From Xanthobacter autotrophicus (GTDB lineage Bacteria; Pseudomonadota; Alphaproteobacteria; Rhizobiales; Xanthobacteraceae): DNA of 35,019 nt. The first letter of the stretch is position 1, and each line of letters opens with the position of its first letter. The DNA lies in NCBI RefSeq assembly GCF_030015065.1, contig NZ_JAIVFN010000041.1, positions 1-35,019 on the forward strand. The letters run 5' to 3'. Below are positions 1-35,019 of the stretch, piece by piece. Below the pieces are notes generated by a model. The model was not told the DNA's origin. It saw only the letters and a program-made list of their open reading frames with translations, and searched no databases. The position numbers and the translations under genes are program-made.

Positions 1-8
1 CCTCCCAA

Positions 9-37
9 CCCTCCCCCGCAAGCGGGAGAGGGCTTTT
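9..37. repeat. Extragenic palindrome, copy 1
   Basis: Arms CCCTCCCCCGC (9-19) and GCGGGAGAGGG (22-32) are separated by AA, pair with one mismatch, and are followed by CTTTT. The same element occurs in the opposite orientation at 3404-3432. The T run could also let it act as a terminator for the gene to the left, upstream of livH. Short palindromes of this CCCTCTCCCGC type are common between genes in Hyphomicrobiales. Confidence 0.7.
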
Positions 38-51
38 GACGGGAGCCTCTG

Positions 52-945
52 ATGCAATCCCAGCTCCTTCTCCAGCTCATCATCAACGGGCTCATCATCG
101 GCACGCTCTATGGCGTGGTGGGCATGTGCTTCGTGCTCATCTACAAGGCCTCGCAGGTGGTGAACTTCGCCCAGGGCGAGTTCCTGCTCATCGGCGCCTG
201 GACCTGCTGGTGGCTGCTCACCGCGTGGAACATCCCCTTCTTCTGGGGCTTCCTCATCGCTGTGTGCTTCATGATGGTGTTCGGCATCGCGGTGCAGATG
301 GTGGTGCTGCGGCCGCTCATCGGCGAGCCGATCATCTCGGTGATCATGGTCACCATCGGCATGTCGATCTTCTTCCAGGCGCTGATGAAGTGGATGTTCG
401 GCACCTTCGCCCAGCCGTTCCCGCCCATCTTCAGCGTGGACAAGGTGAACATCCTCGGCCTGCAGGTGCAGACCGCCTATCTCATGTCCACCGGGGTCAG
501 CCTCGCCATCATGGCCGGGTTTGCCTGGTTCTTTAAGTATTCGCGCCTCGGCCTCGCCATGCGCGCCACGGCCTTCTCGCAGCAGGTGGCGCAATCGCTG
601 GGCATCTCGGTGCGCCAGGTGTTCGCCTTGTCCTGGGGCATCTCGGCGGCGGTCTCGGCGGTGGCCGGCGTGGTGGTGGGCATCGTGAACGGGGTGTCCT
701 CGGCGCTCTCCTATTTCGGCATCAAGGTGTTCCCGGCGGTGATCCTCGGCGGCCTCGACAGCGTGTTCGGCGCGGTGGTGGGCGGGCTCATCGTGGGCCT
801 GCTCGAAAACCTCGGGCAATATGTGGACAGCCAGTATCTCAAGTGGGGCAACCTCTACGAGATCATCCCCTTCTACGCCCTCATCATCATCCTGATGATC
901 AAGCCCTACGGGCTGTTCGGCACCCGCGACATCGAGAGGGTCTGA
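52..945 (+). CDS. livH: Branched-chain amino acid-type ABC transporter, LivH-family permease
   Basis: This is one of the two inner-membrane permeases of a HAAT-family (branched-chain amino acid/amide) ABC importer. The 297-residue protein is almost wholly hydrophobic helices. It opens with the family-typical run of a first helix followed by VNFAQGEF (residues 37-44) and contains the coupling loop around GISVRQVFALSWG, which contacts an ATPase. Length is normal for LivH. The start is supported by GGGAG eight bases upstream. livM follows after 4 bases, so the two are co-transcribed. Substrate cannot be read from the permease. The adjoining CoA-ligase-like gene suggests an organic acid as well as the default branched-chain amino acids; that is inference. 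Confidence 0.93.
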   Translation: MQSQLLLQLIINGLIIGTLYGVVGMCFVLIYKASQVVNFAQGEFLLIGAWTCWWLLTAWNIPFFWGFLIAVCFMMVFGIAVQMVVLRPLIGEPIISVIMVTIGMSIFFQALMKWMFGTFAQPFPPIFSVDKVNILGLQVQTAYLMSTGVSLAIMAGFAWFFKYSRLGLAMRATAFSQQVAQSLGISVRQVFALSWGISAAVSAVAGVVVGIVNGVSSALSYFGIKVFPAVILGGLDSVFGAVVGGLIVGLLENLGQYVDSQYLKWGNLYEIIPFYALIIILMIKPYGLFGTRDIERV

Positions 946-949
946 TCTT

Positions 950-2020
950 ATGGCCATCGACACCATGCGCCCGTGCGGCGACTACCGCACCAGCTACCGG
1001 GCCGACCAGACCATCTTCGCCACGCGGCTGACCCTGATCTTCTGTGTCATCGCGGTGGTGGCCCTGTGCTTCGCACCGTTCTTCTTCTCGCGCTACGTGC
1101 TGAGCCTGCTGATCCAGATCGGCTATCTCGGCATCGCCGCGCTGGGGCTGAACATCCTCGTGGGCTTCTCGGGGCAGATCTCCATCGGCCACGCGGTGTT
1201 CTTCGGCTTCGGCGGCTTCGCCTCGGCCTTCCTCGCCGACAAGGGCGTGCCGGTGCCGCTGGCCATCGTGCTGGCGGGGCTGTGGACCACGGCGGTGGGT
1301 CTCCTCTTCGGCCTGCCGGCGGCGCGGGTGAAGGGGCTGTACCTCGCCATCGCCACGCTCGCCGCCCAGTTCATCCTGCAGGACTTCTTCGTGCGGGCGG
1401 AATGGTTCACCGGCGGCACCCACGGCGCCATGGCCGCGCCCTTCACCCTGTTTGGCCATGACCTGTCCGGCGACGACAAATACTTCTACGTGGTGCTGTT
1501 CTTCGTGGTGGTCATGTATCTGGGCGCCGCCAACCTCATGCGCTCGCGCGACGGGCGGGCCCTGATCGCGGTGCGCGACCATTATCTCTCCGCCGAGATG
1601 ATGGGCGTGAACCTCACCAAGTACCGCACCATGGCGTTCGGCATCTCGTCCTTCTATGCCGGCATCGGCGGGGCGCTCTACGCGCATTATGTGGGCTTCA
1701 TGTCGGTGGAGGGGCTGGATATCCTGTTCTCCATCCAGTTCCTCGGCATGATCATCATCGGCGGTCTCGGCTCCATCATGGGCTCGCTCATGGGCACCAT
1801 CTTCATGGTGCTGCTGCCCGAGGCCACCGGCTGGCTCGCCTCGGCGCTGTCGGGCAGCGTCATCGACCAGGTGCTGCACCTGAAGGACGGCATCACCTAC
1901 ATGCGCGAGATGCTGATCGGCCTTACCATCATCCTGTTCCTGATCTTCGAGCCGGACGGCCTTGCCCACCGCTGGCGCCTGATCAAGGCCTACTGGAAGC
2001 TCTACCCCTTCTCGTATTGA
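950..2020 (+). CDS. livM: Branched-chain amino acid-type ABC transporter, LivM-family permease
   Basis: Second permease of the same importer, 356 residues with repeated membrane helices. The family hallmark GLNILVGFSGQISIGHA (about residues 66-82) is clear, as is the helix stretch LYLAIATLAAQF. A hydrophilic N-terminus of about 25 residues precedes the first helix, which is usual. The ATG lies 4 bases after the livH stop, with GAGAGGG overlapping the end of livH as ribosome site. It pairs with LivH to form the channel. The ATPases would be LivF (3458-4294) and a LivG that is not in this window. The binding-protein gene starts 62 bases downstream. Confidence 0.93.
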   Translation: MAIDTMRPCGDYRTSYRADQTIFATRLTLIFCVIAVVALCFAPFFFSRYVLSLLIQIGYLGIAALGLNILVGFSGQISIGHAVFFGFGGFASAFLADKGVPVPLAIVLAGLWTTAVGLLFGLPAARVKGLYLAIATLAAQFILQDFFVRAEWFTGGTHGAMAAPFTLFGHDLSGDDKYFYVVLFFVVVMYLGAANLMRSRDGRALIAVRDHYLSAEMMGVNLTKYRTMAFGISSFYAGIGGALYAHYVGFMSVEGLDILFSIQFLGMIIIGGLGSIMGSLMGTIFMVLLPEATGWLASALSGSVIDQVLHLKDGITYMREMLIGLTIILFLIFEPDGLAHRWRLIKAYWKLYPFSY

Positions 2021-2082
2021 TATGACCGCAAGCCAAGGCGGCACAGACCGTCCGGCTTTTCGAGGAAACCAAGGAGACACTG

Positions 2083-3363
2083 ATGAAGAAGATCGCCCTT
2101 TCGCTCGTCTCGGCGCTGGCCCTCGCCGCCGCCACGCCGGCGCTGGCCCAGTCCATCAATATCGGCCATCTCGCGGATTATTCGGGAGGCACCTCGGACG
2201 TGGGCCAGCCCTACGGCCAGGGCATCCAGGACGCCATTGCCTGGATCAACGCCAATGGCGGCGTCAACGGCAAGAAGATCGACTCCGACTTCAACGAATA
2301 CGGCTATCAGGTGCCGCGGGCGCTGGCCGCGTTCAAGAAATGGGTGGGCACCAACAAGGTGGTGGCCATCCAGGGCTGGGGCACGGCGGACACGGAAGCC
2401 CTCGTCGGCATGGTGACCAAGGAGGAAATCCCTTATTTCTCAGCCTCCTATTCCGCCTCGCTCACCGACCCCAAGGGCAAGGTGAACGAGAAGAGCGAGC
2501 GCGCCGCGCCGTTCAATTTCTTCTATGGGCCGTCCTATTCGGACTCGGCCCGCGCCATGGTGCAGTGGGCGGCCGACGACTGGAAGGCCAAGGGCAAGCC
2601 CGGCAAGCCCAAGTGGGTGCACATGGGCGCCAACCACCCCTATCCCAACTCGCCCAAGGCGGCGGCGGAAGCCTATGCCAAGGAGCTGGGCTTCGAGGTG
2701 CTGGATCCCATCACCTTCGCCCTCACGCCGGGTGACTACACGCCCCAGTGCCTGACCCTGAAGCAGTCGGGGGCCAACTACGCCTATCTCGGCAACACCG
2801 CGGGCTCCAACATCTCGGTGCTGAAGGCCTGCAAGACGGCGGGCGTGGACGTGCAGTTCCTCGGCAACGTCTGGGGCATGGACGAAAACGCCATGAAGGC
2901 GGCCGGCGAGGCGGCGAACGGCGTCGTGTTCCCGGTGCGCACCGCCATCACCTGGGGCGGCAACGCGCCCGGCATGGCGACGCTGAAGGACGTTTCCAAG
3001 ATGTCCGATCCCTCCGGCACCGCCTATCGCCCGGTGCACTATCTCGCCGCCGTCTGCACCGCCCTCTACATGAAGGAGGCCATGGAGTGGGCGGACAAGA
3101 ATGGCGGCGTGACCGGCGTGAAGATCCGCGACGGCATGTACCAGAAGAAGGACTGGGTGCCGAAGGGCACCGAGGGCGTGTGCAATCCCTCCAGCTGGAC
3201 CGCCGCCGACCACCGCCCCACCACCCGCGTGGACCTCTACCGCTCGGTGGTGAGCGGCCCCACCGACGCCTCGGTGGCGGACCTGGTGAAGAGCGGGGCC
3301 ATCAAGCTGGAGAAGGTCGCCACCATCGACCTGCCCCGCAAGACCGAGCTGCAGGGCTGGTGA
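2083..3363 (+). CDS. ABC transporter periplasmic substrate-binding protein (HAAT family)
   Basis: A 426-residue periplasmic binding protein of the leucine/amide-binding type (Peripla_BP_6 fold). A clear Sec signal peptide covers residues 1-22, with likely cleavage ALA|Q. The mature protein starts INIGHLADYSGGTSDVGQPYGQG, the usual ligand-cleft strand of this family. It is somewhat longer than LivJ/LivK, as are the versions linked to aromatic or organic acids. AAGGAGA ahead of the ATG is a strong ribosome site. It sits between livM and livF, so it supplies this importer. Ligand is not determinable by eye; a link to aromatic or fatty acids is inferred only from the adjacent CoA-ligase homologue. 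Confidence 0.9.
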   Translation: MKKIALSLVSALALAAATPALAQSINIGHLADYSGGTSDVGQPYGQGIQDAIAWINANGGVNGKKIDSDFNEYGYQVPRALAAFKKWVGTNKVVAIQGWGTADTEALVGMVTKEEIPYFSASYSASLTDPKGKVNEKSERAAPFNFFYGPSYSDSARAMVQWAADDWKAKGKPGKPKWVHMGANHPYPNSPKAAAEAYAKELGFEVLDPITFALTPGDYTPQCLTLKQSGANYAYLGNTAGSNISVLKACKTAGVDVQFLGNVWGMDENAMKAAGEAANGVVFPVRTAITWGGNAPGMATLKDVSKMSDPSGTAYRPVHYLAAVCTALYMKEAMEWADKNGGVTGVKIRDGMYQKKDWVPKGTEGVCNPSSWTAADHRPTTRVDLYRSVVSGPTDASVADLVKSGAIKLEKVATIDLPRKTELQGW

Positions 3364-3403
3364 GCCTTTCGGACGACCCGCGCCGCTGCCGAGCGGGGCG
3401 CTC

Positions 3404-3432
3404 AAAAGCCCTCTCCCGCACGCGGGAGAGGG
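3404..3432. repeat. Extragenic palindrome, copy 2
   Basis: Perfect 11-base arms CCCTCTCCCGC (3409-3419) and GCGGGAGAGGG (3422-3432) around AC, preceded by AAAAG. It is the reverse-oriented counterpart of the copy at 9-37. It lies in the 94-base gap between the binding-protein gene and livF, where a hairpin could protect or attenuate the upstream message. There is no T run on the plus strand, so it is not a standard terminator. Confidence 0.75.
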
Positions 3433-3457
3433 GGATGCACCGGAACCGGAGACCGCC

Positions 3458-4294
<837 letters not shown>

Positions 4295-4338
4295 GGCTGA
4301 CAGGACCGGATAAAAGGCAATACAGCAATATTTGGGAC

Positions 4339-4446
4339 CGTCATGGCCGGGCTCGTCCCGGCCATCCACGCCCGGCGGCGGGGCGCAGCGCACCGACATC
4401 GCGCGGGCGGGTTGGTGTGGATGCCCGGCACAAGGCGGGCATGACG
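4339..4446. repeat. Long imperfect inverted repeat (extragenic palindromic element)
   Basis: The left end reads GTCATGGCCGGGCTCGTCCC and on to ATCCACGCC. The right end, read on the other strand, is GTCATGCCCGCCTTGTGCC and on to ATCCACACC. The two arms of about 34 bases can fold into a long hairpin with a central segment. This pattern (GTCATG...CCCGG...ATCCAC) is the familiar extragenic repeat of Bradyrhizobium-like and Xanthobacter-like genomes. It fills the 196-base gap between livF and the CoA-ligase-like gene. Confidence 0.7.
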
Positions 4447-4490
4447 GCAGCTATGGCCATGAAGGTGCCGCAGAGGGGCCAGTTCAGAGC

Positions 4491-5735
4491 ATGACCGATC
4501 CGAACCGCCATTACGATGCCTGCGAGACCCGCGATCCCGCCGCCCGCGAGACCGCGCTGATGGCCGCGCTGGCCGCCCAGGTCGCCCACGCCAAGGCGAA
4601 GGCGCCCTATTTCGCCGCGCTCTTCAAGGATGTGGACCCTGAGGCGGTGAACACCCGCGCGGCACTGGCGCAGCTGCCGGTCACCCGCAAGTCGGACCTG
4701 CTCGAGATCCAGCCGAGGAACCTCCCCTTCGGCGGGCTCAATGCGACGCCGCCGGGCAAGCTCGCCCGCATCTTCATGTCGCCGGGGCCGATCTATGATC
4801 CGGAGGGCCACGGCGCCGATTTCTGGCGCTTCGCGCGCGGCCTGTTCGCGGCCGGCTTCCGGGCCGGGGACATCGTCCACAACTGCTTCTCCTATCACCT
4901 CACCCCCGCCGGCTCGATGATCGAGAGCGGCGCCCATGCGCTCGGCTGCGCGGTGGTGCCGGCGGGGGTCGGCCAGACCGACCTGCAATTGCGCGCCATC
5001 GCCGACATCCGCCCCCAGGGCTATGGCGGCACCCCGTCCTTCCTGAAGATCCTGGTGGACAAGGCGCGCGAGTCCGGCACCGACATCTCTTCCCTGAAAA
5101 AGGCGCTGGTGACCGGGGAAGCCTTCCTGCCGCCCCATCGCGCCGAGCTGAAGGCCGCCGGCATCGCCGCCCGCCAGTGCTACGGCACGGCCGACCTCGG
5201 CCTCGTGGCCTATGAGAGCGAGGCGGAGGAGGGCATGATCGTGGACGAGGGCTGCCTCGTGGAGATCCTGCGCCCCGGCACCGGCGATCCGGTGGAGGCG
5301 GAAGGCGAGGTGGGCGAGGTGGTCGTCACCCTGTTCGAGCCCGATTATCCCCTGGTGCGTTTCGCCACCGGCGACCTTTCGGCGGTGCTGCCGGGGATGA
5401 GCCCGTGCGGGCGCACCAACGTCCGCCTGAAGGGCTGGATGGGCCGGGCCGACCAGGTGACCAAGATCCGCGGCATGTTCGTGCACCCGGTGCAGGTGAC
5501 CGCGGCGGTGAAGAAGCATCCGGCGGTGGCGAAGGCCCGTCTCGTGGTGGACCGCATCGGCGATGCCGACGACATGCTGCTTGAAGTGGAAGTCGCCGAT
5601 GTCGGCGAACTTTCCGAAGCCGCGCTGCTCGACGATCTGCGCGCCGCCACCAAGCTGCGCGGCCGCGTGGCGCTGCTGGCTCCGGGCACGCTGCCGGCGG
5701 ACGCCAAGACCATCGAGGATCGCCGGCCGGTGTGA
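4491..5735 (+). CDS. Phenylacetate-CoA ligase family protein (adenylate-forming, PaaK-like)
   Basis: A 414-residue member of the ANL adenylate-forming superfamily nearest to PaaK. Visible landmarks are YGTADLG (231-237; the A5-like Y-G-x-x-E/D motif), FATGD (291-295), and the C-terminal hinge GRADQVTKIRGMFVHP (318-333). The family would join an acid, ATP and CoA to an acyl-CoA. The N-terminal phosphate-binding loop, usually SSGTTGKP, reads MSPGPIYDPEG (96-106), so activity or mechanism may differ. The start at 4491 is chosen because the frame extends further back only through the repeat at 4339-4446. Position after liv genes suggests it activates the imported acid; that is inference. Confidence 0.8.
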   Translation: MTDPNRHYDACETRDPAARETALMAALAAQVAHAKAKAPYFAALFKDVDPEAVNTRAALAQLPVTRKSDLLEIQPRNLPFGGLNATPPGKLARIFMSPGPIYDPEGHGADFWRFARGLFAAGFRAGDIVHNCFSYHLTPAGSMIESGAHALGCAVVPAGVGQTDLQLRAIADIRPQGYGGTPSFLKILVDKARESGTDISSLKKALVTGEAFLPPHRAELKAAGIAARQCYGTADLGLVAYESEAEEGMIVDEGCLVEILRPGTGDPVEAEGEVGEVVVTLFEPDYPLVRFATGDLSAVLPGMSPCGRTNVRLKGWMGRADQVTKIRGMFVHPVQVTAAVKKHPAVAKARLVVDRIGDADDMLLEVEVADVGELSEAALLDDLRAATKLRGRVALLAPGTLPADAKTIEDRRPV

Positions 5736-5743
5736 AGTCCGCG

Positions 5744-5769
5744 CGGCCCCGGTCGAAAGCGAAGGGCCG
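5744..5769. terminator. Possible bidirectional hairpin between convergent genes
   Basis: CGGCCC (5744-5749) and GGGCCG (5764-5769) can pair across a 14-base loop in the 70-base gap between the CoA-ligase-like gene and thiE, which converge here. There is no T run on either side, so termination is only suggested by position. Confidence 0.25.
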
Positions 5770-5805
5770 GGCGCCTGACGCGTAGCGGCCGAGGTCGGGG
5801 AGCGC

Positions 5806-6441
5806 TCAGCGGGCGGTGGTCACCGCTGCCTTCAGCGCCCGGGCGGCCTGCTCCGGATCGCCTGCGGCGCAGATGGCGGAGACCACCGCCACCCCGTCCG
5901 CGCCGGCGCGGATCACGTCAGCGACGTCTGTGGTGCCGATTCCGCCGATGCCGACCATGGGCAGGCGCGTCAGCGCCCGCACGGCGGCAACACCGGCCGC
6001 GCCGATGGCGCCGCCCGCATCGGCCTTGGTACCGGTGGCCTTCACCGGGCCGACGCCGAGATAATCCACGCCGCCAAGGTCAGACGCCCCATATTCCAAT
6101 GGGTTGCCCACCGACAGGCCGAGGATGCGCTCCGGCCCCAGCACGGCGCGCGCATCGGCGGGGGTCATGTCGTCCTGGCCCAGGTGCACCCCATCCGCGT
6201 CCGCCGCCACCGCCACGTCCACCCGGTCATTGATGATGAGCGGGATGCCGAGCGGCGCCAGCAGCGCCTTGAGCGCCCGCGCCTGCTCCACCAGCGCCCG
6301 GCCGTGGGCATCGGGATCGCGCAGCTGGACGATGGTGGCGCCGCCCTTCACCGCCGCCTCCACCGTCGCCAGCAGGCCGCGTGCGGCGACCAGGCGCGGA
6401 TCGGTGACGAGATAGAGGGTGAGGTCGAAGGGCTTGGCCAT
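5806..6441 (-). CDS. thiE: Thiamine-phosphate synthase
   Basis: Joins the hydroxymethylpyrimidine pyrophosphate and thiazole phosphate halves to make thiamine phosphate in the cytoplasm. The TIM-barrel motifs are intact: VQLRD (38-42), INDRVDVA (70-77), GVHLGQDD (84-91) and GPVKATGTK (131-139). Using the ATG at 6441 gives 211 residues, a normal ThiE length. GAAGG seven bases upstream supports it over an in-frame ATG at 6474, which would leave only 9 bases after glcF. No TPP riboswitch-like leader was seen. It is the last gene of the glcDEF transcription unit, an arrangement without obvious metabolic logic. Confidence 0.92.
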   Translation of the reverse strand: MAKPFDLTLYLVTDPRLVAARGLLATVEAAVKGGATIVQLRDPDAHGRALVEQARALKALLAPLGIPLIINDRVDVAVAADADGVHLGQDDMTPADARAVLGPERILGLSVGNPLEYGASDLGGVDYLGVGPVKATGTKADAGGAIGAAGVAAVRALTRLPMVGIGGIGTTDVADVIRAGADGVAVVSAICAAGDPEQAARALKAAVTTAR

Positions 6442-6483
6442 CCTTGGTCCTTCTCGGGGAGCCGTTGGTCTCACGCCGCGGTC

Positions 6484-7803
6484 TCACGCCGCCTTGGCGG
6501 TTCCGGAAAACCCCGCCGGGGCCGGGCCGCCCATGGCCCAGTCGAGCAGCTCCACCGTGTGCGCCACCGGCACCCCGGTTCCGGAGCCGATCTGCGCCAT
6601 GCAGCCGATGTTGCCGGCGGCGATGATGTCGGGGGAGAGCGCCTCCAGCGTTCCCACCTTCTTGGCCTTGAGCTGATCGGCGATCTCGCTCTGGAGCATG
6701 TTGTAGGTGCCCGCCGAGCCGCAGCACAAATGCGGGTCGAACGGCTCGGCCACCTCGAAGCCCACCGCGCGCAGCAGCTCCACCGGCGGCCCCTTCACCT
6801 TCTGCCCGTGCTGGAGCGAGCAGGCGGAATGATAGGCCACCTTCCGGCCCAGCGGCGCCGGCGCCTTCGGCAGGCCGAGGCCGAACAGGAACTCGCTGAT
6901 GTCGCGGGTGATGGCGGACACCCGCGCCGCCTTGTCCTTGTAGGCGGGATCGAGCCGCAGCATGTGGCCGTAATCCTTGATGGGCGTGCCGCAGCCGGAG
7001 GTGGTGACGAGGATGGCGTCGAGCCCCGGCCCGTCCATCTCGCGGGTCCAGGCGTCCACATTGTTGCGGGCGAAGGCGTGGGCCTCCTCCTCCCGTCCCA
7101 TGTGGTGGACCAGCGCGCCGCAGCAGCCCTCGCCCGCAACCCGCACCACCTCGACCCCGAGCCGGGTGAGCAGGCGGATGGCGGCATCGTCGATTTCCGG
7201 CCGCAGCACCGGCTGGGCGCAGCCGCGCAGCAGTGCCACCCGCGCCCGCCGCTGGCCCTGGGCCGGGAAGGTGCCCGGAGCCTCGTGCGGGGCGCGGCCA
7301 TTGGGCATTCCGGGCGACAGCCGGAGCATGGCGGCGAGCGGCTTCAGGCCGGGGATCTTGGCGAGCAAGGGGGCGAACGGCTTGCCCACCATGGCGCCCA
7401 TGAGGGCGAGGCGGAAGCGGTCCGGATAGGGCAGCACCCTGGCGAGCATGGCCCGCATCAGCCGGTCGCGGGGCGGCCGGACATAGGTCTTCTCGATATG
7501 GACGCGGGCTTGGTCCACCAGGTGCATGTAGTTCACGCCCGAGGGGCAGGTGGTCATGCAGGACAGGCAGGAGAGGCAGCGGTCGATATGCTTGACCTCC
7601 TGCTCGGTCGCCGGCCGGTCGTTCTCCAGCATGTCCTTGATGAGATAGATGCGCCCGCGCGGGGAATCCAGCTCGTCGCCGAGCAGCACATAGGTGGGGC
7701 AGGTGGCGGTGCAGAAGCCGCAATGCACGCAGGTGCGCAGGATCTTTTCCGCTTCCGCCACATGCGGATCGGCGAGCTGGGCGAGGGAGAAATGGGTCTG
7801 CAT
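6484..7803 (-). CDS. glcF: Glycolate oxidase iron-sulfur subunit
   Basis: The electron-transfer subunit of membrane-associated glycolate oxidase, passing electrons from the flavin subunits toward quinone. The 439-residue protein has two 4Fe-4S ferredoxin motifs, C25xxC28xxC31xxxC35P and C76xxC79xxC82xxxC86P. Two cysteine-rich CCG-type domains follow in the C-terminal half (GEGCCGAL and LCCGSAG). Length matches GlcF. It follows glcE on the same strand after 58 bases, and thiE follows closely. Together with GlcD and GlcE it turns glycolate into glyoxylate, which fits an organism handling photorespiratory or environmental glycolate. Confidence 0.94.
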   Translation of the reverse strand: MQTHFSLAQLADPHVAEAEKILRTCVHCGFCTATCPTYVLLGDELDSPRGRIYLIKDMLENDRPATEQEVKHIDRCLSCLSCMTTCPSGVNYMHLVDQARVHIEKTYVRPPRDRLMRAMLARVLPYPDRFRLALMGAMVGKPFAPLLAKIPGLKPLAAMLRLSPGMPNGRAPHEAPGTFPAQGQRRARVALLRGCAQPVLRPEIDDAAIRLLTRLGVEVVRVAGEGCCGALVHHMGREEEAHAFARNNVDAWTREMDGPGLDAILVTTSGCGTPIKDYGHMLRLDPAYKDKAARVSAITRDISEFLFGLGLPKAPAPLGRKVAYHSACSLQHGQKVKGPPVELLRAVGFEVAEPFDPHLCCGSAGTYNMLQSEIADQLKAKKVGTLEALSPDIIAAGNIGCMAQIGSGTGVPVAHTVELLDWAMGGPAPAGFSGTAKAA

Positions 7804-7861
7804 GGGCGCTCAGCCGTGAAAAGGAGGCAGGGAACGGAAGGAACGGGGATGGCTTTCCATC

Positions 7862-9073
7862 TCACATCCCCGCATGCATGCGGCCGGGATTGAGCACCAG
7901 GCCGGGATCGAAGCTTTCCTTGACCCGCTTGGTCAGGGCCGCCAGCGCCGCGTCGAGGGGCTGGAACACCGCGGTGCGGGCACGTTCGGCGGCGGTGGCG
8001 CGGATCAGGGTTGCATGGCCGCCATGGGGGGCGAGGGCTGTGCGCACCGCGTCCGCGTGGGCGCTCTCGCCGGGCAGGCACAGCCAGATGAGCCCGCCGG
8101 CCCAGTCGCAAAAGGCCTCGCCGCCGAGATCCGCCGCAAGGCGCGCGGCCAAAGCCGGCCCCGCCATGGGCTCGGTGGAAATGCGCCACACCGCCCGCTC
8201 GCCGAGGCCGCAGAAGGGAGCCACATCGCGCACCGCCAGCCACAGGGCGCGGGAGGCGTCCGTTTCCAGCACATCCGCCGCGCCGAAGGGGGCGAGCACG
8301 GTGCGCAGCATGGTTCGCCGCGCGGTCACCGAAGGCGCGACGCCTTCGAGGCGCAGCGCCACCACGGCGGGCGATCCGGACAGGCCCGGCAGGCGACCGG
8401 CCACGCCCTCGGGCAGGAAGGCGGCGCCGGACACCTCGCAGGACGAGCCCATGGCGGCGGACAGCGCGGCGGCCGCCGCCTCGGGCGAGGCGACCTTGGC
8501 CACCAGCGTTTCTTCCATGGGCGGGCGGGGCAGCACCTTCAGCGTGATCTCGGTGGCGATGCAGAGCGTGCCGAAGGCGCCGGCCATGAGGCGCGGCAGG
8601 TCGTAGCCGGTGACGTTCTTCACCACCCGGCCGCCGGACTTGAACGGCTCGCCGCGCCCGGACACCGCCTTGATGCCCAGCGCATGGTCGCGCACCGCGC
8701 CATGGCTGATGCGGCGGGGACCTGAGAGATTGACCGCGAACAAGCCACCGAGGGTGCCGGCCCCGGCCGGGCTGCCGAGGAGGGGGGCGGGGTCCATGGG
8801 CTCGAAGGCGAGCATCTGCCCGCTCGCCGCCAGCATGTCCTCGATGTCCGCGCGCGCAGTGGCGGCGCGGGCCGAGAGCACCAGCTCCTCCGGCTCGTAG
8901 AGGGTGACGCCGGTGAGGGCGGACAGATCGAGGGTGAGGTCGGTCTGGCTCGGGCGGCCGACGGCGCGCTTGGAGCCGTGCCCCCGGATCTCAAGCGTCT
9001 TGCCGGCGGAAAGCGCGGAGCGGACGGCGTCCGCGACCTCGCCGTCGTCGCGCGCTGCGATGATGTCGCTCAT
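7862..9073 (-). CDS. glcE: Glycolate oxidase FAD-binding subunit
   Basis: Second flavin-type subunit of glycolate oxidase, 403 residues. The N-terminal half is an FAD_binding_4-type domain with IRGHGSKRAVG near residue 34 and LGSPAGAGTLGGLFAVNLSGPRR around residue 105. The RVVKNVTGYDLPRLMAGAFGTLGI-like segment characteristic of GlcE follows (here ending TLCIATE). It is shorter than GlcD and lacks the full oxidase C-terminal domain, as expected for GlcE. It lies between glcD (31 bases upstream) and glcF, and the three are surely one operon. The cysteine in TLCIATE replaces a usual glycine; the effect is unknown. Confidence 0.93.
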   Translation of the reverse strand: MSDIIAARDDGEVADAVRSALSAGKTLEIRGHGSKRAVGRPSQTDLTLDLSALTGVTLYEPEELVLSARAATARADIEDMLAASGQMLAFEPMDPAPLLGSPAGAGTLGGLFAVNLSGPRRISHGAVRDHALGIKAVSGRGEPFKSGGRVVKNVTGYDLPRLMAGAFGTLCIATEITLKVLPRPPMEETLVAKVASPEAAAAALSAAMGSSCEVSGAAFLPEGVAGRLPGLSGSPAVVALRLEGVAPSVTARRTMLRTVLAPFGAADVLETDASRALWLAVRDVAPFCGLGERAVWRISTEPMAGPALAARLAADLGGEAFCDWAGGLIWLCLPGESAHADAVRTALAPHGGHATLIRATAAERARTAVFQPLDAALAALTKRVKESFDPGLVLNPGRMHAGM

Positions 9074-9104
9074 CGGATGGGCCTTGGGCTGTTGGGCACG
9101 CGCT

Positions 9105-10613
9105 CTAGAAGCGCGGCAGGTCCGGGAAGGGCAGGGCGCCGCCGCTCACATGCATGCGGCCGAACTCGGCGCAGCGGTGGAGGGTGGGGAACACCTTGCC
9201 GGGATTGAGCAGGCTCTTGTCGTCGAACGCGCATTTCATGCGCTGCTGCTGGGCGAGGTCCACCTCGTTGAACATGGTGTCCATGAGGTCGCGCTTCTCC
9301 ACCCCCACCCCGTGCTCGCCGGTGAGCACGCCGCCCACCTCCACGCACAGGCGCAGGATGTCGGCGCCGAAGCTCTCGGCCGCGTGCAGCTCCCCCGGCG
9401 CGTTCGCGTCATAGAGGATGAGCGGGTGCAGGTTGCCATCGCCCGCATGGAACACATTGGCGACCCGCAGGCCGTATTGCACCGAAAGCTCGCGCATGCG
9501 GGCCAGCACGAAGGGCAGCTGGCGGCGCGGGATGGTGCCGTCCATGCACAGATAATCGGGCGAGATGCGTCCCACTGCCGGGAAGGCGGCCTTGCGCCCG
9601 GCCCAGAAGCCGAGCCGCTCGGCCTCGCTGGTGGAGACCCGCAGGGTGACCGAGTTGCAGCCCTGGGCGATGCGCGACACCTCTTCCAGCAGGTGCGCGC
9701 ATTCCGCTTCCGGCCCGTCCAGCTCGACGATGAGCAGGGCTTCCACGTCGAGGGGATAGCCCACGTGCACGAAGGCCTCGGCGGCGGCGATGGCGTCCTT
9801 GTCCATCATCTCGATGCCGGCCGGGATGATGCCGGCGGCGATGATCCTGGCCACGCATTCGCCGGCGTCTTCCGAGGTGGGGAAGCCCACGAGCACCGCG
9901 CGGGCGGTGTCCGGCTTCTTTAGCAGGCGCACGGTGACTTCCGTCACCACGCCCAGCAGCCCCTCCGAGCCGATGACCACGGAGAGCAGGTCCAGCCCGC
10001 CGGCGTCGAGGTGCTTGCCGCCGAGGCGCACGATCTCACCGGTGATGAGCACCAGCTCGGCGCCCAGCACATTGTTGGTGGTGAGGCCGTATTTCAGGCA
10101 GTGCACGCCGCCCGAATTCTCCCCCACATTGCCGCCGATGGTGCAGGCGATCTGGGAGGAGGGGTCGGGCGCGTAATAGAAGCCGAGATGCTCCACCGCC
10201 TTGGAGATGCCGAGATTGGTCACCCCGGGCTGCACCACGGCGCAGCGGTTGGGGGTGTCGATCTCCAGGATCTTGTTGAATTTGCCCATGCCGAGCAGCA
10301 CCGCATCCTCGAGCGGCAGCGCACCGCCGGAGAGCGACGTACCCGCCCCGCGCGGCACCACGCGGATCTCGTTGTGGTGGCAATATTTCAGCACCGCCGC
10401 CACCTGCGCGGTGGTGGAGGGCAGCACCACCACGAGGGGCAGTTGCCTGTAGGCGGTGAGCGCGTCCGATTCGTAAGGGCGCATCTCCCGTTCATGGGCG
10501 ATGACGCCCTCGCCGGGGACGATGGCCTTGAGGTCGGCGATGATGTCGTTACGGCGGGCAAGCACCCGCGCGTCTGCGTCCGGCATCCTGAGGCCCGGAG
10601 CTGTTCCCGTCAT
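9105..10613 (-). CDS. glcD: Glycolate oxidase FAD-linked catalytic subunit
   Basis: Catalytic subunit oxidising glycolate (and often D-lactate) to glyoxylate (or pyruvate). The 502-residue protein has the vanillyl-alcohol-oxidase-type FAD domain, with VPRGAGTSLSGGALP (about residues 91-105) and GGNVGENSGGVHCLKYG. The FAD-oxidase C-terminal domain follows, with GDGNLHPLILYD and the flavin-proximal GEHGVGVEKRDLM. Length is standard. GAGGGA upstream of the ATG is a good ribosome site. It is first in the operon glcD-glcE-glcF-thiE and divergent from a LysR gene across a 152-base AT-richer region, so that regulator may control it; this is inference. Confidence 0.95.
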   Translation of the reverse strand: MTGTAPGLRMPDADARVLARRNDIIADLKAIVPGEGVIAHEREMRPYESDALTAYRQLPLVVVLPSTTAQVAAVLKYCHHNEIRVVPRGAGTSLSGGALPLEDAVLLGMGKFNKILEIDTPNRCAVVQPGVTNLGISKAVEHLGFYYAPDPSSQIACTIGGNVGENSGGVHCLKYGLTTNNVLGAELVLITGEIVRLGGKHLDAGGLDLLSVVIGSEGLLGVVTEVTVRLLKKPDTARAVLVGFPTSEDAGECVARIIAAGIIPAGIEMMDKDAIAAAEAFVHVGYPLDVEALLIVELDGPEAECAHLLEEVSRIAQGCNSVTLRVSTSEAERLGFWAGRKAAFPAVGRISPDYLCMDGTIPRRQLPFVLARMRELSVQYGLRVANVFHAGDGNLHPLILYDANAPGELHAAESFGADILRLCVEVGGVLTGEHGVGVEKRDLMDTMFNEVDLAQQQRMKCAFDDKSLLNPGKVFPTLHRCAEFGRMHVSGGALPFPDLPRF

Positions 10614-10765
10614 GTGGCGGTCCCTCTTTGAGCCCGTTCTCTTTAGAGGGAACTATAATCGGTTCACTGGGAAAAAACGTCGCGGATTATTTCCGTGGCA
10701 GATAAAGTTGTCCTCACGATCCAAAACAATCGGCCGGTCAGGCCGGGGCGGAGGCGGGCCGGCGC
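10614..10765. promoter_or_regulatory. Divergent glcD / LysR promoter region
   Basis: This gap is visibly less G+C-rich than its surroundings. On the plus strand a perfect TATAAT is at 10654-10659; the best -35 candidate TTGAGC (10628-10633) is 20 bases away, which is long. An inverted repeat CCCTCT (10622-10627) / AGAGGG (10645-10650) overlaps that spacer. A second inverted pair, ATAATC (10655-10660) and GATTAT (10685-10690), begins one base inside the TATAAT. A LysR-type regulator typically binds such a divergent region. Exact operator and start sites are not resolved. Confidence 0.45.
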
Positions 10766-11701
10766 ATGATCGGCAATCTGGGCGATCTTGAAATCTTCGC
10801 GCGCATCGTCACCGCGGGCAGCCTGTCGGCGGCCGGGCGGGAGATGGGCCTGTCCCCGCCGGTGGTGTCCAAAAGGGTGCAGCGGCTGGAGGAGCGGCTC
10901 GGCGCGCGGCTGTTCCAGCGGACCACCCGCAAGGTGACCCTCACCGAGGCCGGGCAGGGCTTCTACGAGCGGGTGGTGGCGATCCTCGCCTCCATCGAGG
11001 AGGCGGAGAGCCAGCTCGCCCGCAAGTCGTCGGAGGCGCGGGGGCTCCTGCGGGTGTCGGCGCCCACCTCGTTCGGGCGGCTGCATATCGCGCCCCACCT
11101 GCGCCCGCTGCTCGACGCCAATCCCGACCTGACCATCGACCTTGAACTGTCGGATTCCTTCGTGGACATCGTGGGCGAGGGCTTCGACGTGGCGGTGCGC
11201 ATCGCCGACCTCGACGATTCGAGCCTCGTTGCCCGACGCCTCGCCCCGGTGCACCGGGTGCTGTGCGCGACGCCGGACTATCTGGCGCGGGTCGGCGAGC
11301 CGAGGCACATTTCCGAACTGTCCGGCCATGTGCTGCTCGCCACCCACGGGCAGGACCCCTGGCGGCTGGAGGGGCCGGACGGGCCGGTGACACTCAGGGT
11401 GCATTCCCAATTGCGCACCAATTCCAACGAGGTGGTGCGCGAGGCCGTGCTGGCCTCGGTGGGCATCGCCTTGCGCTCCACCTGGGACGTGGGGCCGGAA
11501 CTGCGTTCCGGCGCGCTTCGGGTGGTGCTGCCGCGCTGGCGGGCCTCGCACCGGGTGGGGCTATTCGCGGTGTATCCCTCGCGCCGCTTCCTGCCGCAGA
11601 AGGTGCGGGTGTTCATCGACCATCTCGCCGCGCTCTACGGGCAGGTGCCGCCCTGGGACGAGGGCCTTGCCCACCTTCTGGAACAGCAGCAGGCAGCGTG
11701 A
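10766..11701 (+). CDS. LysR-family transcriptional regulator
   Basis: A 311-residue LysR-type regulator. The winged helix-turn-helix occupies residues 6-65 (LEIFARIVTAGSLSAAGREM, then the recognition helix in SPPVVSKRVQRLEERLG), followed by the linker helix and a substrate-binding-like effector domain. The effector domain resembles the CrgA/DmlR branch (VRIADLDDSSLVARRLAP). It is transcribed away from glcD, the classic arrangement for autoregulation plus control of the neighbour, here the glycolate oxidase operon. GlcC of E. coli is a GntR protein, so if this one controls glc it is a different solution. The effector is unknown. Confidence 0.9.
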   Translation: MIGNLGDLEIFARIVTAGSLSAAGREMGLSPPVVSKRVQRLEERLGARLFQRTTRKVTLTEAGQGFYERVVAILASIEEAESQLARKSSEARGLLRVSAPTSFGRLHIAPHLRPLLDANPDLTIDLELSDSFVDIVGEGFDVAVRIADLDDSSLVARRLAPVHRVLCATPDYLARVGEPRHISELSGHVLLATHGQDPWRLEGPDGPVTLRVHSQLRTNSNEVVREAVLASVGIALRSTWDVGPELRSGALRVVLPRWRASHRVGLFAVYPSRRFLPQKVRVFIDHLAALYGQVPPWDEGLAHLLEQQQAA

Positions 11702-11769
11702 GGGCCGTGGGGGCGACTGGCAAAGGGAATGCCGCGCCCTCCTCTTCTACCGGCGTATTGGGCGCCGCT

Positions 11770-14232
<2,463 letters not shown>

Positions 14233-14249
14233 CTAGCGCAAAGTGGCGG

Positions 14250-14999
14250 TTATTTGGTGGCGGCTGCGCGTCTTTCCACGCCGTGGCCGGCGCGGTAGCG
14301 TGCAAATCCGTCCGCCCGCAACTTGCAGGCGGGGCATTCGCCGCAGCCATAGCCCCAGGCGTGGCGCGTGCCGCGCTCGCCCAGGTAGCAGGTGTGGGTG
14401 TCCTCCACGATCAGGTCCACGAGGGCGGTGCCCCCGAGCCGTTCGGCGAGGCCCCAGGTCTCGGCCTTGTCGATCCACATCAGCGGGGTGTGGAGGACGA
14501 AGCGCTTCTCCATGCCGAGGTTCAGCGCCACCTGCATGGCCTTCACCGTGTCGTCGCGGCAGTCCGGATAGCCGGAGAAGTCGGTCTCGCACATGCCGCC
14601 GACAATGTGCCTCAGGCCCCGCCGATAGGCCAGCGCCGCGGCGAAGGTGAGGAAGACGAGGTTGCGGCCCGGCACGAAGGTGTTGGGCAGGCCGCCAGCC
14701 TCCATCTCCACCGCCACGTCGCGGGTGAGCGCGGTTTCGGAGATCTGGCCGAGCACCGGCATGTCGAGCACATGGTCCTCGCCGAGGCGCGAGGCCCACG
14801 CGCCGTTGAGCCGCGCGAGGGCCGAGCGCAGCACCGGGCGGCGCTCCAGCTCCACCGCGTGGCGCTGGCCGTAATGGAAGCCGAGGGTCTCCACCCGCCC
14901 GAAGCGCTCCAGCGCATAGGCGAGGCAGGTGGCCGAATCCTGCCCGCCGGAGAAGAGCACCAGCGCGCCCTCGTCCGTGTGGGCCCGTGCATCACTCAT
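14250..14999 (-). CDS. queC: 7-cyano-7-deazaguanine synthase
   Basis: Converts carboxy-deazaguanine to preQ0 using ATP and ammonia, the last step before the queuosine-specific branch. The 249-residue protein has the PP-loop SGGQDS (17-22) and a zinc site from C204, C219, C222 and C225 in the pattern [24 protein letters not shown] (137-150) is also typical of QueC. Length is slightly above the usual range. The start at 14999 is the only plausible ATG, although the ribosome site is weak. It lies 53 bases upstream of gyrB. No other queuosine genes are in the window and no preQ1 riboswitch was seen. Confidence 0.95.
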
Positions 15000-15028
15000 T
15001 CAGGGGGCGTCCCGATGCCGTCCGCGCG

Positions 15029-15331
15029 TCATTCACCCGGGGCCTTGGCCTCGATGGCGATGGCGTGCAGGCCCTTGGCGATCTCGCCCTGGAGCAGGCC
15101 GTTGACGATGCGGTGGCGCTCGATGCGGCTCTTGCCGCTGAAGTCGCTGGCGACGACGCGCACCCGAAGGTGCGTCACTCCGCCATCCTCCCGGTGCTCG
15201 GCGCCCTTATGCGCATGGCGCGCGCCCATGTGGCCGGCATGCTTGTGGCTTTCGTCCTCCAGCTCGAGAAACGAAGCGCTCAGGCCCTGTTCGAGGGTCT
15301 GGCGGATGGCGGAAAGGGAAGTCTCGGACAT
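15029..15331 (-). CDS. bolA: BolA-family protein
   Basis: A small BolA-fold protein of about 100 residues. BolA proteins bind monothiol glutaredoxins through a shared 2Fe-2S cluster and act in iron and redox signalling. The conserved ESHKHAGH motif and the GKSRIERHRIV helix are both visible, and the fold's last strand reads GLHAIAIEAKAP. A His- and charge-rich loop between them (GARHAHKGAEHRED) is longer than in many homologues. The ATG at 15331 (protein starting MSETS) is preferred; an ATG four codons upstream at 15343 is equally open. It is divergent from the J-domain gene and followed by queC after 29 bases. Confidence 0.88.
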   Translation of the reverse strand: MSETSLSAIRQTLEQGLSASFLELEDESHKHAGHMGARHAHKGAEHREDGGVTHLRVRVVASDFSGKSRIERHRIVNGLLQGEIAKGLHAIAIEAKAPGE

Positions 15332-15399
15332 CGCAAAATCCAATGGCTGAAATAGAACCTTTTGAAGGCGTCGCGCCTGCGATGGCGCTCCGCCGGAGG

Positions 15400-15414
15400 G
15401 CGCATTATATGTGC
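15400..15414 (-). promoter_or_regulatory. Candidate bolA promoter, -10 region
   Basis: On the minus strand a perfect TATAAT lies at 15404-15409, within CACATATAATGCGC. The -35 element is weak (TTAGGT/TAGGTG at 17-18 bases). The hexamer is 60-75 bases ahead of the bolA start codon, in a locally AT-richer patch of the 242-base divergent region. The core TATAATGCG recurs ahead of the cNMP-binding gene near 32350. Confidence 0.4.
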
Positions 15415-15585
15415 ATTGTCGCAGCCCACCTAATCCCCGTGCCGGCGGTGGGACGGGCGGGGCGTCACGGCTCAGCCGCCGCCCGGGGTGACACCCCTGT
15501 TGCTGCCCGGCCCTGCCGTCAGATCCATTCCGTTTGAACCTCGTTTCTTGCCGCGCCGCGGGACGGCGCTCATAATCGCCACGCC

Positions 15586-16203
15586 ATGAAACTGAATTCC
15601 CCCCTCTTCGACCGCATCCGGGTGAAGCCCGCGGAGGACCGGCAGCCCCGCCGGAGCCTTCAGGGCTGCCAGTGGCCGGGCTGCGCGGCGGAGGGAACCC
15701 ACAAGGCGCCCAAGGGGCGGCACCAGGAAGGCCAGTACTGGCACTACTGCCTGGACCATGTGAAGGCCTACAACCAGTCCTACAATTATTTCGCGGGCAT
15801 GACCGACGATGCGGTCTATGCTTACCAGAAGGATGCGCTGACCGGCCATCGTCCCACCTGGAAGATGGGTGCGAAGGGCGACGGCCAGCCCGGCTCCGGG
15901 CGCAACGGCGCCCCCGATCCGGACGGCATGCGCGATCCCTTCGGCTTCACCGCCGAGATGGGCGGCGCCTTCCGCGCCGACCGGCCGGAGCTGGACGGAC
16001 GCATCGTGCGCACCACCGAGCGCCGGGCGCTGGAGGTGATGGGTCTGGAGATGTCCGCCGAGCCGGCCGAGATCAAGGCCCGCTACAAGGCTCTGGTGAA
16101 GCTGCACCACCCGGATGCCAATGGCGGCGACCGCTCGTCCGAGGACCGGCTGCGCAGCGTCATCCAGGCCTACAACAGCCTCAAGCAGGCAGGTTTCTGC
16201 TGA
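15586..16203 (+). CDS. J-domain (DnaJ-like) protein with N-terminal cysteine motif
   Basis: A 205-residue protein with a C-terminal J domain (about 145-202) containing the HPD triad at 175-177, the signature for stimulating an Hsp70 ATPase. The N-terminal 70 residues are unlike classical DnaJ. They have C28, C33 and C55 with CxWxGC, APKGR and [16 protein letters not shown], a conserved-looking, possibly metal-binding segment. There is no G/F region and no DnaJ zinc finger, so this is a specialised type III J protein. cobS follows 104 bases later on the same strand, which suggests a chaperone role for the cobaltochelatase; the function is inferred from position only. Confidence 0.88.
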
Positions 16204-16307
16204 CCGATCCGAAGGATGGCCGGCTTCACGCGGCTGCGGGCCCTCACGGCCCCCGCACCGGAACGAACACAGGGAAGAGGCGCGCGATGCGCGTCGACGG
16301 AGGAGTT

Positions 16308-17291
16308 ATGAGCGTCACGGAGACCATTGCCCCGACCCCGGACATGAAGGTGTCGGTTCGCCAGACGTTCGGCATCGACATCGACATGGAGGTTCCGGCC
16401 TTCTCCGAGACCGATCCCCACGTTCCGGAGCTCGACCCGGACTATCTGTTCGACCGGCCGACCACCCTCGCCATCCTCGCCGGCTTCGCCCGCAACCGCC
16501 GGGTGATGGTTACAGGATACCATGGAACCGGCAAGTCCACCCATATCGAGCAGGTGGCGGCGCGGCTGAACTGGCCGTGCGTGCGCATCAACCTGGACAG
16601 CCACATCTCGCGCATCGACCTCATCGGCAAGGATGCGATCGTCGTGAAGGACGGGTTGCAGGTCACCGAGTTCCGTGACGGCATCCTGCCCTGGGCCTAC
16701 CAGAACAACGTCGCCCTGGTGTTCGACGAGTATGACGCCGGCCGCCCGGACGTGATGTTCGTGATCCAGCGGGTGCTGGAATCCTCCGGCCGCCTCACCC
16801 TGCTGGACCAGAGCCGGGTGATCCGCCCCCATCCCGCCTTCCGGCTGTTCGCCACCGCCAACACCATCGGCCTCGGCGATACCACCGGCCTCTATCACGG
16901 CACCCAGCAGATCAACCAGGCGCAGATGGACCGCTGGTCCATCGTGACGACGCTGAACTATCTCGCCCACGACAAGGAAGTGGACATCGTGCTCGCCAAG
17001 GCGAAGCACTTCCAGAACGCCGAGGGGCGCGACACGGTGAACCGCATGGTGCGCCTCGCCGACCTGACCCGGCAGGCCTTCATGAATGGGGATCTCTCCA
17101 CCGTCATGAGCCCGCGCACGGTGATCACCTGGGCGGAGAATGCGGACATCTTCCGCGACACCGCCTTCGCGCTCCGGGTCACCTTCCTCAACAAGTGCGA
17201 CGAGCTGGAGCGGCCGCTGGTGGCCGAGTTCTTCCAGCGCTGCTTCGGCCAGGAGCTGACCGAGAGCACCGTCAACGTCGCCTTGTCCTGA
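16308..17291 (+). CDS. cobS: Aerobic cobaltochelatase subunit CobS (AAA+)
   Basis: AAA+ ATPase subunit of the CobN-CobS-CobT complex that inserts cobalt into hydrogenobyrinic acid a,c-diamide in aerobic cobalamin synthesis. It has 327 residues. Walker [10 protein letters not shown] is at 70-78, Walker B LVFDEYDA at 137-144, and sensor-like FATANTIG follows. The N-terminal [14 protein letters not shown] and DPDYLFDR segments match CobS. The ATG at 16308 is chosen because GGAGG (16299-16303) lies four bases upstream. An in-frame ATG at 16287 would add seven residues. cobT follows after 55 bases; cobN is not in the window. No cobalamin riboswitch-like structure was seen upstream. Confidence 0.96.
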
Positions 17292-17346
17292 GTCTTCCGG
17301 GCCGGGCGCGTCCCGGCCCCCGCCCGCATCGAGACGAGACCCAAGC

Positions 17347-19233
17347 ATGGCCCCGACCAACCGCACCCCCGGAAAGGCGCCGAAGGAAGCCCCCGCCGAG
17401 CCCTTCAAACGGGCGGTGGCGGGCTGCTTCAAGGCCATTGCCGGCGTCTCCGAGTTCGAGGTGACCTTCGCCTCGGAGCGGCCGGCGCTGGCGCCCGACC
17501 GGGTGCGCCTGCCCGAGCCGCCCCGCCGCTTCACCCTGCAGGACGCCGCCATCGTGCGCGGCCATGCGGACAGCCTCGCTTTGCGCCGGGCGTGCCACGA
17601 CCCCAAGGTCCATCGCAAGATGCTGCCCCAGGGCGAGACCGCCCGCGCGGTGTTTGAGGCGGTGGAGCAGGCCCGCGTCGAGGCCATCGGCGGCAACCGC
17701 ATGCCGGGCGTGAAGCGCAACCTCGCGGCCATGCTTCAGGACCGCTATCACCGCGGCAGCTTCGCCGACATCACCGAGCGTTCGGAGGCGCCCATCGAGG
17801 ACGCCATCGCCCTCCTGGTGCGCGAGCGCCTCACCGGCGAGCCACCGCCGCCCGACGCGCGCAAGATCGTGGACCTCTGGCGCACCTATATCGAGGACCG
17901 CGCCTCCGGCGACCTTGCCCGCCTCTCCGACAGCATCGAGAACCAGAAGCGCTTCGGCGAGATCGCCCGCGACCTCCTCGCCTCCCTCGACATGGGCGAG
18001 GAAAGCGGCCTCGACACCGAGCAGGAGCCCGAGGAGTCCGACAGCGAGGGCGGTTCGCAGGAGGAGGGCGGCGAGAGCGGCGACGCCAAGGAGGACGACA
18101 GCCAGCAGGGTGCCACCGAGGTCGAGGCCGAGATGTCCGAGGAGGACATGCCCGACAGCGCCGCCGAGAGCGACGCCGCCCCGCCCGCCGAGGTACCGGA
18201 CGGCACCGAGCTCGGCGACAGCGAGGAGCCGGCCGAGCCGTGGCAGCCGCGCCCGCCCGTGACCCACGACAATCGCGGGCCGGAATATCATGCCTTCACC
18301 TCGAAGTTCGACGAGGAGGTCTTGGCCGAGGACCTGTGCGACCCGGAGGAGCTGACGCGGCTGCGGTCATACCTGGACAAGCAGCTCGCCCATCTGCAGG
18401 GCGTGGTGGCGCGGCTCGCCAACCGGCTGCAGCGCCGCCTGCTCGCCCAGCAGAACCGGGCCTGGGAGTTCGACCTCGAGGAAGGCGTGCTCGATCCCGC
18501 GCGGCTCACGCGCGTCATCATGGACCCCACCGCGGCGCTGTCCTTCAAGCGCGAGCGCGACACCGACTTCCGCGACACGGTGGTGACGCTGCTCATCGAC
18601 AATTCCGGCTCCATGCGCGGCCGACCCATCACGGTGGCCGCCACCTGTGCCGACATCCTCGCCCGCACGCTGGAGCGCTGCGGGGTGAAGGTGGAGGTGC
18701 TGGGCTTCACCACCAAGGCGTGGAAGGGCGGCCAGTCCCGCGAGGGCTGGCTCGCCGCCGGCAAGCCGGCGGGTCCCGGCCGCCTCAACGACCTGCGCCA
18801 CATCATCTACAAATCGGCCGACGCCCCCTGGCGGCGGGCGCGGCGCAATCTCGGCCTGATGATGCGCGAGGGGCTGCTGAAGGAGAATATCGACGGCGAG
18901 GCGCTGGACTGGGCCCACAAGCGCCTGCTGGCCCGGACCGAATCCCGGCGCATCCTGATGATGATCTCCGACGGCGCGCCGGTGGACGACAGCACCCTCT
19001 CCGTGAATGCCGGCAACTATCTGGAGCGGCATCTGCGGCACATCATCTCCGAGATCGAGACCCGCTCGCCGGTGGAACTGATCGCCATCGGCATCGGCCA
19101 TGACGTGACGCGCTATTATCGCCGCGCCGTCACCATCGTGGATGCCGAGGAGCTGGGCGGGGTGATGACCGAGAAGCTGGCCGAGCTGTTCGAGGACGAG
19201 CCGAAAGGCGCCCCCCGGGGCCGTCTCCATTGA
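17347..19233 (+). CDS. cobT: Aerobic cobaltochelatase subunit CobT
   Basis: Partner of CobS in the cobaltochelatase ATPase ring. The 628-residue protein has three parts: an N-terminal helical region, a long acidic Glu/Asp/Ser-rich linker (about residues 216-300), and a C-terminal von Willebrand A-type domain. The MIDAS motif DNSGS starts at D418. The organisation mirrors BchD/ChlD of magnesium chelatase without the AAA domain. Length is usual for alphaproteobacterial CobT. The start at 17347 is 55 bases after cobS. Its stop overlaps the next gene by four bases (TTGA), so the exported phytase-like protein is translationally coupled to it. Confidence 0.95.
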
Positions 19234-20255
19234 GGCGGCGCACCCGCTTCGCCTTCGGATTCGCGGCTGCTGGGCTGGCCCTTGCCGGCGTGGCCGCGGT
19301 CACGACCTCCGGGCTGCTGGCCAAGCCCCTGGCCCTGCCGCCGACGCCGGCCGCGATCACGGTCGCCGCCCGGCCCATCGCCAGCTTCCGGGCGGGCGAG
19401 GACACGAGCCGTTCCGGCGCCCTCGATTTTCGCGGCGGGCTGGTGCTCACCTCTGATTTTCCGGGCTTCGGCGGCATTTCCGGCTTCACGCTGGGGGACG
19501 GCAACAGCTTCCTCGCCATCACCGATGCCGGCCTGTTCCTGGCGGGCCACCTCGATACCGAGGGCGACCGTCCCACCGGCCTGTCCGATGTGAAGGCTGC
19601 GGCCCTGCTCGATACCCAGGGCCGGGTGCAGGCCACCCGTGGCCGCGCCGACGTGGAATCGCTCGCCGTCGCGCCCGACGCCGTCTATGTCGGCATGGAA
19701 GGGGTGAACGAGATCTGGCGCTACCCGCGCGATCCCCTGGGCCGCAGCGGCACGCCGGTACCCGCGCCGGCCATCCGGGACCTGCGCCGCAATGCCGGCC
19801 TGGAGAGCCTCGCCTATGTTGCCTCCGGCCCGCTGGCGGGCGCGCTTCTCGCCATCGGCGAGGAAGGGGCGACGCCGGCGGCGGACCTGCCCGGATTCAT
19901 CATCGGCGGTCGATCGCCCGGCGCCTTCACCGTGGCGAAGAGCGGACCATTCGACGCCACCGACCTGGCGCCCGGCCCGGACGGCGAGCTATTCCTGCTG
20001 GAGCGCCACTATTCGCCCCTTACCGGGGTGAAGATGCAGATCCGCCGCTTCGACCTCGCGGACGTGAAGCCGGGGGCGCGGCTGGCGGGAGAGGTGCTCG
20101 GCACCTTCGACGCGGGCTACGAAATCGACAACATGGAAGGGCTCGCGGTGACCCGCAACGCCGCCGGCGAGACCCTGCTGACCATCGTCTCCGATGACAA
20201 TTTCAGCATGCTCCAGCGCACGCTGCTGCTGCGCTTCGCCGTCGTGCGGGACTGA
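19230..20255 (+). CDS. Exported esterase-like activity of phytase family protein
   Basis: A 341-residue protein of the Phytase-like (PF13449-type) family, predicted beta-propeller. The N-terminus MRRRTRF followed by a hydrophobic stretch to about residue 30 is a signal peptide or anchor, so it acts outside the cytoplasm. Family-typical segments are [34 protein letters not shown] and the terminal NMEGLAV...IVSDDNFS. The start is TTG at 19230, overlapping the cobT stop as TTGA; no ATG lies nearby that keeps the signal peptide. The family name reflects similarity rather than shown activity. Substrate is unknown and a link to cobalamin is not evident. Confidence 0.85.
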
Positions 20256-20562
20256 GGCGCGAACCGTCCCGAACCGGGACGGCGCCCCATGCCGGATGAA
20301 CCCATCGGGAACGAAAGGCGCGCGAATCGCTGGCCGGGCCGCGGACCGCCTTTGGTCCTGCCGTCCCGTTCCGACACGGCCTTTGCCCCGGCCCGGCACG
20401 CAGCGTGAACGCAACGGGACCGAATCGGCTGCGGCCCGCAGGTCTCCTTCCGTTCCGCGTCGCCACCTCCCTTCGTCGCGCCGCCTCGCCGCATCCCTTG
20501 CCGCGCGGGAGGGCCCATGGCCATATGCAACCGGCCTCGAGGGCTTGAGGAAAGGGCGCTTC
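20256..20562. other. 307-base intergenic stretch before the SPFH gene
   Basis: No gene is recognised. The frame of the downstream gene is open back to 20194 but its codons here look non-coding. The stretch holds the hairpin at 20264-20282 and a second inverted pair, GTCCCGTT (20363-20370) with AACGGGAC (20413-20420). It therefore contains four GTCCCG/CGGGAC half-sites in about 160 bases. The ribosome site GAGGAAAG of the next gene ends it. No convincing sigma-70 promoter was found. Confidence 0.5.
20264..20282. terminator. Perfect hairpin after the cobS-cobT-phytase genes
   Basis: CCGTCCC (20264-20270) and GGGACGG (20276-20282) pair perfectly around GAACC, nine bases after the stop codon. 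Flanking GGCG (20256-20259) and CGCC (20283-20286) could extend the stem across a GCGAA-side bulge. There is no T run, so it may be an RNA-protecting 3' end or a weak terminator. Confidence 0.4.
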
Positions 20563-21564
20563 ATGCTGGTGATCGGTCCGAACCTGTTCGTGCTTGTCCT
20601 GCTCGTGCTGGCGGTGGCAGTCGTCTTCTCCGGGGTGAAGACGGTGCCGCAGGGCTACCAGTTCACGGTGGAGCGCTTCCGCCGCTACACCAGGACCCTC
20701 CAGCCGGGGCTCAATCTCATCGTTCCGTTCATCGACCGCATCGGCAACAAGGTGAACGTGATGGAGCAGGTGCTCGACGTTCCCACCCAGGAGGTCATCA
20801 CCAAGGACAACGCCACCGTCTCGGTGGACGGCGTCGCCTTCTTCCAGGTGTTCGACGCGGCGCGGGCGTCCTACGAGGTGGCCCGGCTCGATGCCGCCAT
20901 CCTGGCCCTGACCATGACCAACATCCGCACCGTGATGGGCTCCATGGACCTCGACCAGCTGCTGTCCCACCGCGACGAGATCAACGAGCGCCTGCTGCGT
21001 GTCGTGGACGCGGCGGCCTCGCCCTGGGGGGTGAAGATCACCCGCATCGAGATCAAGGACATCGTGCCCCCCGCGGATCTCGTGAACGCCATGGCCCGGC
21101 AGATGAAGGCCGAGCGCGAGAAGCGGGCCGCGGTGCTGGAGGCCGAGGGGCTGCGGCAGTCCGAGATCCTCAAGGCCGAAGGCCAGAAGCAGGGCCAGAT
21201 CCTCCAGGCCGAGGGCCGGCGCGAGGCTGCCTTCCGCGACGCCGAGGCGCGCGAGCGCCTCGCCGAGGCCGACGCCAAGGCCACGCAGATGCTGTCCGCC
21301 GCGGTGGAGACCGGCGATCCGGTGGCGCTCAACTACTACATTGCCGAGAAATACGTGAAGGCGTTCGAGGCCATGGGCACCGCGCCCAACCAGAAGGTGG
21401 TGCTGGTGCCCTACGAGGGCACGGCCCTGCTGTCCTCGCTCGCCGGCATCGGCGAGATTGCCCGCGCGGCCTTCGGTGGCGAGACGGCGGCGGGTCCGCG
21501 CCCGTCGCGTCCCGGCAGCCGGCGGCCCACCGGCCCGGCCACCGTGCCGCCCCTGGAAGGCTGA
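20563..21564 (+). CDS. SPFH/band-7 domain membrane protein (stomatin/QmcA-like)
   Basis: A 333-residue inner-membrane protein. One N-terminal helix (about 5-27) is followed by an SPFH domain (GVKTVPQGYQFTVERFRRY to about 190), then a charged Ala/Glu/Lys-rich coiled coil (about 180-255), and a proline-rich tail. Such proteins form large oligomeric microdomain scaffolds and often partner NfeD proteins; an NfeD gene follows after five bases. The start at 20563 is preferred because GAGGAAAG lies just upstream and the helix begins there; longer versions would run through non-coding sequence. The YIAEKYVKAFE segment is typical of the QmcA/slipin group. Probable role: membrane protein quality control, from family knowledge. 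Confidence 0.92.
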   Translation: MLVIGPNLFVLVLLVLAVAVVFSGVKTVPQGYQFTVERFRRYTRTLQPGLNLIVPFIDRIGNKVNVMEQVLDVPTQEVITKDNATVSVDGVAFFQVFDAARASYEVARLDAAILALTMTNIRTVMGSMDLDQLLSHRDEINERLLRVVDAAASPWGVKITRIEIKDIVPPADLVNAMARQMKAEREKRAAVLEAEGLRQSEILKAEGQKQGQILQAEGRREAAFRDAEARERLAEADAKATQMLSAAVETGDPVALNYYIAEKYVKAFEAMGTAPNQKVVLVPYEGTALLSSLAGIGEIARAAFGGETAAGPRPSRPGSRRPTGPATVPPLEG

Positions 21565-21569
21565 ACGCC

Positions 21570-22010
21570 ATGCTTTCCGATCTCGGCCCTTGGGCCTGGT
21601 TCGTCCTGGGCGGGGTGCTGCTGGTGGCGGAGATCGCCGCGCCGGGGACCTTCCTGCTCTGGCTCGGCCTCGCGGCCCTTGTCACCGGCACCCTTGCTTA
21701 CGCCGTCGACCTCTCCTGGCAGACGGAGGTTCTGGCCTTCGCGGCGCTGGCGGTGATCGCGGTGCTGGTGGGCCGGCGCGTCAGCCCGGCGCCGGGCCGC
21801 GCGTCTGACCGGCCGTTCCTGAACCGGCGGCCGGAAGGCTTTGTGGGCCGGGTCTTCACCCTGGAGGCGCCCATCGTGGGCGGGGTGGGACGGGTGCGCA
21901 TCGACGATACGGTGTGGCGCATCGAGGGTCCGGACCTTGCCGCCGGCCACGACGTGAAGGTGGTGGCCGCCGATGGCGCCACGCTGAAGGTGGAAGCGGT
22001 GGAGGGCTGA
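21570..22010 (+). CDS. NfeD-family membrane protein
   Basis: A 146-residue short NfeD protein. Three closely packed membrane helices (about 7-24, 28-47, 50-68) precede a C-terminal OB-fold domain (about 85-146) starting GFVGRVFTLEAPIVGG and including VWRIEGPDLAAGHDVKVV. This short form lacks the serine-protease domain of long NfeD. It starts five bases after the SPFH gene and surely forms an operon with it; NfeD/SPFH pairs are widely conserved and act together at the membrane. It converges with the large minus-strand gene, leaving only 19 bases between stops. Confidence 0.9.
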   Translation: MLSDLGPWAWFVLGGVLLVAEIAAPGTFLLWLGLAALVTGTLAYAVDLSWQTEVLAFAALAVIAVLVGRRVSPAPGRASDRPFLNRRPEGFVGRVFTLEAPIVGGVGRVRIDDTVWRIEGPDLAAGHDVKVVAADGATLKVEAVEG

Positions 22011-22029
22011 GGCCTCGGGTGCTCGGTCC

Positions 22030-24606
22030 TCAGTTCAGCCCGCGCAGCAGGCGATCGAGGTAATCGAGCTCCAGCTGCGGCCGCGTCGGCTCCTCGAGGC
22101 GGCGGCGCAGCTCCTCCAGCACGCGGCGGGCACGCTGGGCGTCCACCTCGTCGGGCACCTTCACCGAGAAGTCATCACCATAGTCCTGGCTGCGCAGCGG
22201 CCGCCCGAGGGGATCGGTGCGCTGGGCGGATTCCTCGCCGGGGCCGCCGGGACCCTGGCCGTCCTGGTTGCCGCGCTGGCCCTCGGCCATGGCCTGCGCC
22301 CCCTGCCGCAGCGACTGGAGCGCGCGGCCCTCGGCATCGAGGGCTGCCTGTCCCTCGCCACGGCCGAGCGCTTCCTCGGCCTCGCGCATGGCGTCTCCGG
22401 CGCGGCCCAGCGCATCGCCGGCCCGGTCCATGGCCTCGTTGCCCTCGCCATTCTGGCCCTGCTGGCCGGGACCACCCTGCTGCCCCTGCTGCATGCGGCG
22501 CATCTCGTCCAGCATGCGGCCGAGCCGGCGGCGCAGCTCCTGCTGGTTCTGCTGGAGATCGCCGAAGCCGTTCTCGCCCTGCTGTCCTTGTTGTCCTTGT
22601 TGTCCCTGTTGTCCGTTCGGTTGCCCCTGCCGGTTCTGGCGCCAGGTGCGGTCGCGCAGGCGCTGCTGTTCCTGGATCATCTTGCCGAGCTCGCTCTGCT
22701 GCTCGTTCTGGCGCCCGGCCTGCTGGCGGCCGCCGGGCTTCATGTTTTCCATCATGGCCTGCAGCTCGTCGAGCAGGGCCTTGGCGGCGTCGCGATTGCC
22801 GGAGCGCGCGAGGTTCTCGATGCGGTCCAGCATGCGCTGGAGGTCCTGCGGGCGCACGATGCGGGTGTTGGGGTCGAGCGGGCGCGCATCGGTGTTGCCG
22901 TCCCGCTGCGCCTGCTCGGCCAGCTGGCGCATCATCTTGTCCATGGCCGCGCGCAGCTCCTGGGTGAGGCGCTTGATCTCCTCCTCGCTCGCGCCGCGCT
23001 CCAGCGCCTCGCGCAGCGCTTCCTGGGCGGCACGCAATTCGCGCTCGGCCTCGGAGAGGGTGCCGTCCTCGATCAGGACCGCCACCTCCCACAGATAATC
23101 CACCAGCGCGCGCAGGTCGTCGTCATTGCGCGCGATCCTGGCGCGGGCCAGCGCGGTGGTGAGGCCGAGATACTCGCCCGCGGCGGGCGTGAACTGCTCG
23201 GGCGCCGTCGTGAGCGCGTTGAGCACCGCCACCAGCCGGCGCCGGCTGGCGGGATCGAATGCGAGGCGCCGCCGCTCGTCGATGAGGGCGCGGGCCAGCG
23301 GCTTGGAGAAGGTGCGCGCCGGCAGGCGCAGGGTGCGGGTCTCGCTCACCCCTTCATTGCCGGCCTCGTCGCGGGCCTTGAGGGTCACGCTCACGCGGGC
23401 GCCGGCCCAGGGGTGGGAGACCAGGTCCTTGGAGGTCTGCGCCGTGCCGCTCTTGCCGCCGGAGGGCAGCGACAGCTTGAAGCCTGGCGGGGGCACCAGC
23501 GGCTGCGCCAGCTTGGGCGGCATCGCGCCGGGTCGCGGGAACAAAGACGGCTCGGGCGGCAGCGGGGCGAACACGGCCTCGGCTTCCTTCACCCCGTAGT
23601 CATCCTCCATGCGGTAGGCGAGGACGAGGGCGTTGCGCGGCCCGGTCTGCGGCTCCTTGGCGAAGGCGATGGAGGGCTTCTGGTCCGGCAGCGCCTTGAA
23701 GTGCCACATGAGGCGGCGCTGGTCGGGACCCAGGAAGGTGACGTCCGCGTCCTCGCGGATGACATAGCGTCGCTCGCCATTGGCGGGCGGCGGGGCCTCG
23801 CCCTCCGGCTTCGTCTCGGCAATGCCGCCTTCCAGCTTGAGGGACGCGGTGTCGAGGCCCGCTCCACGCACCACCAGCACGCTGCCCGCAGGAACCTGCA
23901 GGGCAGCGGCGTTGAGCGCGGCGGGATCATCCGAGCGCAGGCCCGGCAGCACCACGGGCGGGCGTCCCGTATAGCCGGGCGGGTCCACCCAGGCGTCGAG
24001 GCGATAGGGCGCGGCGGGGGTGAGGGCCTTCCAGTCGAAGGCGGCGCCGATGCGCGCGAGGTGCGCGCCGGGCGCCATGAAGAAGGTGGCGACCAGCGCC
24101 AGCACCGCCAGCGACCGCACGGCCCGCGGATCGAGTCGGGCGAGGCCGGGCTCGGGCGGGCCGGCGCGCAGGGTGCGGGCGGCGGCGAGAGCGCGGGCGA
24201 GATGCGCGCGCCACAGGGCCGCGCCCACCGGATCGTCGGGCTTGGTGGCGAGGCTGTCGGAGATGGCGGTGGCGGGCCGGTGGGCGAAGGCGCTCATCCG
24301 GTCGAGCCGGCTGACCCCCTCCTCCTCACCCGGCCAGCGCAGGGCCAGGAGCGGGCGGGCGGCGAGCGCGAGCGCGATGGCGAACGCGACCACGCCGGCG
24401 ATGCGTGCGGTGACCGGGACCTGGAGCCACAGGCCGGCAAAGGACACGGCGAGGAAAACGGCAGCGACAACGCCCACGCGGGCCAGAGCGGGCCAAGCGC
24501 GTTCCCAGAACAGGGCGAAGCGGGCACGGCCGACGGCGCGGGCCAGAAGGAAGCGCGCGTCGCCTTCCGGCGTGCGCGGGAGCTTTCCGTCGCGAGGTGC
24601 GCTCAC
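22030..24606 (-). CDS. TIGR02302-type (DUF4175-like) alphaproteobacterial membrane protein
   Basis: An 858-residue protein of unknown function fitting the TIGR02302 alphaproteobacterial family: two membrane helices near residues 43-62 and 68-90, a third near 185-205, then a long presumably periplasmic part. The C-terminal third (about 615-790) is low complexity, Gln- and Gly-rich, with GQQGQQGQQGQQG encoded by a 9-base tandem repeat. The final 60 residues are charged and end in a conserved-looking LDYLDRLLRGLN. The start is GTG at 24606 with GGGAG about five bases upstream; the in-frame ATG at 24678 would add 24 basic residues and looks wrong. It is last in a minus-strand gene series. Confidence 0.85.
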   Translation of the reverse strand: MSAPRDGKLPRTPEGDARFLLARAVGRARFALFWERAWPALARVGVVAAVFLAVSFAGLWLQVPVTARIAGVVAFAIALALAARPLLALRWPGEEEGVSRLDRMSAFAHRPATAISDSLATKPDDPVGAALWRAHLARALAAARTLRAGPPEPGLARLDPRAVRSLAVLALVATFFMAPGAHLARIGAAFDWKALTPAAPYRLDAWVDPPGYTGRPPVVLPGLRSDDPAALNAAALQVPAGSVLVVRGAGLDTASLKLEGGIAETKPEGEAPPPANGERRYVIREDADVTFLGPDQRRLMWHFKALPDQKPSIAFAKEPQTGPRNALVLAYRMEDDYGVKEAEAVFAPLPPEPSLFPRPGAMPPKLAQPLVPPPGFKLSLPSGGKSGTAQTSKDLVSHPWAGARVSVTLKARDEAGNEGVSETRTLRLPARTFSKPLARALIDERRRLAFDPASRRRLVAVLNALTTAPEQFTPAAGEYLGLTTALARARIARNDDDLRALVDYLWEVAVLIEDGTLSEAERELRAAQEALREALERGASEEEIKRLTQELRAAMDKMMRQLAEQAQRDGNTDARPLDPNTRIVRPQDLQRMLDRIENLARSGNRDAAKALLDELQAMMENMKPGGRQQAGRQNEQQSELGKMIQEQQRLRDRTWRQNRQGQPNGQQGQQGQQGQQGENGFGDLQQNQQELRRRLGRMLDEMRRMQQGQQGGPGQQGQNGEGNEAMDRAGDALGRAGDAMREAEEALGRGEGQAALDAEGRALQSLRQGAQAMAEGQRGNQDGQGPGGPGEESAQRTDPLGRPLRSQDYGDDFSVKVPDEVDAQRARRVLEELRRRLEEPTRPQLELDYLDRLLRGLN
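22579..22614. repeat. 9-base in-frame tandem repeat in the TIGR02302-type gene
   Basis: Four near-identical copies of a 9-base unit (plus strand TTGTTGTCC, with CTG variants) encode Gly-Gln-Gln repeats. The unit length keeps the frame, so copy number can change by slippage without breaking the gene. Confidence 0.85.
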
Positions 24607-24772
24607 ACTCTCTCCCTTTCTCCCGCCCCGCCCGGGCGGCCGGACAAGCATATGCAGGGTCAGCTTAACACGAAGCAAGGAACGGGCCAGCGCATGCCCT
24701 TTTGCGTCGGCTTCACATCTCGTTCATGCGCTGCAACATGGCGCGAACCGCCACCGCGCGCGGCCACCGGTC

Positions 24773-25534
24773 TCACACTCCCGCATCCGCCGCGCGGCCG
24801 ATCTCGTCCGGTGAAAGACCCAGGGCCGAAAGCGTCTCGCAGATATGCGGCGGCAAAGGGGCGCTGGCGGTGACCGGTTCCCCGTTCTTCTTCAGCGGCA
24901 CCACGATGCGGCGGGAGTGCAGGTGCAGTTTCGGCCCGCCCGGCAGGCGCGAGGCGCCGCCATAAATCGCATCTCCAAAGATGGGGTGGCCGAGGGACGA
25001 GAGGTGCGCCCGCAATTGATGCGTGCGGCCGGTGACCGGGGAAAGCGCCATCACCGCGAAGCCGCCGGCGCGGTGGAGCACGCGATAGTCGGTGATCGCC
25101 TCCTGCGCGCCCGGGGTGCCCCTGGGCACCGCCTGCATCCACCAGCCGCGATGGGGCGAGCGCTTGGCCAGGGGCTGGTCGATGCGGCCGGCATCTTCCG
25201 CCGGTGCGCCCTCGGTCACGGCCACATAGGTCTTGTCCACGGCTCCGCTCGCAAACAGCTTTCCCAGCAGCGCCAGCGCCTTGGCGTGGCGGCCGAGGAC
25301 GAGGCAGCCGGAGGTGTCCTTGTCGAGCCGGTGGGCCAGCTCCGGCGCGCGCGGCAGGCCGAAGCGCAGGGCATCGAGATGGTCGGCCAGCGTCTCCCCG
25401 CCCTTGGGGCCGGCATGGACCGGCAGGCCGTGGGGCTTGTCGATGATGAGCATCATGCCGTCGCGGTAGAGCACCGGCAGATCGGGGGCGGGCTCAGGCG
25501 GACGGGCCGATGCCGTGGGCGCGGAAGGCGTCAT
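24773..25534 (-). CDS. RluA-family RNA pseudouridine synthase
   Basis: Isomerises specific uridines in RNA to pseudouridine. The catalytic motif HRLDKDTSG (69-77, Asp71) is intact, followed by the family segments [32 protein letters not shown] and LHLHSRRI. The 253-residue form starting at ATG 25534 has no S4 RNA-binding domain at its N-terminus, as in the small RluA/TruC/YqcB-like branch. This start overlaps the end of the macro-domain gene by 41 bases; no later start keeps the conserved VLYRDG...[11 protein letters not shown] strand. The target RNA cannot be assigned by eye. Confidence 0.9.
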
Positions 25535-26057
25535 GGTGAAGGTCAGCGGACTCAAGGGAGAAGCAGCAGAACACCACGCGGGTGATGCTGCCGGGGTCCC
25601 CAAGATGCGCCAGCACGGCCCCGACCGCCAGAGGCGCCGCGCGATCGGCCGGAAAGCCGTAGATGCCGGTGGAGATGGCGGGGAAGGCGATGGAGGTGAG
25701 CCCCGCCGCGTCCGCGAGCCTCAGGCTCTCGCGGTAGCAGGAGGCGAGGAGCGCATCCTCGCCCGCTCCGCCGCCGCGCCAGACCGGCCCCACGGTGTGG
25801 ATGACATGCGCCGCCGGCAGGCGGAAGCCCGGCGTCAGGCGCGCCTCGCCGGTGGGGCAGCCGCCGAGGGTGCGGCAATAAGCGAGAAGCTCGGGCCCCG
25901 CCGCCCGGTGGATCGCCCCATCCACCCCGCCGCCGCCGAGCAGGCTGGAATTGGCGGCGTTCACAATGGCGTCGAGGCCAAGGCGGGTGATGTCCCCCAC
26001 CGTGATTTCGAGCCGGGCCCGGCGTGGAACGGCGCCCGATAACGAGGACTGGGCCAT
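25494..26057 (-). CDS. Macro-domain protein (ADP-ribose / O-acetyl-ADP-ribose hydrolase type)
   Basis: A 187-residue single macro domain. Its ligand-binding motifs are complete: GDIT (21-24), [18 protein letters not shown] (33-50) and STGIYGFP (129-136), closely matching the MacroD/YmdB class that removes ADP-ribose from proteins or deacetylates O-acetyl-ADP-ribose. The start at 26057 is chosen because upstream codons lack conserved sequence. Ribosome site is weak. It overlaps the pseudouridine synthase downstream by 41 bases and follows the patatin gene after 133 bases on the same strand. No sirtuin or ADP-ribosyltransferase gene is nearby. Confidence 0.92.
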
Positions 26058-26190
26058 GGCAGGATCGCCTGGAGGCTGGCTGAAACCGGACCGGACAGGG
26101 AGTGATGGCCTCATCCTAATGCATTTTCCGGCTCCGCCGGCACGATCCTGAAGGCGGACCGGCGCCTCGGCACGCATGCGGGCCGGCCGG

Positions 26191-27231
26191 TCAGTCCGCC
26201 AGCTCCAGCTTGAGGTCCAGGGTGGAGCGGCGGCCGAGATCGTCGAAATGGGCCTCCAGGAAGGCCTCGGCCGCGACCCGGCCGAGGTCGCGCAGGTGCT
26301 GGAGGAAGGACCATTCCGCATTCATCTTCGAGGTGGCGTCGAGCGCCACCAGCTGGTCCGCCCCGCCGATGCGGTGCAGCCGCACCCGCCGGAAGCTCGA
26401 TCCGCCCAGGGTCCAGCGGCTGAGCAGCCCCTGGTCGATGAGCTTGGCCGCATGGTCGATGGCGCGCAGCTGGGCCAGCAGCGAGGCGTTGAAGGTGATC
26501 TCGTTGATGCGGTTCTGGATTTCCGAGGCGGTGCGCGGCGTGGTCTCGCGCATCACCGGGTTGATCTGGACCAGGATGATGTCGTCCGCGTCGGCCTTCT
26601 CATAGAGCGGAAACAAAGGCGGGTTGCCCATGTAGCCGCCGTCCCAGTAAGGCACGCCGTCGATCTCCACCGCCTGGAACAGGAACGGCAGGCAGGCCGA
26701 GGCCATCACCGCGTCGGCGGTCATCTCCTCGTGGCCGAAGATGCGGGCGCGCCCGGTGTGCACGTTGGTGGCGGAGATGAAGATCTTCACCTGCGACTGG
26801 CGCAGGGCCTCGAAATCCACGTGCGCTTCCAGGATCTCGCGCAGCGGATTGATGTTCAGCGGGTTGAAGTCGTAGGGCGAGAAGAAGCGCGAGGCCACCT
26901 CGAAGGCGAGATAGGCCGGATTGCGCGCCAGCGACCAGTTGCCCATCACGCGGTCGAAGGCGGTGCGCTGGAGCGGCGACATGCGCCCGTCGCGGGAGAC
27001 GTCGCGCCAGAACTGGGTCAAGGCGTGGCGGGCCTCCTCCGGGTCGCCCTTGGCGAGGCCGGAGGCCAGCACAACCGCGTTCATGGCGCCGGCGCTGGTG
27101 CCGGTGATGCCGGAGACGGCCAGCCGGTCGTCCTGCAACAGGCGGTCGAGCACGCCCCAGGTGAAGGCGCCATGGGCGCCTCCCCCCTGGAGCGCGAGGC
27201 TCACAGGCTTGACGCCGTCGCGGCGGCTCAC
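26191..27231 (-). CDS. Patatin-like phospholipase family protein
   Basis: A 346-residue patatin-fold lipid acyl hydrolase. The Ser-Asp dyad is complete: oxyanion loop GGGAHG (16-21), nucleophile elbow GTSAG (44-48, Ser46) and catalytic Asp197 in WDGG. No signal peptide is seen, so a cytoplasmic or membrane-surface role is likely. The start is GTG at 27231, overlapping the stop of the upstream dehydrogenase as GTGA. A second GTG (start of SLALQGGG) would trim ten residues. The tight coupling to 3-hydroxybutyrate dehydrogenase hints at work on polyhydroxybutyrate granules or membrane lipid; that is inference. Confidence 0.92.
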
Positions 27232-28010
27232 GCCGCGGTCCAGCCGCCGTCGATCACCTGCAGCGAGCCGGTGATGGAGCGGGCATTGTCGGAGGCGAGG
27301 AACACGGCAAGCGCGGCGACCTCCTCCACCGTCACGAACTCCTTGGTGGGCTGGGCCGCGAGCAGTACGTCCTTTTTCACCTGCTCCTCGGTCATGCCGC
27401 GGGCCTTGGCGGTGTCGGGGATCTGCTTCTCCACGAGGGGCGTCCACACATAGCCGGGGCAGATGGCGTTGACGGTGATGCCGAACTCGGCGGTCTCCAG
27501 CGCCGCGGTCTTGGTCAGGCCGGCAATGCCGTGCTTGGCGGACACGTAGGCCGACTTGAAGGGCGAGGCCACCAGCGCATGGGCGGAGGCGGTGTTGATG
27601 ATGCGGCCCCACTTGCGCGCCTTCATGCCGGGAATGGCCGCGCGCATGGCGAAGAAGGCCGCCGACAGGTTGATGGCGATGATGGTGTTCCAGGTGTCGA
27701 TGGGGAACTCCTCGATGGGCGCCACGTGCTGGATGCCCGCATTGTTCACGAGGATGTCGCACGAGCCGAGCTCGGTCTCGCCCAGCTTCACCATGTCGGC
27801 GATCTCGTCCGGCTTCAGCATGTTGGCCGGCGAATAAAGGCACTTCACACCGAAATCGCTCTCGATGGCGGCGCGCTCCTTCTCGATGGCGGCGGCGTCA
27901 CCCAGGCCGTTGAGCACGATGTTCGCGCCTTCCTTGGCGAAGGCACGGGCATAAGCGAGCCCGATGCCGCTGGTGGACCCTGTAACGACGGCGACCTTCC
28001 CCTTGAGCAT
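27228..28010 (-). CDS. bdhA: D-3-hydroxybutyrate dehydrogenase
   Basis: Short-chain dehydrogenase that interconverts 3-hydroxybutyrate and acetoacetate with NAD, the step after polyhydroxybutyrate depolymerisation. The 260-residue protein has the nucleotide motif TGSTSGIG (10-17), NNAG (89-92), and the catalytic Ser142, Tyr155 and Lys159. The C-terminal CPGYVWTPLVEKQI and [13 protein letters not shown] segments are those of HBDH rather than generic SDRs. Length is right. It is the first gene of the minus-strand series and overlaps the patatin start by four bases. Its leader contains attenuator-like hairpins and an inverted repeat (28022-28094). Confidence 0.92.
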   Translation of the reverse strand: MLKGKVAVVTGSTSGIGLAYARAFAKEGANIVLNGLGDAAAIEKERAAIESDFGVKCLYSPANMLKPDEIADMVKLGETELGSCDILVNNAGIQHVAPIEEFPIDTWNTIIAINLSAAFFAMRAAIPGMKARKWGRIINTASAHALVASPFKSAYVSAKHGIAGLTKTAALETAEFGITVNAICPGYVWTPLVEKQIPDTAKARGMTEEQVKKDVLLAAQPTKEFVTVEEVAALAVFLASDNARSITGSLQVIDGGWTAA

Positions 28011-28021
28011 GGCTGTTCCCC

Positions 28022-28058
28022 AAAAAAGGCCCGGCGTGGCCCGGCCTCAGGCCGGGGC
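28022..28058 (-). promoter_or_regulatory. Attenuator-like overlapping hairpins in the bdhA leader
   Basis: Read on the minus strand, CCCGGC (28056-28051) can pair with GCCGGG (28045-28040) around CTGAG. Alternatively AGGCC..GG (28047-28041) can pair with CC..GGGCCT (28034-28027) around a six-base loop with one bulged G, directly followed by five more T residues (28026-28022). The two stems share bases 28040-28045 and exclude each other, and the second resembles an intrinsic terminator ending 11 bases before the start codon. The sequence could instead be a chance product of an extragenic palindrome. Confidence 0.4.
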
Positions 28059-28078
28059 TCACGATGTAGCGGAGCGGT

Positions 28079-28094
28079 GTGACGATGCTGTCAC
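28079..28094. promoter_or_regulatory. Inverted repeat GTGAC-N6-GTCAC, candidate operator
   Basis: A perfect five-base inverted repeat with a six-base spacer (GATGCT) lies in the 207-base divergent region between bdhA and the Fur-family gene, 69 bases upstream of the bdhA start. Its size and symmetry suit a dimeric regulator. It does not match the rhizobial Zur box or a CRP site. The bound protein is unknown. Confidence 0.35.
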
Positions 28095-28217
28095 GCGCGC
28101 AGGCAAACCTGCGGCCGGCAGATTGCAACGCTCCTTCCTGCGGCGCAACGTGACCTTGGCGTGGCTTTCACACCTCTGCGGATGGCAGGACGCCAACCGA
28201 TGTACTAAATAGAGGGC

Positions 28218-28736
28218 GTGACCCATTCAGCGCCCCATCATAGCGACCACGATCACGGCCAATGCGTGGCCGGAGCCTTGGCGCGCGTGGAGAAGTGCTG
28301 CGCGGAAAAAGGCCTGCGCATGACTCCCCTGCGGCGCAGTGTCATGAAGGCGCTGGCCGAGACCCATGTGCCGCTGGGCGCCTACGAGATCGTGGAGCGC
28401 CTCGCCGCCGCCGGCGAGCCGACGCCGCCCATGTCGGTCTATCGGGTGCTGGATTTCCTGGTGGCGGAGGGACTCGCCCACCGCATCGAGAGCCGCAACG
28501 CCTTCCTTGCCTGCGGCCATCCCCACGATACCGACGAGGTGGTGGTGTTCCTCATCTGCGAGCGCTGCGGCCTGACGAAGGAAGTGGCCTCCCACGCGGT
28601 CGGGCGTGACCTGGCCTGGGCGGCGCGTGCCGCCGGCTTCGAGCCGCGCCAGAGGGTGCTGGAAGTGGCCGGCACCTGCGCCCACTGCCGGGAAACGGTT
28701 GCGGCCGAAGTCGCCGGGACAGCCGGCGCCGGTTGA
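28218..28736 (+). CDS. Fur-family metalloregulator, Zur-like
   Basis: A 172-residue metal-dependent repressor of the Fur family. The winged-helix DNA-binding part (about 25-95) includes RMTPLRRSVMKAL and PMSVYRVLDFLV. The dimer domain has two CxxC structural-zinc pairs, C114/C117 and C154/C157, and a metal site around C99-H101-H103. The CGHPHD...FLICERCG pattern favours Zur over Fur or PerR. The His-rich N-terminus (HHSDHDH, 7-13) is extra. The start is GTG at 28218 after AGAGGG; an internal ATG (Met35) would remove part of the DNA-binding domain. No zinc transporter genes are beside it, so the Zur call rests on sequence only. Confidence 0.85.
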   Translation: MTHSAPHHSDHDHGQCVAGALARVEKCCAEKGLRMTPLRRSVMKALAETHVPLGAYEIVERLAAAGEPTPPMSVYRVLDFLVAEGLAHRIESRNAFLACGHPHDTDEVVVFLICERCGLTKEVASHAVGRDLAWAARAAGFEPRQRVLEVAGTCAHCRETVAAEVAGTAGAG

Positions 28737-28853
28737 CGCTCGGCGCCGGCGGGCCTACTCGATCCCCGGTCCGAGCCCGGTCCCGCAGCGTATCCGAGCG
28801 GGACGCACCCCATGACCGACGTGTTCCCGAGCGGACGACCTGCCGAGGATGGA

Positions 28854-30191
28854 ATGCCCATGACCACCCCTGCGACCCAGTCCACCTCTGCGACCGAGCC
28901 CGTGGTGCCGGCCGAGCTGCTCGAGGCCGGCCCCGCCTTGCGCCGTCAGACGGTGGGCGTGCCGGTGGGGCGGGTCATGGTGGGCGGCGGCGCGCCGGTG
29001 GTGGTGCAGTCCATGACCAACACCGACACCGCCGACGTGGAGGGCACCGTGCGCCAGGTCGCGGCGCTGGCCCGCGCCGGCTCGGAGATCGTGCGCATCA
29101 CCGTCGATCGCAACGAAGCCGCAGCCGCGGTGCCGCACATCAAGGAGAAGCTGCTGGCGCAGGGCATCGACGTGCCGCTGGTGGGCGACTTCCATTACAT
29201 TGGCCACAAGCTGCTGGCCGATTATCCGGCTTGTGCGCAGGCGCTCGACAAATACCGCATCAATCCCGGCAATGTGGGCTTCGGCGACAAGAAGGACCGG
29301 CAGTTCGCCGCCATCGTCGAGACCGCCATCCGCCACGACAAGCCGGTGCGGATCGGCGCCAACTGGGGCTCCCTCGACGGCGAGCTGCTCACCCGCCTCA
29401 TGGACGAGAATGCCTTGCTGCCCCAGCCGGTAGAGGCCCGCGCGGTGACCCGTGAGGCGCTGGTGCGCTCGGCGCTGCTCTCGGCGGCGCTGGCGGAGGA
29501 GATCGGCCTGCCGCGCAACCGCATCATCCTCTCGGCCAAGGTCTCGGCGGTGCAGGACCTGATCGCCGTCTATTCGGAACTGTCCCGCCGCGCGGATTAT
29601 GCGCTGCATCTCGGCCTCACCGAGGCGGGCATGGGCTCCAAGGGCATCGTCGCCTCCACGGCGGCCATGGGCGTGGTGCTCCAGGCCGGCATCGGCGATA
29701 CCATCCGCGTCTCGCTGACCCCCGAGCCCAACGGCGACCGCACCCGCGAGGTGCAGGTGGCGCAGGAAATCCTGCAGACCATGGGCCTTAGAACCTTCGT
29801 GCCGCTGGTGGCCGCCTGCCCCGGCTGCGGGCGCACCACCTCCACCGTGTTCCAGGAGCTGGCCCAGAGCGTGCAGGACATGATCCGCACCCGGATGCCG
29901 GTGTGGAAGGCGAAGTATCCCGGCGTCGAGACCCTGAACGTGGCGGTGATGGGCTGCATCGTGAACGGGCCGGGCGAGAGCAAGCATGCCGACATCGGCA
30001 TCTCCCTGCCCGGCACCGGCGAGACCCCGTCCGCCCCCGTCTTCATCGACGGCAGAAAGGTGGCGACCCTGCGCGGGGCCAGCATCCAGGACGAGTTCCG
30101 CCAGATGGTGGAAACCTATGTGGAGCAGCGCTTCGGCGTCGGCGGCGGTACCGCCGGGGCGGGCGCCTCCCCCGCAGATGCTGCGGAATAG
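28854..30191 (+). CDS. ispG: 4-hydroxy-3-methylbut-2-en-1-yl diphosphate synthase
   Basis: Iron-sulfur enzyme of the non-mevalonate isoprenoid pathway; it reductively opens the cyclic diphosphate MEcPP to HMBPP. The TIM-barrel start ([20 protein letters not shown]) and [10 protein letters not shown] are typical. The 4Fe-4S ligands are C322 and C325 in ACPGCGRTT and C368 in [10 protein letters not shown]. From 28854 the protein has 445 residues. This ATG is preferred because GAGG lies five bases upstream; an in-frame ATG at 28812 has a poor ribosome site and less typical codons. It follows the Fur-family gene by about 120 bases and may be co-transcribed with it. Confidence 0.95.
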
Positions 30192-30210
30192 CCGGCAAGG
30201 CATTTCGTGA

Positions 30211-30227
30211 CGTTACCTAACGTTACC
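30211..30227. promoter_or_regulatory. CGTTACC direct repeat, candidate operator
   Basis: CGTTACC occurs at 30211-30217 and again at 30221-30227, ten bases apart (one helical turn), inside an AT-richer patch 78 bases ahead of the DUF2076 start. The inner GTTACCTAAC is itself a GTTA/TAAC inverted repeat. This suits a dimeric or tandem-bound regulator of the downstream gene. No family is assigned. Confidence 0.4.
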
Positions 30228-30304
30228 AAAATTTCATGCGCGCCGCCCTTCCTGCGACACGGGTGGCTGCTCATATCCCCGTCGTCCAACCACCGGAGGC
30301 GGAT

Positions 30305-31114
30305 ATGACCCCCGAGGAACGTGCCCTGATCGACGGCCTGTTCGACCGCATGCGCGGTTTCGCGAACCAGCCGCGTGACGCGGAAGCCGAGGCGCTGATC
30401 GCGCGCCGCGTTGCCGAGGCACCCCATGCAACCTATGCCCTTGCGCAGAGCGTGATCGTTCAGGAGCACGCGTTGCAGCAGGCCTATGCCCGTGTACAGG
30501 AGCTGGAAGCCCAGCTTCAGGATGCCGAGGCCCGCGCCGCGGATGCCCAGTCGCGGTCGTCCGGAGGCGGCTTCCTTGGCGGCCTGTTCGGCGGCGGGGC
30601 CCGCAGCTCCGTCCCCCCTGCCGGCACGCGCGCGGCCGGCGCCCCCATGGGGGTGCCGCCCGGCTATGCCCAGCAAGGCTACGCCCAGCAGGGCGGCGGC
30701 TATCCCCCTCAGGGTTACCCCCAGCAGGGAGGCTATCCCCAGCAGGGTGGGCCGTGGGGTCAGCAGCCCCAGCAGCGCGGCGGTTTCGGCGGTGGCGGCG
30801 GCTTCCTGCAGGGCGCGCTGGCCACGGCGGCCGGCGTGGCCGGCGGCGCGCTGCTGTTTGACGGCATCAAGAGCATGATGTCCGGCGGCGAGGGGCCGGT
30901 GGCCCATGCGGCGGCGGCCGAGATCGGCAAGCCGGCGGATGCGGGCAGCGGAAATCTCGGCCAGGATGCCCAGGCGGCCCTCGGCGGCCAGGATCCCAAT
31001 CAGGCTGCGGACCAGGATAATTTCTGGAACGCCGATCCCGGTGCCGATACCCAGGAAGCCAGCTACGACGATGGCGCCGACTGGGGCAGCGACGACGACG
31101 GCTCGTGGGCATGA
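30305..31114 (+). CDS. DUF2076 domain-containing protein
   Basis: A 269-residue protein of unknown function matching the DUF2076 family, whose N-terminus MTPEERALIDGLFDRMR and EHALQQAYARVQELEAQL coiled segment are distinctive. A Gly-rich link (87-99) leads to a Gln/Gly/Tyr/Pro repeat region (121-158), then a hydrophobic Gly/Ala segment (163-190) and an acidic C-terminus ending DWGSDDDGSWA. No signal peptide. GGAGGCGGAT before the ATG is a strong ribosome site. It is flanked upstream by a candidate operator (30211-30227) and downstream by tandem hairpins, so it is probably a single-gene unit. Confidence 0.9.
   Translation: MTPEERALIDGLFDRMRGFANQPRDAEAEALIARRVAEAPHATYALAQSVIVQEHALQQAYARVQELEAQLQDAEARAADAQSRSSGGGFLGGLFGGGARSSVPPAGTRAAGAPMGVPPGYAQQGYAQQGGGYPPQGYPQQGGYPQQGGPWGQQPQQRGGFGGGGGFLQGALATAAGVAGGALLFDGIKSMMSGGEGPVAHAAAAEIGKPADAGSGNLGQDAQAALGGQDPNQAADQDNFWNADPGADTQEASYDDGADWGSDDDGSWA
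30665..30751. repeat. Coding tandem repeats in the DUF2076 gene
   Basis: Codons 121-149 encode five imperfect repeats of Y(A/P)QQG with variable extra glycines (YAQQG, YAQQGGG, YPPQG, YPQQGG, YPQQGG). The corresponding DNA units of 15-21 bases are similar enough (CCCAGCAGGG core) to suggest expansion by slippage or recombination. Confidence 0.8.
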
Positions 31115-31117
31115 GGG

Positions 31118-31136
31118 CTCCGCGCTGAGCGCGGAG
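31118..31136 (+). terminator. Perfect hairpin three bases after the DUF2076 stop
   Basis: CTCCGCGC (31118-31125) and GCGCGGAG (31129-31136) form an eight-pair stem around TGA. No T run follows. It stands 13 bases before a second, more terminator-like hairpin, giving a tandem structure. Confidence 0.45.
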
Positions 31137-31149
31137 AAGCGATGAGGCG

Positions 31150-31182
31150 AACGGCGGTGCATGGCACCGCCGTTTCTGTTTC
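31150..31182 (+). terminator. Intrinsic terminator of the DUF2076 gene
   Basis: AACGGCGGTGC (31150-31160) and GCACCGCCGTT (31164-31174) form an 11-pair perfect stem around ATG, followed by the T-rich TCTGTTTC. This is the clearest Rho-independent terminator in the window. Confidence 0.8.
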
Positions 31183-31301
31183 GGGCGGTTGTCTACACCT
31201 GCCTGAACCCGATCCGGCCGGATGGCATTGCCAGCTGATCGGATCGCGCTCTAGCTTCACCGCCGGATGCCCCGGCGGGACCAGGGCGGCAGGGACACAA
31301 G

Positions 31302-31667
31302 ATGACGCCGTTCGGACGCCGGGTGCGCGACCTGCGCGCCGAAAGGGATGTGACGCTGACCGAGATGGCCCGCGCCATCGGGGTCACGCCCACCTATCTT
31401 TCCGCGCTGGAAACCGGCAAGAGGGGCAAGCCCACCTGGGCGCTGGTGCAGCGGATCATCGCCTATTTCAACGTGATTTGGGATGAGGCGGAGGATCTCC
31501 AGCGCCTCGCCGAACTGTCCCAGCCCCGCGTGGTGGTGGATACGGCGGACCTGAGCCCCCAAGCCACCGAGCTCGCCAACCTGCTCGCCCGCGAGATCGG
31601 CCACCTGCCGCCAGAGGCGGTGGCTGAACTGCTCGGGCGCCTCAAGATCCTGCGCCGCCGCGGCTGA
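31302..31667 (+). CDS. XRE-family helix-turn-helix regulator
   Basis: A 121-residue DNA-binding protein. A Cro/C1-type helix-turn-helix spans about residues 5-60, with the recognition part VTLTEMARAIGVTPTYLSALETGKRGKP, and a short helical C-terminus (ATELANLLAREIGHLPPEAVAELLGRL) probably serves dimerisation. No toxin gene or phage gene is adjacent, so it is not evidently an antitoxin or prophage repressor. The ATG at 31302 gives the only sensible N-terminus; the ribosome site AGGGAC is 10 bases upstream. It stands alone after the strong terminator at 31150-31182 and converges with the cNMP-binding gene. Confidence 0.88.
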   Translation: MTPFGRRVRDLRAERDVTLTEMARAIGVTPTYLSALETGKRGKPTWALVQRIIAYFNVIWDEAEDLQRLAELSQPRVVVDTADLSPQATELANLLAREIGHLPPEAVAELLGRLKILRRRG

Positions 31668-31727
31668 CGCCGGGCGGCGTCATGTTCCTTTGCGTCCGGC
31701 CCCAGGCTTGGGCTTTCCCCGCCTGCC

Positions 31728-32171
31728 TCACCCGCGTGCCTTCACCAAAGCACGGGTGGTCTCCTGCAGGCGGAAGGCGAGGTCGCGCAGGACGGAACGG
31801 GCGAGGGAAGGGGTCTTGTCGAGAAGATTGAGGAACAGGTCGGTTTCCATGCGCAGCACGCTCATGGCTTCGCCGGCCCGCACGGTGGCGGTGCGCGGCT
31901 CGCCTGTCAGCACGCCCATCTCGCCCACCACCGTGTCGCGGCCGAGCCGCGCGACCTCGTGGCTGGCGCCGCCTGCCGCCACCTCGATCACGGCCGTGCC
32001 TTCGAGCACCACATAGGCCGCATCCGGTGCGTCGCCCTGGTTGAACAGGGCGTCGCCGGCCGCCACGTCCAGCCGGGCGGCGGAAAAGGCGAGCAGCCGG
32101 AGCTGGCTCGGCTCCAGGTCGCGGAACATGGGGATGCGGGCGAGCGTCCTCGCCTCTTCTTCGATGCTCAT
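31728..32171 (-). CDS. Stand-alone cyclic nucleotide-binding domain protein
   Basis: A 147-residue protein consisting of one cNMP-binding (CAP-effector type) domain, about residues 10-125. The phosphate-binding cassette reads GEMGVLTGEPRTATV (83-97), with the Glu and Arg that contact cyclic nucleotide both present. There is no helix-turn-helix, kinase or channel part, so it cannot act as a CRP-like factor by itself and probably signals by contact with a partner. The degenerate ABC protein lies 224 bases upstream on the same strand, a candidate partner by position only. The leader of about 170 bases carries a palindromic promoter (32346-32361). Confidence 0.9.
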   Translation of the reverse strand: MSIEEEARTLARIPMFRDLEPSQLRLLAFSAARLDVAAGDALFNQGDAPDAAYVVLEGTAVIEVAAGGASHEVARLGRDTVVGEMGVLTGEPRTATVRAGEAMSVLRMETDLFLNLLDKTPSLARSVLRDLAFRLQETTRALVKARG

Positions 32172-32232
32172 GTCTCTGCGATGCCCCGATGCCTTGCGGG
32201 CACTTCAGGCATCCCTCCTGCAACGGGGCCTT

Positions 32233-32246
32233 GCCCCCTATGGGGC
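32233..32246 (-). other. Small hairpin in the leader of the cNMP-binding gene
   Basis: GCCCC (32233-32237) and GGGGC (32242-32246) pair around CTAT, about 60 bases before the start codon of the cNMP-binding gene. Stem is only five pairs; a regulatory role is speculative. Confidence 0.25.
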
Positions 32247-32345
32247 GCCCTGGACGTGAACGCGCGTCGCAGCAGCGTGCACACGCCCAAAGCACATAGT
32301 CTAGAGAACGCATAATCCGACCGGACTGCGGGGCACTCCGATCGA

Positions 32346-32361
32346 CACGCATTATAGCGTG
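32346..32361 (-). promoter_or_regulatory. Candidate promoter: TATAAT inside a perfect palindrome
   Basis: On the minus strand the perfect -10 hexamer TATAAT (32351-32356) is flanked exactly by CACGC and GCGTG, making the 16-base CACGC-TATAAT-GCGTG. The -35 element is weak (AGGTTC at 17 bases). CGTGA on the plus strand recurs at 32358-32362 and 32371-32375. A dimer bound here would cover the -10 and block RNA polymerase. The likely target is the cNMP-binding gene starting at 32171. Confidence 0.5.
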
Positions 32362-32394
32362 ATTTCCTAACGTGAACCTGCCCCCGTTCCGGTA

Positions 32395-35019
32395 TCATAT
32401 TCCGGCAGAAGCCAGCGCCGCGCCCGCCTCCACGCGCTCTACCTGCCCGTGCGCCAGCACGACCACCTGCGTGAACAGGTCCAGCGGTTCCCCCGCATCG
32501 AGCACGACGAGGGTGGTGCGTCCCGCCCGCCCCGCCAGCACCGATCCGATGAGCTGGTTCTGTTCGGCCGGCGACAGCGGCACCAGCGCATCGTCGATGA
32601 CGAGGATGGTGGGGTCGGCGAGGAGGCAGCGGGCGAGGGTCAGCTTGCCGCGCTCGGCGGCCGACAGGGGCAGGCCGCCTTCCCCCACCGCGACGTCGAG
32701 GCTGAGGCGCTCCACCTGGCCGATCAAAGCGTCCAGGGCGAGGCATTCGCGGACGATCTCGTCCACCACTGCCGCCGCGCCGGCGCGATCGGCGGCGATG
32801 CGGCCGAACAGGAGGTTGTCGCGCACGGTCAGCGCCCGGCAATAGCTGTCGGGCTGGTAGCGGGCGAGGGGGACGCCGGCCACCTCCTTCAGGTGCGCGA
32901 GCTGGGCGCGCCCGGCAAGCGCCCGGTCCTGCCACTCCTCGTCGATGAGGCCGAAGCGGTGGCGCGGCTCGCAATAGCGGCCGGCGATGCGCATGAGCAG
33001 GCCCCGCTCGTCCGGGGTGGGCGCGTCGCCCATGTGCGTGGCGAGCGCCTGTGCCTCGCCCATCTCCTCGGCGCGCAGGAGGCCCTTGGTGTCGATGCCG
33101 GCCAGGTCCTCGGGCCCGCCGGCGAGCTCGGACAGGATGCGCAGGGCGGACCGGCCGAGTTCGGTGATCTCCCCGGCCAGCCCGGCTTTCTCCAGCTGCG
33201 GCAGCAGCGCCGGCTCGGCGAGCACGGAGGCGGCGCCGCGGGTGTCGTTCAGCGGGGTCGCGAACAGGATGTTCTCGGCCAGCGTCATCCAGCGGTTGAA
33301 GGCGGCGAAGCGGAACGGCTCGATGAGCACGCGGGAGGTCTCGGACTGCCGCTGGGCGATGGCATCCGTCACCGCCGCGCGCAGGGAGACGATGCGCTCC
33401 GCCAGCGCCGGCGCCTTGTCCGGGTCGAGCCGGCGTTCGAGGCCGAGCCGCACCACGAGATCGCCCAGCCCGGCCCCCGCCAGGGCCGCGAGCGCCTTCT
33501 GGTCCAGGGTGGCCTCGTCCGCAAGGCCGAGGGCGGCGAGGTCCACCGCCTCGCGCGAGGCGCGCCCCGCCCGGCGCTCCAGCGCGAACAAGAGATTGTC
33601 CCTGAGCGTCCCGGTGATGACGATGGGATCGCCGCCGGCATAGGCCACGTGCCGGCCGATCAGGGCTTCGGGGGCGGCGGCGAGGTCGTGCCCGCCCATG
33701 CGCACCGTGCCGCTGTAGAGCGAGATCGCGCGCCCGCATACGCGGGCGACCGAATGCTTGCCGCCGGCATCCGGCCCCTTGAGCGCGACGGCCGTACCGG
33801 CGGGCACCTCGAAGCTCACCCCGTCGAGGAGGAGGCTGCCGGCCGGGTCCACCACGTCGAGATCGGCCACCTTGATGGAGCCGTCGAAGGCCGGCTCGGG
33901 TCCGGCGGGCGGCTCCTGCGAGCCCTTGGGCCAGACCTCGCGGGTTTCGAGATAATAGCGGGCGAAGTCGTAGCGCACCTGCGCGATCATGCGCTTCTCG
34001 TCCCACTCGATGAGCTCCTTGAGCGGCTCGGGGATCTGGCCGTAGGCCGCCACCACCGCCACCAGCTGGCCGATATTGATGGCGCCCGACAGGGCCAGCC
34101 AGCCGCCGACGAAATAGAACACCAGCGTCGGCACGTCCGACATGAGCAGGTTGAGGATGCGGTCGGTGGCGTTCTGGCGCTTCAGGTCGAGGCTGGCCTC
34201 TGAGACGATGCCGAGGCGGTCGTCCACCGCGCCGCGCTCGAACGGGCTGGTGGCGAAGCCGTGGACCAGGGGCAGGCGGTCGATGCCCGCCATCACGCGC
34301 TTGCCCAGCGCCACCGCCTCGCGCTGGTAGACCTGCAGCTTGCGCGCATTGTCCTTCCGCTGGATACCGAGCAGCAGGTAGTTGAGCGCCAGGATGCCGA
34401 TGGCGAAGCCGCCCAGCACCGCGTTCTGGGTGAAGATGAGCAGCGTCGCCGAGCCGATCAGCCCCACCGACTTGAGCGGCTGGGCGAAGGCCATGCCGGC
34501 GAAGGGCGAGATGGGCCCCACCTCGAACCGCATCATGTTGCCCACTTCCATCGCCTTGCTCTTCATGGGCGCTTCGGGGCGCAGGCGCTGGATCACGTCG
34601 AACAATTGGCGGCGCAGGCCGACGATGATGCGCTCGCCGAGCCGCGCCTTCGCCATCTCGATGAGGCGGGTGATGTGCTGCTGGATCAGCTGCAGGGCGA
34701 ACAGCACCGCCGCGAGGCCTGCCAGCAGCTCGAAAGCGCCGACTTCGATGCCGGGAAAGCGGAACAGCACGAAGCCGCCCAGCGCGTCGGGCAGGCCGAT
34801 GTCGAGTTCGAGCAGGCGCGGGACCGTGCCGCCGATGGCGTCGGTGACGCCGTTGACGATGAGCCGCGGCAGCTCCAGCGAGGCATAGTTGAAGGGCAGG
34901 AGCAGGAGGACGAGGGCGAACAGCTTGATATGGCTTGCCGGCGCCACGCGCCAGAGGTAGCGCAGCACATCTCGCGGCAGTGCGCCGTCGGATGCCGTGC
35001 CCTGTGGGGCCGGGGGGTG
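32395..35019 (-). CDS. Degenerate ABC exporter-like protein with expanded nucleotide-binding region (N-terminus may be outside window)
   Basis: Numbered from a GTG at 34968 it has 857 residues; the frame stays open 17 more codons to the window edge, so the true start may be outside. Residues 1-345 are an ABC type-1 membrane domain. The nucleotide-binding part (364-857) is about twice normal length and every catalytic motif is altered. Walker A reads GPDAGGKH (398-405, His for Ser/Thr), the Q-loop glutamine is Gly, the signature is LSAAE (768-772), Walker B ends in DD not DE (792-793), and the H-loop histidine is missing. The motif T(L/V)xxN(L/I)LF occurs three times (454, 562, 714). It may be a regulatory or scaffold protein rather than a pump. 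Confidence 0.85.
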   Translation of the reverse strand, partial: HPPAPQGTASDGALPRDVLRYLWRVAPASHIKLFALVLLLLPFNYASLELPRLIVNGVTDAIGGTVPRLLELDIGLPDALGGFVLFRFPGIEVGAFELLAGLAAVLFALQLIQQHITRLIEMAKARLGERIIVGLRRQLFDVIQRLRPEAPMKSKAMEVGNMMRFEVGPISPFAGMAFAQPLKSVGLIGSATLLIFTQNAVLGGFAIGILALNYLLLGIQRKDNARKLQVYQREAVALGKRVMAGIDRLPLVHGFATSPFERGAVDDRLGIVSEASLDLKRQNATDRILNLLMSDVPTLVFYFVGGWLALSGAINIGQLVAVVAAYGQIPEPLKELIEWDEKRMIAQVRYDFARYYLETREVWPKGSQEPPAGPEPAFDGSIKVADLDVVDPAGSLLLDGVSFEVPAGTAVALKGPDAGGKHSVARVCGRAISLYSGTVRMGGHDLAAAPEALIGRHVAYAGGDPIVITGTLRDNLLFALERRAGRASREAVDLAALGLADEATLDQKALAALAGAGLGDLVVRLGLERRLDPDKAPALAERIVSLRAAVTDAIAQRQSETSRVLIEPFRFAAFNRWMTLAENILFATPLNDTRGAASVLAEPALLPQLEKAGLAGEITELGRSALRILSELAGGPEDLAGIDTKGLLRAEEMGEAQALATHMGDAPTPDERGLLMRIAGRYCEPRHRFGLIDEEWQDRALAGRAQLAHLKEVAGVPLARYQPDSYCRALTVRDNLLFGRIAADRAGAAAVVDEIVRECLALDALIGQVERLSLDVAVGEGGLPLSAAERGKLTLARCLLADPTILVIDDALVPLSPAEQNQLIGSVLAGRAGRTTLVVLDAGEPLDLFTQVVVLAHGQVERVEAGAALASAGI

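Follow-up and report, generated by a model that had tools for sequence, protein, structure and literature searches.

ATP hydrolysis is the defining activity of ABC exporters, and a protein with the fold of such an exporter in which most of the residues for this reaction are altered raises the question what the fold is used for. Such a protein is encoded at one end of the 35,019-nucleotide stretch of Xanthobacter autotrophicus DNA analysed here (the window; Table 1). The first-pass annotation had proposed that its ABC fold serves another purpose. This turned out to be the better reading, because the gene is under purifying selection, the altered residues are shared within the genus and the degeneracy is family-wide: not one of 136 aligned members keeps all six scored ATPase features.

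The reading frame is cut by the contig end. Judged from the starts of its orthologues, about 13 N-terminal residues are absent from the ORF in the window, and a second contig of the same genome, C123, ends exactly on an ATG that matches the orthologue start. An exact overlap over 15 bases between C123 and the window contig (C41) is absent; from synteny, we infer that the two are adjacent. Pfam ABC_tran matches the window protein with 36.1 bits (cut-off 25) and identifies an ABC-type nucleotide-binding domain. ABC_membrane gives 26.5 bits on this protein alone, below the cut-off of 28, and the exporter transmembrane domain is recognised by the family profile, which aligns with solved exporters over this part and matches a lipid A-core flippase chain with an E value of 3.3e-52 and PCAT chains with about 1e-49. 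Of the 325 scored columns of this domain, 49 are at least 90% conserved. The models of NCBIfam for NHLM/bacteriocin exporters do not apply (the best, NHLM_micro_ABC1, gave 95 bits with 853.3 required), and no Pfam peptidase family, as in the C39 domain of HetC-type proteins, was found at E values up to 1 in the part of the protein that lies within the window, the approximately 13 N-terminal residues being outside. An AlphaFold2 prediction for which the window protein was supplied along with four orthologues from Xanthobacter reached a mean pLDDT of 36 and a pTM of 0.28 and was set aside.

Table 1 Features of the transporter gene and its downstream neighbour (positions in the window; residues of the encoded proteins).
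Feature	Position	Strand	Basis or remark
ABC-exporter-like protein, degenerate ATPase motifs	32395..35019	-	874 codons + stop; N-terminus cut at contig end
Transmembrane domain, residues 20-365	33925..34962	-	family profile match to MsbA/PCAT1-type exporters
Nucleotide-binding domain, first part, residues 378-480	33580..33888	-	Pfam ABC_tran 398-493
Walker A position GPDAGGKH, residues 415-422	33754..33777	-	alignment of relatives
Cassette A, Q-loop segment HVAYAGGDPIVITGTLRDNLLFAL, residues 457-480	33580..33651	-	alignment and hhalign
Insertion, residues 481-715	32875..33579	-	found in 37/37 aligned rows
Cassette B, extra Q-loop-like segment VLIEPFRFAAFNRWMTLAENILFA, residues 564-587	33259..33330	-	hhalign; N583 in 136/136 rows
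EPRHR motif within insertion, residues 684-688	32956..32970	-	H687 in 124/136, R688 in 129/136 rows
Cassette C, Q-loop-like segment LARYQPDSYCRALTVRDNLLFGR, residues 718-740	32800..32868	-	hhalign; N735, G739 in 136/136 rows
Signature position LSAAE, residues 785-789	32653..32667	-	alignment of relatives
Walker B and catalytic position ILVIDD, residues 805-810	32590..32607	-	alignment of relatives
H-loop position without His, residues 836-845	32485..32514	-	alignment of relatives
Single-domain cyclic-nucleotide-binding protein, 147 aa	31728..32171	-	Pfam cNMP_binding 7.1e-19
Phosphate-binding cassette GEMGVLTGEPRTAT, residues 83-96 of 147-aa protein	31884..31925	-	G, E, R conserved

The motif readings given earlier are correct in the window translation. 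Walker A, with the next residue, reads GPDAGGKHS, the Q-loop (YAGGDP) has Gly at the Q-loop position, the signature is LSAAE, the DD at the end of Walker B places Asp (D810) at the position of the catalytic Glu, and the H-loop stretch TTLVVLDAGEP is devoid of His. That all ATPase motifs are degenerate holds for Walker A, the Q-loop, the signature, the catalytic Glu and the H-loop, but not for the Walker B aspartate (D809) and the Walker A lysine (K421), which are kept, only the residue after each being altered. The window protein thus departs from a type IV exporter, in which Walker A and the signature are intact and the catalytic Glu and the H-loop His are present. The family resembles type IV (ABCB/MsbA-like) exporters in its transmembrane domain and, by profile, in its overall ABC fold, but differs in these altered motifs, in an insertion of about 230 residues with two extra Q-loop cassettes and in a linked sensor.

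A sample of 289 genomes from the class Alphaproteobacteria yielded relatives, about 900 amino acids long, in 98. Homologues with canonical motifs, which according to the first-pass annotation would have argued for a local degeneration, are found only as partial rows: 48 of the 136 members retain none of the six ATPase features, 51 retain one, 25 two, 11 three and a single one (L145) four. A GK[ST] Walker A is present in 6 rows, the catalytic Glu in 47 and the H-loop His in 26. At the same time, G306, G437, R547, N583, R704, N735 and G739 are invariant in all 136. These rows exclude L105 and L109, transmembrane-only relatives with neither an ATPase part nor a sensor, as well as L185, a fragment with an in-frame stop codon; L009-L012, copies of genus rows, were omitted from one motif alignment. 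The degeneracy is a property of the family and not a local decay.

Since the degeneracy is graded and the window protein keeps the Walker A lysine and the Walker B aspartate, some members may bind ATP or hydrolyse it slowly. This could amount to a slow ATP-dependent switch that binds ATP without fast hydrolysis, with ATP binding as driver and the sensor as modulator. The lysine and the aspartate are kept not only in the window but also in 64 and 40 of the 136 rows, respectively, the catalytic Glu is kept in the rows counted above, and degenerate sites of other exporters hold ATP for minutes, as stated in a review (PMC7756269). However, the P-loop lysine is missing in 72 rows and the following Ser/Thr in 117, an aromatic residue is found at the putative A-loop column 391 in only one row (at column 389 in 32), and the SGG of the signature is lost in the window protein. 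We therefore regard such a switch as possible but rather unlikely.

Could the gene simply be a decaying exporter that was retained by chance? Its insertion evolves faster (dN/dS 0.14-0.52) than the transmembrane domain (0.10-0.23), and 5 of 14 genomes of the genus are devoid of an orthologue. However, the whole-gene dN/dS in seven pairwise comparisons within Xanthobacter is 0.11-0.30, in line with the earlier claim that the frame is kept by selection; domain by domain, the values span 0.05-0.52, with the insertion highest. The altered motifs are shared across the genus: they are common to the 8 genus rows, except for the residue after KH, which is S in the window and A in the others. Because of the low gene-wide dN/dS and these common changes decay is hardly credible. 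The frames are intact across the class, where seven columns never vary, and a local degeneration or pseudogene was rejected on the basis of dN/dS and the class-wide family.

The nucleotide-binding region is really expanded, as had been noted before: the stretch equivalent to window residues 479-790 comprises 312-346 residues in 37 of 37 rows. By profile comparison, the insertion contains two further copies of the protein's own Q-loop/helix segment, which in this class of exporters is turned towards the coupling helices. Cassettes B and C matched each other in hhalign with a probability of 99.2 (E 1.5e-19), A and B with 95.2 and A and C with 94.2; eight control pairs of segments did not exceed 0.4, and with the columns of C shuffled, 20 comparisons with B did not exceed 4.5.

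A candidate for the input to this domain is the 147-residue protein encoded next to it. Pfam cNMP_binding matches it with 68 bits (cut-off 27.5), and at E values up to 1 Pfam revealed neither a second domain nor the C-terminal DNA-binding HTH domain of Crp/Fnr-type proteins. MloK1 (mll3241) is a relative of this sensor domain in the PDB. In 107 of 138 loci the sensor is the directly downstream gene on the same strand, and in another 16 it is fused to the C-terminus of the transporter. The sensor gene is absent in 11 loci, five of which are explained by a contig end or by truncated or odd members (L016, L070, L105, L109, L194), leaving six without such an explanation (L111, L124, L126, L172, L175, L176). 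Loci with other Xanthobacter ABC genes served for comparison: no cyclic-nucleotide sensor was found in the retrieved flanks of 27 of them, some of which share a gene. In the phosphate-binding cassette G is conserved in 127 of 127 rows, E in 119 and R in 126. A subset of the fused members has a weakened cassette, with D for E in six rows, and in L106, L107, L189 and L193 the usual TAT stretch is missing. Judged by these residues, the nucleotide-binding pocket of the sensor looks intact, while many of the ATPase residues of the transporter are lost.

The neighbourhood also bears on a further suggestion of the first-pass annotation, that the protein pairs with an active partner as one half of a heteromer. 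Halves of heteromeric exporters are usually encoded adjacently. A second ORF that matches both the transmembrane and the ATPase columns lies nearby in only one of 138 loci (L188), and in 14 more the ORFs nearby match the ATPase columns only; a heteromer with an adjacent active half was therefore rejected, as far as the locus neighbourhood goes. The active half might be encoded elsewhere, and heteromeric ABC exporters often have a degenerate nucleotide site (PMC7756269). However, each of the two composite sites would have to contain an intact half, and the changes to Walker A, signature and H-loop all lie in one and the same protein, which makes an inactive half with a distant partner very unlikely.

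Taken together, the degeneracy, the repetition, the linkage or fusion to a sensor with an intact phosphate-binding cassette and a cyclase gene, all seen in the sequences, lead to a model to which we give an even chance: a transporter or channel with the fold of an ABC exporter that is controlled by a second messenger via the sensor, with the nucleotide-binding domain as sensor-docking part. According to this model, members of the family would no longer act as normal ATPases and ATP-driven transport would be lost. The transmembrane domain is retained. The nucleotide-binding domain has grown by two copies of its own Q-loop/helix segment, and the enlarged domain would dock the adjacent or fused cyclic-nucleotide-binding domain and transmit its signal. 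Ligand binding at the sensor, possibly of cAMP, and not ATP hydrolysis would then open, close or switch the transmembrane pathway.

The enzyme that would make the ligand in Xanthobacter is a class III cyclase, encoded directly upstream of the transporter gene in 8 of 8 loci. Within the retrieved flanks a class III cyclase is present in 37 of 141 loci, that is in 11 of 11 from Xanthobacter versus 26 of 130 others (absent from the flanks in 104). A separate background sample of 20 genomes was picked for a nearby cyclase and therefore gives too high a background. Among five Xanthobacter genomes searched, four have just one match to PF00211, which lies next to the transporter gene, so the proposed role would involve nearly the sole class III cyclase. 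The first-pass annotation had overlooked the cyclase and the sensor, and had not recognised the expanded region as repeated copies of the Q-loop segment.

Cyclase, sensor and membrane protein are also the architecture of a Pycsar-like phage defence, with the transporter as membrane effector. In Pycsar too, a class III cyclase acts with cyclic-nucleotide-binding effectors, one type of which has a membrane part, but PycTM and PycTIR are described without an ABC fold, the products are pyrimidine nucleotides and the role is defence (PMC11224242). In PADLOC, PycC models hit the X. autotrophicus cyclase with E values down to 9.5e-28, and the sensor is hit by PycTIR (E 2e-14), weak to moderate matches from a library without cut-offs, but the transporter had no PADLOC match at E values up to 0.01. 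The cyclase consists of CHASE2 and a catalytic domain and resembles adenylate cyclases (CyaB, 3r5g; E 2e-35), and the family occurs in about a third of the class genomes sampled, with glycosyltransferase neighbours and no defence setting. A defence role is thus quite improbable.

Several known proteins resemble the family in part. CFTR is gated by a cAMP-dependent kinase, a channel-like use under cAMP control comparable to the one that may apply to the family, with a cyclic-nucleotide-binding domain as sensor instead of phosphorylation by a kinase. Cyclic-nucleotide-gated channels such as MloK1 likewise couple this domain to a membrane pathway, as proposed here, but their membrane domain is unrelated. 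Degenerate-site exporters including CFTR/ABCC7 have lost catalytic residues and retained the ABC fold, but keep one canonical site (PMC7756269), whereas in our family the changes sit in a protein with a single nucleotide-binding domain. HetC of Nostoc and related cyanobacterial exporters also combine the exporter fold with a cyclic-nucleotide-binding domain, which is required in vivo; in HetC it is N-terminal and accompanied by a C39 peptidase domain, the catalytic Glu is essential, and the sensor binds ppGpp and not cAMP (PMC10986499). Our family differs by its degenerate ATPase and by a sensor that is either a separate protein or C-terminal. The example of HetC indicates that cAMP is not necessarily the ligand of a sensor with this fold. 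It is tempting to go one step further, though we do so tentatively and with some doubt: the family could be an ATP-independent, cyclic-nucleotide-gated channel, flippase or facilitator that arose from an ABC exporter, its nucleotide-binding domain turned into a receiver by repetition of the Q-loop cassette, as an independently evolved functional counterpart of CFTR.

A family found in roughly one of three sampled alphaproteobacterial genomes, with ATPase residues lost and sensor linkage kept, would mean that a different input can be wired to the ABC exporter fold. This raises the testable question whether the ABC coupling interface can transmit a signal other than ATP, and points to a candidate non-transcriptional role for cyclic nucleotides in rhizobia and their relatives. 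The usual label of family genes, "ABC transporter ATP-binding protein", should be corrected. A description of the family was not found in the literature searched, and guessed locus tags of R. johnstonii pRL11 matched no paper. Glycosyltransferase genes neighbour family members in other lineages (in part from a clustering of neighbours that omitted the genus loci L013-L020 and includes shadow ORFs), which suggests that an envelope glycan or glycolipid may be the substrate. The relative in S. meliloti adjoins glycosyltransferases and a "Crp/Fnr" gene, and may be MsbA2 of this organism, which would then be a characterised member of the family.

The ABC-exporter-like ORF of the window carries GPDAGGKHS as Walker A, YAGGDP as Q-loop, LSAAE as signature and ILVIDD as Walker B with the catalytic position, and its H-loop segment (TTLVVLDAGEP) has no histidine. 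All changes listed in the first-pass annotation, in Walker A, Q-loop, signature, catalytic position and H-loop, are present in the ORF; only the wording that all motifs are degenerate is slightly too strong, since the Walker A lysine and the Walker B aspartate are retained. In Pfam, ABC_tran matches with 36.1 bits (cut-off 25) and ABC_membrane is sub-threshold (26.5, cut-off 28). The window is an entire contig and the ORF is short of about 13 N-terminal residues; the matching ATG is the end of contig C123 of the same genome.

Coordinates of the transporter, its partner and two transmembrane-only relatives
Feature	Position	Strand	Remarks
ABC-exporter-like ORF	32395-35019	minus	874 codons
Cyclic-nucleotide-binding domain protein	31728-32171	minus	147 aa; next gene after transporter
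Transmembrane-only relative	L105:7797-9266		Phaeobacter gallaeciensis plasmid, copper-resistance cluster
Transmembrane-only relative	L109:7788-8987		Thalassospira lucentensis plasmid, copper-resistance cluster

One family member was extracted per locus (138 loci), and 136 full-length rows, the window included, were aligned and scored for six features: Walker A K-S/T, Q-loop Gln, signature S-G-G, Walker B Asp, catalytic Glu and H-loop His. None was kept in 48 rows, one in 51, two in 25, three in 11 and four in a single row; no aligned member (0/136) keeps all six. The Walker A Lys is found in 64 rows and Ser/Thr after it in 19, GK[ST] in 6; the column that follows the Lys is most often occupied by Glu (49) or Asp (36). 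Q-loop Gln is present in 18/136, Walker B Asp in 40/136, catalytic Glu in 47/136 and H-loop His in 26/136 rows, and an aromatic residue occupies the column taken as A-loop in 1/136 (neighbouring column, 32/136). The catalytic Glu is found in 43/84 members from other orders of the class, 4/35 from the same order and 0/8 from the genus, and the H-loop His in 26/84, 0/35 and 0/8, respectively. The loss is thus graded, and ATPase degeneration is a trait of the whole family, most advanced in the order of the window. The observation is real and conserved, and it is more interesting than first reported, for a reason that the first-pass annotation missed.

Orthologues with 79-91% identity are present in 9/14 Xanthobacter genomes (own genome counted), and relatives in 61/199 genomes of the order (E<=1e-40) and 98/289 of the class (24-row profile, E<=1e-80). 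In a phylum sample of 398 genomes, whose share from outside the class is not stated, 31 match, every one from the own genome, the same order or the same class. Plasmid records of Rhizobium, Sinorhizobium, Mesorhizobium, Phyllobacterium, Azospirillum, Ruegeria, Sulfitobacter, Methylobacterium and others carry relatives, labelled "ABC transporter ATP-binding protein" or similar. A literature search, with most subscription journals outside its coverage, found nothing on this ABC-exporter-like family. At locus L185 (G419:C15) the member is interrupted by a TAG stop that leaves two separate frames, while the sensor gene still adjoins; this member was treated as a fragment.

The stretch from Q-loop to signature, residues 479-790 of the window's protein, is 312-346 residues long across 37 rows, and its extra part repeats the Q-loop segment, with the motif form YDPxxYNxxAxLxDNLLFG. 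We call the Q-loop segment and its two extra copies cassettes A, B and C. In hhalign (family columns), B (536-660) matched C (690-800) with a probability of 99.2 (E 1.5e-19), and A (430-545) matched B with 95.2 and C with 94.2; as controls, eight pairings with segments of the transmembrane or N-terminal nucleotide-binding part stayed at <=0.4, and when the columns of C were shuffled (20 times) the match to B did not exceed 4.5. With phmmer, residues 397-482 and 723-840 align to P-glycoprotein in stretches that overlap each other, near the first Q-loop of that protein. Seven columns (G306, G437, R547, N583, R704, N735, G739) are invariant in all 136 rows, and five of them belong to the insertion or to one of the repeated cassettes; selection thus persists on the nucleotide-binding region but no longer on the catalytic residues. 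ATP-driven transport has presumably been lost, and we class the family as a divergent form of ABC exporter, not as a functional one.

The cyclic-nucleotide-binding protein (sensor), in which Pfam found no HTH domain, follows the transporter as its next gene, in the same orientation, at 107/138 loci and is fused to the transporter C terminus in 16. In four loci it is placed otherwise (two with a 7-nt overlap, one 622 nt off, one in a different frame and upstream of where the member ends); in 11/138 none was seen, six of these showing no visible reason for its absence. No sensor-type gene was found near other ABC genes of the genus (0/27 loci, several sharing a gene; flanks ~1.5 kb). Among 127 aligned sensors, collected with slightly wider limits (110 next-gene rows, 16 fused rows and that of the window), the phosphate-binding cassette has Gly in 127, Glu in 119 (Asp in 6) and Arg in 126. 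On a FastTree tree of the transmembrane domain, in which long branches are flagged, the fusion label needs four changes, gains or losses. In the fused members L107, L106, L108, L187, L188, L189 and L193 the P-loop can hardly be recognised, and the sensor cassette is altered too (D for E, or without the TAT stretch).

The gene directly upstream of the transporter encodes a class III cyclase in 8/8 loci of the genus and in 3/3 named loci examined. At the X. autotrophicus locus L010 it is a CHASE2 plus Guanylate_cyc gene that ends 60 bp ahead of the transporter ATG and resembles the CyaB catalytic domain (E 2e-35). Genomes G003, G006, G008 and G010 have one PF00211 match each, adjoining the transporter; the window's own genome has two, one at the end of C123. 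This CHASE2-type gene (12137-12688 of 12988 bases; L246) is followed by the contig end exactly at the transporter start codon, an assembly gap splitting the operon. Among the 130 other loci, 26 have a cyclase inside the fetched flanks, where chance predicts about 3 (229 matches per ~90.6 Mb, added up, and ~9 kb of flank per locus; the density is biased upward). Genome G065 has two cyclases in total and two family members, each with one nearby.

The sequences themselves show degenerate ATPase motifs, repeated cassettes, a linked or fused sensor with a conserved cassette, and purifying selection. The contrast between the conserved sensor pocket and the abandoned ATPase residues, the fusions, and the cyclase standing in the same row of genes are best explained if a cyclic nucleotide controls the transporter and the nucleotide-binding domain acts as receiver. 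The sensor would dock to this domain and gate the transporter, with a cyclic nucleotide as the probable ligand. Against such control count the graded retention of ATPase residues, the six loci lacking a sensor, the absence of a nearby cyclase from most loci and the fact that some fused rows have a weakened sensor cassette. The nearest published case found, HetC, is an exporter with a cyclic-nucleotide-binding domain; according to excerpts of PMC10986499, its sensor binds ppGpp, a precedent against a cyclic-nucleotide ligand, and its catalytic Glu is essential. Degenerate sites in exporters are treated in a review (PMC7756269, in excerpt). Cyclase and sensor are common to the family and Pycsar (PMC11224242, in excerpt; PADLOC matches).

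The transporter is preceded by three or four genes for glycosyltransferases in records of R. johnstonii, Mesorhizobium, Phyllobacterium, S. meliloti and Sulfitobacter, and neighbour clusters with GT4 and GT28-C type representatives cover 86 and 78 loci (shadow ORFs included, Xanthobacter loci left out). These neighbours suggest a putative envelope role, with a glycan or glycolipid as candidate substrate. On a plasmid of Mesorhizobium sp. WSM1497 (L072), glycosyltransferases, transporter, sensor and an MBL-fold hydrolase are clustered with a polysaccharide deacetylase, DUF3095 and two cyclase genes. The transmembrane-only relatives L105 and L109 have neither nucleotide-binding domain nor sensor; multicopper oxidase and copper-binding proteins surround them, and partial matches with similar frames of ~400 aa occur in G317:C4, G804:C8 and G807:C7.
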